DNA of 64,000 nt from Nocardioides hwasunensis. Its GTDB lineage: Bacteria > Actinomycetota > Actinomycetes > Propionibacteriales > Nocardioidaceae. Shown here piece after piece: positions 1-64,000 of the stretch (the stretch's first letter is position 1; each line of letters begins with the position of its first letter). A model generated the notes under the pieces. That model did no database searches. It was not told where the DNA came from and was given only the letters and a program-made list of their open reading frames with translations. The stretch is from the NCBI RefSeq assembly GCF_014779665.1, contig NZ_JACXYY010000003.1, positions 434,001-498,000 on the forward strand, read 5' to 3'. A program made the position numbers and the translations under genes.

Positions 1-64
1 CGGGGCTTCCCATGCGGACACCGTCGCGCGAGGCTGGGAGGTGTCCCCGCGAGAGGAGCCCGCC

Positions 65-739
65 ATGACCAAGCTCGACCAGCCCGCCGCCACCCCACCT
101 GTCGCCGACCGCGCTGCCTTCGACGCAGCGCTGGCCGAGCAGGTCGCCCGGGAGAAGGAGGTCACCCGCCACGACGACGAGGTCTCAGCGGCCCGGCGAC
201 GACTGCCGATGGTCGAGGTCGACGACTACACGTTCACCGGACCCGACGGGCCCGTCGCCCTCACCGACCTGTTCGACGGTCGCTACCTGTTGATGGTCCA
301 GAACGTCATGTTCAACCCGTCGTGGAACTCCGGCTGCCCCAGCTGCACCTGGGCCGTCGACAACCTGCCCGCCAACATGGACCGGCTCGCCGACGAGGGC
401 ATCGCCTTCGCGATGGTCTCCCAGGCACCGATCGACAAGCTGGAGGCCTGGCGAGCCGAGCGGGGCTGGAAGCACCGGTGGGTGTCGTCGTACGACACGA
501 CCTACCACGACGACTGGGGCTGGACGCAGACCGACGACCAGGGCAACGAGGGTCAGCTCCCGGGCTACTCCTACTACCTGCTCAAGGACGGCACGCCCTA
601 CCTCACCTACATGACGACCGCGCGCGGGACCGAGGCGATCCTGCCGACCGCTCACATCATGGACCGCACGGTCTACGGCCGTCAGCAGGACTGGGAGGAC
701 AGCCCCGACGGGTGGCCCCAGTTCCCGACCTACGGGTGA
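65..739 (+). CDS. DUF899 family thioredoxin-like protein
   Basis: The 224-residue protein matches the DUF899 family of thioredoxin-fold proteins, widespread in actinobacteria and of unknown substrate. It has the family's core: an FDGRYLL strand near residue 70, a CPSC pair at residues 91-94 where thioredoxins carry CxxC, and the YHDDWGW and LPGYSYYLL segments later. The ATG at 65 is chosen over the GTG at 41 because GAGAGGAG lies just upstream and the family begins there. No signal peptide is seen, so it is probably cytosolic. The inverted repeat GGACACC/GGTGTCC (16-46) sits in its leader. The gene overlaps the converging gene on the other strand by 10 bases. The family call is firm; the function is not known. 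Confidence 0.85.
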   Translation: MTKLDQPAATPPVADRAAFDAALAEQVAREKEVTRHDDEVSAARRRLPMVEVDDYTFTGPDGPVALTDLFDGRYLLMVQNVMFNPSWNSGCPSCTWAVDNLPANMDRLADEGIAFAMVSQAPIDKLEAWRAERGWKHRWVSSYDTTYHDDWGWTQTDDQGNEGQLPGYSYYLLKDGTPYLTYMTTARGTEAILPTAHIMDRTVYGRQQDWEDSPDGWPQFPTYG

Positions 740-960
740 GCCACAGCGTCCTCGACCGAGCCGTTCCCGTCGTCGTCAGCACTCGTCGCGGTCGGCGTGC
801 TTGCTCCTCGGAGCCTCGTGGCCTCGGCCTCGATCGCGGCCCACTCCGCGTCGTCGTAGTCGAGCGAGCACGGCCTGATGCCCATGCGCTGCATCATCTG
901 GCGCCGCTGGAGGCCGGGGGGCAGCAGGTAGGGACTCTGGAGAGATGGAGACTCGCTCAC
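730..960 (-). CDS. small hypothetical protein
   Basis: This is a 76-residue protein not assigned to any family. A central segment, CSLDYDDAEWAAIEAEATRLRG, reads like a short amphipathic helix rich in Asp and Glu, and the tail is polar. Start choice: TAGCGT on the minus strand (967-972) is a good -10 hexamer exactly six bases before the GTG at 960, which would give a leaderless mRNA; an in-frame GTG at 966 abuts the hexamer and is less likely. The -10 match is the main reason to believe the gene. Its 3' end overlaps the converging DUF899 gene by 10 bases. Confidence 0.55.
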   Translation of the reverse strand: MSESPSLQSPYLLPPGLQRRQMMQRMGIRPCSLDYDDAEWAAIEAEATRLRGASTPTATSADDDGNGSVEDAVAHP

Positions 961-966
961 GAGCAC

Positions 967-972
967 ACGCTA
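967..972 (-). promoter_or_regulatory. candidate leaderless -10 hexamer (TAGCGT)
   Basis: On the minus strand TAGCGT is followed by six bases and then the GTG at 960. This TAnnnT-N6-start layout recurs at several other genes in the window and predicts transcription beginning at the start codon. Confidence 0.45.
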
Positions 973-1182
973 ACGGTCGGGTCCACGAAAGGGACTCGGG
1001 CGGGGCGGTCGGCGCCACCGGATCCGATGGCGGGTATTTCCGCTGGTCCGCCCGCTCCTGTGCTGCGTGAGCCCGGGAGTGCGGCGAGCAGATCAGCGGA
1101 AACCCCACCAAGTTTCTACAGGTTCGTCGTCCACGGCACTCCATCCGCTGGGGTGGACACCGCGGTCTCGTTCCCGGTGCCG

Positions 1183-1383
1183 TCAGCCGCGAGGTATCAG
1201 CTTGTGCGTGCTGTCGCACCACGGGAGGCGGCTGGACTTCCCGCACCGGCACACCGCCACCACGGGCCGCTCGACCGGGTGGACGACGCCGTCCTCGTCC
1301 TGGACGGTCGCGGCGCCGCGGATCAACATCGGCCCGTGGGGTTGCAGCACGACGTCCGCGTGCGGGATGTCGTTCTCGCTCAC
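1183..1383 (-). CDS. CDGSH iron-sulfur domain protein
   Basis: This 66-residue protein carries a CDGSH (mitoNEET-type) 2Fe-2S motif at its C-terminus: C45, C47, C56 and H60 in CRCGKSSRLPWCDSTH, the three-Cys one-His ligand set of the family. Family members hold a redox-active 2Fe-2S cluster and are thought to act in electron or cluster transfer. The GTG start at 1383 overlaps the stop of the upstream heme-oxygenase-like gene as GTGA, so the two are probably translationally coupled and may work together. The longer open frame to 2079 is only the shadow of that upstream gene. Confidence 0.85.
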   Translation of the reverse strand: MSENDIPHADVVLQPHGPMLIRGAATVQDEDGVVHPVERPVVAVCRCGKSSRLPWCDSTHKLIPRG

Positions 1384-2333
1384 GCGGCCGACCGCCAGGA
1401 GTCCAGCAGCGCGCCGGCCATCCTGCCCTCGAGGTCGAGGCAGGTGAACGCCCCGAACATGATCTCGGCGGCCTGGTCGGGCTCGTCCTCGGCGAGGGTC
1501 CCACAGATGGCGTGAGCCGCCGTGATCTCGTGGACGGCGTCCGCCTCGACGTGCTCGTCGTAGTAGGCGCTCATCGGCCCCGCGAGTCCCAGTCGGTCGA
1601 GCCCCTGCGCGATCTTCCGAGCCGGGATCGAGCTGCTCATCTCGAACGCCGCGAGATGACCCATGGCGGCTCCGCGCAGGCGGCGGTTCAGGCCGAACAT
1701 GCTCAGCGCGTTGTTGAGCTCCAGCGTCTCGGGCAGCGCTCCGTCGACGTAGGCGCCGTAGTCCGCGCAGAGCCCGACAGCGTCCAGGCCGCGGGCGAAC
1801 AGATGGGCGTGGAGGCGGTTGGGGTTCCCGTTGCCGTACTCGTCGAACTGCAGCTCCATCAGGGCAGCCTTGGCGCGAGTCGGCAGCCGGGGCACGACCC
1901 ACGTGGTCGGGTCGGCCTCCTTGAGCTGGTAGATCGAGCGCTGCCGGAGCATCTCCAGCACCTGATCGGCATCGGCGTGGCGCCGCACGTGATCGGCCAG
2001 CGACGGTCCGGCGTCCTGCGCAGCCAGCTGCTCGAGCGCCTCGGGAACCTCGGCAGGTGTCGGCGCGACCCGCACCCACCGCTCACGCAGCCGCGACTCG
2101 AGGGTCGCCTCCAAGCGGAACCGCGTCCGGGACACGTCGGGGTCGGACTCGGCGAGCTCCGTGGCGTCCTCGAACCCCTGGTAGGACAGCTCGTGGAGCG
2201 TCCACAGTGCGATCGCCTCGTCGTCGAGCGTGGACGGTGTGTCCGGCGGTCGGGGAAGGGCCGACGGTCGGTACGACGCGAGTCGCGCCACGACCCACTC
2301 GCTCACCGGCCCGCGGGGTTCGGGCATTCGCAT
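1380..2333 (-). CDS. iron-containing redox enzyme family (heme-oxygenase-like) protein
   Basis: This 317-residue protein resembles the iron-containing redox enzyme family, a heme-oxygenase-like all-helical fold that usually holds a di-iron site. Candidate metal ligands lie in helical segments such as MELQFDEYGNG, HAHLFARGL, AYYDEHVEADAVHE and the AAHAICG region. The first ATG at 2333 has GAGGA about five bases upstream; a second ATG two codons in is possible. It is directly coupled by a 4-base overlap to the CDGSH gene, suggesting an electron-transfer partner. The substrate cannot be told from the sequence. Confidence 0.75.
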   Translation of the reverse strand: MRMPEPRGPVSEWVVARLASYRPSALPRPPDTPSTLDDEAIALWTLHELSYQGFEDATELAESDPDVSRTRFRLEATLESRLRERWVRVAPTPAEVPEALEQLAAQDAGPSLADHVRRHADADQVLEMLRQRSIYQLKEADPTTWVVPRLPTRAKAALMELQFDEYGNGNPNRLHAHLFARGLDAVGLCADYGAYVDGALPETLELNNALSMFGLNRRLRGAAMGHLAAFEMSSSIPARKIAQGLDRLGLAGPMSAYYDEHVEADAVHEITAAHAICGTLAEDEPDQAAEIMFGAFTCLDLEGRMAGALLDSWRSAA

Positions 2334-2452
2334 TCGGTCCTCTTCTCAGGTCGCGCCGATCGACTCGTGCCGTCGACGCTAGGCACCCCGGCGCGACCTC
2401 ACCACCTCCGCAGGGACGTCCAGGGGCTTTGCCCAGGACCACCGAAGAGGGC

Positions 2453-3106
2453 TCAGCCGGCGCGCGTCCCTGCCTCCCCCGAACGAGCACCGTGGGCGAC
2501 CGTGGGGGTCCGCAGGCCGTGCGTGATGCTCCACAGCACGGCCTTGGTCCGGCTGTCGACGTCGATGGTGCGATAGGCGCCGCGGATGTAGGACTTCACG
2601 GAGTTGACGGTGATCCCGAGCTGCTCGGCGATCTCCTTGTTGCTGAGCCCTCCGGCGATGAGGGACAGCACGTCGGCCTCCCGCTCGGTCAGACCGTGCT
2701 CGCGACCCGGCCAGCCCTTCTCGGTGATCCGGTCGTCGTCTGGCACGGGCGCGAGGACCCGGAGCCCGTCGCAGACCGCGCGGAGCGAGTCGATGAGCTC
2801 GTGGGTCGACAGACCGGTGCTGAGGTAGCCGTCGTAGCCGCGAGCGAAGAACGCGTCGGCGGCCATCGGCTCGAAGTCACCCGTGAGCGCGACCACGTGG
2901 CGCACGCGACGGTCGGCCAGCAGCTGGGCGAGCAGCTTCGGCTCGTCGCTCATCCCGGCCGGGTCGAGCAGGACGAGGTCGACCGTTTCCTCGAAGTCTC
3001 CACGGAGGTCGGTCAGCGAGATGTCGCGCGCGTGACGAGCCATCATCGTCGCAACTCCCAGGACGACGACCTCGTCGTGGTTGATGAGGGCGATGCGAAT
3101 GGTCAT
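2453..3106 (-). CDS. LuxR/NarL-type DNA-binding response regulator
   Basis: This 217-residue protein has a receiver-like N-terminal half (about residues 1-120, beginning MTIRIALINHDEVVVLGV with the candidate phospho-acceptor in LVLLDPAG) and a C-terminal LuxR helix-turn-helix (LTEREADVLSLIAGGLSNKE then IAEQLGITVNSVKSY). No sensor kinase is adjacent, so it is an orphan here. The ATG at 3106 begins a typical receiver strand; the frame runs open far upstream but with no similarity. It is divergent from the OhrR-like gene and shares an 84-base intergenic region with it. Its targets are unknown. Confidence 0.85.
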   Translation of the reverse strand: MTIRIALINHDEVVVLGVATMMARHARDISLTDLRGDFEETVDLVLLDPAGMSDEPKLLAQLLADRRVRHVVALTGDFEPMAADAFFARGYDGYLSTGLSTHELIDSLRAVCDGLRVLAPVPDDDRITEKGWPGREHGLTEREADVLSLIAGGLSNKEIAEQLGITVNSVKSYIRGAYRTIDVDSRTKAVLWSITHGLRTPTVAHGARSGEAGTRAG

Positions 3107-3157
3107 CGACGTCCTTGTCCACCGCAGCAGATGCCGTGTGCACCAACCTCTTGGACA

Positions 3158-3184
3158 CAAGTTATATCTCATGCGGCACACTTG
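3158..3184. promoter_or_regulatory. candidate operator between the LuxR and OhrR-like genes
   Basis: An inverted repeat CAAGT-N17-ACTTG lies in the only AT-rich stretch of the divergent intergenic region (AAGTTATATCTCATG), a few bases before the MarR start. MarR/OhrR proteins usually bind such AT-rich palindromes and repress themselves. The assignment is inference from position and symmetry. Confidence 0.35.
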
Positions 3185-3190
3185 CCTGTC

Positions 3191-3625
3191 ATGGCCGTCG
3201 TCAAGGCACCACCGCTGTTGGACCAGCTCTGCTTCGATCTCTACGCGGCTTCCCGCGCGGTCACCGCTGCCTATCGGCCCGTGCTGTCGGCTCTGGGCCT
3301 GACCTATCCCCAATATCTCGTGCTGATCGTGCTGTGGGAGCGCGACGACCAGAGCGTCAGCGACATCGCGCGCGAGCTCCAGCTCGACCACGGCACCCTG
3401 ACCCCGCTGCTGAAGCGGATGGAGGCCCGAGGGCTCGTCGAACGCCGCCGGGACCGGGTCGACGAGCGACTGGTCCGGGTGAGGCTCGCCGCCGAGGGTG
3501 AGGAGCTCCGCAGGCACGCCGACCGCATCCACTGCGACATGAAGAGTCTGCTGGGCCTCGACGAGACCGCGTTCGCCGAGCTCCAGGAGACCCTGCGTGC
3601 GGTGACTGCGCGCACCTCGGCGTAG
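3191..3625 (+). CDS. ohrR: MarR family regulator, OhrR-like
   Basis: This 144-residue winged-helix protein follows the OhrR pattern closely. The N-terminus LLDQLCFDLYAASRA has the single conserved Cys that senses organic hydroperoxides in OhrR, followed by AYRPVLSALGLTYPQYLVL, an OhrR signature, and a MarR wing (LVERRRDRVDERLVRV). OhrR is a cytosolic repressor released by Cys oxidation. The usual partner gene ohr (peroxidase) is not in this window, so the regulon may be elsewhere. The ATG at 3191 is the natural start for the family. The symbol is based on similarity only. Confidence 0.8.
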   Translation: MAVVKAPPLLDQLCFDLYAASRAVTAAYRPVLSALGLTYPQYLVLIVLWERDDQSVSDIARELQLDHGTLTPLLKRMEARGLVERRRDRVDERLVRVRLAAEGEELRRHADRIHCDMKSLLGLDETAFAELQETLRAVTARTSA

Positions 3626-3703
3626 GTCCGCCGAGACCCGGTCACCGCGCGCTCCCCCTTTGCGGCGTGGGAGGAAGCACCTCGATCGTGTGAGGCTCGA
3701 CGC

Positions 3704-4165
3704 ATGAGCGACGAGCCCGCACCCGAGCACCAGCGTCCCGCCGATGTCACCGATGCCACGGTGGAGGCGCTCGGCAAGCTGTCGGCCGCACTGGACCACG
3801 TCGAGGAGGCGCGCGGTCACCTCTACGCCTTCCACCGCCTGTGCGGGAGTGCGGAGACGACGTTCGAGGAGGCCACCGAGATGATCCGGGCCGCCGGACA
3901 CGACGAGATCGCCGACGCGCTGGATCGCGGCGTGCTCGGCCGCAACCCGCTTCCCGGGATGTGGTCGTTCCAGATGGTCGAGGCCTACGACGACGGCTAC
4001 TACGCCGAGGCGACCTCGATCAACCGTCGCGCGGTCGACGAGCTGACGGGCGGTCGACGGCACGTCTTCGAGGCCGAGATGAAGGAGCTGCGGCGCACTC
4101 GTGGCCGCGAAGGTCACGAGGCCACGCCCGAGGACGCCGAGCGCGACGACGGCAGCAAGGTGTGA
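3704..4165 (+). CDS. conserved hypothetical protein
   Basis: I do not recognise a named family. The 153-residue protein is acidic and predicted soluble and helical. Visible features are a central HVEEARGHLYAFHRLCG segment, a GVLGRNPLPGMWSFQMVE turn and an AYDDGYYAEATSINRRAV helix, ending in a charged, low-complexity tail. The length, codon use and third-position GC are those of a real gene. GAGGCT, a weak -10-like hexamer, ends six bases before the ATG, so the mRNA may be leaderless. It runs toward the GNAT gene and ends one base before it. Confidence 0.65.
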   Translation: MSDEPAPEHQRPADVTDATVEALGKLSAALDHVEEARGHLYAFHRLCGSAETTFEEATEMIRAAGHDEIADALDRGVLGRNPLPGMWSFQMVEAYDDGYYAEATSINRRAVDELTGGRRHVFEAEMKELRRTRGREGHEATPEDAERDDGSKV

Positions 4166-4166
4166 C

Positions 4167-4703
4167 CTACTCAGTCGTACGCGCTGCCCTCCACTCGTCG
4201 CGCGTGACGCGGTAGAGACGGCTGTCGCCCTCGTACCACGGGTCGGGCCGCACGCCGACGAACGGCAACCCCAGGCGCTCGGCGACCCGGCGCGAGGGTT
4301 CGTTGCCGACGAACATGCCGCACCACACCTCCGGCAGGTCGTGGTCGAACACGTGGTCCAGCAGGATGCGAGCCGCCTCGGTCGCGAGACCTCGGCCCGT
4401 CGAGTCGGGGTGCAGGTGCCAGCCGACCTCGTACTCGCCGACGAACTCACCGTTGCGTCGATGGGCCCTGGCGACCGACACGCTGCCCGCCACCGTGTCG
4501 GTCCCGTCGGCCACGATCGCCCGGGTCACGTCGAGGGGATCACGCGCCTCCCGCCGGCGGCGCTCCTCGATCCACTCCAGCGCCTCCGCGAGGTCGGACA
4601 TCGGGACGTGCGGTGGGTCGCCCAGCCAGCGGATGATCTCGGGACGTCGGTGGATGTCGAGGACACGCGCCGCGTCGTCCGGCTCGTAGCGGCGCAGGTG
4701 CAC
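4167..4703 (-). CDS. GNAT family N-acetyltransferase (RimJ/RimL-like)
   Basis: This 178-residue protein has the GNAT fold of the RimJ/RimL type: an N-terminal MHLRRYEPDDAARVLDIH strand-helix, the acetyl-CoA pyrophosphate loop as STGRGLATEA near residue 105-115, and the late VWCGMFVGNEPSRRVAERLG segment with the conserved Asn and Arg and Gly that close the fold. Family members acetylate N-terminal or small-molecule amines with acetyl-CoA. Nothing in the context names the acceptor. It lies five bases downstream of the glycine-rich protein gene on the same strand and may be cotranscribed with it. Confidence 0.85.
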   Translation of the reverse strand: MHLRRYEPDDAARVLDIHRRPEIIRWLGDPPHVPMSDLAEALEWIEERRRREARDPLDVTRAIVADGTDTVAGSVSVARAHRRNGEFVGEYEVGWHLHPDSTGRGLATEAARILLDHVFDHDLPEVWCGMFVGNEPSRRVAERLGLPFVGVRPDPWYEGDSRLYRVTRDEWRAARTTE

Positions 4704-4708
4704 GGGGA

Positions 4709-5530
4709 TCAGAATCCCCCGAAGTCGAAGCCTCCACCACCGTCGAACCCGCCGCCGTCGAAGCCACCGCCGGAGTCACCACCGCCGTCGTACCCGCCGC
4801 CGTCGCCGTAGTCGCCGCCGCCGTCACCCGAGTCGCCGCCGCCGTCACCGGAGTCGCCGTAGCCGCCGCCCCCGAAGCCGCCGAACATCATGCCGCCCAT
4901 GAACATCCAGCTCATCGGGCCGAACGCGCCGTAGTAGCCGACGGCGTAGGGCTCGTAGGCGCGCCCACCCTGCCAGTAGGGGACGCGCTGGGCGCCGACC
5001 ATCACCTTGCGGATGTCGGGCTCGGCACCCGCGTTCACACGCTCGGCGTCCAGGGCGCAGGCCGGGACGTCGCGCTCGACACCGTCGGGCGGCGTCCAGA
5101 GGACGTCGGTGACCGCCGGACCGTGGCGAGGGTCGAAGAAGCACGGAGGCCGCCGCGTCGGGAGAGCGTCGCCGGCCACCCGGGCCCGCACGCAGGACAC
5201 GGCGTAGCGGCCGTCCTCGACGATCTCGGTGATGTGCCGGATGTCGTCGGGCCGGGTGATGGAGTCGCTGGCGACCTTGGCCGACTCGTAGGCGTCGAGC
5301 GCGCGCTGGTAGTCGGCGTTCGCGCTCTCGTCGAGCTGCGTGCCGATCATCTCGCCGTCGAGCCTCTGGAGGTCCTCGCCGAAGGCCGTGATGTCCTCGA
5401 AGGCGAGCTTGCGCACCGGAGCCAGCTCCTCCTCGCGCTCGCGGAGCTGCGTGGCCTGGTTGCGGCGTTGTGCCGTGACGGCGACGGCGGCCAGGGCGGC
5501 GAGGACGACGACCAGCAGGATGATCTCCAT
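4709..5530 (-). CDS. membrane-anchored protein with glycine/aspartate-rich tail
   Basis: This 273-residue protein has an N-terminal membrane segment (MEIILLVVVLAALAAVAVTA), then a charged coiled region (about 22-90), a globular part with several Cys (SCVRARV, PPCFFDP, PACALD), a short hydrophobic MSWMFMGGMMFGG stretch near residue 210, and a C-terminal tail of about 55 residues made of Gly, Asp, Ser and Tyr repeats ending in Phe-Gly. Such tails are common in membrane proteins displayed at the cell surface or packed in disordered clusters. The single helix suggests a type-II or exported lipidated-like anchor without a Cys lipobox. Its function is unknown. Confidence 0.7.
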   Translation of the reverse strand: MEIILLVVVLAALAAVAVTAQRRNQATQLREREEELAPVRKLAFEDITAFGEDLQRLDGEMIGTQLDESANADYQRALDAYESAKVASDSITRPDDIRHITEIVEDGRYAVSCVRARVAGDALPTRRPPCFFDPRHGPAVTDVLWTPPDGVERDVPACALDAERVNAGAEPDIRKVMVGAQRVPYWQGGRAYEPYAVGYYGAFGPMSWMFMGGMMFGGFGGGGYGDSGDGGGDSGDGGGDYGDGGGYDGGGDSGGGFDGGGFDGGGGFDFGGF

Positions 5531-5581
5531 CTCAAGAGCCTACGTGGCCGCCGGATGCACCACCTGCACCATGATGGGCGC

Positions 5582-7021
5582 ATGACGCACGGAGTCTCCT
5601 TCGCCGCCGACGACAGCGGTCGCCGCAGCACCACCCGGGCCGGGCGCACGATCGTCGCCGACGCCCTGCGCCCCGTCGACCCGGTCGGCGCGCTCGGTGC
5701 GGAGCAGGAGACGGCGTGGCGCAGTGGCTACGTGCTGCACCTGCGCCGACTGGTCGAGGCCGCGATCTCCAGCCCCGACGCCTGGCACGCGATCGCCGAC
5801 GCCGGGCTCGACGCCGTACGCCGGACCCTGGTCGTGGCCTCCGACGACGATCAGGCCGACCAGCCCCTCGACGTGCTCGCCGAAGCGCCGGCCACGCGCA
5901 CCCTCGTGACGACCGAGGTGGTCGGCGAGGCGGCTCCGGTGACCGACCTGGCCCTCCCCCACCGCGGTCGGGAGCTGCGCGGCGACGCGCTGCGCGAGCA
6001 GCTGGCCGACTGGGTGGCGCGCGGGGTGCTCGAACCCTCGGCGGCGCACGCCGTCGGCGAGGTCGTCGACCACCCCGAGTGGCTGCCGCTGGAGGGGCGC
6101 ACCGTCGCAGTGCTGGGCGCCGGCGCGGAGATGGGTCCGCTCGCGGCGCTCTTGCGGTGGGGCGCGACCGTCGCCGCGGTCGACCTGCCGCGCGAGGCCC
6201 TGTGGGAGCGGGTGCGTGCCACGGCGCGCGAAGGTGCGGGGACGCTGCTGGTGCCGGACGGCGGAGGCGTCGCGGGGGTCGACCTGCTCGCCGAGGTGCC
6301 GGAGGTGGCGGACTGGCTGGCCGGCCTCGAGGGACGACTGGTCCTCGGCAACTACCTCTACGCCGACGGTGGCACCCACGTCCGCGTCTCGGCGGCGGCC
6401 GACGCGCTCGCGACCCGCCTCAGCGCGGCCCGGCCCGACACGGCGCTGGCGTTCCTGGCCACGCCGACCGACGCCTTCGCGGTCCCGCGCGAGGCGGTCG
6501 AGCACTCGACGCGCGCCTACCGCGAGCGCTCCACGCCCTCGAAGCTCGTCGGCCGCCCCCTGCGCTGGGCGAGCCGCGGACGGCTGCTGCACCGCGCCTA
6601 CCCGCCGCTCGCCGATCCCGGCATCAGCGACAGCATCGTGCCGGTCCAGGGGCCCAACTACGCCCTGGCCAAGCGGATCCAGCGGTGGCGTGCCGCGGTG
6701 GCCCGTCGCGACGGGCAGCAGGTGTCCTTCCACGTGGCGCCGTCGACCCGGACGCGCTCGGTCGTCAAGAACCGCGCGCTGGCTGCGGCGTTCGCGGGTG
6801 CGCACCGGTTCGGGGTGGAGATCTTCGAGCCCGAGACCGCCAACACGTTGATGGCCGCGCTGCTCGTCCACGACCTCAGCACCGACACGCCGCAGCACGA
6901 GCACCCGTGGCAGGACGAGGCGTACGCCGCGGTGCACGGCGGGCTGTGGCGGGTGGCCTACGAGCCCCGCAGCGCGCTCGGGCTGGCTGCCGCCCTGGGA
7001 TACGCCACGCCCCGTCGCTGA
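5582..7021 (+). CDS. Rossmann-fold NAD(P)-binding domain protein
   Basis: This 479-residue protein is not from a family I can name. Around residue 165-190 LEGRTVAVLGAGAEMGPLAA is a clear dinucleotide-binding loop followed by the strand TVAAVDLPR ending in Asp, suited to NAD. A later block, STPSKLVGRPLRWASRGRLL then RAYPPLADPGISDSIVPVQGPNY, looks like a conserved substrate region. It could be a dehydrogenase or an enoyl-reductase-like protein. The ATG at 5582 is preceded at N6 by CATGAT, a -10-like hexamer; the frame runs open to 5123 only because of high GC. Confidence 0.7.
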   Translation: MTHGVSFAADDSGRRSTTRAGRTIVADALRPVDPVGALGAEQETAWRSGYVLHLRRLVEAAISSPDAWHAIADAGLDAVRRTLVVASDDDQADQPLDVLAEAPATRTLVTTEVVGEAAPVTDLALPHRGRELRGDALREQLADWVARGVLEPSAAHAVGEVVDHPEWLPLEGRTVAVLGAGAEMGPLAALLRWGATVAAVDLPREALWERVRATAREGAGTLLVPDGGGVAGVDLLAEVPEVADWLAGLEGRLVLGNYLYADGGTHVRVSAAADALATRLSAARPDTALAFLATPTDAFAVPREAVEHSTRAYRERSTPSKLVGRPLRWASRGRLLHRAYPPLADPGISDSIVPVQGPNYALAKRIQRWRAAVARRDGQQVSFHVAPSTRTRSVVKNRALAAAFAGAHRFGVEIFEPETANTLMAALLVHDLSTDTPQHEHPWQDEAYAAVHGGLWRVAYEPRSALGLAAALGYATPRR

Positions 7022-7083
7022 CCGGACGGGGACCGGTCACCGCCAGCCTTGTGATCCGGCTCGTCGCGACGTCTAGTGGAGGG

Positions 7084-7230
7084 ATGACCCCCACCCCGAC
7101 GTCCTCCGCGACGCCGGTCGACCCGCTCGTGCGCTGGACCCTCGACCTCGAGGAGGCGACCGCCCTCGACGCGGCCGTCCGGGCGGTGGAGCCGACGATC
7201 CGCGCCGGCCGCGTCCGCGCGCCACGGTGA
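7084..7230 (+). CDS. small protein, possible DUF2231 N-terminal remnant
   Basis: A 48-residue open frame. The segment [20 protein letters not shown] resembles the N-terminal helix of DUF2231 membrane proteins, but no membrane segments follow in any frame, so this may be a truncated leftover or a separate small protein. The GGAGGG upstream is only one base from the ATG, too close for a good ribosome-binding site. Support is weak. Confidence 0.3.
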   Translation: MTPTPTSSATPVDPLVRWTLDLEEATALDAAVRAVEPTIRAGRVRAPR

Positions 7231-7245
7231 TGCAGCAGCCGCGGC

Positions 7246-7266
7246 ACCCGGCGGGCCCTGCCGGGT
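7246..7266 (+). terminator. stem-loop before the GT-C gene
   Basis: ACCCGGC and GCCGGGT form a perfect 7-base-pair stem with a 7-base loop, ending two bases before the ATG at 7268. It has no U tract. It may end transcription from upstream or cover the ribosome-binding region of the next gene, which has no visible Shine-Dalgarno sequence. Confidence 0.35.
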
Positions 7267-7267
7267 C

Positions 7268-8758
7268 ATGACGGCGACGCCCGTCCGCACCTTGCACCTG
7301 GCCGGGCGCCAGGTCGAGTGGACGGTGGCGCTGGGCGCCGTCGCGCTTCGGGTGCCGTTCCTGGCCGCACCGGCCCACCCCGACGAGGCCGGCTACCTCC
7401 AGGTGGCCGCGCAGTGGTCGACGGGCGGTGGCTCCCTCTACGGCCACTACTGGGTCGACCGCCCGCCCCTGCTGATCACTCTGTTCCAGGTCGCCGCAGC
7501 CGCGGGCGGGCTGGTGCCGCTGCGCCTGATCGGCTGCCTGGCCGTCGCCACCACCGTCCTGCTGTGCGCCCGGTCGGGCGAGCTGATCGGCGGCCCACGT
7601 GCGTCCCGCTGGACCGCGGCGGCGACGGCGGTCCTGCTCGTGGCGCCGCGACTCGGCACCCAGGAGGTCAACGGCGAGCTCCTCGCGGCACCGTTCGTCG
7701 CCGCAGGAGTGCTCGCCCTGGTGACGGCCTCATGCCGTCCGTCGTCGGCCTGGCTGCCGTTCCTCGGCGGTGTGTGCGGCACGTGCGCCGTCCTGGTGAA
7801 GCAGAACCACGGCGACGTCGCGGTGTTCTTCGTCGCGCTGGTGGTCGCGACGCGGTGGAGCGGCCGGGACGGGCACCTGCGCCGCCTGGTGGCCGCGTGT
7901 GCGGCCGGATCGCTCGCGACGCTGCTGGCGGCGTGCGTGTGGGTCCTGGCGCACGGCACGTCGCCCGCTGGGGTGCTCGACGCGATGTACGCGTTCCGCG
8001 TCGAGTCGGCCCACCTGCTGGTCGAGGGCGACGACCTGGTCACCACCCGCGCCCGGGAGATGTCCCTGGTCCTGGACTGGCTCCTCAGCGGCCTGGGCCT
8101 GCTCACCGTCGCCGTCGTGCTGTCGGTGCGGCGGTGGGTGCGCCGTCCCGTCCTGCTCGCCCTGGATGCGACGATCGTCTTCGACCTCGTCTCGGTGGTG
8201 CTCGGCGGCGGCTTCTGGAACCACTACCTGATCGAGCTGGTCGTGCCGCTCGGCATCGCCGGTGGGGTGCTCGCCGCCGACGGCTCGACCGTGGCCGTCG
8301 CGGCCGTCCTGGCGACCCTGGTCCTGTCGCTGGTGCCGGCGGCGCGCGCGATCGACGACGTCCCGCGGACGTCGGTGGGCGAGGTGATCGGCACCGGCGT
8401 GCGCGACGCGAGCCGTCCGGGCGACACCCTCGTCACGCTGTACGGCCAGCCGGAGGTCAACCTCGCCGCCGGCCTCCCGTCCCCGTACCCCTACCTGTGG
8501 ACCCTGCCCGCCCGGACCCTCGATCCCGGGCTGAGCGGGCTCGACGCCGTCCTCGATGGGCGGCAGGCGCCCACCTGGCTGGTGCTCCTGCACGGGACGG
8601 GCACGTGGGGGCTGGACACCTCGCACATCGCGCACCTCGTCCGGCAGCGCTACCACCCGGTCGCGGAGTACCGCGGTCACACCGTGTGTCTCCGCGACGG
8701 GCTGTCGCGACCGCTCATCGCCTCGGGCGAGCTCCGTCTCGTCCCGCCGTTCGGGTGA
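7268..8758 (+). CDS. GT-C type glycosyltransferase, integral membrane
   Basis: This 496-residue protein has roughly ten membrane segments and a short early periplasmic loop with HPDEAGYLQVAAQW, the acidic motif of GT-C (PMT/ArnT-like, glycosyltransferase family 39) enzymes, followed by YGHYWVDRPPLLITL, typical of this group. Such enzymes move a sugar from a polyprenyl-phosphate donor onto an acceptor on the outer face of the membrane. Donor and acceptor cannot be read from the sequence. The ATG at 7268 is the only reasonable start but has a stem-loop, not a ribosome site, in front. Confidence 0.75.
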   Translation: MTATPVRTLHLAGRQVEWTVALGAVALRVPFLAAPAHPDEAGYLQVAAQWSTGGGSLYGHYWVDRPPLLITLFQVAAAAGGLVPLRLIGCLAVATTVLLCARSGELIGGPRASRWTAAATAVLLVAPRLGTQEVNGELLAAPFVAAGVLALVTASCRPSSAWLPFLGGVCGTCAVLVKQNHGDVAVFFVALVVATRWSGRDGHLRRLVAACAAGSLATLLAACVWVLAHGTSPAGVLDAMYAFRVESAHLLVEGDDLVTTRAREMSLVLDWLLSGLGLLTVAVVLSVRRWVRRPVLLALDATIVFDLVSVVLGGGFWNHYLIELVVPLGIAGGVLAADGSTVAVAAVLATLVLSLVPAARAIDDVPRTSVGEVIGTGVRDASRPGDTLVTLYGQPEVNLAAGLPSPYPYLWTLPARTLDPGLSGLDAVLDGRQAPTWLVLLHGTGTWGLDTSHIAHLVRQRYHPVAEYRGHTVCLRDGLSRPLIASGELRLVPPFG

Positions 8759-8863
8759 GTGCGGGTGCCCGGCACTGTGTATTCTGTCCACAGTTTGTCC
8801 ATGGTTCCGTCTCGCAGCGGCTCAGCACTGCGTCGGACAGCTCGCCGGAAGGATGTCCCCCGA

Positions 8864-9433
8864 GTGGCCACTCTCACGATCGTCCCGCAGGACCGGGACC
8901 AGCAGGTCGCCGACCGCACGCGTTCCGCGTCGGACGGGCGTGCCCAGCAGACCGTGGCCCTGGTGGCCACTCTCCGCGAGAGCCAAGACACGGTCCCGGA
9001 CCTCCAGGCTCGCATCCGCGCCGTCGAGACCTCGCTGCGCGCCTCGCTCGGCCGCTCCCCCCGGCCGTCCGAGCTGGCTGAGCACCTCCACGTCCCGCTG
9101 CCGGAGGTCGTCGAGGCGCTGGGGGCGCACGGTTGCTTCCGGACGAGCGTGATCGACGGCATCGTCGGCGACGGCTCGACCACCGTGGCCGACCTGCTCG
9201 GCTGGGACGACGGCGAGCTCGCGTCCCTCGAGGCCAGGCTCGTCCTCGGCACGGTGCTCAGCAGGCTCTCGGAGCGGGACCGGCGCATCCTGTCGCGGCG
9301 CCACGTCGACGAGCGCACGCAGCGTGAGCTCGCCGACGGCGTCGGTCTGACCCAGGCCCAGGTGTCCCGCATCCTCCACGGGATCCTTCATCGCCTGCGC
9401 CGCGAGCTCGCCGGCCCGACGCCGGCCGCCTGA
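8864..9433 (+). CDS. sigma-70 family protein with regions 3 and 4 only
   Basis: This 189-residue protein matches the SigB/SigF group in region 3 (LRASLGRSPRPSELAEHLHV) and region 4 (LSERDRRILSRRHVDERTQR then ELADGVGLTQAQVSRIL), with a helix-turn-helix for the -35 element. Region 2, which binds core RNA polymerase and the -10 element, is absent: the preceding gene ends at 8758 and upstream frames show no sigma region 2. The GTG at 8864 is chosen because GGAAGGA lies ten bases upstream; the frame opens 35 codons earlier without similarity. It may be a remnant or act with a separate region-2 protein as in SigO/RsoA. Confidence 0.7.
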   Translation: MATLTIVPQDRDQQVADRTRSASDGRAQQTVALVATLRESQDTVPDLQARIRAVETSLRASLGRSPRPSELAEHLHVPLPEVVEALGAHGCFRTSVIDGIVGDGSTTVADLLGWDDGELASLEARLVLGTVLSRLSERDRRILSRRHVDERTQRELADGVGLTQAQVSRILHGILHRLRRELAGPTPAA

Positions 9434-9436
9434 TCC

Positions 9437-9471
9437 GGACGCGCCCGACGTCCCCCGCGTCGGGCGCGTCC
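9437..9471. terminator. bidirectional terminator between sigma-like gene and jetC
   Basis: GGACGCGCCCGACG (9437-9450) and CGTCGGGCGCGTCC (9458-9471) form a perfect 14-base-pair stem with a 7-base loop. It fills the gap between two converging genes and should stop transcripts from both strands. It also marks the 3' end of the jet operon. Confidence 0.8.
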
Positions 9472-12400
9472 TACCCTGCCGTTCCCCTGGCGTCGCCGGC
9501 CCCCGTGATCGGCGTGATCCACGACTGGTGCGTGGTGCTGTTCTTGGTGATGGCGAGCAGCTCGTCCATGTGGGGCTCGAGACCGGTCACCTTGTCGAGC
9601 GGGACGCCGACGATCAGCTGGAAGCCGAGCCCGCGCCAGGCCTGCACCGCGCGCCCGGCGAACTCGGAGTCGGCCTTGACGAAGCCCTCGTCGAGGAAGA
9701 CCGGCGCGAACCGCGGGCGCGAGCGCATCTCGTCGCCGAGCCGGAAGCGCAGCGCCGAGCCGACGATGAAGGCCACCAGCTCCTGGCTCTCGCCGCCGCT
9801 CTTCTCCCCCAGCGTCCGGTAGGTCGCACGCAGCTCGCCGGTGGTGTGGTCGTAGCGCTCGGCGCTGATCTCCACGTGCCGGCGCACGTCGAGCAGCCGC
9901 TCGCGATCGGTCACCGACACGGTCGCATCGCCGACCTGGCTGGGCCTGCGCAGCTGCTGCATGAATCGGCTGAGCTCGGCGAACCGCTGCTCGAGGGCCT
10001 CCTCCCCCAGCTCCGAGGTGGCACCGGACGAGAGCACGCGCAGGTCCTTCATGAACGTCTGCACGTGGGCCGGCGCCAGGCGCCGGAGCCGGATCCGCAG
10101 CCGGTCGCCCGACGCACCGAACTCGAGACGCCGCAGGATCGCGTTGATCGGCTCGAGCCGGTCCTCGATCTCCTCGACCGACGCGGCCATCGCGCCGAGC
10201 AGCGGCACGAGGTCCTGACCGCTCCACTCCGTGAGCCGGCGTCGCCACTCGGCGCGCCGCGCGGCGAGTCCCTGACCGCGGATGTCGTCGAGGATGCGCG
10301 CGTAGTCGGGATAGGAGTCGGCGCTGGCGCCGAGGTTGGGCGAGTCCCACTGGAACTTGTAGACGCGGAACACCTGCGCCAGGTCGTCGTCGACCCGGCG
10401 GACCTCGGCCTCGGCGTCGGCGACCGCCGCGCGGAGCCGCTCGGCGAGCCGGTGCGAGGTCTCGGCGAACCGCTCGAGGTCGTCGGGGTCCGCAGGTGCC
10501 GCGGCGGCCGCGAAGTCCAGCGCCAGCGCGGCCTCCTGGTCCGCGTCGAGCACGATCCTGCCGGACTCCTCCACCGCTCGGAGGCGGTCGTTGACGTCGT
10601 CCTCGGCGTCGACGAGCTCGGCGTGCGCCACGTTCAGCTCGCGCTGACGCTGCTCGACGCCGTAGCGCGCGCGCCGCGTCTGCTCCAGCCGCGCCGCCAG
10701 CTCGGCGATCTGTGCCTCCAGCGCCTGCAGCCCGTCGTCGGAGTCGAGGATCTCCGTCCGGCGCCGCTCGAGGTCGGCCATGCGGGCGTCGCTGCCGTCG
10801 ACGTCGACGTCGTCGAAGCGCGCGGTCGCCACCACGTCGTACGACGCGCGCTGCTGCTCCAGCACGCGGGACTGGCGGTCCAGGTCGGCCAGCTCGGCAC
10901 CGACCGCGTCGAGTCGCTCCTCGACGTCGGCGAGCTCGGCGTCGACCTCGGCGATCGCGTCGACGTTGGAGAAGCCGATGATGCTGCGGCTGTCGCCGCG
11001 TCCGTGGGTGCCGCGTCGACCGCTGCGCGTCTGACCGGCCAGGGTGACCCGCAGACCGGCGCCGGCGAGACCCTCGGCGGACTCCACGCACAGCGCGTTG
11101 CGCGACGCCTCCCCGACGTGGGCCTGCACCCAGCCGGCGAACGGCGAGTCCTGGAAGACGAGCTTGCCGGCGACCCGCTCCGGGTCCCCGGGGCCCAGGT
11201 CGGGCAGGTCGAGCTCGACGCCCTCGAAGGTGAGGCGGCCGCGCAGCAGCAGCCCGTCGATCGCCGAGGAGAACGCCTGCAGGCGGTCGAGCGGGACCAG
11301 CATCGTCCGGGCGCTGGCACCCAGGACCGTCTCGATCGCCGTGCGCCACCGCGTCTCGTCGGGCGCGACGTCGATCAGCTCGGCGACGAAGGGCAGCTCG
11401 TCGACGCCGAGGCCGCTCGCCCGGGCGACCTCCGCGCGCAGCTCGTGCATGCGCGCCGGCATCCGCCCGGCCCGGCCCTCCATCGACGCGCGCTCCCGGC
11501 GCAGTCCCGCCTGGCGCTCGCTCAGCGGGAACTGGCCACGGAGCACGACGTCGCGCTCGCGGCGGATGCGCTCCTGCTCGCGCTGGAAGCCCGAGAGCCA
11601 CTGCTGGGCGTGCATCTGCAGCACGGTGAAGGACTCGTGCGACAGGAGCGAGGCCTCGACGTCGGGTGCCTGGGCGTCGGTGGCGTCGATGAGGGGCAGC
11701 AGCCGCTCCTGCAGGAGCTCACGACGAGCGAGCCGGTCCTCGCGGACGACCTGTTCCTGCTCGAGCGACAGCGCGAGCGACTGCAGGCTCGACCCGCCCG
11801 CCGCCCGGTGCGACTCCCGCGCGGCCTCGAGGTCGGCGAGATGGGTCTGCTCGGCCGAGGTCGTCGTGCCGAGCTCGTCGGCGGTCGACGCCCGCGCGGC
11901 GCGGTTGTCGGCGACAGCCGCCTCGATCAGGCGCAGGTGGGTGCGCAGCAGCCACAACCGCAGCGGGGTGTCCCCGGCCGAGGTCACCCCGAAGGAGTCG
12001 AGCTCGGCCAGCCGCCGGGCCGCCGCGACCTTGCGGTCGTGGAGGTCGACGATCGGCTGCAGCAGCTCGAGCTTCTGCTCCTCGGTGCGCATCGCGGAGT
12101 GGGCGGTGTCCAGGTCGTCGAAGTGCTCGATCGCCCGGTCCGCCGCGGCGAAGGTCGAGGGACGCTCGAGCACCATGTCCTTGTAGAGCTCGTCGACGCT
12201 GCGGACCTGGTTGCCCGCCTGGATGCGGGCGAGCAGGCGCAGTGCCTTCGCGCCGTCGCCGTTGGCGCCGATGCCCAGGCGCGCGTGCAGCACGGCCGCG
12301 AACTCGGCGTAGGTCCGGTGCACCCGGATGCCCGGGAAGAGCTTCTTGAGGGTGTTGGCGTGGAACCGCTCGGGCACCGCGACCTCGAGCGTGTCGAGCG

Positions 12401-12947
12401 GCAGGGCACCGTCCTGCGTCGTGAGCTGCATCTGCACGTCGGCCGACCGCGTCGCACGGCGCGGCACGTAGTAGGTGCGCAGCACGGTGAACCGGCCGCC
12501 CTGGTCGTTGACGAAGGTCATCGCGATCGCGCCCCAGGTGTCGGAGCCCTTCCCGCGCAGCAGCTTCTCCACCGGCCGGCCGGTGCGGGGGTCGTCGACC
12601 ACGTCGACCGCGCCGCGCAGGTAGGACAGCAGGTTGCGCTGCCCGGCGCCACGGGCACGACCTGCGACGGCGTCGTTGGAGGCACCGTTGAACTTGGTGT
12701 CCGAGGGCATCATCAGCGCGGTGTAGGCGTCGAGGATGGTGCTCTTGCCGACGCCCGAGGCGCCGGAGATCATCGTCGCGTCGCCCCGCAGCGGTACGAC
12801 GGTGAGGCCGCCGAAGCCGCCCCAGTTGACCATCTGCAGCAGCGCCGCCCGCCACTGCATGGTGTCGTCGGCAGGGGTGGCGACGTCCTTGCGCTCGAAG
12901 AGCCCGTCCGCCGGGGAGTGCTCGATCTCGTCGATGGACATGCTCAC
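9471..12947 (-). CDS. jetC: JetC: SMC-like ATPase (MukB/MksB-type)
   Basis: This 1158-residue protein is the SMC-type motor of Wadjet/MksBEF systems. The Walker A GASGVGKST is at residues 62-70. Long coiled coils (rich in Glu, Arg, Ala and Leu, about 330-480 and 680-900) flank a central hinge-like region. The C-terminal head has the ABC signature LGEKSGGESQELVAF and Walker B APVFLDEGFVKAD. With JetA and JetB it should form a DNA-extruding complex acting against plasmids or on the chromosome. The GTG at 12947 overlaps the jetB stop as GTGA; an ATG two codons later is an alternative. A terminator follows at once, so no jetD is in the operon. Confidence 0.9.
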   Translation of the reverse strand: MSMSIDEIEHSPADGLFERKDVATPADDTMQWRAALLQMVNWGGFGGLTVVPLRGDATMISGASGVGKSTILDAYTALMMPSDTKFNGASNDAVAGRARGAGQRNLLSYLRGAVDVVDDPRTGRPVEKLLRGKGSDTWGAIAMTFVNDQGGRFTVLRTYYVPRRATRSADVQMQLTTQDGALPLDTLEVAVPERFHANTLKKLFPGIRVHRTYAEFAAVLHARLGIGANGDGAKALRLLARIQAGNQVRSVDELYKDMVLERPSTFAAADRAIEHFDDLDTAHSAMRTEEQKLELLQPIVDLHDRKVAAARRLAELDSFGVTSAGDTPLRLWLLRTHLRLIEAAVADNRAARASTADELGTTTSAEQTHLADLEAARESHRAAGGSSLQSLALSLEQEQVVREDRLARRELLQERLLPLIDATDAQAPDVEASLLSHESFTVLQMHAQQWLSGFQREQERIRRERDVVLRGQFPLSERQAGLRRERASMEGRAGRMPARMHELRAEVARASGLGVDELPFVAELIDVAPDETRWRTAIETVLGASARTMLVPLDRLQAFSSAIDGLLLRGRLTFEGVELDLPDLGPGDPERVAGKLVFQDSPFAGWVQAHVGEASRNALCVESAEGLAGAGLRVTLAGQTRSGRRGTHGRGDSRSIIGFSNVDAIAEVDAELADVEERLDAVGAELADLDRQSRVLEQQRASYDVVATARFDDVDVDGSDARMADLERRRTEILDSDDGLQALEAQIAELAARLEQTRRARYGVEQRQRELNVAHAELVDAEDDVNDRLRAVEESGRIVLDADQEAALALDFAAAAAPADPDDLERFAETSHRLAERLRAAVADAEAEVRRVDDDLAQVFRVYKFQWDSPNLGASADSYPDYARILDDIRGQGLAARRAEWRRRLTEWSGQDLVPLLGAMAASVEEIEDRLEPINAILRRLEFGASGDRLRIRLRRLAPAHVQTFMKDLRVLSSGATSELGEEALEQRFAELSRFMQQLRRPSQVGDATVSVTDRERLLDVRRHVEISAERYDHTTGELRATYRTLGEKSGGESQELVAFIVGSALRFRLGDEMRSRPRFAPVFLDEGFVKADSEFAGRAVQAWRGLGFQLIVGVPLDKVTGLEPHMDELLAITKNSTTHQSWITPITGAGDARGTAG

Positions 12948-13726
12948 TGCTCCTCGGCCGGCGCGTCGGGGATCGCGTCCGGGTCGGCGTCGTCGTCGAA
13001 GAGGTCGGCCGGCTCGTCGTCCTCCGCCGCTCCGTCGCTGCTCGTGGCCGTCTGCAGCGCCTCGAGCAGCTCCTGGAGGAGCTCGAGCGGGATCAGCGGC
13101 TCGACGGCCTCGCAGATCTCGTAGCGGTCGTCGGTCACGGTGCCGATGAGGAGACCCGCCTTGACGATGCTCGCGACCGCGTTGCGCGCCCGCTTCTCGT
13201 CGCCGGCCACGTCGGTCGCGTGCGACGGGCGGAAGCTGGCGACGTAGCCGACGAGGTCCTCCCGGTCGACGAAGACCCGCGCGTCGCCGCTCGCGAGCCC
13301 CGCACGGAGCCGGTCGCGCAGGTGGACCAGGACGAGCGTCTCCTCCCGCGACCAGGCCGCGTCGTAGAGCATCGTCGGGAAGCGGCTGGCTGTCTCGGAG
13401 GTCGCCTGGCGCTTCCACGCCACCTCACGCGACCGGTCGACCTGCAGCTCGAGGAAGAGGTCGTTGAGCCGCGAGCGGATGAGTCGCTCGTGCTCGACCA
13501 GCACCGTCCAGTCGCGCGGGTGCGTGCGGGCGCTGATGAAGCGCTGCTTGAGCAGGGTCACCAGGGCGCGCCGCTGCGCGTACTCGAGGCCGCCCTCGTC
13601 GCCCTCGAAGAGCGAGACCGAGTCGTCCTCGACCAGGTCGTCGAGCCCGTCCGGCTCGATCCCGGACTCGATGCTGGTCTCGACGCCGGTCTCGATCTCG
13701 ACCTCGATGGGGCTGTCGACGCTCAT
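12944..13726 (-). CDS. jetB: JetB: DUF4194 MukE/MksE-like subunit
   Basis: This 260-residue protein belongs to DUF4194, the KITE-like (MukE/MksE) subunit of Jet/Mks complexes. The core LEYAQRRALVTLLKQRFISA to LVHLRDRLRAGLASGDARVF is a pair of winged helices that bind JetA and DNA. The N-terminus is strongly acidic with repeated Glu/Ile (residues 5-40) and the C-terminus is another acidic tail rich in Asp and Ala after LIPLELLQELLEAL. The ATG at 13726 overlaps the jetA stop as ATGA, and its stop overlaps the jetC start, so all three subunits are translationally coupled. Confidence 0.88.
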   Translation of the reverse strand: MSVDSPIEVEIETGVETSIESGIEPDGLDDLVEDDSVSLFEGDEGGLEYAQRRALVTLLKQRFISARTHPRDWTVLVEHERLIRSRLNDLFLELQVDRSREVAWKRQATSETASRFPTMLYDAAWSREETLVLVHLRDRLRAGLASGDARVFVDREDLVGYVASFRPSHATDVAGDEKRARNAVASIVKAGLLIGTVTDDRYEICEAVEPLIPLELLQELLEALQTATSSDGAAEDDEPADLFDDDADPDAIPDAPAEEQ

Positions 13727-15276
13727 CCGCGGCGCTCCTTCTGCTGCTGGGGACTGCTGTCGGGGTGGTCGGGGCCGGGGTGGTCGGCGGCGGGGTGGTC
13801 GGGTGGGGGCAGGTCGGGGTCGGGCAGGGGTGTGCGCGGCACGACGAAGGTGCGCCGGCTCCCGTCAGGACGCACGGCGTCGAAGTGCTCCAGCGACTCC
13901 TCGGCCTCCCACTCGCGGTCGGCGGCGAGGTGGAGCAGGCCGAAGATCTCGACCGGTCGGCGCAGCGCGGGCTCCAGCGCGTCGAACAGGGCACCGAGCG
14001 ACCCGACCGGCTGCAGCGAGCCCAGCACGGCATCGAGGCGCTCGCGCAGGGACGTCAGCTTCGGGCCACCCTGTGCCACGAGCTCGGCGAGCGAGACCGG
14101 CGGCGCCAGGGCGGGATCGGGGATGCCGATGCGCTCCGGCAGGACGTCGTCGGCCGGGTCGTGGAACCGCTCGCGCAGGTGCTCGACGCCCGTGCGGGCG
14201 GGTAGGAGCACCACGTCGTGGGTGGCCCGCGGCCCGGTCGTGGCCATCCAGGTCATCAGCTCCGACTCCACCTGGCGCAGGGTCTGCTCGAGCTCACGGT
14301 CGCGGGCCGCGTCGTGGGAGACGATGTACTCCTTCAGGGTCGCCGTCACCCGCGAGCGCTGGGCGAGCACGCGGTCGAGGCCGTCGCGGACCAGCCGCAC
14401 CGTGCCGCGCAGCTCCGCGCGGTCGGCGTCGCTGAGGATCCGGTCGGACAGCGGGTGCTCGAGCAGGTCGGTGAGGTCCTCGCGCAGGCGGGTCACGAGC
14501 GCGTCGTCGCGCAGCAGCGCGAACGCGCCCTCGAAGGCCCGGCCCTCGTGCGTCGCCGTCATCAGCGCGTCGGCGCGGGCGAGGTAGTCGTCGATCACCT
14601 CACCGGCGGGGCGGTCCTCGGCACGGAACGCCGCCAGGATCTCGGCCCGGATGGTGGCGAAGCGCTCCTCGACCCGCGCGAAGTCGCTGGGCAGGGCCGA
14701 GATCAGGGACAGCAGCTCGGTGAAGCCCTCGAGCATGTAGTCCTCGGTCGCCCCCGCCAGGTCACCGCCGTCGACCAGCCGGTCGCGCTCGGCCTGGAGC
14801 CGGGCGATCTCCTCGTTGAGGATGGTGACCCGCGCGGTGCGGTCGGGGTTGGCCTCGGAATTGAACCGCCGGACCGTGCCGAGGATGGTCGCGACCCGGT
14901 GCTCGCTGAGCGTGGCCCGGTCTCGGGCGAGGTTCTTCACCAGCTCCAGCGCCTGCTGCGCGTGCGAGGTCAGGGCATAGACCTCGTGGCCCTGCTCGTC
15001 GAGCGAGCGCACCAGCCACTGGCCGCGCATCCAGCGCTGGCAGATCTCGCGTCCGCTGCCGACCGGGACGTCCTGCTCCCCGGCCAGCCGCATCGCGGCG
15101 AGGTGTTCCTCGACCTGCGTGTGCAGCCGGGCGGTCGGGATCGGGTGGTTGGTGCGACCGAAGGCCGTGCGGAAGATGGTGATGACCACCGGCGCCTGCC
15201 GCTGGTGGAGGAGGGTCAGCGTGGGCTGGCCGAACGCGCCCTTGACCCGCGCAAGCTCGGCCGCGATGTCGCTCAC
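13723..15276 (-). CDS. jetA: JetA: DUF3375 MukF/MksF-like kleisin
   Basis: This 517-residue protein belongs to DUF3375, the kleisin-like subunit (MukF/MksF) that bridges JetC heads. A winged-helix N-terminus (LTLLHQRQAPVVITIFRTAF), a long helical middle (about 150-360) and a C-terminal winged helix (REWEAEESLEHFDAV) are visible, then a proline- and aspartate-rich tail. The GTG at 15276 has GAGGGG eight bases upstream and begins a typical SDIAAELARVKGAF sequence; the frame open to 15924 is only antisense to the phosphorylase gene. It is first in the jetA-jetB-jetC operon. Confidence 0.88.
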   Translation of the reverse strand: MSDIAAELARVKGAFGQPTLTLLHQRQAPVVITIFRTAFGRTNHPIPTARLHTQVEEHLAAMRLAGEQDVPVGSGREICQRWMRGQWLVRSLDEQGHEVYALTSHAQQALELVKNLARDRATLSEHRVATILGTVRRFNSEANPDRTARVTILNEEIARLQAERDRLVDGGDLAGATEDYMLEGFTELLSLISALPSDFARVEERFATIRAEILAAFRAEDRPAGEVIDDYLARADALMTATHEGRAFEGAFALLRDDALVTRLREDLTDLLEHPLSDRILSDADRAELRGTVRLVRDGLDRVLAQRSRVTATLKEYIVSHDAARDRELEQTLRQVESELMTWMATTGPRATHDVVLLPARTGVEHLRERFHDPADDVLPERIGIPDPALAPPVSLAELVAQGGPKLTSLRERLDAVLGSLQPVGSLGALFDALEPALRRPVEIFGLLHLAADREWEAEESLEHFDAVRPDGSRRTFVVPRTPLPDPDLPPPDHPAADHPGPDHPDSSPQQQKERRG

Positions 15277-15390
15277 TGCCCGGTCCCCTCGCTCTCGTCT
15301 TGTCGTCGTCGCCCACCGTGTCCGGTGCGCAAGCATGGCAAAGGGCACCGACCACTCCGGAGGAGGGCCCGCCCTCATCGCAGCGTCGGC

Positions 15391-15396
15391 TAGTTT
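15391..15396 (+). promoter_or_regulatory. candidate leaderless -10 (TAGTTT) for the phosphorylase gene
   Basis: TAGTTT is followed by six bases and the ATG at 15403. There is no Shine-Dalgarno sequence, in keeping with a leaderless mRNA for the phosphorylase-epimerase pair. Confidence 0.5.
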
Positions 15397-15402
15397 CACC
15401 GG

Positions 15403-16215
15403 ATGACCGCATCCCGCTCTGCCGACGTCACCGCCGACATCGCCGTCATCGGCGGGTCCGGCTTCTACTCCTTCCTGTCCGGCGCGACCGAGCGCGTCGT
15501 GACGACGCCCTACGGCGAGCCGTCGGCGCCGATCGCGGTCGGTGAGGTCGCCGGCCGCTCGGTGGCCTTCGTGCCGCGCCACGGCAAGCACCACGAGGCT
15601 CCGCCGCACGGCATCAACTACCGCGCCAACGCGTGGGCCCTGCGCTCGCTCGGCGTACGCCAGGTGCTGGCGCCGTGCGCGGTGGGCGGGCTGCGCGACA
15701 CCGTCGCCCCGGGTGACCTCGTCGTGCCGGACCAGCTCGTCGACCGCACCCACCGGCGGGTCGGCTCCTTCGTGGAGTCCGGGGCCGTGCACCTGCCCTT
15801 CGCCGATCCCTACTGCCCGGGCGTCTCCGCCGCGCTGGCGGGCGCCGACGGCGACGTCCGCTCCGGCGGCACCATGGTCGTCGTCGAGGGTCCCCGGTTC
15901 TCCACCCGCGCGGAGTCGCGCCACTACGCCGACCAGGGCTGGGACCTCATCAACATGACCGGCGCCCCCGAGGCGGCGCTCGCCCGCGAGATGGGTCAGT
16001 GCTACGCCCCGCTGGCGCTGGTGACCGACATGGACGCCGGCGCCGAGTCCGGCGAGGGCGTCGGCCAGGAGGAGGTGTTCGCGCTCTTCCGCGCGAACCT
16101 CGAACGACTGACCGGGCTCCTCGCCTCCGCCATCGAGTCCCTGCCCGACCCGGAGGGCTGCGCCTGCGGCTCGTGGTCGGACGGGGTGGAGCTGACCTAC
16201 GAGGTGCCCCGATGA
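15403..16215 (+). CDS. S-methyl-5'-thioadenosine phosphorylase family enzyme
   Basis: This 270-residue protein is a member of the MTAP/PNP (nucleoside phosphorylase) family. It has the phosphate loop GGSGFYSFL, RHGKHHEAPPHGINYRAN in the substrate site, VVEGPRFSTRAESRHY (phosphate binding) and NMTGAPEAALAREM, which binds the purine. The usual job is phosphorolysis of methylthioadenosine or a 6-oxopurine nucleoside; the sequence does not settle which. The tail CACGSWSDGV has two nearby Cys. It overlaps the following epimerase start as ATGA, so both are cotranslated. Confidence 0.85.
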   Translation: MTASRSADVTADIAVIGGSGFYSFLSGATERVVTTPYGEPSAPIAVGEVAGRSVAFVPRHGKHHEAPPHGINYRANAWALRSLGVRQVLAPCAVGGLRDTVAPGDLVVPDQLVDRTHRRVGSFVESGAVHLPFADPYCPGVSAALAGADGDVRSGGTMVVVEGPRFSTRAESRHYADQGWDLINMTGAPEAALAREMGQCYAPLALVTDMDAGAESGEGVGQEEVFALFRANLERLTGLLASAIESLPDPEGCACGSWSDGVELTYEVPR

Positions 16216-17261
16216 GGATCCTGCTGACCGGCGCGGCCGGGTTCATCGGCACCGCGATCGGCACCCGACTGCGCGACGCCGGGCACGAGGTGGTCGGCGT
16301 CGACCTGATGCTCGCCTCGGCCCACGGTGAGACGTCGCCGCCCGCGGGCGTCCACCACCTCGACGTGCGCGACGCCGGGGCGCCCGCGTGGTCCGACCTG
16401 CTGCGCGGCATCGACGCGGTGTGCCACCAGGCCGCGGTCGTCGGCGCCGGCGTACGCGTCGCCGACCTGCCCGACTACGCCTCTCACAACGACGTCGGCA
16501 CGGCCGCCCTGCTCGCCGCCATGCACGAGGCGGGCGTGGACCGGCTGGTGCTCGCCTCCTCGATGGTGGTCTACGGCGAGGGGCGCTACACCTGCACCGA
16601 GCACGGCGACCAGCAGCCGCCGCCGCGCGAGGTGGCCGCGCTCGAGTCGGGCGACTTCGAGAACCACTGCGCGCGCTGCGGTCGCGCGCTGGAGTGGGCG
16701 CTCGTGCCCGAGGACGCCCGGCTCGACCCGCGCAGCAGCTATGCCGCGAGCAAGCTCGCGCAGGAGCACTACACCTCGTCGTGGGTCCGGCAGGCCGGGG
16801 CCGGTGCGGTCGCGCTGCGCTACCACAACGTCTACGGGCCAGGGATGCCGCGCGACACCCCCTACTCCGGGGTCGCGGCGATGTTCCGCTCCTCCCTCGA
16901 GCGGGGCGAGCGACCGCAGGTCTACGAGGACGGCGCCCAGGCGCGCGACTTCGTGCACGTCGACGACGTGGCCCGCGCCAACGTGGTGGCGCTCGAGCAG
17001 GTCGTGGCCGAGCCTGCGCCGCGGTTCGCGGCCTACAACGTGTGCTCCGGGCAGCCGGTGTCGATCCTCGACGTCGCCCGCCGGGTGGCCGCGGGCGCCG
17101 GACGCGACCTCGAGCCCGAGGTGACCGGCGGCTTCCGCCCCGGCGACGTACGCCACGTCGTGGCCTCCCCCGAGCTCGCTGCGCGCGAGCTCGGCTTCAC
17201 CGCAGCGGTCGACCCGGACACCGGACTGGCCGACTTCGCCACCGCCCCGCTGCGGGCCTGA
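16212..17261 (+). CDS. NAD-dependent epimerase/dehydratase with zinc-ribbon-like insert
   Basis: This 349-residue extended short-chain dehydrogenase has the NAD loop GAAGFIGTAIG, a catalytic SSMVVYG segment and the YxxxK pair in SYAASK. Between them is an insert holding CTEH and then CARC about 35 residues later: a plausible CxxH/CxxC zinc site not found in textbook epimerases. Members act on nucleotide sugars, interconverting or dehydrating them; the sugar is unknown. The ATG overlaps the stop of the phosphorylase gene. It runs toward the GT-C gene with 12 bases between. Confidence 0.85.
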   Translation: MRILLTGAAGFIGTAIGTRLRDAGHEVVGVDLMLASAHGETSPPAGVHHLDVRDAGAPAWSDLLRGIDAVCHQAAVVGAGVRVADLPDYASHNDVGTAALLAAMHEAGVDRLVLASSMVVYGEGRYTCTEHGDQQPPPREVAALESGDFENHCARCGRALEWALVPEDARLDPRSSYAASKLAQEHYTSSWVRQAGAGAVALRYHNVYGPGMPRDTPYSGVAAMFRSSLERGERPQVYEDGAQARDFVHVDDVARANVVALEQVVAEPAPRFAAYNVCSGQPVSILDVARRVAAGAGRDLEPEVTGGFRPGDVRHVVASPELAARELGFTAAVDPDTGLADFATAPLRA

Positions 17262-17273
17262 TCCGCGGCGGAC

Positions 17274-18626
17274 TCACCAGCTGGTGTAGAGCAGGTGCTG
17301 CACCAGCAGCGCCGAGCCGACCTGGAGGCCGAGCCCCCAGCGCCGCCACCCGCCGGGCAGCAGGGCCATGGACAGCGTCAGCCACGGCACGAACGGCAGC
17401 CAGATGCGCTCCACCTCCGCCTTCGACATCCGGCTCAGGTCGGCCACGGCGACCGCTGTCGCTCCCGCGAGCGCGAGCACCGCGAGGACGCGGGCCTGCC
17501 CGCTGTGCCGGCGCGCCGTGACCGCCAGACCCGCACCGAGGAGCGGTCCCGCCGAGACGAGCAGTGCGCCGAGGTTGCCCCACATCCAGTACGCCGCCGG
17601 CCGGTCGGAGGCGATGCCGTCCCAGTAGCGCTGCTCGAGCACCGGGTAGGCCTCCCACCACGCGAAGCCGAGCGCCGCGAAGACCAGGACCACCACGCTC
17701 GCGGACGCGGCGGCGACCGGCAGTGGCCACCAGCTCCTGGCCAGCCACAGGACGGCCAGGCAGACCACGCCGAGCAGCGGGAGGCCGTAGGAGCTCATCA
17801 CGCACCAGCCCAGGAGCAGGCCCGCGACGATCCCCCACCCGACCAGACCGCGCCGCGACCGCGCGGTCGCCGAGGTCGCCAGCGCCGCCAGCCCCCAGGC
17901 CGCCCACGCGGCGAAGAGCGCGTCGGCCGAGACCGCCAGGAAGACGGCCGCCGGCGTGAGCACCAGGAACGGCGCGGCCAGCCGTGCGCCACGGTCGAGG
18001 CCGAGGCGCCGCAGCGTCAGCAGGGTCGCGGCCGGGATGCTCGCCGCCACCGCCACGACGACGAGAGCGGCGGCCAGGTCCGCCCCGAGCCCGATGCGCA
18101 CCAGACCGATGAAGAACAGGATCGCCCCCGGCGGGTGCCCCGCCACATGGGTGGTCCAGTTGTCGGGGTGCGCGTTCGGGATGCGCTCGACGTACTCGTG
18201 CAGCATCGCCGGCACGTCGGTGATGCTGCGCGCGGTGATGAGGTACTCGTGGTGGTTGGTCATCACCCGGGTCAGTCCCGACTCGCCGTCGACCAGCGCG
18301 AGCGCGAGCAGCCAGGCCAGCGCGGCGACGTACGAGACGACGAGCAGGCGGCGCCACGACCAGACCAGCGCCCAGGTCTCGGCGCGGCTCACCCCGACGA
18401 TCGCGATCAGGATCGCCGGCAGCGTGCCGATCCCGACCTTGGCCTGCCAGAACCCGTGCAGGGGCGGCACGCCGAACATGTCGCTGCGGGCGCTGACGTC
18501 CCAGTCGGCGAGCACGGGCACGAGGAAGGAGGCCAGCAGGACGGCCCCCGCGACGGCGAGCCCGATGGTCGCGGCGCGGGCGGTGGCGCCGCTCGCCTCG
18601 GTGTTCGCCTCGGTGCTCCCCTTCAT
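17274..18626 (-). CDS. GT-C type membrane glycosyltransferase
   Basis: This 450-residue protein has about eleven membrane segments. Features suggesting a GT-C sugar transferase are a large extracytoplasmic loop with TNHHEYLITARS and THVAGHPPGAILFFIGL, resembling loops of actinobacterial mannosyl/arabinosyl transferases, and a YWMWGNLGALLVSAGP segment. The start is taken as the ATG at 18626; the frame continues upstream without membrane-protein character across the divergent promoter. It faces away from the GT2 gene at 18711, so the two may serve one glycan pathway. Substrates cannot be told. Confidence 0.7.
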   Translation of the reverse strand: MKGSTEANTEASGATARAATIGLAVAGAVLLASFLVPVLADWDVSARSDMFGVPPLHGFWQAKVGIGTLPAILIAIVGVSRAETWALVWSWRRLLVVSYVAALAWLLALALVDGESGLTRVMTNHHEYLITARSITDVPAMLHEYVERIPNAHPDNWTTHVAGHPPGAILFFIGLVRIGLGADLAAALVVVAVAASIPAATLLTLRRLGLDRGARLAAPFLVLTPAAVFLAVSADALFAAWAAWGLAALATSATARSRRGLVGWGIVAGLLLGWCVMSSYGLPLLGVVCLAVLWLARSWWPLPVAAASASVVVLVFAALGFAWWEAYPVLEQRYWDGIASDRPAAYWMWGNLGALLVSAGPLLGAGLAVTARRHSGQARVLAVLALAGATAVAVADLSRMSKAEVERIWLPFVPWLTLSMALLPGGWRRWGLGLQVGSALLVQHLLYTSW

Positions 18627-18697
18627 GCGGGCGAGCCTAGGGGCGGGACCCAGACCGTCCACGCCCGAAGGAGGGTCCGCCGGACCCAGTAGTTGGC

Positions 18698-18703
18698 TAA
18701 CGT
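18698..18703 (+). promoter_or_regulatory. candidate leaderless -10 (TAACGT) of the five-gene operon
   Basis: TAACGT is followed by seven bases and the ATG at 18711, with no ribosome-binding site between. It is the likely single promoter of the operon 18711-22258. Confidence 0.5.
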
Positions 18704-18710
18704 TCGTCCC

Positions 18711-19415
18711 ATGAGCCACGACACCGTCTGCGACCTGGTGCTGCCGTGCCGCGACGAAGCCGCGGCACTGCCGGACCTGCTCGCCCGGGTCCCCCAGGAG
18801 TTCGCCGTCGTCGTGGTCGACAACGGGTCACGTGACGGCACCGCCGAGGTCGCCCGCGGGCTGGGTGCGCGGGTGGTGGTCGAGCCGGTGCCGGGCTACG
18901 GATCGGCAGTCCACGCCGGGATGCTCGCCGCGACCCACGACTTCGTCGCCGTGATGGACGGCGACGGCTCCTTCGATCCCGCCGACCTGCTGCCCCTGCT
19001 CGCCGACGTGCGCGAGGACCGGGCCGACATCGCGGTGGGCCGACGGCGACCGACCCGCCGTGGCACCTGGCCGTGGCACGCCCGGCTGGGCAACGGCCTC
19101 ATCGTCGCGTGGCTGCGTCGCTCCATCCGGATGGACGCCCACGACATCGCACCGATCCGGGTCTGCCGTCGACAGGCCCTGCTCGACCTCGACCTCGAGG
19201 ACCGCCGCTTCGGCTATCCCGTCGAGCTCCTGCAGGCCCTGACCCGCGCCGGCTGGCGGGTCAGCGAGCACGACGTGGGCTACCACCCCCGGGCGGCCGG
19301 CACGCGGTCGAAGGTGTCGGGGTCGGTGCGCGGCACGGTGCTCACGGCGCGCGACTTCGCCCGCGTGCTGCGCCAGAAGCCGGACGCGAAGGCTGACGCG
19401 GGGGTGCCGCGATGA
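18711..19415 (+). CDS. glycosyltransferase family 2 (polyprenyl-phosphate type)
   Basis: This 234-residue protein is a GT2 enzyme: LVLPCRDEAAALPDLL at the start, VVVDNGSRDGTAEVA binding the nucleotide, the metal site VMDGDGSFDP and a later RRFGYPVELLQALTRAG acceptor region. GT2 members of this size, with no membrane segments, often move a sugar from a nucleotide donor to polyprenyl phosphate. It opens a tightly overlapping operon with DUF2064, methyltransferase and molybdopterin oxidoreductase genes. The ATG at 18711 is preferred to the one at 18693 because of the promoter. Confidence 0.85.
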   Translation: MSHDTVCDLVLPCRDEAAALPDLLARVPQEFAVVVVDNGSRDGTAEVARGLGARVVVEPVPGYGSAVHAGMLAATHDFVAVMDGDGSFDPADLLPLLADVREDRADIAVGRRRPTRRGTWPWHARLGNGLIVAWLRRSIRMDAHDIAPIRVCRRQALLDLDLEDRRFGYPVELLQALTRAGWRVSEHDVGYHPRAAGTRSKVSGSVRGTVLTARDFARVLRQKPDAKADAGVPR

Positions 19416-20062
19416 GGGCGCTGATCGTGGCCAAGGCACCGGTCGCCGGTCGGGTGAAGACCCGGCTGGGCGCGGTCATCGGGGACGACCTCGCCGCGGA
19501 CCTGGCCGCCGCCGCGCTCCTCGACACCATCGAGGCGTGCACGCGCGCCGGAGCGGTCGGGCACGTGAGCCTGGCCGGCGACCTCGCCGACGCCGTCCGC
19601 GGTGAGGAGATCGGCGCGGCCCTCACCGGGTGGACGATCACCGCGCAGCGCGGTGCCGGCTTCGCCGAGCGGCTGGTCAACGCCCATGCCGATGCCGGCC
19701 ACGGCGCGGTCGTGCAGGTCGGCATGGACACGCCACAGATCACGCCCGCCGGCCTCGCTTCGGTGGCCGAGGGGCTCGTGGACCACGACGCCGTCCTGGC
19801 TCCGGCCACCGACGGCGGCTGGTGGGCGCTCGCCCGGCGCGACCCCGACGTCGTACGTCACCTGGTCGACGTGGAGATGTCGACCGACCGCACGTTCGTC
19901 GACACCTGGGAGGCGCTCGAGCGCGCGGGGTGCCGGGTCGGCCACGGGGTCGAGATCAGTGACGTGGACACCGTCGAGGACGCCGACAGGGTCGCTGACC
20001 TCGCGCCGCAGACCCGTTTCGCCGACATGTGGCGCACGAGCCGCGTGAGGGGTGCGAGATGA
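19412..20062 (+). CDS. DUF2064 / TIGR04282 family glycosyltransferase-like protein
   Basis: This 216-residue protein begins MRALIVAKAPVAGRVKTRLG, the signature of the DUF2064 (TIGR04282) family, a nucleotide-sugar or cofactor nucleotidyltransferase fold that also occurs in arsenosugar clusters. The motifs VQVGMDTPQI and APATDGGWWALA, with their metal-binding Asp, are intact. The ATG overlaps the stop of the GT2 gene as ATGA, so they are coupled. It often sits next to a GT2 gene in actinobacteria, suggesting a common glycan; the reaction is not proven. Confidence 0.8.
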   Translation: MRALIVAKAPVAGRVKTRLGAVIGDDLAADLAAAALLDTIEACTRAGAVGHVSLAGDLADAVRGEEIGAALTGWTITAQRGAGFAERLVNAHADAGHGAVVQVGMDTPQITPAGLASVAEGLVDHDAVLAPATDGGWWALARRDPDVVRHLVDVEMSTDRTFVDTWEALERAGCRVGHGVEISDVDTVEDADRVADLAPQTRFADMWRTSRVRGAR

Positions 20063-20697
20063 GCGACCAGTCCTTCAGCGAGGTCTTCACCGACGCGCTC
20101 CACGGTCGGCCCACCGTCGTCCACGGCCTCGACCAGGAGCCCACCCTCCTGCCGATGCACCTGTGGCGGCGGCCGGCCGATGCCGACGACCTCCGTCTGG
20201 TCGACCTGTGCTCGGGTCCGACCCTCGACGTCGGGTGCGGCCCGGGCCGGATGACGGAGGCTCTCGCCGCGGCCGGCCACGAGACGCTCGGCATCGACGT
20301 CGTCGAAGCAGCCGTCCACCTCACGCGTCAGCGCGGGGTGTCGGCCCTGCGCCACGACGTCTTCGAGCGCGTGCCCTCCGAGGGCGAGTGGGAGACCGCG
20401 CTGCTCGCCGACGGCAACGTCGGCATCGGCGGCGACCCGGTGGCCCTGCTCACCCGCGTCAGCCGCCTCCTCGCACCCGGTGGCCGGGCCGTCGTCGAGC
20501 TCGAGGGCCCGGGCATCGCCATGCGTGACGGCTGGGCGGTCCTCGAGGGCGCGGCGGGCCGGAGCAGGCCCTTCCGGTGGGCGCACGTGGGCGTCGACGA
20601 CGTCGAGCACGTGGCCGCCCGAGCAGGGCTCGCGGTCGAACGGGTGTGTCCGGTCGGCCACCGGTGGGTCGCCGTCCTCACGGTCGCGACACCGTGA
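20059..20697 (+). CDS. class I SAM-dependent methyltransferase
   Basis: This 212-residue protein has the class I SAM fold: motif I LDVGCGPGRMTEAL near residue 55, the acidic end of strand 2 in TLGIDVVEAAV, and motif IV AALLADGNVGIGG. Interposed is an ALRHDVFERVPSEGEWE strand for the adenine pocket. Acceptor unknown. It begins ATGA with the stop of DUF2064 and ends overlapping the start of the molybdopterin gene, so it is part of the same translational chain. By position it may modify a product of the GT2/DUF2064 pair. Confidence 0.8.
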   Translation: MSDQSFSEVFTDALHGRPTVVHGLDQEPTLLPMHLWRRPADADDLRLVDLCSGPTLDVGCGPGRMTEALAAAGHETLGIDVVEAAVHLTRQRGVSALRHDVFERVPSEGEWETALLADGNVGIGGDPVALLTRVSRLLAPGGRAVVELEGPGIAMRDGWAVLEGAAGRSRPFRWAHVGVDDVEHVAARAGLAVERVCPVGHRWVAVLTVATP

Positions 20698-21845
20698 GAC
20701 CGACGCCGGCGTCCTTCACCTCGCGGCTGCGAAGCCCGGCGGTCGCGGCCCGCGTCGGCGTCTGGCTCGGCATCTGCTTCGGCACCTGCTTCCTCACCGG
20801 TCTGGTCAGCCACTACGCCCAGCTGCCCACGCACCCGGTCCCGTTCCCGACCAGCCCGAGCTGGGGCTACCGCCTCACCCAGGGCCTCCACGTCGTCACC
20901 GGGACCGCAGCCGTCCCGCTGCTCCTGGTCAAGCTCTGGTCGGTGCTGCCGCGACTCTTCGAGTCGCTCCCCCCGCTCGGTGACCCTCGTCGGCTCGTGC
21001 TCACCGCCCTCGAGCGCGGCTCGATCGCGGTGCTGGTGTCCGCCGCGGTCTTCCAGCTCGCCACGGGCCTGGCCAACTCCAGCCAGTGGTATCCCTGGTC
21101 CACCTTCTCCTTCCGCGCCGTCCACTACGCCGTCGCGTGGGTCGCCATCGGTGCCCTGCTGGTGCACATCGCGGTGAAGCTGCCGGTGATCCGAGACGTG
21201 CTGACCAGCGACATCGACGACACCGCGCACGATCGTCCGAGTGCCACGGTCCGCGGTCCGCTCTCACGCCGGGCCCTGGTGCGCACCACGTTCGCTGCCG
21301 CGGGAGTGGCCGTCCTCGCCACCGCGGGCGGCACCGTGCCGTGGCTGCGTCGCGTCTCGGTGTTCGCGGTCCGCACCGGCGACGGGCCGGGCGGGGTGCC
21401 CATCAACAAGTCCGCGCTGGCCGCCGGCGTCGAGGACACCGCCACGTCGCCCGACTGGCGCCTCGAGGTCGTCGTCGACGGCGCGGTGCTCCGCACCCTG
21501 TCCTACGACGACCTGCGCGCGATGCCCCAGCACGTCGAGTCGCTGCCGATCGCCTGCGTCGAGGGCTGGAGCGCGCAGGGCACCTGGTCCGGCGTCCGGA
21601 TGGGCGACCTGCTCGACGGAGTCACGGGGGCGGACGTCCAGGTCACCTCCCTGCAGCCGTCGGGCCCCTACCGGCGCACCACGCTCCCCGCGAACTTCGC
21701 CGACGACCGCCGCACCCTCATCGCGCTCGACCTGGCCGGCGAGCCGCTCTCGCTGGACCACGGCTATCCCTGCCGGTTGATCGCACCGAACCGACCCGGG
21801 GTCCTGCAGACCAAGTGGGTCACCCGGCTGGAGGTGTCGACATGA
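20694..21845 (+). CDS. membrane molybdopterin-dependent oxidoreductase (SUOX-like)
   Basis: This 383-residue protein joins two domains. Residues 1-180 hold four hydrophobic segments with spaced His (LVSHYAQL, QGLHVVTG, RAVHYAVAW, VHIAVKLP), like a cytochrome b561-type heme domain. After a linker RRALVRTTFAAAG that resembles an internal twin-arginine segment comes a sulfite-oxidase-type Moco domain (about 250-383) with the Mo-ligand Cys in IACVEGWSAQGTW. It could pass electrons between a periplasmic substrate and the membrane pool. The GTG at 20694 overlaps the methyltransferase stop. Substrate unknown. Confidence 0.8.
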   Translation: MRPTPASFTSRLRSPAVAARVGVWLGICFGTCFLTGLVSHYAQLPTHPVPFPTSPSWGYRLTQGLHVVTGTAAVPLLLVKLWSVLPRLFESLPPLGDPRRLVLTALERGSIAVLVSAAVFQLATGLANSSQWYPWSTFSFRAVHYAVAWVAIGALLVHIAVKLPVIRDVLTSDIDDTAHDRPSATVRGPLSRRALVRTTFAAAGVAVLATAGGTVPWLRRVSVFAVRTGDGPGGVPINKSALAAGVEDTATSPDWRLEVVVDGAVLRTLSYDDLRAMPQHVESLPIACVEGWSAQGTWSGVRMGDLLDGVTGADVQVTSLQPSGPYRRTTLPANFADDRRTLIALDLAGEPLSLDHGYPCRLIAPNRPGVLQTKWVTRLEVST

Positions 21846-22258
21846 GGGCTCGCGGCGGGCTCGTGGTCGTCGGCGCCCTGCTCATGGCGTACGGCGGGTG
21901 GCTGCTGTTGTCGCGCCAGGACCCCGGCCAGTGGCTGGAGGTGCTGGTCTGGTTGGCCGCCGCCATCGTGGCCCACGACGTGGTGCTCTCGGGACTGCTC
22001 ATCGGCGTCTGTCTCCTGGGGTCGCGACTGCTCCCGTCGCCGTGGCGAGCCCCCGCGACGATCGCACTGGTCGTCTGGGGCGGCCTCACCGTCGCGGCGA
22101 TCCCGGTCCTGACCCGCCTCGGGGCTCGCGCGGACAACCCCACACTGCTGGACCGGCCCTACGTCGCCACCTGGTGCGTCCTGAGCATCATCGTGGCGCT
22201 GGCCGTGCTCGCTGCCGGACGTGTGCGCGCACGCGCACGCGCCGACGATCCGGTCTAG
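21842..22258 (+). CDS. small integral membrane protein
   Basis: This 138-residue protein has four membrane helices (MAYGGWLLL, WLAAAIVAHDVVLSGLLIG, TIALVVWGGLTVAAIPVL, WCVLSIIVALAVLAAG) and ends in a short basic cytosolic tail. I do not recognise a family. Its ATG overlaps the stop of the molybdopterin oxidoreductase as ATGA, so it probably is a membrane partner of that enzyme or of the glycan pathway. It is the last gene of the operon. Confidence 0.7.
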   Translation: MRARGGLVVVGALLMAYGGWLLLSRQDPGQWLEVLVWLAAAIVAHDVVLSGLLIGVCLLGSRLLPSPWRAPATIALVVWGGLTVAAIPVLTRLGARADNPTLLDRPYVATWCVLSIIVALAVLAAGRVRARARADDPV

Positions 22259-22274
22259 GCTGCGAGGAACGCGT

Positions 22275-22286
22275 GTCGGGCCCGAC
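22275..22286. promoter_or_regulatory. 12-base palindrome before the GAF-ANTAR genes
   Basis: GTCGGGCCCGAC is a perfect palindrome 26 bases before the GTG of the first GAF-ANTAR gene. TAGGCT at 22255-22260, in the end of the upstream gene, is a possible -10. The palindrome could be an operator; GC-rich DNA produces such sites by chance. Confidence 0.25.
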
Positions 22287-22312
22287 TCGTGAGCTGACCT
22301 GAGGGGATCGCA

Positions 22313-23116
22313 GTGACCTCGTCCCTGGACCTCACGCGCACCGAGCTCGAGTCGGCGATGGCCGCCCGCGCACCGGGACGCGACGCGGCAGATGCCCTGT
22401 GCGTCTCCTGCGTCGGCCTGCTCGAGGTCGACGGGGTCGCGGTCTCGGTCATCTCCGGTGGGACGTCCGCCGGCACGTTCGGCTCGAGCAGCGCCGTGAG
22501 CCGGCGGCTCGACGAGTACCACTTCACGTTCGGGGAGGGACCCAGCCTGGACGCCGTCTCCTCGCGCTCGCCCGTCCTCGTGCCCGACCTGGGTGCGGGG
22601 AGCGAGGACAGGTGGCCCGCCTTCCGGGACGCCCTGCTGGAGGACGGCATCCGCGGCGTCTTCGCCCTCCCCATCATGATCACGTCGGCGTGCGTCGGTG
22701 CACTCGACCTCTACCGCCAGCGGCCCGGTCCGCTGGGTGGAGAGGCGCTGGCCAGCGCGATGGTCGCGGCCCAGCTGGCGTCCGCGCCCCTGCTCGATCT
22801 CATCAGCGGCGCACGGACGGTCGAGGACTCCGAGGTCGACCCGCACGCCGACGCGGACGACGATCCGACGCCCGACATGGATCGGGTCGAGATCTACCAG
22901 GCCTCCGGGATGCTCATGCCGGCCCTGGGGGTGAGCGCCGACGAGGCGATGCTGAGGCTGCGCGCCCACGCCCTCGCCACCAGCCAGAGTGCCAGCCAGG
23001 TGGCGCGGGCGATCATCGAGCGCAGGCTCGTGCTGGAGCGCGACGACGCGCACTGGCCGCACGACACGAACGGTTCGCACCACTCGCAGCCGGACCCGGA
23101 AAGGGGCTCCCCATGA
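22313..23116 (+). CDS. GAF-ANTAR domain regulator 1
   Basis: This 267-residue protein has a GAF sensor domain (about residues 15-160; DEYHFTFGEGPSLDAV and FALPIMITSACVGALDLYR are GAF hallmarks) and a C-terminal ANTAR RNA-binding domain (about 190-245; YQASGMLMPALGVSADEAML, then SASQVARAIIERRL). ANTAR proteins bind paired hexaloop hairpins in nascent RNA and prevent termination. No kinase is nearby. The GTG at 22313 follows GAGGGG at a good distance. It overlaps the next GAF-ANTAR gene, and both precede the prenyl-T3PKS cluster. Confidence 0.85.
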   Translation: MTSSLDLTRTELESAMAARAPGRDAADALCVSCVGLLEVDGVAVSVISGGTSAGTFGSSSAVSRRLDEYHFTFGEGPSLDAVSSRSPVLVPDLGAGSEDRWPAFRDALLEDGIRGVFALPIMITSACVGALDLYRQRPGPLGGEALASAMVAAQLASAPLLDLISGARTVEDSEVDPHADADDDPTPDMDRVEIYQASGMLMPALGVSADEAMLRLRAHALATSQSASQVARAIIERRLVLERDDAHWPHDTNGSHHSQPDPERGSP

Positions 23117-23865
23117 CCGAGGACAGGGAACCACAGATCATCCGCGCCTTCGTCGAGCTCTCCCAGGAGCTGATCGAGGACTACGACGTCATCGACATGC
23201 TGGCCCAGCTCACCGCGAGCTGCGCCAGCCTCCTCGACATCAGCTCCGCGGGGCTCCTGCTCGGCGACTCCCGCGGCCAGCTCCACCTCGCTGCCGCGTC
23301 GTCGGAGCGCACGCACCACCTCGAGCTGTTCCAGCTCCAGCGTGACGAGGGACCGTGCCTCGACTCCTTCCACGACGGCGAGCCGGTCAGTGCGCCCGAC
23401 CTCGACGCCGCGGCCCATCGCTGGCCGCAGTTCCAGCGCGCCGCGCTCGACGTGGGGATCCGCTCGGTCCACGCGCTGCCGATGCGGCTGAAGGACAACG
23501 TGCTCGGCGCGGTCGGGCTCTTCGGCGACGAGACGGGTGACCTGCACGAGGACGACCTGGCCCTCGCCCAGGCGCTCGTGCACGTCGCCAGCGTGGCCAT
23601 CGTCCACGAGCGCGCCGCCACGGACCGGGCGAGCATCAGTGCCCTGCTCGACTACGCCCTCACCAGTCGCATCGTGGTCGAGCAGGCCAAGGGCGCGCTC
23701 GCCTACGCCGGCGACCTCGACATGGACGACGCGTTCGCCGTGCTGCGTCTCTACGCCCGCGACCACCGTCGCAAGCTCAGCGAGGTGGCCAACGAGATCG
23801 TCAACCGCCTGCTGCCCTACGACGACGTCCTGCAGCACGCCCGGTCCAGCGCGTCCTCGACGTGA
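23113..23865 (+). CDS. GAF-ANTAR domain regulator 2
   Basis: This 250-residue paralogue of the previous gene has the same layout: GAF (about 10-165; FQLQRDEGPCLDSFHDGEPV, HALPMRLKDNVLGAVGLFGD) and ANTAR (about 180-240; RIVVEQAKGALAYAG, RLYARDHRRKLSEVANEIV). The FQLQRDEGPC sequence closely matches a large actinobacterial group. The ATG overlaps the stop of gene 1 as ATGA, so they are made together and may form a heterodimer. A gap of 67 bases separates it from the prenyltransferase gene, where an RNA target might lie; I could not identify one with confidence. Confidence 0.88.
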   Translation: MTEDREPQIIRAFVELSQELIEDYDVIDMLAQLTASCASLLDISSAGLLLGDSRGQLHLAAASSERTHHLELFQLQRDEGPCLDSFHDGEPVSAPDLDAAAHRWPQFQRAALDVGIRSVHALPMRLKDNVLGAVGLFGDETGDLHEDDLALAQALVHVASVAIVHERAATDRASISALLDYALTSRIVVEQAKGALAYAGDLDMDDAFAVLRLYARDHRRKLSEVANEIVNRLLPYDDVLQHARSSASST

Positions 23866-23932
23866 CCGCTCCTTGCCGCAGATCACCCCTAGGCATCGTG
23901 CGCAGAACCGGACGAGGGCGTTCGATGGTCCT

Positions 23933-24751
23933 GTGAGGACGACGACGGCACCGGCGAGCCCCTCGGCGGCCCGAGGCCTCGTGCTCGCGGCACACCCGGG
24001 CCCGGCGCTCGCGGTGACGGTGCTGTCCGGTCTCCTCGCAGCGGCCCAGGACCTGGAGCCTTCCCTCGCCGTGCTCGTCGTGGCGGCGGTGCTGGCCGGT
24101 CAGCTCACGGTGGGGTGGAGCAACGACCTCGTCGACGTCGCGCGCGACCGTCAGGTCCACCGGGCCGACAAGCCGCTGGCGACCGGCGCGGTGTCGGTCC
24201 CGACCGTCCGGCTGGCATGCATCGGTGCGGTCGTGCTCTGCATCGTCCTGTCGATGGGCCTCGGGGTCGCCGCAGGCGCGGTGAACCTGCTCTGCGTCGC
24301 CTCCGCATGGGCCTACAACCTCGGCCTCAAGTCCACCGCGTGGTCGTGGGTGCCGTACGCCGTCTCGTTCGGAGCGCTGCCGGCCATCGTGACGCTCGCC
24401 GACGGCCAGGCGCCGCCGTGGTGGTGGCCGGTCGGCGCGGCCCTGCTCGGCGTGGCCGCGCACCTGCTCAACGTGCTGCCCGACCTGGCCGACGACGCCG
24501 CCACGGGCGTGCGCGGCCTGCCGCACCACCTGGGACCGCGGCGCCTGCCGCCGGTCGCGGCAGCCGTGCTCGTGGCTGCGTCCGCCGTGGTCCTGCTCGG
24601 CGCGGGGGCGCCGCTCCTGGTCTCGGCGGCGGTCGGTGCCGTCGTCCTGATGCTGGCAGCCGTGGTCGTCGTGGGACCGGGCCGCGTTCCCTTCGTGTGC
24701 GCGATCGTGATCGCCCTCGGCGACGCCACGCTGCTGGTGGTGGCGCGATGA
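23933..24751 (+). CDS. UbiA-type prenyltransferase (SCO3242 family)
   Basis: This 272-residue membrane protein is a UbiA-superfamily prenyltransferase close to the SCO3242 group. Both Asp-rich metal motifs are present: NDLVDVARDRQVHRADKPLA near residue 63 and DLADDAATGVRGLPHHLG near residue 185, with eight or so membrane helices around them. UbiA enzymes join a prenyl diphosphate to an aromatic or other acceptor in the membrane. It opens a six-gene set with a type III PKS, which would provide an aromatic acceptor, and an IPP isomerase, which would help supply the prenyl donor. Confidence 0.85.
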   Translation: MRTTTAPASPSAARGLVLAAHPGPALAVTVLSGLLAAAQDLEPSLAVLVVAAVLAGQLTVGWSNDLVDVARDRQVHRADKPLATGAVSVPTVRLACIGAVVLCIVLSMGLGVAAGAVNLLCVASAWAYNLGLKSTAWSWVPYAVSFGALPAIVTLADGQAPPWWWPVGAALLGVAAHLLNVLPDLADDAATGVRGLPHHLGPRRLPPVAAAVLVAASAVVLLGAGAPLLVSAAVGAVVLMLAAVVVVGPGRVPFVCAIVIALGDATLLVVAR

Positions 24752-25935
24752 CGGCGCAGGCGGAGGAGACCTGGGACCTCGTCGTGGTCGGCGCCGGACC
24801 GGCCGGCGCGTCGACGGCGCTGGGCGCCCTGGTCGCGGATCCCGGCCTCCGGGTCCTCCTCCTCGACCGCAGCGACTTCCCGCGTGACAAGTCCTGCGGC
24901 GACGGCATCGCCCCCCACGTGCTCGACGTCCTCGCTGAGGTCGGAGTCGCCGACGTGGTGGACGACTGGGCCCCCGTGCGTCACCTCGAGCTGGCCCGCG
25001 GCGACCTCCGCGTGGCGCGAGCGATGCGGCGCGAGGCCCACGTCGTCCCGCGCGAGGTCTTCGACGCCCGCCTGGTGGAGCGTGCCGTCGCCGCAGGTGC
25101 GGTCCTGCGCAGGCACCGGGTCGCCTCCGTCGACACCGACGGGGGCACGCCCCTGGTCTCCGGCCGGCTCGCCGGCCGCGTGGTCGTCGGCGCCGACGGC
25201 GCCCACTCGCTCGTGCGCCGCACCGTCCTGGGCGAGCGGCGGCAGCGCCGCGCGATCGCGATCCGGGGATACGCACCCACGACCGAGGCCGTGCGGGGCC
25301 GGCAGGTCATCCGTTACGGCCTCGGCCGGCACCCGTCCTACGCCTGGGCCTTCGACCGTGGCGACGGCTGGGCCAACGTCGGCTACGGCGAGCTGCTCGC
25401 CCAGGACCACGACGGTGGGTCGCCGAGCAGACGCCTGCTCCTCGACCAGCTCGAGGGGCTGATCCCGGGCTCGGCGAGCACCGGCGGCCAGTGGCGCGGC
25501 CACCACCTCCCGCTGAGCTCGTGGCGGTGGGACCAGCCCGACGGCCCGGTCCTGCTCGTGGGCGATGCCGCCGGGCTGATCAACCCGATGACGGGCGAGG
25601 GCATCTACTACGCAGTCGCCTCGGGCGTCTCGGCCGGTCGCGCGGCGGCCCACTCGATCGCGGACGGGCGCCCCGGCGACGCAGGCGCGCGGCACCGACG
25701 CGACGTCCGCCGCCTGCTCGCCCGGCACCTGCGTCACACCTGGACCGCCTCGCGGCTCTCCGGCTCACCACGCGTCGTCGACGCCGGCATCCGCGCGGCC
25801 GCGCGCGACCAGCACGTCTTCGACACGCTCGTCGAGATCGGGCTGGGCGGGGGCCGGATCGACGCCCGGCTCGCCGGCGGCCTGGTCCGCAGCCTCATCC
25901 GCCCACCCCGCCCCACAGAACCACGAGGTAGCTGA
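24748..25935 (+). CDS. geranylgeranyl-reductase family FAD oxidoreductase
   Basis: This 395-residue flavoprotein belongs to the geranylgeranyl reductase family. It has the FAD loop [28 protein letters not shown] (the family's CxxG-type turn), [13 protein letters not shown] and the hallmark [18 protein letters not shown], close to the FAD-binding end. Such enzymes reduce double bonds in isoprenoid chains such as menaquinone tails and archaeal lipids. ATGA overlap with the prenyltransferase couples them, which suggests it reduces the prenyl group added by that enzyme. Confidence 0.87.
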
Positions 25936-25936
25936 C

Positions 25937-26992
25937 ATGAGGATCCTGTCCGTCCGCAGCGCCCTGCCCGCCCACTCCCACCCGCAGTCCGAGATCACCG
26001 AGGCCTTCGCCCGGGTCATCTCCGAGCGCAGCCTCGACCACGCCCTCCTCCGGCGCTTCCACGCCCACGCCGGGGTCGAGCGACGCCACACCGTGCTGCC
26101 GCTCGAGGACTACGCCGGGCTCGTCGACTTCGGTCACTCCAACGACCTGTTCATCGAGCACGCAGTGGAGCTCGGCGCGCGGGCGCTGGTCGACGCGCTC
26201 AAGGCCGCCGGTCTCACCCCGTCCGACGTCGACCTCGTGGTGAGCGCGACCGTGACCGGACTCGCCGTGCCCTCGTTGGACGCGCGGATCGCCACCCTGG
26301 TCGGGCTGCGCGAGGACGTCCGCCGGATGCCGCTCGTCGGCCTGGGGTGCGTCGCGGGCGCCGCCGGTCTCGCCCGCGTCCACGACTACCTCCTCGGCCA
26401 CCCCGGGCACGTCGCCGTGCTGGTCGCGGTCGAGCTCTGCTCGCTGACCCTCCAGCGCGACGACGTCTCCGTGCCGAACCTGGTCGCCAGCGGCCTCTTC
26501 GGAGACGGTGCGGCGGCCGTGGTGGCCACGGGCGCCGACGGTCCGCCCGGGACCGTCGAGGTGCTCGACTCCCGCAGCCGGCTCTACCCCGACAGCGAAC
26601 GGACCATGGGCTTCGACGTGGCGGGCAGCGGTCTGCGCATCGTGCTCGACGCCGAGGTGCCGACCCTCGTCGAGCGCCACCTGCGCGGTGACGTCGACGG
26701 CTTCCTCGCCGACCACGGCCTCACCCGCACCGACATCGGCTGGTGGGTCTGCCACCCCGGGGGCCCGAAGGTCATCGAGGCCCTCGAGTCGGCGCTCGAG
26801 ATCCCACGGGAGGCTGTCCGCCTCACGTGGGAGTCGCTGGCACGAGTCGGCAACCTGTCGTCGGTCTCGGTGCTGCACGTCCTGGAGGACACCCTGCGGG
26901 ACCGGCCGCCGACACCCGGCACGTACGGCATGCTGCTCGCCATGGGACCGGGATTCTGCTCCGAGCTGGTGCTCCTGCGGGCGGCCTCGTGA
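25937..26992 (+). CDS. type III polyketide synthase
   Basis: This 351-residue protein is a chalcone-synthase-like type III PKS. The triad is complete: Cys138 in [12 protein letters not shown], His273 in VCHPGGPK and Asn306 in RVGNLSSVS. The usual GFGPG-like lid appears as AMGPGFCSE near the C-terminus. It should condense an acyl starter with malonyl-CoA units to an alkylresorcinol, alkylpyrone or similar ring. Bacterial relatives next to an ICMT-like methyltransferase and an FAD hydroxylase (srsABC in Streptomyces griseus) make methoxylated alkylresorcinols and quinones. It starts one base after the previous gene. Confidence 0.92.
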
Positions 26993-27531
26993 CGGGGCTG
27001 CTGGCCTTCACCGTCCTCGTCGCGCTGGTCGGCCTCGAGCGCGTCGCCGAGCTCGTCGTGTCGGTGCGCAACGCCGCCTGGAGCAAGGCGCGTGGGGGCA
27101 TCGAGAGCGGACAGGGCCACTTCCCCTTCATGGTCGTGCTCCACACCGGCCTGCTCGTCGGCGCGCTCGTCGAGGCGTGGGTACGCCGACCGGACGTGGC
27201 GCCCGTCCTCGCCTGGTCGATGCTCGCGCTGGTCCTGGCCTCGCAGGCGCTGCGCTGGTGGTGCATCGCCTCCCTCGGTCGGCGGTGGAACACCCGCGTC
27301 ATCGTCGTACCCGGCCTGCCGCCGGTGGTCTCCGGTCCCTATCGCCTGGTGCGGCACCCCAACTACGTGGCCGTGGTCGTCGAGGGGGTGGCACTGCCGC
27401 TGGTGCACGCGGCCTGGACGACGGCCCTGGTCTTCACCGTGCTCAACGCCGGGCTCCTCGCCGTCCGGATCCGAGCCGAGGACGCCGCCCTCGAGACGTT
27501 GCCCCGCAGCACCGAGGTCGAGCATGCATGA
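26989..27531 (+). CDS. isoprenylcysteine carboxylmethyltransferase-like membrane methyltransferase
   Basis: This 180-residue membrane protein is in the ICMT family: four hydrophobic segments, [14 protein letters not shown] and the SAM-binding hallmark [20 protein letters not shown] near residue 112. Bacterial ICMT-like enzymes next to a type III PKS, such as SrsB, O-methylate the alkylresorcinol hydroxyl. The GTG at 26989 overlaps the PKS stop by four bases, and its own stop overlaps the next gene by eight bases. The position argues for a role in the same pathway. Confidence 0.85.
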
Positions 27532-28561
27532 CCTCGTGATCGCCGGCGGTGGTCCGGTCGGGATGGCCGCCGCACTCCACGCGCACCGGCTCGGCCTCGA
27601 CGTCGTCGTCCACGAGCCGCGCACCGGCCCCGTCGACAAGGCCTGCGGCGAAGGACTGATGCCCGGCGCCGTGGCCGAGCTGCTCGCCCTCGGCGTCGAT
27701 CCGCCCGGACGTCTCCTCTCGGGCATCCACTACGTCGACGCCGTCGCCGAGGCGCAGGTGAGCGCCACCTTCACCACCGGGCCGGGCCGCGGGGTGCGTC
27801 GCACGACGCTGCACGAGGCCCTGGCCTCCGGGCTCGCCGACGCCGGCATCGAGGTCGACCGCCGTCCCGTGCAGGCCGTCGAGGACCGCGGCACGCACGT
27901 GGTCGTCGAGGGCCGACGCACGCGCTACCTGGTCGCGGCCGACGGCCTGCACTCCCCCGTGCGCCGGCTCCTCGACCTCGAGGTCCCGTCCCGCGGCCGC
28001 CGGCGGTTCGGTCTGCGCGCCCACGTGGAGCAGCCACCCTGGACGTCGTTCGTCGAGGTCCACTGGTCCCACCGGGCGGAGGCCTACGTGACGCCGGTGG
28101 CCGACGACCTCGTCGGCGTCGCGGTGCTGACCGCGCCGGGTCTCCGCTTCGAGGACCTGATGGGCGACTTCCCGCTGCTTCGCGAGCGCCTCACCGGACC
28201 GCGGACCAGGGTGATGGGCGCCGGTCCCCTGCGCCAGCGCGCCCGAGCCCGGTCCGCGGGCCGGGTGCTGCTCGTCGGCGACGCCGGCGGCTACGTCGAC
28301 GCGCTGACGGGCGAGGGCATCGCACTGGGCCTCGCGCAGGCGCGGGTCGCCGTGGAGTGCATCGCCTTCGGCCGACCGCAGCGCTACGACCGCGTCGTTC
28401 GACGTCTCGGCGCGCGTCACGAGCTGCTCACCCACCTGCTGCTGCGGGCCACCGCGCAGCCCGCCCTGCGCCGACGGCTCGTCCCGGCCGCCGCCCGGCT
28501 GCCGTCCGTCTTCGATGCCGCCGTCAACCAGCTGGCCCGACCTGTGGGGAGAACCGCATGA
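27524..28561 (+). CDS. FAD-dependent aromatic hydroxylase/oxidoreductase
   Basis: This 345-residue protein has the group A flavoprotein layout: VIAGGGPVGMAAALHAHRLG at the N-terminus, DKACGEGLMPGAVAEL, the AADGLHSPVRRLL (DG) motif and GDAGGYVDALTGEGIALG for FAD ribityl binding. It resembles UbiH-type monooxygenases and the geranylgeranyl-reductase group; the DG motif and its place after PKS and methyltransferase fit a ring hydroxylase turning the resorcinol toward a quinone, as SrsC does. The ATG at 27524 lies inside the end of the methyltransferase gene. Confidence 0.82.
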   Translation: MHDLVIAGGGPVGMAAALHAHRLGLDVVVHEPRTGPVDKACGEGLMPGAVAELLALGVDPPGRLLSGIHYVDAVAEAQVSATFTTGPGRGVRRTTLHEALASGLADAGIEVDRRPVQAVEDRGTHVVVEGRRTRYLVAADGLHSPVRRLLDLEVPSRGRRRFGLRAHVEQPPWTSFVEVHWSHRAEAYVTPVADDLVGVAVLTAPGLRFEDLMGDFPLLRERLTGPRTRVMGAGPLRQRARARSAGRVLLVGDAGGYVDALTGEGIALGLAQARVAVECIAFGRPQRYDRVVRRLGARHELLTHLLLRATAQPALRRRLVPAAARLPSVFDAAVNQLARPVGRTA

Positions 28562-29136
28562 CCGAGCTCGTGATCCTGCTCGACGAGGACGGGCGGGCGG
28601 TGGGCACCGAGGACAAGGCGCTCGTGCACCACGCCGACACGCCGCTGCACCTGGCGTTCTCCTGCTACCTCCTCGACGCCGACGGCCGGGTGCTGGTGAC
28701 GCAGCGAGCGACCCACAAGCGGACCTTCCCAGGCATCTGGACCAACAGCTGCTGCGGTCACCCCGCTCCCGGCGAGGCCCTCGAGGACGCCGTGCGCCGC
28801 CGCATGCAGCAGGAGCTCGGCACGACCCCGCGCGACCTGCGGCTCGTGCTGCCCCGCTTCCGCTACCGGGCCGAGCAGGACGGTGTGGTGGAGAACGAGA
28901 TGTGCCCGGTGTTCGTCGCCGTCGCCGGCGGACCGCTCACCGTCGACCCGGACGAGGTCGGCGCCGTCAGCTGGGAGCCCTGGCCGGACTTCCGCGAGGC
29001 CGTGCTGAGTGGCGCGAGGCAGGTCTCGCCCTGGTGCCGGGAGCAGGTGGCGCAGCTGCCCACCGACCTGCGTGCCGTCGGTCCGGCACGCGACGAGGAC
29101 CTCCCGCCGGCTGCTGTGCACGGTGGTCCGGCCTGA
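28558..29136 (+). CDS. idi: isopentenyl-diphosphate delta-isomerase, type 1
   Basis: This 192-residue Nudix-fold enzyme interconverts IPP and DMAPP. The active-site Cys is in TNSCCGHPAPGE, the Nudix-like helix is ALEDAVRRRMQQELG, and the catalytic Glu sits in GVVENEMCPVFVAV; HLAFSCYLLD and TQRATHKRTFPGIW bind substrate. Length is normal for the type 1 family. It overlaps the flavoprotein stop as ATGA and closes the cluster, where it would adjust the IPP/DMAPP pool for the prenyl donor used by the UbiA enzyme. Confidence 0.92.
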   Translation: MTELVILLDEDGRAVGTEDKALVHHADTPLHLAFSCYLLDADGRVLVTQRATHKRTFPGIWTNSCCGHPAPGEALEDAVRRRMQQELGTTPRDLRLVLPRFRYRAEQDGVVENEMCPVFVAVAGGPLTVDPDEVGAVSWEPWPDFREAVLSGARQVSPWCREQVAQLPTDLRAVGPARDEDLPPAAVHGGPA

Positions 29137-29230
29137 GCCGTTCGGAGCCGACCCGGCACTCCTCGTCGGGGTGGGGACAGGACGCGCACTCCGCGCTTGA
29201 CTCGAAGGACGTCAACAAGAGGAGAACCCC

Positions 29231-29725
29231 ATGGCACAGCAGGAGGACGACCGCGCCAAGGTCGTCGAGCTCGTCGGCCGAGCGACGTCGGCGATGCTCA
29301 CCACGATGACCGCGGACGGCGACCACGTCAGCCGGCCCATGGCCGTGCAGGAGATGGAGTTCGACGGCGACCTGTGGTTCTTCACCTACGACGACTCCCC
29401 CAAGGCGCAGCAGATCGCCGCGCACCCGAAGGTCAACGTGGCGCTGGCGAACGACAGCAAGAGCGAGTGGACGTCGATCGCCGGCACCGCCGAGGTCGTG
29501 CACGACCGGACCAAGGCCGAGGAGCTGTGGTCCAAGCCGCTGGAGGCCTGGTTCCCCGACGGGCTCGAGACCCCCGGACTGTGCCTGCTGAAGGTGCACG
29601 GCGACACGGCCGAGTTCTGGGACGCCTCCTCGAGCAAGGCCCGCCAGCTGCTCGGGATGGTCAAGGCCATCCGCAACGACGACCCGGACGAGTTCCCCTC
29701 GGACAACCGCACCGTCGAGCTCTGA
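29231..29725 (+). CDS. pyridoxamine 5'-phosphate oxidase-like (general stress) flavoprotein
   Basis: This 164-residue protein matches the general-stress group of the PNPOx-like split-barrel fold. MLTTMTADGDHVSRPMAVQ and LWFFTYDDSPKAQQIAAHP are the family's flavin- and dimer-forming segments. Members bind FMN or F420 and often respond to stress; the substrate is unknown. The ATG at 29231 has a good AGAGGAGA eight bases upstream. Upstream TTGACTCGAAGG (29198-29209) may be part of a promoter. It ends at a strong terminator. Confidence 0.85.
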   Translation: MAQQEDDRAKVVELVGRATSAMLTTMTADGDHVSRPMAVQEMEFDGDLWFFTYDDSPKAQQIAAHPKVNVALANDSKSEWTSIAGTAEVVHDRTKAEELWSKPLEAWFPDGLETPGLCLLKVHGDTAEFWDASSSKARQLLGMVKAIRNDDPDEFPSDNRTVEL

Positions 29726-29732
29726 GCGCGAG

Positions 29733-29773
29733 GCCCCGGCCGCTCCCTGCCACCGGGCGGGCGCGGCCGGGGC
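29733..29773. terminator. bidirectional terminator
   Basis: GCCCCGGCCGC (29733-29743) and GCGGCCGGGGC (29763-29773) form a perfect 11-base-pair stem with a 19-base loop between two converging genes. It can end transcripts from both. Confidence 0.75.
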
Positions 29774-29785
29774 GCCCGGCACGGG

Positions 29786-30970
29786 TCAGGGCTTCAGCAC
29801 GACCTTGAGGCACCCGTCCGCCTTGTCGCGGAAGGTCTCGTAGAGCTCGGGGGCGTGCTCGAGCGGGGCACGGTGCGTGGCGAGCGACTCCAGTCCGAGG
29901 ACGTCCTCCTCCTGCGACACGATCTCCAGGAGCTCGTCGGTCCACTGCTTCACGTGGCACTGCCCCATGCGCAGGGTCAGGCCCTTGTCGAACATCGTCA
30001 TCATCGGCAGCGGGTCGGCCATGCCGCCGTAGACACCGCTGATCGACACCGTCCCGCCGCGGCGGACGGCGTCGAACGCCGTCAGGAGGGCGTCGAGCCG
30101 GTCGATGCCGACCTTCTCGATGGCCGCCCGGGCGATCGGCTTGGGCAGCCTGCTCGCAGCACTGATGGCCGTGGCGGCGACCGGGTTGCCGTGGGCCTCC
30201 ATGCCGACGGCCTCGAGCACGCCGTCGGCCCCTCGCCCGTCGGTGAGATCTCGTACGGCGTCCGCGACGTCCGGCACCTCGCTCAGGTCGATCGTGGTCG
30301 CACCGGCGGCGCGGGCGGTGGCCAGACGCTCGGGGACGAGGTCGACGGCGATCACGTCGGTGATGCCCCGCAGCTTGGCGGAGCGGACCGCGAGCTGACC
30401 GACCGGTCCCAGCCCCAGCACCACCAGCGAGCCGCCCTCGGGCACGTCGGCGTAGTCCACTCCCTGCCACGCGGTCGGCAGGATGTCGGAGAGGTAGAGG
30501 TAGCGCTCGTCCGCGCCCTCCGTCGGGACCTTGACGGGGCCGAAGTCGGCGTGCGGCACGCGGACCAGCTCGGCCTGGCCGCCCGGCACGGCGCCGTAGA
30601 GGCTGGTGTAGCCGAAGAGGCTGGCACCCTTGCCCTGGTCGACGTTCTGCGTCGTCTCGCACTGGGCGAAGAGCCCCCGGCTGCACATCCAGCAGTGCCC
30701 GCAGGAGATGTTGAACGGCACCACGACGCGGTCGCCCACCTCGAGCCCGGTCACCGCGCTGCCCACCTCCTCCACGATGCCCATGAACTCGTGGCCGAGG
30801 ATGTCGCCGGGCACCAGGTAGGGCGCCAGCACGCCGTAGAGGTGGAGGTCCGAGCCGCAGATCGCGGTGGAGGTCACCCGGACCACCGCGTCGGTGGGCT
30901 GCTCAATGCGTGGGTCGGGCACCTCCTCGACCGCGACGTCGTTGAGTCCCTGCCAGGTGAGTGCCTTCAT
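29786..30970 (-). CDS. zinc-dependent alcohol dehydrogenase family protein
   Basis: This 394-residue medium-chain dehydrogenase has the catalytic zinc ligands in STAICGSDLHLYG and GDILGHEFMGIVEEVG, the structural zinc loop CGHCWMCSRGLFAQC, and the NAD loop VVLGLGPVGQLAVR ending in VIAVDLVPERL. The subgroup is close to glutathione-independent formaldehyde dehydrogenase-like and threonine dehydrogenase-like proteins of actinobacteria. The ATG at 30970 is preceded by a GAGGA site; the upstream frame to 31033 adds only promoter. The alcohol substrate is not predictable. Confidence 0.88.
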   Translation of the reverse strand: MKALTWQGLNDVAVEEVPDPRIEQPTDAVVRVTSTAICGSDLHLYGVLAPYLVPGDILGHEFMGIVEEVGSAVTGLEVGDRVVVPFNISCGHCWMCSRGLFAQCETTQNVDQGKGASLFGYTSLYGAVPGGQAELVRVPHADFGPVKVPTEGADERYLYLSDILPTAWQGVDYADVPEGGSLVVLGLGPVGQLAVRSAKLRGITDVIAVDLVPERLATARAAGATTIDLSEVPDVADAVRDLTDGRGADGVLEAVGMEAHGNPVAATAISAASRLPKPIARAAIEKVGIDRLDALLTAFDAVRRGGTVSISGVYGGMADPLPMMTMFDKGLTLRMGQCHVKQWTDELLEIVSQEEDVLGLESLATHRAPLEHAPELYETFRDKADGCLKVVLKP

Positions 30971-31039
30971 GTCCTCGAACGTGACACGTCGATCCGGCCT
31001 GCGCACCACCCCCATGGGCTGCCTGGCAGACACCCGTCA

Positions 31040-31079
31040 CCCTTGGGGTGGTGGCTCGACGACCCGCCCTCGTTACCGT
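31040..31079 (+). promoter_or_regulatory. promoter with CCCTTGGGGTG element and TACCGT -10
   Basis: CCCTTGGGGTG (31040-31050) and TACCGT (31074-31079) precede the SRPBCC-SDR-flavoprotein operon. The same pair with the same 34-base start-to-start spacing occurs before katE. The first element lies just upstream of where a -35 should be and may bind a shared regulator or sigma factor. Confidence 0.4.
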
Positions 31080-31108
31080 GGACAGTTCCCCAGCGTCAGG
31101 ACTGCTCC

Positions 31109-31543
31109 GTGACCGAGAACCACCGCCTCATCCACGCCACTCCAGACCAGGTGTGGGACGTGATCAGCGACGGCTGGCTCTATCCACTGTGGGTCGTGGG
31201 TGCAGCCCGGATGCGGGACGTCGACGAGTCCTGGCCAGATGTGGGGAGCAAGCTGCACCACTCCGTCGGCAGCTGGCCGCTGCTCCTCGACGACGAGACC
31301 GAGGTCGTCGACGCGACCCCGGGACGATCCATCACCCTGCGCGCCCGGGCGTGGCCGGCGGGTGAGGCTCGGGTGCACCTCCGGCTCGACGCCTCCGGGG
31401 TCGACACCGACGTGCGGATCGACGAGGTGCCTGTCTCCGGCCCGGCTGCCCTGATGCCACCGCCGCTGCACGCACCAGCCTTGAAGTGGCGCAACTCCGA
31501 GACGCTGCGTCGCCTCGCCTTCGTCGCCGAGAACCGCTCGTGA
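31109..31543 (+). CDS. SRPBCC (START-like) family protein
   Basis: This 144-residue protein has the helix-grip fold of SRPBCC proteins: HRLIHATPDQVWDVISDGWL at the start, a series of amphipathic strands (GSWPLLLDDETEVVDATPG, ARVHLRLDASG) and a long C-terminal helix ending RRLAFVAENRS. Such proteins bind hydrophobic ligands or act as cyclases/lipid carriers; ligand unknown. The GTG at 31109 begins the family's usual N-terminus. It overlaps the SDR start as GTGA and is the first gene of a three-gene operon. Confidence 0.8.
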   Translation: MTENHRLIHATPDQVWDVISDGWLYPLWVVGAARMRDVDESWPDVGSKLHHSVGSWPLLLDDETEVVDATPGRSITLRARAWPAGEARVHLRLDASGVDTDVRIDEVPVSGPAALMPPPLHAPALKWRNSETLRRLAFVAENRS

Positions 31544-32478
31544 GCACCCCGCGGGTGGTCCTGGTGACCGGTGCGTCCAGCGGCATCGGCGAGGCCACGG
31601 CGCGCGCCGCTGCGTCGCGCGGGGACCACGTCGTGCTGCTGGCCCGCGGCGAGCCCAGCCTCGAGAGGGTGGCCGAGGACTGCCGGCAGCGGGGAGCCGC
31701 GAGCACGCTGGTGCTGCCCACCGACGTTGCGGACGACGACGGCGTACGTGCGGCGGTCACGGCTGCCGTCGCGCGGCACGGTCGGCTCGACATCGTCGTC
31801 GGCTGCGCCGGCGTGGTCGCCTACGGCCGCATCCAGGACGTGCCGGTCGAGGTGTTCGACCGGGTGCTGGACACGAACCTGCACGGGTCGGCGAACCTGG
31901 CCCGCCACGTGGTGCCAGTGATGCGCGACCAGGGCACCGGCAGCCTGGTGCTCGTCGGCTCGCTCATCGGTCACCTGGCCGTGCCGGACATGTCGGCCTA
32001 CGTCCTGAGCAAGTGGGGCGTGCGCGTGCTGGTGCGGCAGCTCCGCGTGGACAACCGGGACCGCCCCGGTCTCACCTTCGGCTACGTCGCCCCGGGCGGC
32101 GTGGACACGCCCATCTACCGGCAGGCAGCGACGTACGGCGACTCGGTGGGCCGCCCGCCGTTCCCGGTCGTCACCCCTGAGCGGGTCGCGGCACGCGCGC
32201 TCGCCGTGGCGGACCGGCCGTGGCTGCCCAGCCAGGTCGGCGCCGCCAACGAGATCATCAAGCTCGGCTACACCGCCCTTCCGTGGGCGTACGACCGGCT
32301 CGTCGGGCCGCTCTTCCGGGTGATCGCCCAGGACCTGGTGGCTCCGGTGACGCACGGGCCGGGCAACGTGCTGGAGCCCGACCAGCGGCTGAACGCCCTG
32401 AGGGGCGACCAGGGCAACGCGCTCGTCGCGGTGGCTCGCAACGTGCGCGAGGTCGTCCGCCGTCGCACCGGGAGATGA
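31540..32478 (+). CDS. short-chain dehydrogenase/reductase
   Basis: This 312-residue SDR has TGASSGIGEATARAAA for the cofactor, LDIVVGCAGVVAYG (NAG-like motif altered to CAG), the catalytic Ser in LVGSLIGHLA and YVLSKWGV for Tyr and Lys. A C-terminal extension of about 70 residues beyond a classical SDR carries AANEIIKLGYTALPWAYDRL, a likely membrane-associated segment. It sits between an SRPBCC protein and a phytoene-desaturase-like flavoprotein, suggesting lipid or isoprenoid metabolism. The substrate is not predictable. Confidence 0.87.
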   Translation: MSTPRVVLVTGASSGIGEATARAAASRGDHVVLLARGEPSLERVAEDCRQRGAASTLVLPTDVADDDGVRAAVTAAVARHGRLDIVVGCAGVVAYGRIQDVPVEVFDRVLDTNLHGSANLARHVVPVMRDQGTGSLVLVGSLIGHLAVPDMSAYVLSKWGVRVLVRQLRVDNRDRPGLTFGYVAPGGVDTPIYRQAATYGDSVGRPPFPVVTPERVAARALAVADRPWLPSQVGAANEIIKLGYTALPWAYDRLVGPLFRVIAQDLVAPVTHGPGNVLEPDQRLNALRGDQGNALVAVARNVREVVRRRTGR

Positions 32479-32479
32479 C

Positions 32480-34078
32480 ATGAGCTGGGACGCCGTCGTC
32501 GTCGGGGCCGGTCCCAACGGACTGGTCGCCGCCAACCGGCTGCTGGACGCCGGATGGGCGGTCCTGCTGCTCGAGGCCCAGCCCACCGTCGGCGGCGCCG
32601 TGCGCAGCGACCGTGACGTCCACCCCGACTTCGTGCACGACACCTTCAGCGCGTTCTACCCCTTGGCCGCGTCGTCGCCGACCATCGCGTCCTTCGACCT
32701 CGCCGAGCACGGACTGGAGTGGAGCCACGCGCCGTCGGTCCTCGGTCATCCCCTGCGCGACGGCAGCTGGGCGGTGCTGCACCGCGAGCGAACAGCGACC
32801 GCGGCGGGCCTCGACGAGCTGCACCCCGGGGACGGCGAGGCCTGGCTCGAGCTGTGCGCGCAGTGGGACCGCATCGGGCCGCACCTCGTCGGGAGCCTGC
32901 TGACGCCGTTCCCCCCGGTGCGCAGCGGCGTGGCCCTCCTGTCCGCGCTCCGCACGGCCGGTGGCCTCGACACGGTCCGGATGCTGCTGACCCCGATGGT
33001 CGACCTCGCACGTGAGCGCTTCGGCGGCGAGGCGGCCCGGGTCCTGCTCGCGGGCAACGCCGGGCACGCCGACATCCCGCTCGAGGCGCCCGGGTCGGGT
33101 CTGATGGGACTGCTGCTGGCCATGATGGGACAGACGGTCGGCTTCCCGGTCCCGTGCGGCGGTGCCGGTGAGCTGACCGGCGCGCTGGCGCGGCGCTTCG
33201 TCGCGAACGGCGGCACGATCCGCACGGACGCCGAGGTGACCGGGATCCAGGTGCGCGACGGTCGGGCGCACACGGTCGTCACCGCCGACGGTGAGGGGCA
33301 TCGTGCGATCCGCGCCGTCGTCGCCGACGTCCTCGCCCCGGCGCTGTACACGCGGTTGCTCGATCCCGCTGTGCTGCCCGGCCGGGTCCTCCGGTCGATG
33401 CAGCGGTTCGAGCTGGACCCCGGGACGGTCAAGGTCGACTGGGCACTCGACCGGCAGGTGCCGTGGACCGACGGTCCGGAGCTCGCCAGCGGGACCGTCC
33501 ACATCGCCGACGACGTGCGGGACATGTCGGAGGCGCTGGCGCAGGTCCGTGCCGGCGCCGTCCCGGCCAAGCCCTTCATGCTCACCGGCCAGATGACCAC
33601 CGCGGACCCGACCCGCTCCCCCGGCGGCACCGAGTCGTTCTGGGCCTACTCCCACGTGCCTCAGGAGACCGGGCACGACGCCGGCGACGGCGGCATCACG
33701 GGTCGCTGGGACCGCGACGACTGCGAGCGCTTCGCCGACCGGATGCAGGCCCGGCTCGAGGAGGTGGCACCCGGGTTCGGCTCCCGGATCCTCGCTCGCC
33801 GGGTCCTGGGCCCGCGCGAGCTCGAGGCCCGCGACGCCAACCTCGCGGGTGGGGCGCTCAACGGAGGGACCGCCCAGCTCCAGCAGCAGCTGGTCTTCCG
33901 TCCCGTGCCCGGGCTGGGCCGGGCCGAGACCCCGGTGAAGGCGCTCTACCTCGGATCGGCGTCGGCGCACCCGGGCGGCGGCGTGCACGGCGCGTGCGGC
34001 GACAACGCCGCCCGCGCGGCCCTCGCCCACGACCGGGTCGACCGGCTCGTGCCGTGGCGGGCCGCCCGGCCGGTGTGA
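32480..34078 (+). CDS. phytoene-desaturase-like NAD(P)/FAD oxidoreductase
   Basis: This 532-residue flavoprotein has the Rossmann FAD loop VVVGAGPNGLVAANRLL, the VGGAVRSDRDV motif after it, and a C-terminal YLGSASAHPGGGVHGACG that binds the isoalloxazine. It is of the NAD(P)/FAD-dependent, phytoene-desaturase-like type (CrtI/pyridine nucleotide-disulfide-like), whose members desaturate or isomerise polyenes or other lipids. The first ATG is one base after the SDR stop. No crtB or other carotenoid gene is nearby, so I would not call it a carotenoid gene. Confidence 0.85.
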   Translation: MSWDAVVVGAGPNGLVAANRLLDAGWAVLLLEAQPTVGGAVRSDRDVHPDFVHDTFSAFYPLAASSPTIASFDLAEHGLEWSHAPSVLGHPLRDGSWAVLHRERTATAAGLDELHPGDGEAWLELCAQWDRIGPHLVGSLLTPFPPVRSGVALLSALRTAGGLDTVRMLLTPMVDLARERFGGEAARVLLAGNAGHADIPLEAPGSGLMGLLLAMMGQTVGFPVPCGGAGELTGALARRFVANGGTIRTDAEVTGIQVRDGRAHTVVTADGEGHRAIRAVVADVLAPALYTRLLDPAVLPGRVLRSMQRFELDPGTVKVDWALDRQVPWTDGPELASGTVHIADDVRDMSEALAQVRAGAVPAKPFMLTGQMTTADPTRSPGGTESFWAYSHVPQETGHDAGDGGITGRWDRDDCERFADRMQARLEEVAPGFGSRILARRVLGPRELEARDANLAGGALNGGTAQLQQQLVFRPVPGLGRAETPVKALYLGSASAHPGGGVHGACGDNAARAALAHDRVDRLVPWRAARPV

Positions 34079-34082
34079 CCGG

Positions 34083-34751
34083 CTAGACGAGCTCGGGTCC
34101 GGTCTTCTCGCGGACCTCGTCCTCGGTCACGCCGGGCGCGAGCTCGACGAGCTTGAGCGCGCGGTCGCCCAGCGTGCCGGACGGGGCGACCTCGCCGGTG
34201 GCGGGGTCGATCACGTCGATGACGGCGAGGTCGGTGATGATGCGCTGCACCACGCGCTTGCCGGTGTAGGGGAGGTCGCACTCGTCGAGGATCTTGAGCG
34301 AGCCGTCCTTCGCGGTGTGCTCCATCAAGACGATGACCCGCTTGGCGCCGTGGACCAGGTCCATCGCGCCGCCCATGCCCTTGACCATCTTGCCGGGGAT
34401 CATCCAGTTCGCGATGTCACCCACCGCGGAGACCTGCATCGCGCCGAGGATCGCGGCGTCGATCTTTCCGCCGCGGATCATCCCGAACGACTGGGCCGAG
34501 TCGAAGAACGACGCACCCTTGCGCAGGGTCACCGTCTCCTTGCCCGCGTTGATCAGGTCGGGGTCCTCCTCGCCCTCGAACGGGTACGCCCCCACCCCCA
34601 GGATGCCGTTCTCCGACTGCAGCACCAGCTCCACGTCGTCACCGACGTAGTTGGGCACCAGCGTCGGCAGCCCGATCCCGAGGTTGACGTACGAGCCGTC
34701 CACCAGCTCGGATGCCGCCCGGGCGGCCATCTCCTCACGTGTCCAGCTCAT
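34083..34751 (-). CDS. scoB: 3-oxoacid CoA-transferase, subunit B
   Basis: This 222-residue protein is the beta subunit of a succinyl-CoA:3-ketoacid (or 3-oxoadipate) CoA-transferase. It holds the catalytic Glu in [12 protein letters not shown] and the [19 protein letters not shown] segment of the family. With subunit A it moves CoA from succinyl-CoA to a 3-oxoacid. It starts one base after subunit A ends. Whether the substrate is acetoacetate or 3-oxoadipate is not determinable, and no protocatechuate genes are in the window. Confidence 0.9.
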
Positions 34752-34752
34752 G

Positions 34753-35595
34753 TCAGCCTCCCAGTCCGTGCGTCGCCACGTCGTCCACCAGCGCGTCCCC
34801 CGACGAGCCCGCCGGGTCCGACGACGGCCGCGGTCGCGTCGTGACCTTCTCGATCCTCTTGTCGGCTGCCTGCTCGGGCGTCAGCTGCACCACCCGCTGC
34901 ACGTAGACGCCCGGCGTGTGGACGTCGTTGGGGTCGAGCTCGCCGGGCTCGACCAGCTCCTCGACCTCGGCGATGGTGACCCGGCCCGACATCGCGGCCA
35001 GGGGGTTGAAGTTGCGTGCGGAGTCACGGAAGACGAGGTTGCCGTGGCGGTCGCCCTTCCAGGCCCGCACCAGGCCGAAGTCGGCCACGATGGCCTCCTC
35101 CAGGACGTACTCCCGGTCTCCCTCCGCCGTCGCGAAGACCTTGGTCTCCTTCGGCGGGGACGCGACGAGCACGTTGCCCTCGGTGTCGTACTTCCAGGGC
35201 AGACCGCCCTCGGCCACCTGCGTGCCGACGCCGGTCGCGGTGTAGAACGCCGCGATCCCCGAGCCGCCCGCACGCATCCGCTCCGCGAGCGTGCCCTGCG
35301 GCGTCAGCTCGACCTCGAGCTCACCGGAGAGGTACTGCCGCGCGAACTCCTTGTTCTCCCCCACGTAGGACGAGATCATCCGCCGGATGCGCTTGGCGAA
35401 GAGCAGCTTGCCGAGCCCCCACTCGTCCACACCGCAGTTGTTGGAGACCGCCTCGAGGTCGGACGTCCCGGCCTCGAGGATCGCCTCGATCAACACCGAC
35501 GGGATCCCGCACAGGCCGAAGCCGCCGACCGCCAACGTCGCACCGTCCGGGATGTCGGCCACTGCGCTGGCCGCTGACTCCACCACCTTGTCCAT
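34753..35595 (-). CDS. scoA: 3-oxoacid CoA-transferase, subunit A
   Basis: This 280-residue alpha subunit has the CoA-binding loop [18 protein letters not shown] and the [12 protein letters not shown]-like segment as [14 protein letters not shown], then [20 protein letters not shown]. The chosen ATG at 35595 lies 13 codons inside the open frame, in agreement with family length. A TTGACT hexamer at 35626-35631 on the minus strand is a possible -35. It is divergent from the IclR gene, and the operator palindrome lies between them, so the IclR protein likely controls this operon. Confidence 0.9.
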
Positions 35596-35649
35596 GCCGA
35601 GATCCAATGACGCGGCCCGCGCTGCAGTCAACAACCGTCCGCCTTGCGG

Positions 35650-35678
35650 CCGGAGTTCATTCGCCAGGTGAACTCCGG
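35650..35678. promoter_or_regulatory. IclR-type operator palindrome
   Basis: CCGGAGTTCA-N9-TGAACTCCGG is a perfect palindrome with 10-base arms, about 19 bases upstream of the TTGACT element of the CoA-transferase genes and 21 bases before the start of the IclR gene. Its inner GTTCA/TGAAC arms recur at the IclR start. It is well placed for control of both divergent genes. Confidence 0.65.
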
Positions 35679-35685
35679 CACCTTG

Positions 35686-35704
35686 TAGCGTTCACTCAAT
35701 GAAC
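35686..35704 (+). promoter_or_regulatory. IclR promoter -10 with second GTTCA-N5-TGAAC operator
   Basis: TAGCGT (35686-35691) is followed by seven bases and the ATG at 35699, a leaderless arrangement. GTTCA-N5-TGAAC (35690-35704) spans the -10 end, the start codon and the first codons, so bound protein would block its own expression. Confidence 0.55.
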
Positions 35705-36496
35705 AGCCCCGTGCACCTCGTCGGACGGGTCGGGACGACCCTGCGCGCGGTGGCCACGCACGAGCCCGGCGGCGCCACCACCTCCGAGGTCGCGCGGACG
35801 GCCGGACTGTCCCGGCCGACCGTCCACCGGCTGCTCACCTCGATGCTGGAGGAGGGCCTGACCGACCGCACGCGCGAGGGCAGGTGGTTGCTGGGACCCG
35901 AGCTCTACCTGCTCGGGACCTCGGCAGCCACGCGCTACGACGTCACCGAGCTCGCCCACAGCGTCGTACGCCATCTCGCGATCGCCACCGGGGAGAGCGC
36001 GTTCTTCTCGGCCCGGCGCGGCAACGAGACCGTGTGCCTGCTGCGGGAGGACGGGAGCCATCCGATCCGCTCGCACGTCCTGCACGAGGGGATCCGCTTC
36101 CCGCTCGGCGTGGCATCGGCCGGATTGGTGATCCTGGCGCACCTGCCGGACCCGGAGGTCGAGGACCACCTGGCCCGCGCCCGGCTCGAGGACACCTACG
36201 GCGAGCTGCACGCCTCGGACCGGGTCCGAGAGCGCATCGCGCAGACCCGGGTGAGCGGGTACGCCCTGAACCCGGGCCTGCTCGTCGCGGGCAGCTGGGG
36301 CATGGGCGCCGCCGTGTTCGACGAGGACGGCAGGCCCGCCTGGGCCCTCAGCATCACCGGCATCGAGCACCGCTTCAGCGAGGACCGGCGCGCCGAGCTC
36401 GGCACCCTCCTCCTCGACAGCGCCCACCGGCTCACGGGCGACGTCGGGCGGCGACGCGACCGGGCGCGGACGAGGACCCCGCGGTCCCGTGCCTGA
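35699..36496 (+). CDS. IclR family transcriptional regulator
   Basis: This 265-residue protein has an N-terminal winged helix (GRVGTTLRAVATHEPGGATT, then EVARTAGLSRPTVHRLLTSM) and the IclR effector domain (RRGNETVCLLREDGSH, RFPLGVASAGLVILA, NPGLLVAGSWGMGAAVFDEDG). IclR proteins bind metabolites such as aromatic acids, keto acids or acetyl-CoA derivatives and repress or activate a neighbouring operon. Its divergent partner is a CoA-transferase, so a 3-oxoacid or its precursor is the likely effector (inference). It has a basic C-terminal tail rich in Arg. Confidence 0.9.
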   Translation: MNSPVHLVGRVGTTLRAVATHEPGGATTSEVARTAGLSRPTVHRLLTSMLEEGLTDRTREGRWLLGPELYLLGTSAATRYDVTELAHSVVRHLAIATGESAFFSARRGNETVCLLREDGSHPIRSHVLHEGIRFPLGVASAGLVILAHLPDPEVEDHLARARLEDTYGELHASDRVRERIAQTRVSGYALNPGLLVAGSWGMGAAVFDEDGRPAWALSITGIEHRFSEDRRAELGTLLLDSAHRLTGDVGRRRDRARTRTPRSRA

Positions 36497-36498
36497 CG

Positions 36499-36619
36499 GG
36501 GGGACCCGTAGGGGTGAGCGCCCGCACGATGGTCCCCCTTGGGATGAAGCCGGGCGCTCGGCCCCCATCTAGCGTCGAGAGGGACGCGCGTCCCTGCGCG
36601 CACGAATCTTGGGGAGCCC
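36499..36619 (+). other. interleaved inverted repeats in the katE upstream region
   Basis: GGGGGACC (36499-36506) pairs with GGTCCCCC (36531-36538), while GAGCGCCCG (36516-36524) pairs with CGGGCGCTC (36551-36559). The two are interleaved, so they form either a pseudoknot or two mutually exclusive stems. They lie upstream of and over the motif CCCTTGGGATG (36536-36546), and TAGCGT (36570-36575) is the likely -10. A GGGGAG site precedes the ATG at 36620. Confidence 0.4.
36536..36575 (+). promoter_or_regulatory. katE promoter with CCCTTGGGATG element and TAGCGT -10
   Basis: CCCTTGGGATG (36536-36546) and TAGCGT (36570-36575) have the same 34-base spacing as the pair before the SRPBCC operon. 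A start about seven bases after TAGCGT would leave a leader of roughly 38 bases that contains the ribosome-binding site. Confidence 0.45.
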
Positions 36620-38687
<2,068 letters not shown>

Positions 38688-38695
<8 letters not shown>

Positions 38696-39722
38696 CCCGC
38701 AGGCCGTCCTCATCGGGGGGCGCACCGACCTGGAGCAGGCCGAGCTGACCGACCTCCACGTGCGAGCGCGAGCGGCTGCTGCCGACGTCGCGGCGTCGCT
38801 CGACCTCGCAGCGGCGGCCGGCGACACACTTCCCGTCCCGGGCAACGGGCGGACGGCTCACCTGTGGTCGGCGCTGGCGACCGTCGCCGCCGCCGACCTG
38901 ACCGTGGCCCGCGTGCTCGAGCCGCACCTCGATGCCCTGGCGATCCTCGGCCAGGCACACGAGACGGTCGAGCCCGGGACCTACGGGGTGTTCGCGGCCG
39001 AGGGGCCGGGCGAGCCGCTGAAGGCCACCGTGGACGGATGGGTGCACGTCCTCGACGGCCGCAAGCACTGGTGCTCACTGGCCGGTGTGCTGGACCGCGC
39101 ACTGGTCAGTGCGTGGGTCGGCGAGGAGCGCCGACTCTTCGCAGTCGACCTGAGCCAGCCCGGCGTACGCGCCGTGCCCGGCACCTGGGTGGCCCGTGGA
39201 CTCGCGGCGATCGACTCCGGCCCGGTGGACTTCGCCGGAGCATCAGCTCGTCCCGTCGGTGAGCCGGGCTGGTACCTCGAGCGGCCCGGCTTCGCGTGGG
39301 GCGGGATCGGCGTCGCGGCCGTCTGGTTCGGCGGTGCCGTCGGCGTGGCCCGCCGCCTGCGACGGGCCAGCGAGTCACGCCCCCCCGACCAGGTCGCACT
39401 GATGCACCTGGGCGCAGTGGACGCGCAGCTGTACGCCGCTCGCTGCGCGCTCGAGCAGGCCGCCTCCGCCATCGACGTCGGTGCCCTCACCGGCGCCGCG
39501 GGTTGGCGGGCGGCCCTGCGCGTGCGTGACGTGGTCGCCCGCACCGCCGAGGACGTGCTGCAGCGCGCTGCCCACGCGCTCGGCCCGGGTCCGCTCGCCA
39601 CGGACGAGGAGCACGCGCGCCGCGTCGCGGACCTCGAGCTCTACCTGCGCCAGTGGCACGCCGAGCGCGACCAGGCCGCCCTCGGCCAGGACGTGCTGAG
39701 TGCCGGGTCCCCGAGGTGGTGA
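38688..39722 (+). CDS. acyl-CoA-dehydrogenase-like protein
   Basis: This 344-residue protein looks like a divergent acyl-CoA dehydrogenase fold: a helical N-terminus, a middle beta domain ([20 protein letters not shown]) and a C-terminal four-helix bundle ([40 protein letters not shown]). It is about 40 residues shorter than the classic enzyme and lacks an evident catalytic Glu, so it may act as a flavin oxidase or be non-catalytic. The GTG at 38688 overlaps katE by eight bases; its stop overlaps the next start. It forms a recurring trio with the next two genes. Confidence 0.75.
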
Positions 39723-41050
39723 CGCAACCGGCGTTCACCCACGATCGGGCCGGCACGCCCGCCGCCGCGTGGGCCGCGTCCCCCCGCTGGGCCGCTGCGC
39801 GCGACCTGGTCCTGCCGAGCACCCGGAGCAGGTTGGTCGTGGTCGGGGCGCACCCGGACGACGAGACCTTGGGAGCCGGCGGGCTCATCCATGCCGCTGC
39901 GTGCGCGGGATGGCCGGTCGACGTGGTGTCGGCGACCGCCGGCGAGGGGTCCCACCCCGGGTCGACCACCCACTCGACCGAGGAGCTCGCAGTCCGCCGC
40001 CGCGCCGAGCTCACCACCGCCATCTCCTTGCTCGCGCCGTCCGCGACGGTGCGCTGCCTCGACCTGCCGGACGGAGGAGTGGCCGACGACGTCGCCGGTC
40101 TGGTCGCGACCCTGGTCGAGGTCATCGGAATCGACGGGGACCGGGTGCTCCTCTGCGCACCGTGGCGCCACGACGGGCACCCCGACCACGAGGCGGTGGG
40201 CAGGGCCGCCGCGGTGGCGGCGGTGCGGACCGACGCGCAGCTCCTCGAATACCCCGTGTGGCTGTGGCACTGGGGTGGTGACGACGACCTGCCGTGGGCG
40301 GAGACGTCCACGCTCAGCCTGGCCGAGTCGGCACGGGCTGCGAAGCGGGCCGCCGTCGCCGCCCACGCCACCCAGGTCGCGCCGCTCTCCGACCGGCCCG
40401 GTGACGAGGTGCTGCTCGGGCCCGACCTGTTGGCTCACTTCGACCGCAGCACGGAGGTCTTCATCGCCCGCGAGGCACCGGTCGAGGACGACTCCCTCGA
40501 CCTCGTCCACCGCGAGCGGGAGGACCCGTGGCAGGTCGACTCCCCCTACGAGCGCCGCAAACGGGCACTCACCCTCGCTTCCCTGCCGGACGAGACATAC
40601 GGCCGCGCCCTCGAGGTCGGCTGCTCTGTCGGCGCCCTCGCCGTCGACCTGGCCGGCCGCTGCGACGACCTGCTCGCCCTCGACGCCAGCCCGGAGGCGA
40701 TCCGCCTGGCGCAGCGGCGTACGTCGTCGCTGCCGCACGTCGAGGTCCGCCTCGCCCACGTCCCCGAGGAGTGGCCCGACGGCACCTTCGACCTCGTGTC
40801 GGTCTCGGAGGTGGGCTACTTCCTCAGCCCCCGCCAGCTCGACGAGGTCGTGCGCCGGTCCCGGGCGGCACTCACCGAACGGGGTCACCTGCTGCTGTGC
40901 CACTGGCGGCACCAGCCGGTCGGGTGGCCCCTCGCCGGGCCGGCCGTCCACGAGGCCTTCCTCGATGCGGGACTCTCCACCGGTCTCGAGGTGCTGGTCG
41001 AGCACCAGGAGCGCGACTTCCTGCTGCACGTGCTGGGAGCGCCGCGGTGA
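39719..41050 (+). CDS. PIG-L deacetylase fused to a NodS-like SAM methyltransferase
   Basis: This 443-residue fusion has an N-terminal PIG-L/LmbE zinc deacetylase (about 1-240; AHPDDETLGAGG and GHPDHEAVG hold the metal ligands) and a C-terminal methyltransferase (about 250-443) with DSPYERRKRALTLASLP, then LEVGCSVGALAVDLAGRC as motif I and LLALDASPEAIRLAQRR. The C-terminal half resembles NodS, which N-methylates a deacetylated glucosamine in Nod factors. The likely chemistry is removing an acetyl group from an amino sugar and methylating the freed amine. GTGA overlaps link it to both neighbours. Confidence 0.85.
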   Translation: MTQPAFTHDRAGTPAAAWAASPRWAAARDLVLPSTRSRLVVVGAHPDDETLGAGGLIHAAACAGWPVDVVSATAGEGSHPGSTTHSTEELAVRRRAELTTAISLLAPSATVRCLDLPDGGVADDVAGLVATLVEVIGIDGDRVLLCAPWRHDGHPDHEAVGRAAAVAAVRTDAQLLEYPVWLWHWGGDDDLPWAETSTLSLAESARAAKRAAVAAHATQVAPLSDRPGDEVLLGPDLLAHFDRSTEVFIAREAPVEDDSLDLVHREREDPWQVDSPYERRKRALTLASLPDETYGRALEVGCSVGALAVDLAGRCDDLLALDASPEAIRLAQRRTSSLPHVEVRLAHVPEEWPDGTFDLVSVSEVGYFLSPRQLDEVVRRSRAALTERGHLLLCHWRHQPVGWPLAGPAVHEAFLDAGLSTGLEVLVEHQERDFLLHVLGAPR

Positions 41051-41745
41051 CGGACCCGACGGCCGTCGCGGTGGTCATCCCCGCCCGTGACGAGGCCGAC
41101 CTGCTGCCCGCCTGCCTGGACTCCGTCGAGGTGGCGGTGGCCGCCCTCCGGCTCGAGCACCCGGACGTGTCCGCGCGCGTGTTCGTCGCCCTCGACGCCT
41201 GCAGCGACGGATCGGCGCAGATCGTCGCGCGCCGACCGGGCGTCACGGCCGCGGCGCTCCAGGCCGGCTGCGTCGGCATCGCGCGAGCCACCGCCGTCGA
41301 GGCCGCGGCACTGTGGGCCGCCGGCGTGTCGTCCGACGTGCTGTGGCTGGCCAACACCGACGCGGACACCGTCGTGCCCCCGCACTGGCTCACCACGCAG
41401 GTGCGCCTGGCCCGAGCAGGGCACGACCTGGTCGTGGGCACCGCCCAGCCGGTGCCGGCGGACCTCCCCGCCGACGTGCTGGCTGCGTGGCGGGAGCGCC
41501 ACAGCACGGCCGACGGGCACGAGCACGTCCACGGCGCGAACCTCGCCTTCTCGCTCGAGGCCTACCGGGCCGTCGGCGGCTACCCACCGCTCCCCGTCCA
41601 CGAGGACGTCGAGCTCGTCATGGCGATCAAACGGTCCGGACGAAGCTGGATCGCCACCGGCGAGATCGCGGTCACCACGTCGGGGCGGGCCACCGGACGA
41701 GTGCCGGACGGGTTCGCGGCGTTCCTCGAGGGTCTCGGCGCCTGA
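41047..41745 (+). CDS. glycosyltransferase family 2
   Basis: This 232-residue GT2 protein begins VVIPARDEADLLPACLDSV, has the metal-binding WLANTDADTVVPPHWL segment and a late GGYPPLPVHEDVELVMAIK with the acid-base Asp. There is no membrane segment. It is the third gene of the trio acyl-CoA-dehydrogenase-like / PIG-L-NodS / GT2 and overlaps the fusion gene as GTGA. Together they could build or modify a small amino-sugar glycan or a lipid-linked sugar; the product is unknown. Confidence 0.85.
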   Translation: MTDPTAVAVVIPARDEADLLPACLDSVEVAVAALRLEHPDVSARVFVALDACSDGSAQIVARRPGVTAAALQAGCVGIARATAVEAAALWAAGVSSDVLWLANTDADTVVPPHWLTTQVRLARAGHDLVVGTAQPVPADLPADVLAAWRERHSTADGHEHVHGANLAFSLEAYRAVGGYPPLPVHEDVELVMAIKRSGRSWIATGEIAVTTSGRATGRVPDGFAAFLEGLGA

Positions 41746-41786
41746 GGGAGGCTGCCGCGTCTTGGGGAGATGATGGTCCGCCGACC

Positions 41787-41807
41787 TACAGTGAGGGTCA
41801 CCTCACT
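41787..41807 (+). promoter_or_regulatory. iron-box-like palindrome over a -10 element
   Basis: AGTGAGG-N4-CCTCACT (41790-41807) is a perfect palindrome with 7-base arms that resembles the IdeR/DtxR iron box, at moderate match. TACAGT (41787-41792) overlaps it and is a plausible -10. Binding of an iron-loaded DtxR-type repressor here would silence the siderophore-interacting gene when iron is plentiful. Confidence 0.55.
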
Positions 41808-41827
41808 TCGATCCCCTGGAGGAACCC

Positions 41828-42661
41828 GTGACGCGCGGCACCGACGACTTCTACGGCACGGTGGTCCGCCGTGAGCAGCTCACGCCGAGCCTGGTGCGGG
41901 TGGTGCTCGGTGGTCCGGGCATGGCCGGGTGGGGCGCGGGCCGGCCCGACGCCACCGACGCCTACTTCGTCCTGCGGTTCCCGCCGGCAGGTGCGCCCTA
42001 CGCTGCCCCCTTCTCCGTCGCGCAGGTCGAGGCCGAGCACCCCCGCGCGCTCTGGCCCGCGCACCGCCACTACTCGGTCCGCGCGTGGGATGCCGTCGCG
42101 GAGGAGCTGAGCGTCGACTTCGTCGTGCACGGCGACTCCGGCCTCGCAGGTCCGTGGGCGCGCGATGCCCAGGTGGGCGACCAGGTCGTCCTCTCCACGT
42201 CGCACGGCAGCCATCGGCCCGACCCCGGGGCCGACTGGCACCTGCTGGTCGGCGACGAGGCGGCGCTGCCCGCGATCGCCGCATCGCTGGAGGTCCTGCC
42301 CGCCGGCGCCCGGGCGATCGCGATCCTGGTGTGCGACGGCGCTGAGCACGAGCTCGAGCTGTCCACGCCGGCCTCGCTGGAGGTGCAGTGGCTGCACCGC
42401 ACCGGCGATCCGAGCGACGCCGACCTGCTCGTCGACGCCGTACGCTCCCTCGACTTCCCCGACGGCCGGGTGCACGGATTCGTGCATGGCGAGGCCGGCG
42501 AGGTCCGGGAGGTGCGTCGCCACCTGCTCGGCGAGCGCCAGGTCCCCCGCGCGGACCTGTCCGTGTCGGGCTACTGGCGCCGCACCATGACCGACGAGGC
42601 CTGGCGCCGCGTCAAGCGCGACTGGAACGCCGAGGTCGAGTCGGACGTGCCGACGGCGTGA
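41828..42661 (+). CDS. siderophore-interacting protein (ferric-siderophore reductase)
   Basis: This 277-residue protein matches the SIP family of FAD-dependent ferric-siderophore reductases (ViuB-like). The flavin motif RHYSVRAWD near residue 80, WARDAQVGDQVVLS and HLLVGDEAALPAIAASLEVL for NAD(P)H binding and VHGFVHGEAGEVREVRRHL in the C-terminus are intact. It frees iron from imported siderophores by reduction in the cytosol. The GTG at 41828 has GGAGGA seven bases upstream. The iron-box-like palindrome upstream fits iron control. Confidence 0.9.
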   Translation: MTRGTDDFYGTVVRREQLTPSLVRVVLGGPGMAGWGAGRPDATDAYFVLRFPPAGAPYAAPFSVAQVEAEHPRALWPAHRHYSVRAWDAVAEELSVDFVVHGDSGLAGPWARDAQVGDQVVLSTSHGSHRPDPGADWHLLVGDEAALPAIAASLEVLPAGARAIAILVCDGAEHELELSTPASLEVQWLHRTGDPSDADLLVDAVRSLDFPDGRVHGFVHGEAGEVREVRRHLLGERQVPRADLSVSGYWRRTMTDEAWRRVKRDWNAEVESDVPTA

Positions 42662-42674
42662 GCGCAGCTCCCCC

Positions 42675-44183
42675 TCAGCCGGCGCTCGAGCCGTACGGCG
42701 TGAGCAGCTGGTCGACCGGCGCGTAGTCGTCGGTGAGCACCGGCGCGTCCGCCATCCAGTCCTCGAGGTCGGCGCCGCTCAGCGCGGCCCACCCGAGATC
42801 ACGGTCCTCGTTGGCCTGCATCACGCCGGCCAGGTCCACCGCGGTGTCGGAGGCGACGACGACCAGGTTGCCGCCGTCCTCCCCCGCCAGTGTCGCCGGG
42901 TCGGCGAGCAGCACGACCTCGCCGAACACCTCGGACGCGGTGCGGACGTAGGCCCGGGCGAAGTCGAGCGGACCGTGGTCGATGACGTTGGTGACGTGCA
43001 CGCCGTCGTCGCGCAGCGCTGCGTGCAGGCCCTCCTGCGCCTCGCGGGTCGTCAGGTGCCACGGCACGCTGACACCGCCGAACGCATCGCCGACCACCAG
43101 GTCGAGGCTGCTCGGGTCGAGGTCGTCGATGGCGAGGCGTCCGTCCTCGACGCGCAGGTCGGTCCGCGCGGGGAACTCGTCGCCGAGCAGGTCGCGGTCG
43201 GCCTCGACGACGCCGGCGTCGATCTCCGAGACCCGGTTGGCCGAGCCTGCGCGGGTCGCGGCGACGTAGCGCGGGAGCGTGAGCCCGCCAGCACCGAGGT
43301 AGTAGGCGTCGACCGGCTCGCCCTCGGGCCTGGCGACGTCGATGACCGACGCCATCGCACGGACGTACTCGAAGTCGAGGTGTGTCGGGTCCGCCACGTC
43401 GACGTAGGAGTGCCGGAGCCCGTCGAGGACCAGCACCCGTCCGGTCGGCCGGTCGGGGTCGGTGTCGACCGCGAGGCAGTGGTAGGTCGTCTCGGTGTCG
43501 CAGCCGCTCGGCGTGACCGTCGCGCCCAGGCCGCCGAGCGCGACGACGGCGCCCAGCACGAGGTCACCGCGCCCGCGTCGCCCGGTGACCTGGACCAGCA
43601 GTGAGGTCGCGACCAGCAGCGCCCCGAGCCCGACCATGATCACGCTCACCGGGACCCGTGAGATCAGGACGAAGCCGGTGACGACGGTGCCGAAGATCGC
43701 TCCGACGGTGCCGACGCCCGACAGGTGGCCGACGACCGTGCCGGTCTCGCGCAAACTCGTCAGCCGCAGCTTGATCACCACCGGGCTGACGGCCGAGAGC
43801 AGCGCGCCCGGGACGAGGATGGACAGGGTGGCCGCGATCAGGAGGAGGCCGGGGCTGCCGGTCGCGGCCCAGCGGACCAGCGACGGGGTCACTGCGATCG
43901 AGGCGCCCGAGATGCCCAGCAGCGGACCGAGCAGCCGTCGGGGCACGATGTTGTCAGCCGTCCGGCCGCCGGCCCACGTGCCGGCCGCGATGGCGGCGAG
44001 CGCCAGACCGATGACGAGCGTGCTGGTCTCGAGGGTGAGCCCGAAGTAGGGAGCCAGCAGTCGCAGCGCCACCAGCTCGACGACCAGCACCGCGGCCGAC
44101 GAGCCGAACACGAGCACGGCCGCCAGCCACGGTCCCATGCCCGGCTGCCCCGTCGCGCCCCGGTCGTGCTGCTCGCTCGTCAC
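42675..44183 (-). CDS. fused membrane/spermidine-synthase-like protein
   Basis: This 502-residue protein has an N-terminal part with about seven membrane helices (from WLAAVLVFGSSAAVLVVEL to about residue 225) and a C-terminal spermidine-synthase-like domain (about 240-500; VDAYYLGAGGLTLPRYVA as motif I, VSEIDAGVVEADRDL and LVVGDAFGGVSVPWHL). Such fused proteins are annotated as MFS/spermidine synthase but probably make no spermidine. The GTG at 44183 begins the hydrophilic N-terminus; the frame to 44231 has no clear start signal. Its function is open. Confidence 0.82.
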   Translation of the reverse strand: MTSEQHDRGATGQPGMGPWLAAVLVFGSSAAVLVVELVALRLLAPYFGLTLETSTLVIGLALAAIAAGTWAGGRTADNIVPRRLLGPLLGISGASIAVTPSLVRWAATGSPGLLLIAATLSILVPGALLSAVSPVVIKLRLTSLRETGTVVGHLSGVGTVGAIFGTVVTGFVLISRVPVSVIMVGLGALLVATSLLVQVTGRRGRGDLVLGAVVALGGLGATVTPSGCDTETTYHCLAVDTDPDRPTGRVLVLDGLRHSYVDVADPTHLDFEYVRAMASVIDVARPEGEPVDAYYLGAGGLTLPRYVAATRAGSANRVSEIDAGVVEADRDLLGDEFPARTDLRVEDGRLAIDDLDPSSLDLVVGDAFGGVSVPWHLTTREAQEGLHAALRDDGVHVTNVIDHGPLDFARAYVRTASEVFGEVVLLADPATLAGEDGGNLVVVASDTAVDLAGVMQANEDRDLGWAALSGADLEDWMADAPVLTDDYAPVDQLLTPYGSSAG

Positions 44184-44302
44184 GGCGACGATCCTTGCAG
44201 CACGGCCGTCATCGGCCGGTCGCCACGGCACGTGCGTCGCCAGGTGGACTGCTCTGGCATGTTGGGCGGACCGGGGCTACCGTGCCGAGCACAAGTTCAC
44301 AT

Positions 44303-44397
44303 CTCCCGCCCGCGAGGGGAAGCCGGTCAGAATCCGGCGCTGACGCGCAACCGTGGATCACCGTGAGGTGATGAGTCGGAGTGCCTCGGGGGCGGAG
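44303..44397 (+). promoter_or_regulatory. cobalamin riboswitch upstream of a homocysteine methyltransferase
   Basis: The conserved core GAGGGGAAGCCGGTCAGAAT continues as CCGGCGCTGACGCGCAACCGT, which is the B12-box pattern of cobalamin riboswitches, and GAGTCGGAGTGCCTCGG completes the closing strand. CTCCCGCCCGCGAG and CTCGGGGGCGGAG can pair as the outer stem. It looks like the short actinobacterial form. It lies in the 306-base gap before the gene at 44490, with a GGAAAGG site downstream as the likely expression platform target. Confidence 0.85.
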
Positions 44398-44489
44398 TCC
44401 ACCACATGCTGTCGCGACACGCAGCGGGTCGGGGCGCGGTCGCCGCGCACTCGTTCCCCTGCGCCTTGCAGCAGGAAAGGAACCACACC

Positions 44490-45551
44490 ATGAGTGACCA
44501 CCCGAACCCGGACCTCTCCCTGACCGAGCGCCTCGACGCCGGGCCGGTGATCTGCGCCGAGGGCTTTCTCTTCGAGCTCGAGCGACGCGGCTACCTGACC
44601 GCCGGCGAGTTCGTTCCCGAGGTCGCGCTCGAGCACCCCGAGGCACTGCGCGCGCTGCACACCGACTTCCAGCACGCCGGCTCCGACGTGGTGGAGGCCT
44701 TCACCTACAACGGGCACCGCGAGAAGATGCGCGTGATCGGCAAGGAGGAGCTGCTCGAGCCGCTCAACCGCGCAGCGCTCCAGGTGGCGCGCGAGGTCGC
44801 CGACCAGCGCCCGGGCAACTTCATGGCCGGCAACATCTCCAACAGCAACATCTGGGACCCCGCCGACACCGGCCGTCAGGGCGAGGTGCGCGCGATGTTC
44901 GAGGAGATGGTCGGCTGGGCCGTCGAGGAGGGTGCCGACATGATCATCGGCGAGACCTTCTACTACGCCGGCGAGGCACTCGCCGCCCTCGAGATCGCGA
45001 GGTCCAGCGGGCTACCGGTCGTGCTCACCGTGGCGCCGATGGCCTTCGAGGAGATGGCCGACGGTGTCGGCATCGTCGAGACGTGCCAGCGACTCGAGCA
45101 GGCCGGCGCCGATGTCGTCGGCATGAACTGCTTCCGCGGTCCCGAGACGATGCTGCCCTGGCTGCGCCAGATCCGAGAGGCCGTCTCCTGCCACGTCGCG
45201 GCCCTGCCGATCCCCTACCGCACCACCGAGGCGGAGCCGACCTTCTTCAACCTGACCGACGACCGTGCCCGCGTCGACTCACCGCACGGGCGTACCTTCC
45301 CGACCGCGCTCGACCCGCTCTCCGTCAACCGCTACGAGATGGCCGCGTTCGCTGCGGAGGCGTCCGGGCTCGGGATCGGCTACCTCGGCGTGTGCTGCGG
45401 GGCCTCGCCCATGCTCGTACGCCAGGTGGCCGAGGCGGTCGGGATCGAGACCGAGGCCAGCCGCTACTCCGAGCGCATGGAGAACCACTTCATGTACGGC
45501 ACGAACGAGCGCCTCCCCGAGCACATCGTCGGGCTCGGCGGCCGGGCCTGA
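44490..45551 (+). CDS. homocysteine S-methyltransferase (betaine-type, B12-independent)
   Basis: This 353-residue protein matches the BHMT/homocysteine S-methyltransferase family. The zinc Cys ligands are present: GMNCFRGP near residue 210 and VCCGASPM near residue 305. It would transfer a methyl group from betaine, S-methylmethionine or another donor to homocysteine without cobalamin, to make methionine. Being behind a cobalamin riboswitch it should be switched off when B12 is abundant, presumably because B12-dependent MetH then takes over. The ATG at 44490 follows AGGAAAGG. The methyl donor cannot be told. Confidence 0.88.
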   Translation: MSDHPNPDLSLTERLDAGPVICAEGFLFELERRGYLTAGEFVPEVALEHPEALRALHTDFQHAGSDVVEAFTYNGHREKMRVIGKEELLEPLNRAALQVAREVADQRPGNFMAGNISNSNIWDPADTGRQGEVRAMFEEMVGWAVEEGADMIIGETFYYAGEALAALEIARSSGLPVVLTVAPMAFEEMADGVGIVETCQRLEQAGADVVGMNCFRGPETMLPWLRQIREAVSCHVAALPIPYRTTEAEPTFFNLTDDRARVDSPHGRTFPTALDPLSVNRYEMAAFAAEASGLGIGYLGVCCGASPMLVRQVAEAVGIETEASRYSERMENHFMYGTNERLPEHIVGLGGRA

Positions 45552-45579
45552 GCAACGCCTCGGGTCGGAGTGGTGGCAC

Positions 45580-46383
45580 TCACGCCAGGCTCAGCAGCGC
45601 CAGGCTGAGCGCCATCACGACCACCCCTGCCGTGCAGGCCGCAGCCACCGGCACCGGGGACGCCATGCGCAGCGCGGTGGGGAGCAGCTCGGCCAGCCCG
45701 ATCAGGAGCATCACACCCGCGACCAGGCCGAAGACGACGCCGAAGGCTGCGCCGGGCAGGAGGGCGGCGAGGAGCAGGTAGCCGGCCAGGGCGCCGATCG
45801 GCTCGGCCAGGCCCGACAGCGCGGCGATGCCGACGGCCTTGCGACGTGAGGCTCCCGAGCCGTAGAAGGGCGCCGCCACCGCCACGCCCTCGGGGATGTT
45901 GTGGAGCGCGATCGCGACGGCGAGAGTCGCGCCCGCCGCCGGGTCGTCGAGGGTGGCCACGAAGGTCGCGAGGCCTTCGGGAAGGTTGTGCGCGGTGACC
46001 GCGATCGCGACGACCAGTCCGCTCCGGCGTACGCCTGGGAGCTGGCGGAGCCTGTGCGTGCCTGGCGCGTCACGGCCGCGGCCGTGGTCGTGGTCGTGTC
46101 CGGCGACGGGCACCACCCGGCCGAGCAGCACCGCGAGTACCGCGCCGAGCGCGGCTGCGCCGAGCGTCGCCAGCCATCCACCGCCGATGCCCAGGGCCGG
46201 CGCGAGCGAGGCCGCACCCTTGGGCAGGATCTCCACGAGCGACACGAGGACCATCGCTCCGCCCGCGAAGGCCAGCGCGATCGCCAGGCCGCGATCGCTG
46301 CGGACCCGGCCGTGGACCGCGATCAGCCCGCCGACAGCCGTGGCCGCACCCGCGAGCAGGGTCAGCGTGAATGCGAGCAGCAC
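45580..46383 (-). CDS. ZIP family divalent-metal transporter
   Basis: This 267-residue membrane protein has eight helices and the two ZIP signatures: VAITAHNLPEGLATFVA in helix 4 as VTAHNLPEGLATFV, and IALHNIPEGVAVAAPF in helix 5, holding the metal-binding His and Glu. A cytosolic loop rich in His and Asp (GHDHDHGRGRD) lies between. ZupT-like members carry zinc, iron and manganese. The GTG at 46383 is one base after the stop of the HEAT-like gene, so it is probably the last gene of the nrdA-nrdB transcript, a fitting partner for a Mn/Fe enzyme. Confidence 0.85.
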   Translation of the reverse strand: MLLAFTLTLLAGAATAVGGLIAVHGRVRSDRGLAIALAFAGGAMVLVSLVEILPKGAASLAPALGIGGGWLATLGAAALGAVLAVLLGRVVPVAGHDHDHGRGRDAPGTHRLRQLPGVRRSGLVVAIAVTAHNLPEGLATFVATLDDPAAGATLAVAIALHNIPEGVAVAAPFYGSGASRRKAVGIAALSGLAEPIGALAGYLLLAALLPGAAFGVVFGLVAGVMLLIGLAELLPTALRMASPVPVAAACTAGVVVMALSLALLSLA

Positions 46384-46384
46384 C

Positions 46385-46822
46385 TCAGTCCCACCAGCCC
46401 TTCGCCCACGCGACGACCGCGCGCACCGACTCGTCCTCGTCCTCGCTGAGCAGTTCGAGGACAGCGGTGGAAACGGATGGGTTCGATGCCACCCACCCCC
46501 GCACGTGCGGGTCGGGATCGCTCGCCAGCCGAGCCAGCAGCGCTGCATCGGCATGGACGTTGCGGGCCACGCAACGGCGTACGCCGGGCTCCTCGTCGTC
46601 GGCCAGCCGGCGCAGGACGTCGGCCGGTGCGTGGTGGGAGAGCGCCGCGCTCTCGCGGATGCGGGGGTCAGTGGACCTGGCGAGCAGCCGCACCCGTCGT
46701 ACCTTCCCGTCCGACGGCGGCGGCGAGGCGAACGACGACAGCCGCGCCCCGGCGGCGTCCTCACGCGAGGACGCCGCCAGCGCGGCGCGCTGCTCCGGGC
46801 TGAGGAACCCGACGCACGACAT
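46385..46822 (-). CDS. LRV/HEAT-like repeat protein
   Basis: This 145-residue protein contains about five leucine-rich-variant-type repeats: VRRVRLLARSTDPRIRESAA, SHHAPADVLRRLADDEEPGV, RNVHADAALLARLASDPDPH and SNPSVSTAVLELLSEDEDES follow one another at about 24-residue spacing. Such solenoids are protein-binding adaptors. No metal site is evident. It starts three bases after nrdB and ends at the ZIP start, so it belongs to the RNR operon, perhaps aiding cofactor loading or assembly (speculative). Confidence 0.75.
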   Translation of the reverse strand: MSCVGFLSPEQRAALAASSREDAAGARLSSFASPPPSDGKVRRVRLLARSTDPRIRESAALSHHAPADVLRRLADDEEPGVRRCVARNVHADAALLARLASDPDPHVRGWVASNPSVSTAVLELLSEDEDESVRAVVAWAKGWWD

Positions 46823-46825
46823 CCC

Positions 46826-47806
46826 TCAGCCCTGCTTCGCGTTGACCTCGTAGGAGGTGTTGATCGACTCGAAGAAGTTGACCAGCTGCAGGGTGTCGTT
46901 GGCCGTCGCCATCCACTTCGCCGGGTTCGCCACGCCGTAGTGGGGGCCGAAGCCGAGCTCGTCGAGTCGGCGGTCGGCGAGGTAGCGGACGTAGGTGTTG
47001 ATGTAGTCGGCGTTGAGCCCGAGGATCCCGGTGGGCAGCAGGTCTCGGTTGTAGGCCTCCTCCATCTCCACCGCGTCGAGCACCATCTGCTTGATCTCGG
47101 CGGCGAACTCCTCGGTCGCGACCTCGGGGTTCTCCTCCAGGACGGTGAGCACCAGGTTGATGCCGAACTTCAGGTGCAGGGACTCGTCACGCACGATCCA
47201 GTCGATCAACGAGCCGAAGTTGCGCAGCAGGTTTCGCTGCCGGAAGCTCAACGCCACCATGAAGCCTGAGTAGAACCAGATCCCCTCGAGGATCACGTTG
47301 TAGGCAATGAGGTTGCGGACGAAGTCCTGCTTGCCCTCCACCGTCGTGATGTCGAGGGTCTGCTCGGTCATCCGCGTGATGAAGCGGACCTCGAACTCCT
47401 CCTTGCGCGCCATCGACGGCACCGTCACGTGCGACTCGTAGGCCGCCTCGCGGTCGATCGGGAACGTCTCCAGGACGTACTCGAACGACATGCAGTGGTT
47501 GGCCTCCTCCCACATCTGCTTGGCGAGGTAGAGGTGGCACTCCGCCGCGTTGACATAGGGGTAGACGCCGAACGCCAGCGCCTTGTTGACGAGCAGCTCG
47601 TTGGGGTTGAAGTAGCTCATCAGGAACGTCAGCGCGCGACGCTCCTCCTCGCTCATCCTCTCGAAGTCGGCCAGGTCCTCACCGAGCTGGACCTCGTTGG
47701 GGAACCAGGTGTTGGCCACGGCCTGGTCGTAGAGCTCCATCGCCCACGGGTAGGTGACGGGCTTGAGCAGCAGCCCCTGCTGGATCCCGGTGCCGAGGAT
47801 GGGCAT
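46826..47806 (-). CDS. nrdB: ribonucleotide reductase small subunit, class Ic-like
   Basis: This 326-residue R2 subunit holds the metal ligands in FNPNELLVNKALAF (Glu70), MWEEANHCMSFEYVL (Glu101, His104) and VRDESLHLKFGI. Two residues stand out: the first ligand is Glu70 where E. coli R2 has Asp, and the radical Tyr position is Phe108. Both are the Chlamydia class Ic pattern (31-residue spacing preserved), where a Mn/Fe cofactor replaces the tyrosyl radical. It should generate the radical for nrdA. It lies 42 bases downstream of nrdA, in a B12-riboswitch operon. Confidence 0.92.
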   Translation of the reverse strand: MPILGTGIQQGLLLKPVTYPWAMELYDQAVANTWFPNEVQLGEDLADFERMSEEERRALTFLMSYFNPNELLVNKALAFGVYPYVNAAECHLYLAKQMWEEANHCMSFEYVLETFPIDREAAYESHVTVPSMARKEEFEVRFITRMTEQTLDITTVEGKQDFVRNLIAYNVILEGIWFYSGFMVALSFRQRNLLRNFGSLIDWIVRDESLHLKFGINLVLTVLEENPEVATEEFAAEIKQMVLDAVEMEEAYNRDLLPTGILGLNADYINTYVRYLADRRLDELGFGPHYGVANPAKWMATANDTLQLVNFFESINTSYEVNAKQG

Positions 47807-47848
47807 GTCAGTTCTCGCTTCCGTACGTCGTGGTGGTGGTCGCCGGCA

Positions 47849-50392
47849 TCACTGGCAGGACTCGCACTGGAGACGCTCCTGCGGGTCGATGGGGCACTGG
47901 ACGTCCTCGACCTGGTCGAGCTCCTGCACGTCGGCGGGGACGACGGGAGTCGCCGTGGCCGTCGCCGCCCCGAACCCGCGCCTCGCTGGCGCAGCTGCGC
48001 CGAAGCCACGGCGGGCACCGCCCTCGCCGCCGGGACGCACGGCCTCGGCCTTGTTCACCTTCACCGTGCTCTGCTCGGCGGTGTGCCGCGGCATCATGTG
48101 GAGGTAGTAGGTCGTCTTCACACCCATCCGCCAGGCCAGCGCGTAGAGGTCGAGCATGGTGGAGACGTTGCGGTCGGCGAGGTAGATGTTGCGGCTGATC
48201 GCCTGGTCGATCCACTTCTGCGCCCGTGCCGCCACCTCGACGAAGGCGCGCCCGGAGAGCTGGAACGACGTCTGGTAGATCTCCACCAGCTCGGCCGGCA
48301 CGTCGTGCTCCTCCGCCACCTTCGACAGGTCGCCCTGGTGGCGCAGCAGGTCCTCGCGGACCTCCTCCCAGAGCCCGGCGGCGCGCAGGTCCTCGACCAG
48401 GTTGCGGTTGACCTCGAGGAACTTCCCGGAGCTGGTGGCCCGGCTGAAGATCTGGCTGAACTGCGGGTCGAGCCCAGGTGTCGTACCGGCGACGAGGCCG
48501 ATCGAGGCCGTGGGTGCGATCGCCATCAGGGTCGAGTTCCGGATGCCGCCGGCGACCTTGCTGCGCAGGCTGTCCCAGTCGAGGCGGGTGGTGCGGTCGA
48601 CCTCGACGGGCACACCGCGGTCGGCAGCGAGCAGGTCGAGCGAGTCGATCGGCACCAGTCCCCTGCTCCAGCCCGAGCCCGCGAAGTTGGCGTACGCCCC
48701 GCGCTCGCGGGCCAGGTCGGCCGAGGCGTCGATGGCGTGCCAGCTGACGAACTCCATCACCTGGTCGATGAGGTCGTAGGCCTCGTCCGACTCGTAGGAG
48801 AAGCCGAAGCGCTCGACGATGTCGGTGAAGCCCATGACGCCGAGGCCCAGGGCGCGGTTGAGCTCGTTGGACCGCTCCGACTCCGGCACCGAGGAGATCG
48901 TGATGTCGATGAGGTTGTCGAGCTGACGCACGGCGAGGCGCGCGGACTCCGCCAGCCGGTCCCAGTCGACCCGGGCGTGCTGCCTTCGCCCGGTGACGTG
49001 GCGCGCCAGGTTGATCGAGGCCAGGTTGCACACCGAGACGTTGTCGCGGTCCTGCGGGAGCGTGATCTCGGTGCAGAGGTTGGAGAGGTGGATCGTCCCG
49101 GTGTTGTCGTTCAGCGCCCGGGTGTTGATCGTGTCCTTCCACGTCAGCCACGGGTGCGACGTCGACTGCAGCGAGGTCAGGATCGCGCGGAACTGCTCGC
49201 GGGCGCCGATCTTCTTGTGGCGCAGCTCGCCGGCCTCGGCCATCGCGGCGTACTCGGCGTAGCGCTGCGAGAACGCGGCGCCGGTGAGCTCGACGAGGTA
49301 GGGCACCTCGGCGGGGTCGAAGAGGTACCACGGCTGATCGGCGTCGACGCGCTTCATGAAGTCGTCGGAGATCCACACCGCGGTGTTGGCCGTGCGGGTG
49401 CGGCGGTAGGGGTCACCGGAGTTCTGGCGGAGGTCGAGGAAGGCCGGGAAGTCGAGGTGCCAGTTCTCCATGTAGAAGCACAGCGCGCCGAACTTCTTGC
49501 CACCGCGGCTGACCGCGCGCAGCGTCGAGTCGATGGTGTGCATGAACGGGATCGGGCCGGTCGAGGTGGTGTTGTTGGACCTGATCGGCGAGCCCTCGGA
49601 GCGCAGCTTCGTCACCGACAGGCCGATGCCGCCCGTCCCCTTGGTCAGCCACATGACGTCGCGCACCGACTTGGCGATGTGCTCGATGTCGTCCTCCATC
49701 TGCATCACGAAGCAGTTGGAGAGCTGGCTGTAGGACGTGCCGGCGTTGACGAGGGTGGAGCCTGCCGCGAGGTACTCGAGCCGCGACATCTTGTCGTAGA
49801 AGCGCTCAGCGGCCGTGTCGGGATCGTCCTCGTTGAGGGCCAGGCCCATGGCCACGCGCATCCAGAAGAACTGCGGCATCTCCATGGCGCGTCCGTCGGG
49901 GCTGGTGATCATGTAGCGGGTGCGCATGGTCTGCACACCGATGTAGCGCAGCAGGTCGTCGCGGTCGGGGTCGAGCGCGGCGCCGAGGCGCTCGAGGTCG
50001 AAGAGCTCGCGCAGGCGGGTGTCGAGCAGGCCGAGCTCGACACCGCGCTCGACGAAGGCGACGAACGCCTGCGCATGGAAGGCACGGACCTCCGCCGAGG
50101 TGACGCCCTCGCCGAAGATCGACTTGTAGAGGCTCTTGACCAGCAGCCGCGAGGCGATCGTGTCGTAGGCCGGGTCGTCCTTGACGTTCTGCAGGGCGAC
50201 CTGGACGACCGCCTCGTCGAGCTGCGCAGCCGTGATGCCGTCGAAGAGCGTGATCTCGAGCTCCGAGCGGAGCTGCGTCGCGCGGGCGACCTCGTCGTCG
50301 AGACCCGCGGCGGCCTCCTCGATCGACCGGGCGATCTCGTAGCCGTCGTAGGGCTGCCGGGTGCCGTCGCGCTTGATGACCGTGATGCTCAT
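47849..50392 (-). CDS. nrdA: ribonucleotide reductase large subunit (class I)
   Basis: This 847-residue R1 subunit has an ATP-cone at the N-terminus (ITVIKRDGTRQPYDGYEI), the nucleotide-site NCFVMQMEDDIEH, the catalytic CNLASINLARHV segment and LYMEN-like CFYMENWHLDFPAFLDLR, and the C-terminal redox Cys pair C843 and C846 in QCESCQ. Before the tail is a linker with the repeat RRGFGAA. It reduces ribonucleotides to deoxyribonucleotides. The ATG at 50392 follows GGGGTGGAGAC. Transcription passes through a cobalamin riboswitch, so it is off when B12 (and class II enzyme) is available. Confidence 0.95.
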   Translation of the reverse strand: MSITVIKRDGTRQPYDGYEIARSIEEAAAGLDDEVARATQLRSELEITLFDGITAAQLDEAVVQVALQNVKDDPAYDTIASRLLVKSLYKSIFGEGVTSAEVRAFHAQAFVAFVERGVELGLLDTRLRELFDLERLGAALDPDRDDLLRYIGVQTMRTRYMITSPDGRAMEMPQFFWMRVAMGLALNEDDPDTAAERFYDKMSRLEYLAAGSTLVNAGTSYSQLSNCFVMQMEDDIEHIAKSVRDVMWLTKGTGGIGLSVTKLRSEGSPIRSNNTTSTGPIPFMHTIDSTLRAVSRGGKKFGALCFYMENWHLDFPAFLDLRQNSGDPYRRTRTANTAVWISDDFMKRVDADQPWYLFDPAEVPYLVELTGAAFSQRYAEYAAMAEAGELRHKKIGAREQFRAILTSLQSTSHPWLTWKDTINTRALNDNTGTIHLSNLCTEITLPQDRDNVSVCNLASINLARHVTGRRQHARVDWDRLAESARLAVRQLDNLIDITISSVPESERSNELNRALGLGVMGFTDIVERFGFSYESDEAYDLIDQVMEFVSWHAIDASADLARERGAYANFAGSGWSRGLVPIDSLDLLAADRGVPVEVDRTTRLDWDSLRSKVAGGIRNSTLMAIAPTASIGLVAGTTPGLDPQFSQIFSRATSSGKFLEVNRNLVEDLRAAGLWEEVREDLLRHQGDLSKVAEEHDVPAELVEIYQTSFQLSGRAFVEVAARAQKWIDQAISRNIYLADRNVSTMLDLYALAWRMGVKTTYYLHMMPRHTAEQSTVKVNKAEAVRPGGEGGARRGFGAAAPARRGFGAATATATPVVPADVQELDQVEDVQCPIDPQERLQCESCQ

Positions 50393-50565
50393 GTCTCCAC
50401 CCCTCGTGGAATCCGTGATGTGTGGTGCGTCCGGATCCGGGCGGGAGGAGCACAGGGGTGCGGCGTACGACGGGTGCGCTGGGCGGTGAGCCTGCGACGG
50501 CCGTGCTCGTCTGATCCCCTGACCCTCCCTCGGGGTCGCGGACCTCCACCGATCGCGGCGGAGCA

Positions 50566-50745
50566 CTGGCAGGTCTTCGGACTCGTGGGCCGCCCCGGCA
50601 CTGTCGTGCCGGATTCCTACTGTCCGTCGCTTCCCAGGACTGCTCGTCCCAGTGCTTCCTGTCGATCCAGGAGGCGGAGGTCGTTCCCACTCACCGCTGC
50701 GGGGCAGTCCCGGAGTCTCACCGGGTTCCCTCTTGCGACGACGAC
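50566..50745 (-). promoter_or_regulatory. cobalamin riboswitch upstream of nrdAB
   Basis: Read on the minus strand: GAGGGAACCCGGTGAGACTC, then CCGGGACTGCCCCGCAGCGG, later AAGCACTGGG, CCTGGGAAGCGACGGACAG and CACGAGTCCGAAGACCTGCC. These are the conserved elements of the full-length cobalamin aptamer in order. About 170 bases separate its end from the nrdA start, leaving room for an expression platform. A B12-riboswitch on class I nrdAB is known in Streptomyces, where class II NrdJ is the alternative. Confidence 0.92.
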
Positions 50746-50778
50746 CCCGGGTTGGGCCGCCGAACCAGCTGCGTGCGC

Positions 50779-50827
50779 CACCATATACGGGGAACTACAC
50801 CGATGTAACCCCCCACATCTAGTGGTG
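50779..50827 (-). promoter_or_regulatory. candidate NrdR box pair
   Basis: CACCATATACGGGG (50779-50792) and CACATCTAGTGGTG (50814-50827) resemble NrdR boxes (CAC-N8-GTG core; the first ends GGG). Their start-to-start spacing is 35, a little more than the usual 31 or so. The stretch lies between the nrdA riboswitch and prfC, where the nrdA promoter should be. The match is imperfect. Confidence 0.3.
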
Positions 50828-50886
50828 CCGCCCGCTCATCGGGTGCGCGCTCGGGCCGCGACTCGGTGGTCGTGGGGCTCGGCCGG

Positions 50887-50892
50887 TAGATT
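50887..50892 (+). promoter_or_regulatory. candidate leaderless -10 (TAGATT) of prfC
   Basis: TAGATT is followed by six bases and the GTG at 50899, with no ribosome-binding site. It predicts a leaderless prfC mRNA and places the nrdA and prfC promoters back to back in this 506-base intergenic region. Confidence 0.5.
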
Positions 50893-50898
50893 CGCTCG

Positions 50899-52464
50899 GT
50901 GCCCGACACCCGCCCCCGCCGTACGTTCGCCGTCATCAGCCACCCCGACGCGGGCAAGTCCACCCTCACCGAGGCGCTCGCCCTGCACGCCCGGGTGATC
51001 ACCGAGGCCGGCGCGGTCCACGGCAAGGGCGACCGGCGCGCCACCGTGTCCGACTGGATGGCGATGGAGAAGGCCCGCGGCATCTCGATCACCTCGGCGG
51101 CACTGCAGTTCGTCTACCGCGACCACGTGATCAACCTCGTCGACACCCCCGGTCACAGCGACTTCTCCGAGGACACCTACCGCGTGCTCTCCGCCGTCGA
51201 CTCAGCCGTCATGCTCGTCGACGCCGGCAAGGGGCTCGAGCCGCAGACCCTCAAGCTCTTCAAGGTCTGTGCGCTGCGGGGGATCCCGGTGCTCACGGTG
51301 ATCAACAAGTGGGACCGGCCCGGGCTCTCGGCGCTCGAGCTGATGGACCTGATCCAGGAGAAGATCAAGCTCCGGCCCACTCCCCTGACCTGGCCGGTCG
51401 GCGAGGCGGGTGACTTCCGCGGCGTGCTCGACCGGCGCACGGGCGAGTACGTGAAGTACACCCGCACCGCCGGCGGCGCCACCCGGGCCCCGGAGCGACG
51501 GATGTCGCCCGACGAGGTCGACGAGACCGACTCCTACCAGTGGAACGCAGCCCGGGAGGAGCACGAGCTCCTCACCCTGGACGAGGCCGACCACGACCAG
51601 GCGCGGTTCCTGGCCGGTGAGACGACGCCGGTCATGTTCGCCTCCGCCCTGCAGAACTTCGGCGTCGCGCAGCTGCTCGACCTGCTCCTCGACATCGCTC
51701 CCGACCCCAGCCCGACCGAGGGCGTCGACGGCGCGGTCCGCGACACCGGCGACGACTTCAGCGCCTTCGTCTTCAAGGTGCAGTCGGGCATGAACAACGC
51801 CCACCGTGACCGGCTGGCCTACGCGCGCGTGGTGTCGGGGCACTTCGAGCGCGGCATGGTCGTGACGCACGCCGGCAGCGGCCGGCCGTTCGCCACGAAG
51901 TTCGCACAGGCCGTGTTCGGCCGCGACACCGCCTCGGTCGAGACCGCCGAGCCGGGCGACATCATCGGCTTCGTCAACGCCCAGGCGCTGCGGGTCGGCG
52001 ACACCGTCTACGTCGGTGACGCCATCGAGTACCCCCCGGTCCCGAGCTTCGCGCCCGAGCACTTCGTCACCGCCAGCGCCGGCGACATCAGCCGCTACAA
52101 GCAGTTCCGCCGCGGCATCGAGCAGCTCGACCAGGAGGGCGTCGTGCAGGTGCTGCGCTCCGACCTGCGCGGCGACCAGAACCCGGTGCTGGCGGCCGTC
52201 GGGCCGATGCAGTTCGAGGTCGTCGAGGACCGGATGACCAACGAGTTCAACTCCCCCATCCGGTTCTCCCGGCTCGACTACCAGGTCGCGCGGCGCACGG
52301 ACGCCGTGGGCGCGAGCGCGCTGGCCGGGATGCGGGGTGTCGAGGTGCTGCAGCGCAGCGACGGCACCCACCTGGCCCTCTTCGTCGACCAGTGGCGCGC
52401 GATGGTCACCGCACGCGACAACCCCGAGATCATGCTGGAGGCCCTGCCCGCGGGTGGCGCCTGA
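50899..52464 (+). CDS. prfC: peptide chain release factor 3
   Basis: This 521-residue translational GTPase is RF3: SHPDAGKSTLTEALALHA (G1), KARGISITSAALQF (G2), DTPGHSDFSEDTYR (G3), NKWDRPG (G4), then the RF3-specific FDVVVFDNAD-like C-terminal domain with VGPMQFEVVEDRMTNEFN. It releases RF1/RF2 from the ribosome after termination. Length is normal. The GTG at 50899 begins the usual TRPRRTFAVIS start and is preceded by the leaderless hexamer. It stands alone and converges on the ABC ATPase gene. Confidence 0.95.
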   Translation: MPDTRPRRTFAVISHPDAGKSTLTEALALHARVITEAGAVHGKGDRRATVSDWMAMEKARGISITSAALQFVYRDHVINLVDTPGHSDFSEDTYRVLSAVDSAVMLVDAGKGLEPQTLKLFKVCALRGIPVLTVINKWDRPGLSALELMDLIQEKIKLRPTPLTWPVGEAGDFRGVLDRRTGEYVKYTRTAGGATRAPERRMSPDEVDETDSYQWNAAREEHELLTLDEADHDQARFLAGETTPVMFASALQNFGVAQLLDLLLDIAPDPSPTEGVDGAVRDTGDDFSAFVFKVQSGMNNAHRDRLAYARVVSGHFERGMVVTHAGSGRPFATKFAQAVFGRDTASVETAEPGDIIGFVNAQALRVGDTVYVGDAIEYPPVPSFAPEHFVTASAGDISRYKQFRRGIEQLDQEGVVQVLRSDLRGDQNPVLAAVGPMQFEVVEDRMTNEFNSPIRFSRLDYQVARRTDAVGASALAGMRGVEVLQRSDGTHLALFVDQWRAMVTARDNPEIMLEALPAGGA

Positions 52465-52480
52465 CGCGGCGCCAGCTCGG

Positions 52481-53146
52481 CTACGCGGTCCGCTCCCACG
52501 TGGCGGTGCCCGCGTCGAGGGCCAGCACCGCGGCGGTGTCGGCGGCGGCCTCCGGGTCGTGGGTCGCCAGCACGACGGCAGCGCCGCGTGCCGCCTCCTC
52601 GTGCAGCGCGGCGAGCACCATGCCCCGGTTGCCGGCGTCCAGCTCGCTCGTCGACTCGTCGGCGAGGAGCACCTCGGGGCGCAGGGCCAGTGCCCTGGCC
52701 ATCGCCACGCGCTGCTGCTGTCCTCCGGAGAGCTGGTCGACGAGGTGGTGCTCGGACCCGGTCAGGCCGACGCGTCCGAGCGCTTCCTCCACCCGCCTGG
52801 CCGCCTCAGGTGCGGTCACGCCGATGGCCAGCAGCGAGACCAGGACGCTCTCGTGCGCCGTCAGCGAGGCCGTGAGCCCGTTGCGCTGGGGCACGAGCAC
52901 CATCCCGCACCTCGCTGCCTCGTCGCGGTCTGCCACCGCGGCGCCGCCGACCCGTACGGTCCCGGTCACCGTCGCCACCGCCGGCCGGAGCGCACGGGCG
53001 AGGGCCCAGAGCAACGACGACTTGCCCGCGCCCGAGGGGCCGGTCACCGCGACGACCGACCCTGCGGGGACCGTCAGGTCGAGCAGGCGTACGGCGATCG
53101 TGCCGCGCCAGGACACCGACAGGCCTGTCGCGTCCAGCCCGCTCAC
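52481..53146 (-). CDS. ABC transporter ATPase (second)
   Basis: This 221-residue ATPase of the MacB/LolD type has Walker A VTGPSGAGKSSLLWAL, Q-loop LVPQRNGLTA, the signature HLVDQLSGGQQQRVAMA and Walker B EVLLADESTSELD, so it is complete. The GTG at 53146 overlaps the stop of the first ATPase as GTGA. A permease with two FtsX domains and two ATPases implies one ABC exporter of the MacB-like or LolCDE-like group, probably acting on a lipoprotein, peptide or envelope component. Confidence 0.88.
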   Translation of the reverse strand: MSGLDATGLSVSWRGTIAVRLLDLTVPAGSVVAVTGPSGAGKSSLLWALARALRPAVATVTGTVRVGGAAVADRDEAARCGMVLVPQRNGLTASLTAHESVLVSLLAIGVTAPEAARRVEEALGRVGLTGSEHHLVDQLSGGQQQRVAMARALALRPEVLLADESTSELDAGNRGMVLAALHEEAARGAAVVLATHDPEAAADTAAVLALDAGTATWERTA

Positions 53147-53970
53147 GAGTCCTCCGCCCACAGCTCGAAGTGGTCGTCCACCTGGTGCAGCCGCACCAGG
53201 GTCCCTGGCGCCAGCTGGTGCCGCGCCGGACCCGTCAGCGGCAGGAAGCCGTCGGCGGTGACGACGGCGTACTCCTCGCCGCTGCGGCCCTCCCCGCCGA
53301 TCCGCCCGTCGCGGATGGTGACCGTCCGCGGCAGCACCCGGGCGACCTCGGGGTCGTGGGTGACCAGCACGACCGTGGTGCCGTGGGAGCGGTTCACCCT
53401 CGTCAGCACCTCGAGGACGCGGTCGCGGGCGGCGTGGTCGAGCTGGCTGGTGGGCTCGTCGCAAAGCAGGAGGCCGGGTCGGCTGGAGATCGCGGCGGCG
53501 ACGGCAGCGAGCTGCAGCTCGCCGGGCGTCAGCTCGCCCAGCGGTCGGTCGGCCGCTGCGGCCAGGCCCACGTCGGAGAGCACCTCTGCCGCGTCGGCGA
53601 CCTCCCGTCCCGAGCGACGGGCGAGGTGCTGGGCGAACCGCACGTTGTCCAGCGCGGACAGGTGCGGCAGCAGGTTGCGGGTGGCGCCTTGCAGCATCAG
53701 CCCGACGTCGGCGGCGCGCAGGTGGTCGAGGTCACGCGAGGTGGCGGCCGAGACCTCCGTGTCGCCGACGAAGACCTTGCCCGCGCTCGGACGCAGGATC
53801 CCGGCGAGCAGGCTCATCAGGGTCGACTTGCCCGACCCGGACGGTCCGAGGAGGCCGACCACCTCACCCGCTGCCACGTCGAGGTCGACGCCCGACAGCG
53901 CGGCGACGTCGTGCTCCTCGACGTGGTAGAGGTGCACCAGACCCCGGGTGCGGATCGCCAGACCGCCCAT
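53143..53970 (-). CDS. ABC transporter ATPase (first)
   Basis: This 275-residue ATPase has Walker A LLGPSGSGKSTLMSLLAG, the Q-loop GLMLQGATRNLLP, Walker B RPGLLLCDEPTSQLD and the H-loop VLVTHDPEV. The signature appears as PLGELTPGELQLAAV, weaker than LSGGQ. Beyond residue 230 is a C-terminal extension (EYAVVTADGFLPLTGPARH), perhaps a substrate or regulatory domain. The ATG at 53970, seven bases after GGGGAGG, overlaps the permease stop as TGATG; a GTG one codon earlier is possible. It is coupled to both neighbours. Confidence 0.85.
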   Translation of the reverse strand: MGGLAIRTRGLVHLYHVEEHDVAALSGVDLDVAAGEVVGLLGPSGSGKSTLMSLLAGILRPSAGKVFVGDTEVSAATSRDLDHLRAADVGLMLQGATRNLLPHLSALDNVRFAQHLARRSGREVADAAEVLSDVGLAAAADRPLGELTPGELQLAAVAAAISSRPGLLLCDEPTSQLDHAARDRVLEVLTRVNRSHGTTVVLVTHDPEVARVLPRTVTIRDGRIGGEGRSGEEYAVVTADGFLPLTGPARHQLAPGTLVRLHQVDDHFELWAEDS

Positions 53971-56900
53971 CACCCCGCCTCCCCTGCCTGCTCGAGGTGC
54001 GCCCGACGGGCGATCGCACGTCCGGCGAGCGCGGCCGTCGCGGGCAGCACCACGGCGCAGGCGGCGACGGCGACGCCGACCACGGGCCACGCGGTCGAGG
54101 TGTCCACCACGGGAGTCTGCGCCGGGACCGGGAAGAACGCGACGTCGGGCATCGCCAGGGTGGCTCCGACCAGACCGGCGCCCGCCCCCGCGATGACGGC
54201 CACCAGCACGGCCGGCAGGTGCGCCCACACCGCGAGCCGTGCCGTCGTACGACGTGTGGCTCCGTTGAGCCGGAGGATGGCCAGCTCCCGTGAGCGATCG
54301 CGCCAGCCGATGACGGCCAGCACCAGCAGGACCAGCATCGCGACGAGCACCACCGTCGGCCCGACCACGGCGCCCAGGGCCAGGCTCCACGTCGGCACGG
54401 TGTGCGCGTAGGCCTGCTCGATCTCGGAGTGACGGCGCACGTCCGTGATGCCGATCCCCTGGTCGCGCAGGGCGTCCTGCGTGGCGCTCACCAGGGTGGG
54501 GTCGTCGTCGAGCCAGACCTCGAGATGGGCGTCGAAGGTGATGTCCCGACCACGGGTGGCGGCGTCGAGGTCGACGAGGGCCGATCGGTCGGGCAGGGCC
54601 GGGAGCAGGGTCGTGCGCGCGACGACCTCCGCTGCGCGGTCGGCGCCGTCGACCCCCGTGACGACCGGATCCCCGGCGTCGGTGCGGGCCGTGGGGACGA
54701 CGACGGCCAGCGTCTCCGGCACCCACGCCGGGGTGAGCTCGACGGGGTAGAACCCTCGGACGCTGACCAGCACGTGCAGGACGTCGTCCGCGCCGCCCGG
54801 CAACGGCCGGAGGACCGTGCGCTGGTCCTCGGTGGCGTTCCAGTCGTCGACCGAGGTCCCCAGGTCGACGGGGTCGCCGTCGACTCGCAGGTCACCCAGC
54901 TCCAGCCCGCCGGTGGCGACGACGCCCTGCGCCGCACGCAGCTGCACCGCGGCGAGCGCGCAGCCGTCGGCACACGTCGGAAGCCTGCCGCGCAGCGTCG
55001 CCTGCTCCCCCGCGACCGGCACCGGGCCGAGCACCACCGTGCTGCGCACGCCCGTCGCGGCGGTCACCACGAGGCCGAGGCGCAGCTCGGACGCGGCGCC
55101 GACGAGGTCCTGCGTCACGAGCTCCTCCTCCGCCCGCACCGACAGCGACACCCGGGTGCCGGACAGCACCACCGGCGGGTGGTCGGGAGGCGCCAACGAC
55201 CGCCACTGCGCGGCCGTCGGGCCGCCGCGCGGGAAGTAGGCCACCCGGCGGAACGTGTCGGTGTCCACGGCCAGGGTGTCCTTGGCGACCGCGACGGGTG
55301 TGGCGCGTCCGCCCGCGGGGTCGGCGGCGCGCAGGGCCGTACGGACGCGGTCGAGGTCGTGACCCTCGATGCCGAGCACCACCGCAGCGCCGGCGTCGTG
55401 CTCACTCGCGTTGTCGCGGGTGCGCTCGCCGATCGCGAGCGCGCTGAGTGAGAACATCGCGAGGGCGGCGGCGACCGTGACCACGGTGACCAGCACCCCG
55501 GTCTCGCGACGTCGTCCCGTCTCGAGCAGCGTCAGGCCCGCGACGAGGCGCCCACGCCTCAGGAGAGCTCGTCCGACCCGGCTCGCGACGGGAGCACCGA
55601 TCCGGCTGACGAGCAGGCCGACGAAGAGGGCGAGCAACGCCGGGCCGACCAGGGCCGCGCGGGTCGTGAGGCTGCCGGTGACGAAGGCGAGCACGCCCGT
55701 GCCGGCGACGGCGAGCAGGACCGCGTCGAGGGCGCCGAGCCGCCACCTGCTGGCACCCGTCCGTCCGCTGCGGACGAGCGCGTCGAGCGGCTCGCGGGCC
55801 ACCCGGACCGCGGCCGCGAAAGTCGTGAGCACCAGGACCAGGACGGCGAGGAGCACCGCCGTCACCGTCCCGGGCGCGAGCTCGAGCCGCACCGGACCCG
55901 GGAGCAGGGCACCGGCCACCGCGCCGCCGGCGAGGGCGGCGGCCACGCCCGGGACCACCCCCGCGAGCAGCGCCGGCAGCAGCTCGGCGAGCAGCAGGCG
56001 CACGGCCGCGCCCGGTCCCCTGCCCCGGAGCCGGGCCACGGCCACCTCGCCGCGCCGCTGCTGCACGGCCGCGCCGAGCACCAGCCAGAGGACGAAGACG
56101 GAGAGCACGGTCAGCGGCGCCAGCAGCAGCGGGACCGTGCCGGCGCCCAGGCGGATCTGGCCGCCCACGTCGTCGGCCAGGTCGTCGGTGGTGCGCACCA
56201 CGCGGAGGTCGTCCCCCTGTCCCCTGACCTCGGTGGTCATCGCGCGGACGGCAGCGTCCAGCGCGAGGAGGCCGTCCACGTCGGTCGTCGACGGCACCAG
56301 CGCGCCCGCCTGCGAGGACTCCCCGGGCAGGACGGCGGCGGCGGCGAAGGTGCCCTCCGACGTCAGCCAGGCGTCGTGCGCGGCCGACGGGTCGCTGGCA
56401 CCCTCCGGAGCGACCCGGGAGGCACCGACGAGACCGAGGCCCTGCCACCAGCCGTCGTCGGGGACGACGTCGTAGGTCCCCACGACCTCGAGGGGCACGT
56501 CAGGCCCGTCCTCGGCCGGCGCGACCGCCAGCGTCGAGCCGACGGCGAGGCCGAAGTGGTCGGCGTCCGCCTCGCTGACCACGATCTCGCCGGAGGCGTC
56601 GGGACAGCGACCGCTGAGGAGCTGGAGATGGGCGCAGGCACCGTCGCGCCACACCAGCAGACCGTTGGGCGGGACCGCTCCGGTCGTCGGGCTCACCAGC
56701 GCGCGACGGTCGAGGACCACGTCGCCCAGGCGCCCGGCGACGTCCGCCGGCAGCAGCGCCTGCAGCTCGCGAGGGTCTCGCGCCTCGGTGACGCCGATCG
56801 CGTTGACCGCCGACTCCGAGCCGAGCGCGACGACCCGCTCGGCGGTGCTCGCCTGCGACAGGAGCGTCTCGGCGAGCGCCTGCTGCATCGCCCGTTCGTA

Positions 56901-57047
56901 GACGGGCGCGAAGGCCGTGCAGGCCGTGATGAGCGCCGAGACGGCCAGCAGGGCGGCCGCCTGGCCGCGACGGTGCCGGAGCGCGGACCACCACCCACGT
57001 CGACCGGGCGGCTGCCCGGATGCGCGCGGCGACCGCCGGACCACCAT
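53970..57047 (-). CDS. FtsX-like ABC permease (MacB/LolC type, duplicated)
   Basis: This 1025-residue permease has two FtsX/MacB modules. An N-terminal helix ([20 protein letters not shown]) is followed by a large extracytoplasmic domain (about 60-330), then a set of membrane helices ([20 protein letters not shown] to [10 protein letters not shown]), a second extracytoplasmic domain (about 590-880) and a final set of helices including [20 protein letters not shown]. The ATG at 57047 follows AGAGGAGCG. TACGCT about 40 bases upstream is a possible -10. It exports an unknown envelope molecule with two ATPases. Confidence 0.85.
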
Positions 57048-57128
57048 CGTCGCTCCTCTGTCGCCACTGCCTGTCACCGAGACGGTCCCGGGAGCGTAGC
57101 GGCTCGCGGGCCTCCGCTCCTCGAGGCG

Positions 57129-57485
57129 TCAGCGGGTCCGGTCCGGCTGCTCGCGGGTGAGGTGGAGCAGCCACTGCGTGCCGCCGGTGTGGATCAGGGC
57201 GTAGCGGCGCACGCCGGTGCGGCCGTGCAGGGAGAACACCATCCGGCGCTCGTCGCGGTCGTGCTCCTCCCAGGTCCCGTCGTCGGCGATCGACTTGTGC
57301 TCGTCCTCGAAGTCGACGTGCTCGATGTCGTGGTCGTCGACCGCGATCGCGAGCCGGTCGTGGGCCGTGTCGTCCGGGAGCCCCTTCGGCACCGCCCAGC
57401 TGCGCAGCACACCGTCCTCCTCCAGCCTCAGGTCGAAGTGCGGGCTGGGCCGGCGGTGGTCGTGCAGGACGAAACGTGGATCCAC
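57129..57485 (-). CDS. LigD-type 3'-phosphoesterase domain protein
   Basis: This 118-residue protein equals the stand-alone phosphoesterase domain of bacterial LigD (DNA polymerase ligase N-terminal type). [20 protein letters not shown] and [10 protein letters not shown] hold the metal-binding His, Asp and Arg residues of the family, and the [20 protein letters not shown] segment follows. It trims 3'-phosphate or ribonucleotide ends during end joining. No Ku, ligase or primase gene is next to it. The GTG at 57485 has GGAGGA seven bases before it. The open frame beyond is antisense to selO. Confidence 0.85.
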
Positions 57486-57518
57486 CCGACCATCCTCCAC
57501 CGCCCGCCACCCCCGCCG

Positions 57519-57524
57519 TATCGT
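57519..57524 (+). promoter_or_regulatory. candidate leaderless -10 (TATCGT) of selO
   Basis: TATCGT is followed by six bases (CGAGGA) and the GTG at 57531. It fits a leaderless start, although the six bases themselves resemble a short Shine-Dalgarno sequence. Confidence 0.45.
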
Positions 57525-57530
57525 CGAGGA

Positions 57531-58994
57531 GTGACCACCGCCGAGACGTCTGCCATCGCCCTCGGGAACCGCTTCGCGAGCGAGCTCCCCGAGCTGGCGC
57601 TCGCGTGGCAGGCCGCGGACACCCCTGATCCCCATCTGCTGGTGCTCGACGAGCCGCTGGCCCTCGAGCTCGGCCTCGACCCCGACTGGCTGCGCAGCCC
57701 CGAGGGCATCGGGCTGCTCACCGGCACCCAGGTGCCGGTCGGGGCGACGCCGGTGGCGCAGGCCTACGCAGGTCACCAGTTCGGCGGCTACTCGCCTCGG
57801 CTGGGCGACGGCCGGGCACTCCTGCTCGGCGAGCTCGCCGACGGATCCGGCCGGCTGCGCGACCTGCATCTCAAGGGCTCGGGACGTACGCCGTTCTCCC
57901 GCGGCGGCGACGGTCTCGCCGCCGTCGGTCCGATGCTGCGCGAGCACGTGATCAGCGAGGCCATGCACGCGCTCGGCATCCCGACGACGCGCTCGCTCGC
58001 GGTGGTCACGACCGGGGCGACGGTCCAGCGCGAGGTGCCCCTGCCCGGTGCGGTGCTCGCCCGGGTCGCGAGCAGCCACCTGCGGGTCGGCACCTTCCAG
58101 TACGCCCGTGCCACCGACGACGTCGACCTGCTGCGCCGACTCGCCGACCACGCGATCGCCCGCCACCACCCGGCAGCAGCCGACACGGAGCATCCCCACC
58201 TCGCGCTGCTCGAAGCGGTCATGGCGGTGCAGGCGTCACTGGTCGCCGACTGGATGCTTGTCGGCTTCGTCCACGGCGTGATGAACACCGACAACATGAC
58301 GATCTCCGGCGAGACCATCGACTACGGACCGTGCGCCTTCATCGACGTCTTCGACCCGGCCACCGTGTTCAGCTCGATCGACACCGGCGGTCGCTACGCG
58401 TACGGCAACCAGCCCGTCGTGGCCGAGTGGAACCTCGCCCGTCTCGCCGAGGCCCTCCTGCCGCTCCTCGCGGACGACCAGGACGACGCGGTCGCGCTGG
58501 CCACCGAGTCGCTGCAACGGTTCCGCGGCCTCTACTCCACCGCCTGGTCGCGCGGCATGCGCGCCAAGCTGGGTCTGCCCGAGGGGCTGGCCGACGACGT
58601 GACCTCGGCGCTGACCGGCGACCTGGTCGCCCTGATGCGGGACAACCACGTCGACCACACCACCTTCTTCCGTGCCCTCGCCGAGGCCGCCCGCGGCGAC
58701 GCCGAGCCCGCGCGGGGAATGGTCCTGGAGCTGGCGGCGTACGACGCCTGGGCGGCGCGCTGGCTCGCCCTCGGTCCCGACGCGGGCGCGATGGACCGGG
58801 TCAATCCCGTCCACGTCCCCCGCAACCACCTGGTCGAGGAGGCGCTCACCGCGGCGTCGGTCGGGGACCTCCAGCCGCTCGACCGGCTTCTCGAGGCGCT
58901 GCGCGCGCCGTACGACCCACGTCCCGGGTTCGAGCGCTACGCCGAGCCCGCGCCGGAGTCGTTCGTGGGCTATCAGACCTTCTGCGGCACCTGA
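57531..58994 (+). CDS. selO: protein adenylyltransferase SelO
   Basis: This 487-residue pseudokinase-fold enzyme is SelO. It has the signature [20 protein letters not shown] near residue 85, [17 protein letters not shown] and [20 protein letters not shown] (the Asn-Asp metal site). SelO transfers AMP to proteins from ATP with an inverted nucleotide, mostly in redox stress responses. The C-terminus is YQTFCGT, with the Cys close to the position of the redox-active residue in other SelO proteins. It starts behind the leaderless hexamer TATCGT. Its end overlaps the DUF1275 gene by 22 bases. Confidence 0.93.
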
Positions 58995-59674
58995 CGCTGA
59001 CGCCGGACGAGCACCTCGCCCACCACGGCGACCGCGATGCTGAGCACCGCAGGCACCGCGACGCTCAACCAGGTCGCGACGCTCAGGAGCAGCGCGCCGA
59101 CAGCCGCGCCGACCCCGATCAGCACGATCGCACCTGCCCGCCGCAGCCACGGCTGCTCGAGACCCGCGCCGAGGCGCGAGTCGGCCGCCAGCCCGGTGAT
59201 GGTCGAGGTGACCACCACGGTGGTCACGTCCGCGACCGCGATCCGCCGTGCCACGGCTGCCTGCAGCCCCATCGCCGCGGCGAGCCCGCCGGTCATCGCG
59301 TAGGCGAGGACCGACCCCTCGTGCACGGACACCAGCGCGAAGACCACCGCTCCGGACCCGAAGAGACACCCGACGAGCCCGATCAGGAAGGCCGCGCGGC
59401 CGCTCCACCCGCGATCCCGGCCGCGCATCGCCCGACCGCCCGCGGCAGCGCCGAGCATGAACGTCACGAGCGCGACGAGCGGCCCGACGACCGGGAGATC
59501 AGCGCCGCCCGCGACGCCCATGCCGAGGATGACGACGTTGCCGGTCATGTTGCCGGTGAAGACCTTGTCGAGCGCGAGGTAGCCGACCGCATCGGCGACA
59601 CCGGTGGAGAAGGTGAGCGCGAGCATGCACGCCAGGTGGACGCCCTCGGTGGAGCGCGCGGTGTCGGATGGCAC
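58973..59674 (-). CDS. DUF1275 (YoaK-like) membrane protein
   Basis: This 233-residue protein matches DUF1275: six membrane helices, the start [20 protein letters not shown], the motif [16 protein letters not shown] and [20 protein letters not shown], all characteristic. Function is unknown in general. The GTG at 59674 is the natural start because TAGGCT ends six bases before it, a leaderless arrangement. It converges on selO with a 22-base overlap at the 3' ends. Confidence 0.87.
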
Positions 59675-59680
59675 CGCCGC

Positions 59681-59686
59681 AGCCTA
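59681..59686 (-). promoter_or_regulatory. candidate leaderless -10 (TAGGCT) of the DUF1275 gene
   Basis: On the minus strand TAGGCT is followed by six bases and the GTG at 59674. It is one of the best instances of the recurring TAnnnT-N6-start pattern. Confidence 0.5.
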
Positions 59687-59761
59687 GGACGTGACGGCCA
59701 TCTCGCCCCGGTGACCCGGGCGGATCTCACGTTCGCGGGCCGATCCTGACAGGCTGGGCCC

Positions 59762-60955
59762 ATGGCCGGCCCCAGCACACCACCCCTGCAACCCACCCCC
59801 GTCGACGCACCCATCCTGCCGACGCGCGGGGAGACGATCGGCAACGGCGTCGCCTGGCTGTCCCGCTGGAGCCTCCGCCTCATCGGGATCGCCCTCGGGC
59901 TGGTGCTGCTCGGCCTCGTCGTCAAGTACACCTGGCCCATCACCTTCCCGGTGCTGATGGCCCTGATCGTGTGCACCGTGCTCGCGCCGGTCGCGACGTT
60001 CCTGCGCACGCGCGCACGGCTGCCCGGCGCTCTCGCGGCAGCCGTCACCATGATCGGATCCATCGGGCTGGTCGTGGCCGTCGGCTTCTTCATCGCCCCG
60101 TCCGTCACCTCCCAGGGCGGTGACATCGTCACCAGCGCCAACGAAGGCCTGCAGCACCTGCAGGACTGGGTGCAGGACTCCAACTTCGTGACGAGCGAGC
60201 AGATCGACGCCGGTCTGCAGAACCTGCAGGAGCGACTCACGGGATCCGCCGGCGCCATCGCCTCCGGTGTGCTGACGGGCGTCTCCGCGGTCACCAACGG
60301 GCTCATCAACCTGGTCCTGGTCCTCATCCTGAGCTTCCTCTTCATCAAGGACGGCCACCGGTTCCTGCCGTGGGTGCGTCGCCTCGCCGGCCCGGGCGCC
60401 GGTGCGCACCTCGCCGAGGTGCTCGGCCGTTCCTGGGCCACGCTGGGCGGCTTCATCCGCACCCAGGCCCTGGTGTCCCTCATCGACGCGATCTTCATCG
60501 GCATCGGCCTGCTGCTGATCGGCGTACCGCTGGCGCTGCCGCTCGCCGTCCTCACGTTCTTCGCCGGCTTCGTGCCGATCGTCGGTGCCTTCGTCGCCGG
60601 CACCATCGCCGTGCTGATCGCGCTGGTCTCCAACGGCCTGACCGGCGCGCTGCTGACCCTGGCGCTGATCGTCGCGGTCCAGCAGATCGAGGGCAACGTG
60701 CTCTCACCGATCCTCCAGTCGAAGTCGATGAACCTCCACGCCGCCGTCGTGCTGCTCTCGGTGACCCTGGGCGGGACACTGTTCGGCATCACCGGGGCAT
60801 TCCTCGCCGTGCCGGTCGTCGCGGTGCTGGCGGTCGTGATGCGCTACCTCGACGAGGTGGTCGACGCGCGCACCAAGCCCGCCGTCATCCCGATCGCCGA
60901 GGACGAACCGGAAGGTGCCGAGAAGGCCGAGCCCGCGGAGCCGGCCGACGACTGA
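59762..60955 (+). CDS. AI-2E family transporter-like membrane protein
   Basis: This 397-residue protein has the AI-2E (TqsA/PerM) family layout: two helices in the N-terminus (LIGIALGLVLLGLVVKYTWP), a soluble coil (about 115-165; LQDWVQDSNFVTSEQIDAGL), then a cluster of helices with FAGFVPIVGAFVAGTIAVLI and the conserved QQIEGNVLSPILQSKSMNLH. Some members export quorum molecules or Na+/H+; the role here is unknown. A weak CAGGCT hexamer ends six bases before the ATG. An acidic tail of Glu and Ala ends the protein. Confidence 0.88.
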   Translation: MAGPSTPPLQPTPVDAPILPTRGETIGNGVAWLSRWSLRLIGIALGLVLLGLVVKYTWPITFPVLMALIVCTVLAPVATFLRTRARLPGALAAAVTMIGSIGLVVAVGFFIAPSVTSQGGDIVTSANEGLQHLQDWVQDSNFVTSEQIDAGLQNLQERLTGSAGAIASGVLTGVSAVTNGLINLVLVLILSFLFIKDGHRFLPWVRRLAGPGAGAHLAEVLGRSWATLGGFIRTQALVSLIDAIFIGIGLLLIGVPLALPLAVLTFFAGFVPIVGAFVAGTIAVLIALVSNGLTGALLTLALIVAVQQIEGNVLSPILQSKSMNLHAAVVLLSVTLGGTLFGITGAFLAVPVVAVLAVVMRYLDEVVDARTKPAVIPIAEDEPEGAEKAEPAEPADD

Positions 60956-61079
60956 GTCGTGTCCTTCGACGACGGCTCGGCTGTCCGAGACCCAGCGTGG
61001 AGCCGGTGACGTGCCAGGCACGTCGCAGGCACCGCACTGAGGCACTCGTCCGCCGGCCCACCACCTAGACTGCCCACCA

Positions 61080-61223
61080 GACGCAGACCGGGAAGTCGGT
61101 GCAAGCCCGACACGGTCCTCGCCACTGTGACTGGGGAGCTGCGCCCGAACATGCCACTGGACTGCCAGGTCCGGGAAGGCCGGGGGCAGCGCTCGACCCA
61201 GGAGTCAGGAGACCGCCTGCGTC
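61080..61223 (+). promoter_or_regulatory. cobalamin riboswitch upstream of a ferredoxin-like gene
   Basis: The outer stem GACGCAG (61080-61086) and CTGCGTC (61217-61223) is perfect. Inside are GGGAAGTCGGTGCAAGCCCG, CGCCACTGTGACTGGGG, CCACTGG, CCGGGAAGGCCGGGGG and GACCCAGGAGTCAGGAGACC, the standard aptamer elements in order. It fills most of the 297-base gap before the gene at 61253, leaving about 30 bases to the start. TAGACT (61066-61071) is a candidate -10. Confidence 0.93.
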
Positions 61224-61252
61224 CTGTCCACATCCTGTTGGTTCCACGAGAG

Positions 61253-61642
61253 ATGGAGCGCACGACCTTGAACGCACCCCGCCCTGACCTGCCCACCGTC
61301 ACGGTGTGCCGCGGCTGCTGCTGCGGGACCACGAAGAAGCGACCGGGCGTCGACCACGCCGCGCGGCTCGACTCGCTGCGCGCACTGCTCGGCGACCGGG
61401 CCACGTTGCGGGTGACGGACTGCCTCGGCCCCTGCGAGCGCTCGGACGTCGTGGTGGTGAGCCCGTCCCCGACCGCGCGCCGCTCCGGGGCGCGGCCGGT
61501 CTGGCTGGGACGGCTCAACGGCCGGCACGAGTCCTCCGCGATCGCCGACTGGGTCCACGCCGGCGGACCCGGCGTCGCCGAGCTGCCCGAGAGCCTGCGC
61601 CGGGCTACGTTCCGGCCCACCTCCACCGCTGTGCAGGTCTGA
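61253..61642 (+). CDS. (2Fe-2S) ferredoxin-like thioredoxin-fold protein under B12 control
   Basis: This 129-residue protein has the thioredoxin-like 2Fe-2S ferredoxin layout. The Cys set is VTVCRGCCCGTTKK near residue 18-27 and TDCLGPCERSDVVVV near residue 65, then WLGRLNGRHESSAIADWVHA. The extra adjacent Cys makes the cluster site unclear. A cobalamin riboswitch ends about 30 bases upstream, so its product should be needed only when B12 is scarce, possibly for cobalt or corrinoid uptake. The start may be the ATG at 61253 or the TTG at 61268, both lacking a strong ribosome site. Confidence 0.8.
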   Translation: MERTTLNAPRPDLPTVTVCRGCCCGTTKKRPGVDHAARLDSLRALLGDRATLRVTDCLGPCERSDVVVVSPSPTARRSGARPVWLGRLNGRHESSAIADWVHAGGPGVAELPESLRRATFRPTSTAVQV

Positions 61643-61644
61643 CG

Positions 61645-61956
61645 GTGGGCCACACCGAGGCGGGTCGCGACCGGTCGCTGTCCGCCACCGCCGGGACCCA
61701 CGACCCGCTCGTCGCCTTCCTGACAGCACGGCTCACCGAGGACCTCACCGCGCTCTGGGAGCGCGAGGACGCGCGGGCGGGTCGCGACGACCGTCCGGGG
61801 CTGGCCGCACAGGTCGCCGTGGTCGACGATCTGCTGATGACGCTGAGGGCCGGTCTGCTCCCCCCGCGGCGCGAGCTGCGGATGCTGCTCCACGGCTACG
61901 GCACCCACCCCGACTACGACCCTGCTTGGACCCACCGTCTCACCCGTCAGGCGTGA
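61645..61956 (+). CDS. DUF6221-like protein
   Basis: This 103-residue protein resembles the actinobacterial DUF6221 family: DPLVAFLTARLTEDLTALWE at residues 20-39 and a C-terminal HGYGTHPDYDPAW with the family's HPDYxPxW ending. There is no membrane segment. Function unknown. The GTG start lies two bases after the ferredoxin-like gene's stop, so it may share its B12-controlled mRNA. Confidence 0.65.
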   Translation: MGHTEAGRDRSLSATAGTHDPLVAFLTARLTEDLTALWEREDARAGRDDRPGLAAQVAVVDDLLMTLRAGLLPPRRELRMLLHGYGTHPDYDPAWTHRLTRQA

Positions 61957-62008
61957 GCTCCGGGCCCCGCCCGTCCTTCCGGGGGTGGGCACGGCTTGGG
62001 AGCATGGC

Positions 62009-62014
62009 TATACA
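62009..62014 (+). promoter_or_regulatory. candidate -10 (TATACA) for the repeat peptide operon
   Basis: TATACA is a good -10 in an otherwise GC-rich stretch, with TGGGCA 17 bases upstream as a partial -35. It would give a leader of about 60 bases before the ATG at 62084. Confidence 0.4.
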
Positions 62015-62083
62015 CGAGGGGACGGCGCTGACCGGCGCCGCCTGACCGGGCCGGACGGCCCACGTGTGCAGAGGGAGGACGAC

Positions 62084-62329
62084 ATGAGTCAGTCCGAGAG
62101 CGAAGGACCCGCCGACGGCGGTGCCGAGGGCACCCCGGGCGTGCAGGATGGTGGCGCCGACGGCGGTGCCGACTCGGGAGCCGAGGGTCCCGCCGACGGC
62201 GGTGCTGAGGGCACCCCGGGCGTGCAGGACGGCGGTGCCGACGGTGGCGCCGAGGGTCCGGCCGACGGTGGTGCGGACGGCACCCCGGGCGTCCAGGACG
62301 GTGGCGCCGACGGCGGTGCGGACAGCTAG
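62084..62329 (+). CDS. acidic repeat peptide (81 residues, three 23-residue repeats)
   Basis: I do not recognise a family. The peptide is made of three near-identical 23-residue units at residues 7-29, 34-56 and 57-79, each starting EGPADGGA and including GTPGVQDGG then ADGGA. There is no Cys, Lys, Arg, His or aromatic residue, and it is very acidic. The repeats differ mainly at synonymous sites, for instance GAAGGACCC against GAGGGTCCC, so the protein sequence is conserved. GAGGGAGGA gives a strong ribosome site for the ATG at 62084. The JmjC gene starts five bases after its stop, so the oxygenase is a likely modifying enzyme. Confidence 0.8.
   Translation: MSQSESEGPADGGAEGTPGVQDGGADGGADSGAEGPADGGAEGTPGVQDGGADGGAEGPADGGADGTPGVQDGGADGGADS
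62102..62320 (+). repeat. three 69-base repeats inside the acidic peptide gene
   Basis: The units are 62102-62170, 62183-62251 and 62252-62320, with a 12-base insertion between the first and second. They share most bases, and the differences fall mostly at third codon positions, with one Glu/Asp change in the third unit. Confidence 0.85.
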
Positions 62330-62334
62330 TCCCG

Positions 62335-63555
62335 ATGCCGCTGCATGCTGACGACGGCAGGTCCGGGACTCCCGGGCCTGCCGCCGGCCGTCCCGCTCTG
62401 GCTCGCCTCGTCGGTGACGTGGACGGCTTCGCCGAGAACACGTGGGCCCGCGGACCGCTGTTGCGCCCGTCGGCCGATCCCGACGGGTTCGACGACCTGC
62501 TCACCGCGTCCGCCGTCGACGAGCTGGTGGCCGAGCGCGGCCTGCGTACGCCGTTCCTGCGGGTCGCCAGGTCGGGGTCGACGATGGCCAACCGCGCCTT
62601 CACCGCACCGGGCGGACTCGGAGCCGGCATCGCCGACCAGGTCAGCGACGACAAGCTCACCGCGCTCTTCGCCGACGGCGCCACCCTCGTGCTGCAGGCG
62701 CTGCACCGCACCTGGCGGCCGATCATCGACTTCTGCCAGCAGCTGGCCGCCGACCTCGGTCACCCGGTGCAGGCCAACGCCTACGTCACGCCCCCGCAGA
62801 ACCAGGGCTTCGACGACCACTACGACGTGCACGACGTCTTCGTGCTCCAGATCGCGGGCCGCAAGAGGTGGTCGATCCACTCCCCCGTCCTGCCCTCGCC
62901 GCTGCGCGACCAGCCGTGGACGGACCGCCGCGACGACGTGCGCCGCGCAGCCGAGGAGGAGCCGGTGATCGAGACCGTGCTCGAGCCCGGCGACGCGCTC
63001 TACCTGCCGCGCGGCTACCTCCACTCCGCGACGGCACTCGGCGGCGTCACCATCCACCTCACCCTCGGCGTGCACAGCTGGACCCGCCACGCCGTCGCCG
63101 AGGAGCTGGTGACGCTCGCGCTGCGCAGGCTCTCCGACGACGAGGACGCCCGCGCGTCGTTGCCGCTGGGCACCACCCTCGCGCCCGACGAGATCGACGC
63201 GGAGGTCGTCGGCAAGCTGCTGCGCGAAGCGCTCGACGGTCTCGACCCTGCCGAGATCGCCGAGCAGATGCGCGCGCGGCGACGCGACACCCAGCGCGCC
63301 GCACCCGTCGGCCCGCTGGCCCAGCACGCTCTGTCGACGTCGCTCGCCGATCACACCGTCCTACGCCTGCGCGACCACCTCGACGTCACGCTCACCGAGC
63401 ACACGGTGGTCTCGCGCGCCGGGTCGGTCGACGTCGCCGACGTGCCGACCGAGGTCGTACGTCGACTCCTGGCCGGCGAGCGCGTCACTGCCGGCGAGCT
63501 CGGGACCGGCGCGGCCCGCCGCATGATCGAGGCGGGACTGGTCGTCGCCGGATGA
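62335..63555 (+). CDS. JmjC/cupin-4 family Fe(II)/2-oxoglutarate oxygenase
   Basis: This 406-residue protein belongs to the cupin_4/JmjC group related to ribosomal oxygenases such as YcfD. The Fe triad is His162 and Asp164 in DDHYDVHDVFVLQ and His230 in YLPRGYLHSAT; QIAGRKRWSIHSP follows. A C-terminal winged-helix-like domain (about 300-406) ends it. Such enzymes hydroxylate protein side chains. The repeat-peptide gene ends five bases upstream and a sucrase/ferredoxin-like gene overlaps its stop, so the peptide, not a ribosomal protein, may be its substrate (inference). Confidence 0.88.
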   Translation: MPLHADDGRSGTPGPAAGRPALARLVGDVDGFAENTWARGPLLRPSADPDGFDDLLTASAVDELVAERGLRTPFLRVARSGSTMANRAFTAPGGLGAGIADQVSDDKLTALFADGATLVLQALHRTWRPIIDFCQQLAADLGHPVQANAYVTPPQNQGFDDHYDVHDVFVLQIAGRKRWSIHSPVLPSPLRDQPWTDRRDDVRRAAEEEPVIETVLEPGDALYLPRGYLHSATALGGVTIHLTLGVHSWTRHAVAEELVTLALRRLSDDEDARASLPLGTTLAPDEIDAEVVGKLLREALDGLDPAEIAEQMRARRRDTQRAAPVGPLAQHALSTSLADHTVLRLRDHLDVTLTEHTVVSRAGSVDVADVPTEVVRRLLAGERVTAGELGTGAARRMIEAGLVVAG

Positions 63556-64000
63556 CGTTCCGCTGCTCCGACGAGGCCGCGGCACGTCGCGACCCGGTGA
63601 TCGGCACGGCTCCCCCGCAGCACGACTGGCTGCTCGTCGAGCATCCGGGTCCGTGGCCGATCACCGCGCCGTTCGGCGCCGACCTCCCCACGACCCTGCT
63701 GCGCGACCTCGGGCACCCCGAGCTGCGCACGCTCTTCGTGCGTCGACACGGTCGCGAGGGTGCTGCGGACCGGCTGACCGGGCCACGCCGGTGGTTCCGC
63801 TCGCGCGCCGGGGCGGTCCGCACCGGGCTCTGGCAGCACCCCGACGACCTGCTGGCCAGCCTCGGCGACGCGGGTGGCGAGGCCTATGCAGAGCCGCTCC
63901 TGCTCGTGTGTACCCATGGCGTCCACGACCTGTGCTGCGCCGTGAAGGGGCGCCCGGTCGCCGCCGCTCTCGCCGGCCGCTGGCCCGAGGCGACCTGGGA
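63552..64000 (+). CDS. sucrase/ferredoxin-like protein, cut by the window end
   Basis: The first 149 residues match the Suc_Fer-like (sucrase/ferredoxin-like) family, a thioredoxin-like fold that holds a 2Fe-2S cluster. LLLVCTHGVHDLCCAVKGRP contains the first Cys ligand group (C-x8-C with a third adjacent Cys). The rest, including the second Cys group and the end, lies outside the window. The ATG at 63552 overlaps the JmjC stop as ATGA. It could reduce the iron of the oxygenase or its product, which is speculation. Confidence 0.8.
   Translation, partial: MTFRCSDEAAARRDPVIGTAPPQHDWLLVEHPGPWPITAPFGADLPTTLLRDLGHPELRTLFVRRHGREGAADRLTGPRRWFRSRAGAVRTGLWQHPDDLLASLGDAGGEAYAEPLLLVCTHGVHDLCCAVKGRPVAAALAGRWPEATW

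Follow-up and report, generated by a model that had tools for sequence, protein, structure and literature searches.

The JmjC protein encoded in our window, a stretch of 64,000 nucleotides, belongs with NO66, MINA53, and YcfD (JmjC_2, PF08007), which it resembles in its HxD...H motif with Lys and, as modeled, in a helical middle region and a winged helix. Unlike these three enzymes, it has a repeat peptide gene of its own beside it, in most cases together with a Suc_Fer gene, and its substrate would be a small acidic peptide. Macrocyclisation involving 2OG has also reportedly been described by Xia et al. in 2025. In the biosynthesis of biphenomycin, the JmjC 2OG enzyme BipG acts on a ribosomal precursor peptide, in which it hydroxylates ornithine (PMC12707348); the BipG cluster also carries rSAM, MNIO, transporter, and peptidase genes, none of which is conserved at 21 loci of the window's type (A type). 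Asp 3-hydroxylation on ribosomal peptides is known from PesHI, an MNIO, and from SmaO (PMC13060819, PMC13097080), both of which are enzymes other than JmjC as far as described, PesHI modifying the single site Asp21. The RRE-Finder update (PMC12710340) presents RRE-fused PF08007 JmjC proteins with a beta3-alpha3 RRE-like fold in fish and algae, and their closest bacterial homologues are said there to occur in RiPP-like contexts; its section on these proteins names no Asp-repeat precursor, Suc_Fer partner, or actinobacterial triad. No description of a peptide–JmjC–Suc_Fer unit was found in the open-access literature, nor did any paper there match the string DGGADGG, and PMC13381572 does not mention JmjC. 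This absence in print is weak evidence because most subscription papers lay outside the search.

In the window, the peptide gene, the JmjC gene, and the Suc_Fer-like gene form one tightly packed unit (Table 1). The first-pass annotation had proposed an 81-residue peptide of three 23-residue repeats, a JmjC gene with an intact His162-Asp164-His230 triad, and an overlapping sucrase/ferredoxin-like gene, and this layout was confirmed in each part: the JmjC ATG (62335) follows the peptide stop after a gap of five bases, and the JmjC stop (63553-63555) overlaps the ATG at 63552 of the Suc_Fer-like gene in the string ATGA. The repeat array has the top TRF score (267) among 15 rows in the window, and a DSGA insert between copies 1 and 2 makes the repeat spacing uneven. 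These two copies are identical in protein and differ by 8 synonymous changes, and the three copy pairs show synonymous to nonsynonymous differences of 8:0, 8:1, and 9:1. Against Nocardioides potassii, dN/dS is 0.016 for the peptide and 0.28 for the JmjC gene. The peptide is thus an 81-aa ORF under strong purifying selection and conserved in position, which bears out the earlier view that the repeats vary mostly synonymously while the protein sequence is kept. No Pfam or NCBIfam family matched it at E up to 1. At the 20 related loci, an acidic score of at least 0.30 was reached by 20 of 20 peptides, compared with 6 of the 2,414 remaining ORFs that span 50 codons or more.

Table 1. Features of the three-gene unit in the window.
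Feature	Position	Strand	Remark
Shine-Dalgarno-like AGGGAGGA, likely ribosome-binding site, 4 nt 5' of the peptide ATG	62072..62079	+	sequence read directly
Gene of the Asp-rich repeat peptide (81 aa), a putative substrate/precursor	62084..62329	+	ATG 62084, stop 62327-62329
Repeat copy 1, EGPADGGAEGTPGVQDGGADGGA	62102..62170	+	
Repeat copy 2	62183..62251	+	
Repeat copy 3, single change E to D	62252..62320	+	
NO66-like JmjC (PF08007) oxygenase gene, 406 aa, HxD...H = H162/D164/H230	62335..63555	+	
Winged helix at the C terminus of the JmjC protein, strands followed by three helices, of ROX type and RRE-like	63331..63552	+	predicted structure
Suc_Fer-like (PF06999) gene, putative [2Fe-2S] protein, start only	63552..64000	+	463 bases beyond window

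The JmjC protein matches Pfam JmjC_2 at E 1.8e-28 and, when aligned to NO66, has the HxD...H motif and the 2OG-binding Lys that characterize ROX enzymes. Its H162, D164, H230, and K177 are shared by all 98 of the 98 homologues aligned, among them distant ones. The predicted fold is like that of human NO66, and NO66 was the top PDB match both by sequence profile (E 7.7e-32) and by fold (E 2.0e-25), with 20-23% identity in the fold alignments. The predicted model (pLDDT 85.9) shows a helical dimer region followed by a C-terminal winged helix, as in ROX. In this winged helix, the elements are predicted in the order E10-13, E20-22, E25-27, E32-34, H40-47, H54-57, H59-67, and E71-73, an RRE-like succession of three strands and then three helices, plus two further strands. 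Structural comparison gave Z 6.3-7.6 against the ROX winged helices of MINA53 and NO66 and Z 4.1-4.4, tied with unrelated rows, against the RREs TbiB1, McbB, PqqD, NisB, and PbtF; RRE scores spanned Z 4.1-4.7 overall and unrelated chains 4.2-5.0. With Foldseek, the RREs 8t19 and 5v1v were the first rows other than YcfD (ranks 4 and 7; E 0.10 and 0.33), none of the RREs reaching an E under 0.001, and the PqqD family PF05402 did not match the whole JmjC protein at E up to 1. On the modeled fold, the C-terminal winged helix resembles a RiPP recognition element, a likeness short of proof.

The coupling of peptide and enzyme is suggested by genomic comparison. Within one clade in Actinomycetota, an acidic peptide, judged repetitive by eye, lies 5' of 78 of the 81 assessable JmjC genes, a count that leaves aside L098 and L115, which have no upstream DNA, and L085, with only about 100 bases of it. 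Among the genome_contigs homologues, the peptide is directly 5' of JmjC in 20 of 20, one of them (L027) preserving only its 3' part at a contig edge. A sample of 396 genomes from the phylum gave JmjC matches in 59 genomes and a close JmjC in 52, so that about one in eight sampled Actinomycetota genomes carries an enzyme of this kind; one match of 19 bits (G290) was omitted as spurious. Where upstream DNA was present (50 close-JmjC genomes), the peptide was acidic and, by eye, repetitive in 49 and acidic without repeats in one. The genus search added 29 of 29 loci read, at least two of whose genomes had been counted before. Homologous peptide–JmjC–Suc_Fer triads, for which a search in actinobacterial genomes had been proposed, were found across the phylum sample. 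Absence of the peptide beside JmjC homologues had been put forward as the observation that would speak against the idea: it does not hold for the clade, but it does for two long-branch clade members (L106 and L112), which also count among 11 distant homologues, and neither peptide nor Suc_Fer was found at any of these 11 distant JmjC loci, which come from the same sample. The L034 peptide is acidic and non-repeat, and its locus groups with the A types in the JmjC tree. Junctions between peptide and JmjC genes at 50 loci comprise start/stop overlaps of 1 or 4 nt in 25 and gaps of 0-40 nt in 22, with JmjC starts assigned by a script that took the first ATG, GTG, or TTG in frame close to the peptide stop, an assignment doubtful for L015, L048, and L049. 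The window peptide itself matched in 8 of the 396 genomes; five matches (E at most 1.8e-5) adjoin a JmjC gene, and three away from JmjC (G139, G174, and G183; E 2e-4 to 4e-4) were judged to be low-complexity chance. Viral contigs yielded 20 pattern matches and no JmjC relative. Peptide class, assigned by eye as A, B, or C without a repeat statistic, follows the JmjC tree, requiring 13 changes where shuffling gives a mean of 51; linked inheritance alone would also produce this agreement, and placement is unsure for the long branches of the tree (L106, L112, and L102 among others).

The window holds 149 aa of the Suc_Fer-like protein, which score 23.8 bits, under the Pfam cut-off of 34.9, whereas the whole protein of 303 aa on the same contig reaches 54.9 bits (E 1.6e-14) for PF06999, and three full proteins of this kind reach 54.9 to 62.7 bits. 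A Suc_Fer gene lies 3' of JmjC in 69 of the 83 clade loci with downstream DNA (L053, without it, is excluded) and is missing in 14, as counted with a profile whose 14 A-type source neighbours also figure among the 69 positives; loci without Suc_Fer mostly retain the peptide. The residues C120, H125, C128, C129, H153, and C272 are conserved. A PDB sequence search found no solved Suc_Fer relatives at E up to 1. These proteins are linked to the Apd1-Aim32 thioredoxin-like [2Fe-2S] family, and the Suc_Fer-like product is a putative thioredoxin-fold [2Fe-2S] protein. The 21 A-type loci were surveyed for shared ORFs no shorter than 80 aa, with flanks of mostly 6 kb; apart from JmjC, Suc_Fer, and frames antisense to these two, nothing recurred in more than five loci. 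A conserved protease or exporter gene, usual for RiPPs and not obligatory, was not found near these loci. A cobalamin riboswitch (61089-61215), 5' of another ORF and found in a scan that covered the window, was provisionally set aside as a member of the unit because only JmjC and Suc_Fer recur as neighbours in more than five of the 21 loci. As in RiPP systems, a small putative precursor peptide is encoded by a gene, and a candidate modifying enzyme gene stands beside it in related genomes.

The peptides of the relatives follow several repeat designs, including EGPADGGA..., DGGA runs, DGTDGD..., and DADA.... It had been expected that the repeats would vary in number while EGPADGGA was kept; the number does vary, with 1 to 6 EGPADGGA-like units per peptide among 48 A/B-type peptides, but C-type peptides are without the motif, which was rejected as a defining feature. 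A leader-like motif, D[DE]D[IM]xT, was counted in 8 of 10 B types, 51 of 58 C types, and 1 of 38 A types, a count that misses several peptides visibly bearing it. For four of five peptides of other designs, searches of Pfam and NCBIfam to an E of 1 gave no family, and, for the fifth, matches of the L129 peptide to staphylococcal adhesins (NCBIfam E 0.014-0.048, 12-14 bits, cut-offs 999 or more) were dismissed as low complexity. Asp, Pro, Val, and Gln had been pointed out in the repeat, several of them as known hydroxylation targets. Among residues with reactive side chains, Asp alone is shared by the full set of 108 collected cores, and each of the 108 core tails contains it two or more times; long runs consist of D/G/A only in L129 and of D/G/T only in L134, so that Pro, Val, and Gln need not be invoked as targets. 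Asp is thus the likely target on sequence grounds.

We consider it fairly probable that the unit is a RiPP-like module in which the JmjC enzyme 3-hydroxylates the tandem Asp residues of the peptide encoded by the adjacent gene. The peptide would be made first and become the substrate of the enzyme encoded directly 3' of it. The C-terminal winged helix, or a neighbouring surface, may grip the N-terminal part of the peptide while the Fe(II)/2-oxoglutarate centre moves from repeat to repeat and hydroxylates Asp at carbon 3 within the D-G/D-A units. The Suc_Fer-like protein would probably help to maintain the redox state of the iron enzyme or take part in a second oxidation, and the finished peptide would carry many 3-hydroxyaspartates and likely bind metal. 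The related enzymes NO66 and MINA53 are known as histidyl-hydroxylases, a point against Asp as the site. Modification could accordingly fall elsewhere on the peptide, at the His or Gln before DGG (A and B types), the Gly alpha-carbon, or Thr/Ser (C types), and His does precede DGG in most A types outside Nocardioides and in the B types L035-L037 and L039-L042. Many peptides are without His, however, and at least two His occur in just 26 of the 108 core tails, so that His was rejected as a general conserved target; the D/G/A and D/G/T runs also argue against an off-Asp site, which we regard as unlikely.

That the enzyme is instead a genuine ribosomal oxygenase whose substrate is a ribosomal protein, with the acidic peptide as an unmodified regulator, mimic, or chaperone, appears decidedly unlikely, though an additional action on a ribosomal protein is conceivable. 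Its profile and fold are nearest to NO66 and MINA53, and the source genome has a single JmjC_2 match, both of which speak for this explanation; yet the gene is patchy, being matched in 59 of 396 genomes of the phylum sample and in 73 of 147 of its own genus, a regulator is not expected in several repeat designs each dense in Asp, and the peptide is missing at the 11 distant JmjC loci. It is very improbable that the peptide is an unmodified acidic iron or calcium binder feeding or protecting the two iron proteins encoded 3' of it, a role suggested by its DxDG-type Asp density and by the families of both neighbours, since mere binding would tolerate Glu and irregular spacing, whereas the copies and the orthologue are nearly invariant in protein, the cores use Asp in repeated units, and the peptide is mostly kept at loci without Suc_Fer.

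Asp hydroxylation in a RiPP-like module would make the unit, so far unnamed and present in many actinobacteria, a candidate for a novel type of modified peptide of ribosomal origin. For the NO66/MINA53 branch of JmjC enzymes, the unit provides a candidate bacterial substrate that is well defined, and it is a compact two- or three-gene system for the study of tandem protein hydroxylation as well as a possible bridge from ribosomal oxygenases to RiPP recognition domains. A broader and, taken jointly, rather doubtful reading is that of a widespread unnamed class of ribosomal peptides, in which a NO66-type JmjC enzyme with a built-in leader-binding winged helix would hydroxylate Asp after Asp, the tandem units yielding poly-3-hydroxyaspartyl peptides with affinity for iron or some other metal. 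The winged helix of eukaryotic ROX and the RRE might then share an origin, ribosomal protein hydroxylation having arisen from peptide modification or the reverse. The A and C designs could, on the same reading, be functionally interchangeable, as the two enzyme types never occur together in the 147 genomes of the genus: the A-type enzyme is present in 13, a weaker-scoring type in 60, and both in 0. The weaker-scoring type was accompanied by a C-type peptide in all 17 cases read in the genus search.

The window closes with a tightly packed series of plus-strand genes that encode an Asp-rich repeat peptide, a NO66-like JmjC (PF08007) oxygenase and a Suc_Fer-like (PF06999) protein, and the nearest named homologues belong to Nocardioides. 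The window is on contig 8 of a genome of 4.4 Mb; because G400, also of this genus, has the same JmjC row as Nocardioides allogilvus, a Nocardioides host is assumed. A cobalamin riboswitch lies upstream and is followed by a small ORF and a DUF6221 ORF, which together with it probably form a separate cobalamin-linked unit.

Features at the end of the window (window positions)
Feature	Position	Strand	Remarks
Cobalamin riboswitch	61089-61215		95 bits
Small ORF	61253-61642		weak 2Fe-2S ferredoxin match
Asp-rich repeat peptide, 81 residues	62084-62329	+	three 23-residue repeats; likely ribosome-binding site
JmjC oxygenase, 406 residues	62335-63555	+	start five bases past the peptide stop
Suc_Fer-like gene	63552 onwards	+	start overlaps the JmjC stop; runs 463 bases beyond the window edge

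A repeat peptide was found immediately upstream of the JmjC gene in all 20 relatives from the genome_contigs scan (one truncated by a contig edge), which came from Nocardioides, Microlunatus, Aeromicrobium, Brevibacterium, Haematomicrobium, Leucobacter, Brachybacterium, Streptomyces, Phycicoccus and Rothia. A JmjC match was obtained in 59 of 396 sampled Actinomycetota genomes (46 of the 301 of good quality), and loci were inspected from all of these except G290, whose match was set aside as spurious. A close homologue was present in 52 of the 396, two of them without upstream DNA; an acidic repetitive peptide, called by eye, occurred in 49 of the 50 assessable genomes, and the remaining one, G139, had an acidic peptide without repeats (locus L034). 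At 11 distant JmjC genes from six genomes of the same sample, neither an Asp-repeat-type peptide nor a Suc_Fer neighbour was found (0/11 for each). Every Asp-repeat row of the 98-row JmjC tree fell within one clade of 84 rows (support 95/96). Acidic repetitive peptides were present in 78 of the 81 clade rows with enough upstream DNA; the others were L034 and the long-branch rows L106 and L112, which had no such peptide and belong to the set of 11 distant genes as well. The peptide was present in 29/29 loci read from a Nocardioides genus search, which included at least two genomes counted before. With the window's peptide as query, 8 of the 396 genomes matched; five matches (E <= 1.8e-5) adjoin a JmjC gene, and three weak ones lie elsewhere.

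Pairwise comparison of the three repeat copies in the window's peptide gave synonymous to nonsynonymous differences of 8:0, 8:1 and 9:1. Relative to the Nocardioides potassii orthologues, the peptide showed 29 synonymous and 2 nonsynonymous differences (dN/dS 0.016), against a dN/dS of 0.28 for the JmjC gene; thus, this low-complexity peptide is much more strictly conserved than the adjoining enzyme. Acidic scores ranged from 0.34 to 0.43 in the 20 related-locus peptides, and a score of at least 0.30 was reached by 6 of 2,414 other ORFs (>= 50 codons) in those loci.

Three main peptide designs were distinguished by eye: A, which includes the window's peptide (EGPADGGA-xGxPGxx-DGGADGGA); B (EGPADGGSNPxGHDGGADGTA and kin); and C, with units such as DGTDGD, DADGTD and DADASDADA, among others. 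Rare designs include ADGTDQGVxGGTYGPRD in L052 and, in L102, an acidic repeat of an altogether different kind, TEDDENLDAPGEHSQDTGDEP-like and present twice. A and B peptides carry 1 to 6 EGPADGGA-like units (three in 28/48). A short D[DE]D[IM]xT start motif, searched with a strict pattern, is found in 8/10 B and 51/58 C types and is nearly absent from A types (1/38). Residues present at least twice in the 108 collected core tails were Asp (108), Gly (107), Ala (106), Thr (99), Pro (87) and His (26). If a single residue kind is modified in all designs, the DGGA run after the first unit of the L129 peptide and the long run of D/G/T units in that of L134 would point to Asp.

Peptide class changed 13 times on the JmjC tree versus a shuffled mean of 51, a result that linked inheritance alone could yield. 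Across 147 Nocardioides genomes, the A-type enzyme occurred in 13 and another, weaker-scoring type in 60; all 17 enzymes of the latter type read in the genus search had a C-type peptide. No genome had both enzyme types, against an expected overlap of 5.3 (hypergeometric P 0.0007 assuming independence, a figure weakened by genome relatedness), which suggests that the A and C designs do the same job.

A profile built from 14 Suc_Fer-like neighbours matched 69 of 93 loci, all inside the JmjC clade, in which downstream DNA is available for 83 loci; the clade member L102 has no such neighbour by profile. Of 70 aligned rows, 66 to 69 conserve C5, C120, H125, D126, C128, C129, E150, H153, the stretch GGDRFA and C272, and this near-invariance fits putative metal binding. 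Three full-length Suc_Fer-like proteins exceeded the Pfam cut-off, and the genome itself holds one additional Suc_Fer-like gene elsewhere. Besides JmjC, Suc_Fer and antisense frames over both, no ORF of at least 80 aa was common to more than five of 21 A-type loci.

H162, D164, K177 and H230 are present in all 98 aligned JmjC homologues, distant ones included. By profile, NO66 was closest (E 7.7e-32); MINA53 came next, then a cupin-4 protein, YxbC of B. subtilis and YcfD. In the predicted model (pLDDT 85.9), the JmjC domain is followed by a helical section and, at the C-terminus, a winged helix; the top Foldseek match of the model was also NO66 (E 2.0e-25). Modelled alone (pLDDT 89.1), the predicted winged helix gave Z 7.6 against MINA53 and 7.0 against NO66. 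Several RiPP enzymes followed at Z 4.1-4.7, matched in what we take to be their recognition domains, with unrelated chains interspersed at Z 4.2-5.0. Foldseek with this domain gave no match at E < 0.001; the rows next after YcfD were the solved RiPP recognition elements (RREs) 8t19 (E 0.10) and 5v1v (E 0.33). Because unrelated chains score alike and no match fell below that E value, the RRE likeness of the predicted domain is a lead and no proof. The RRE-Finder update describes RRE-like folds fused to PF08007 JmjC domains in fish and algae, with the closest bacterial homologues stated to occur in RiPP-like contexts; the titles of its references 40-45 do not name the peptide-JmjC-Suc_Fer unit (PMC12710340).

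The repeat peptide is the putative substrate of the adjoining JmjC enzyme. NO66, MINA53 and YcfD place a hydroxyl group on the beta carbon (C3) of His or Arg, which makes C3 of Asp the most natural candidate for the hydroxylation site. Hydroxyaspartate has been described in RiPPs, where different enzymes, PesHI and SmaO, make it (PMC13060819, PMC13097080). Modification of a RiPP precursor by a JmjC enzyme is also on record: BipG targets ornithine (PMC12707348). Unlike a classical RiPP system, the unit has no protease and exporter gene conserved across the 21 A-type loci; therefore, the peptide may work uncut within the cell or rely on general machinery. The separate parts are of known kinds, and the combination of a dedicated Asp-repeat peptide, an oxygenase of the ribosomal oxygenase type and a Suc_Fer partner was not found in searches of an open-access library.

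Other JmjC gene arrangements were also observed. Distant JmjC genes on Streptomyces plasmids (L071, 3706-5086; L072, 3741-5080; L074, 3734-5071) are preceded by a different short peptide, GGLL..ARR ... SDGGGTGRSDGND or near, and followed by an aldo/keto reductase; a similar peptide precedes a distant JmjC gene in two sampled genomes (L111, L113). These five loci represent a second JmjC-peptide pair of a different kind. Upstream of an S. clavuligerus plasmid JmjC gene (L070, 3757-5152) lies a 48-aa acidic peptide that starts with LEPDEIEVIPP and carries IADxDPxDP units; it may be distantly related to the Asp-repeat peptides. On the Moraxella catarrhalis plasmid pLQ510 (L151, 39-4847), a JmjC/cupin gene stands next to genes for a small hypothetical protein, an HlyD adaptor and an ABC transporter with a peptidase domain, arranged as for bacteriocin export. 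A JmjC/cupin gene is also carried by small E. coli plasmids (L150, 6432-7325), about 7.9 kb for most of those listed, with at least 25 Escherichia records.
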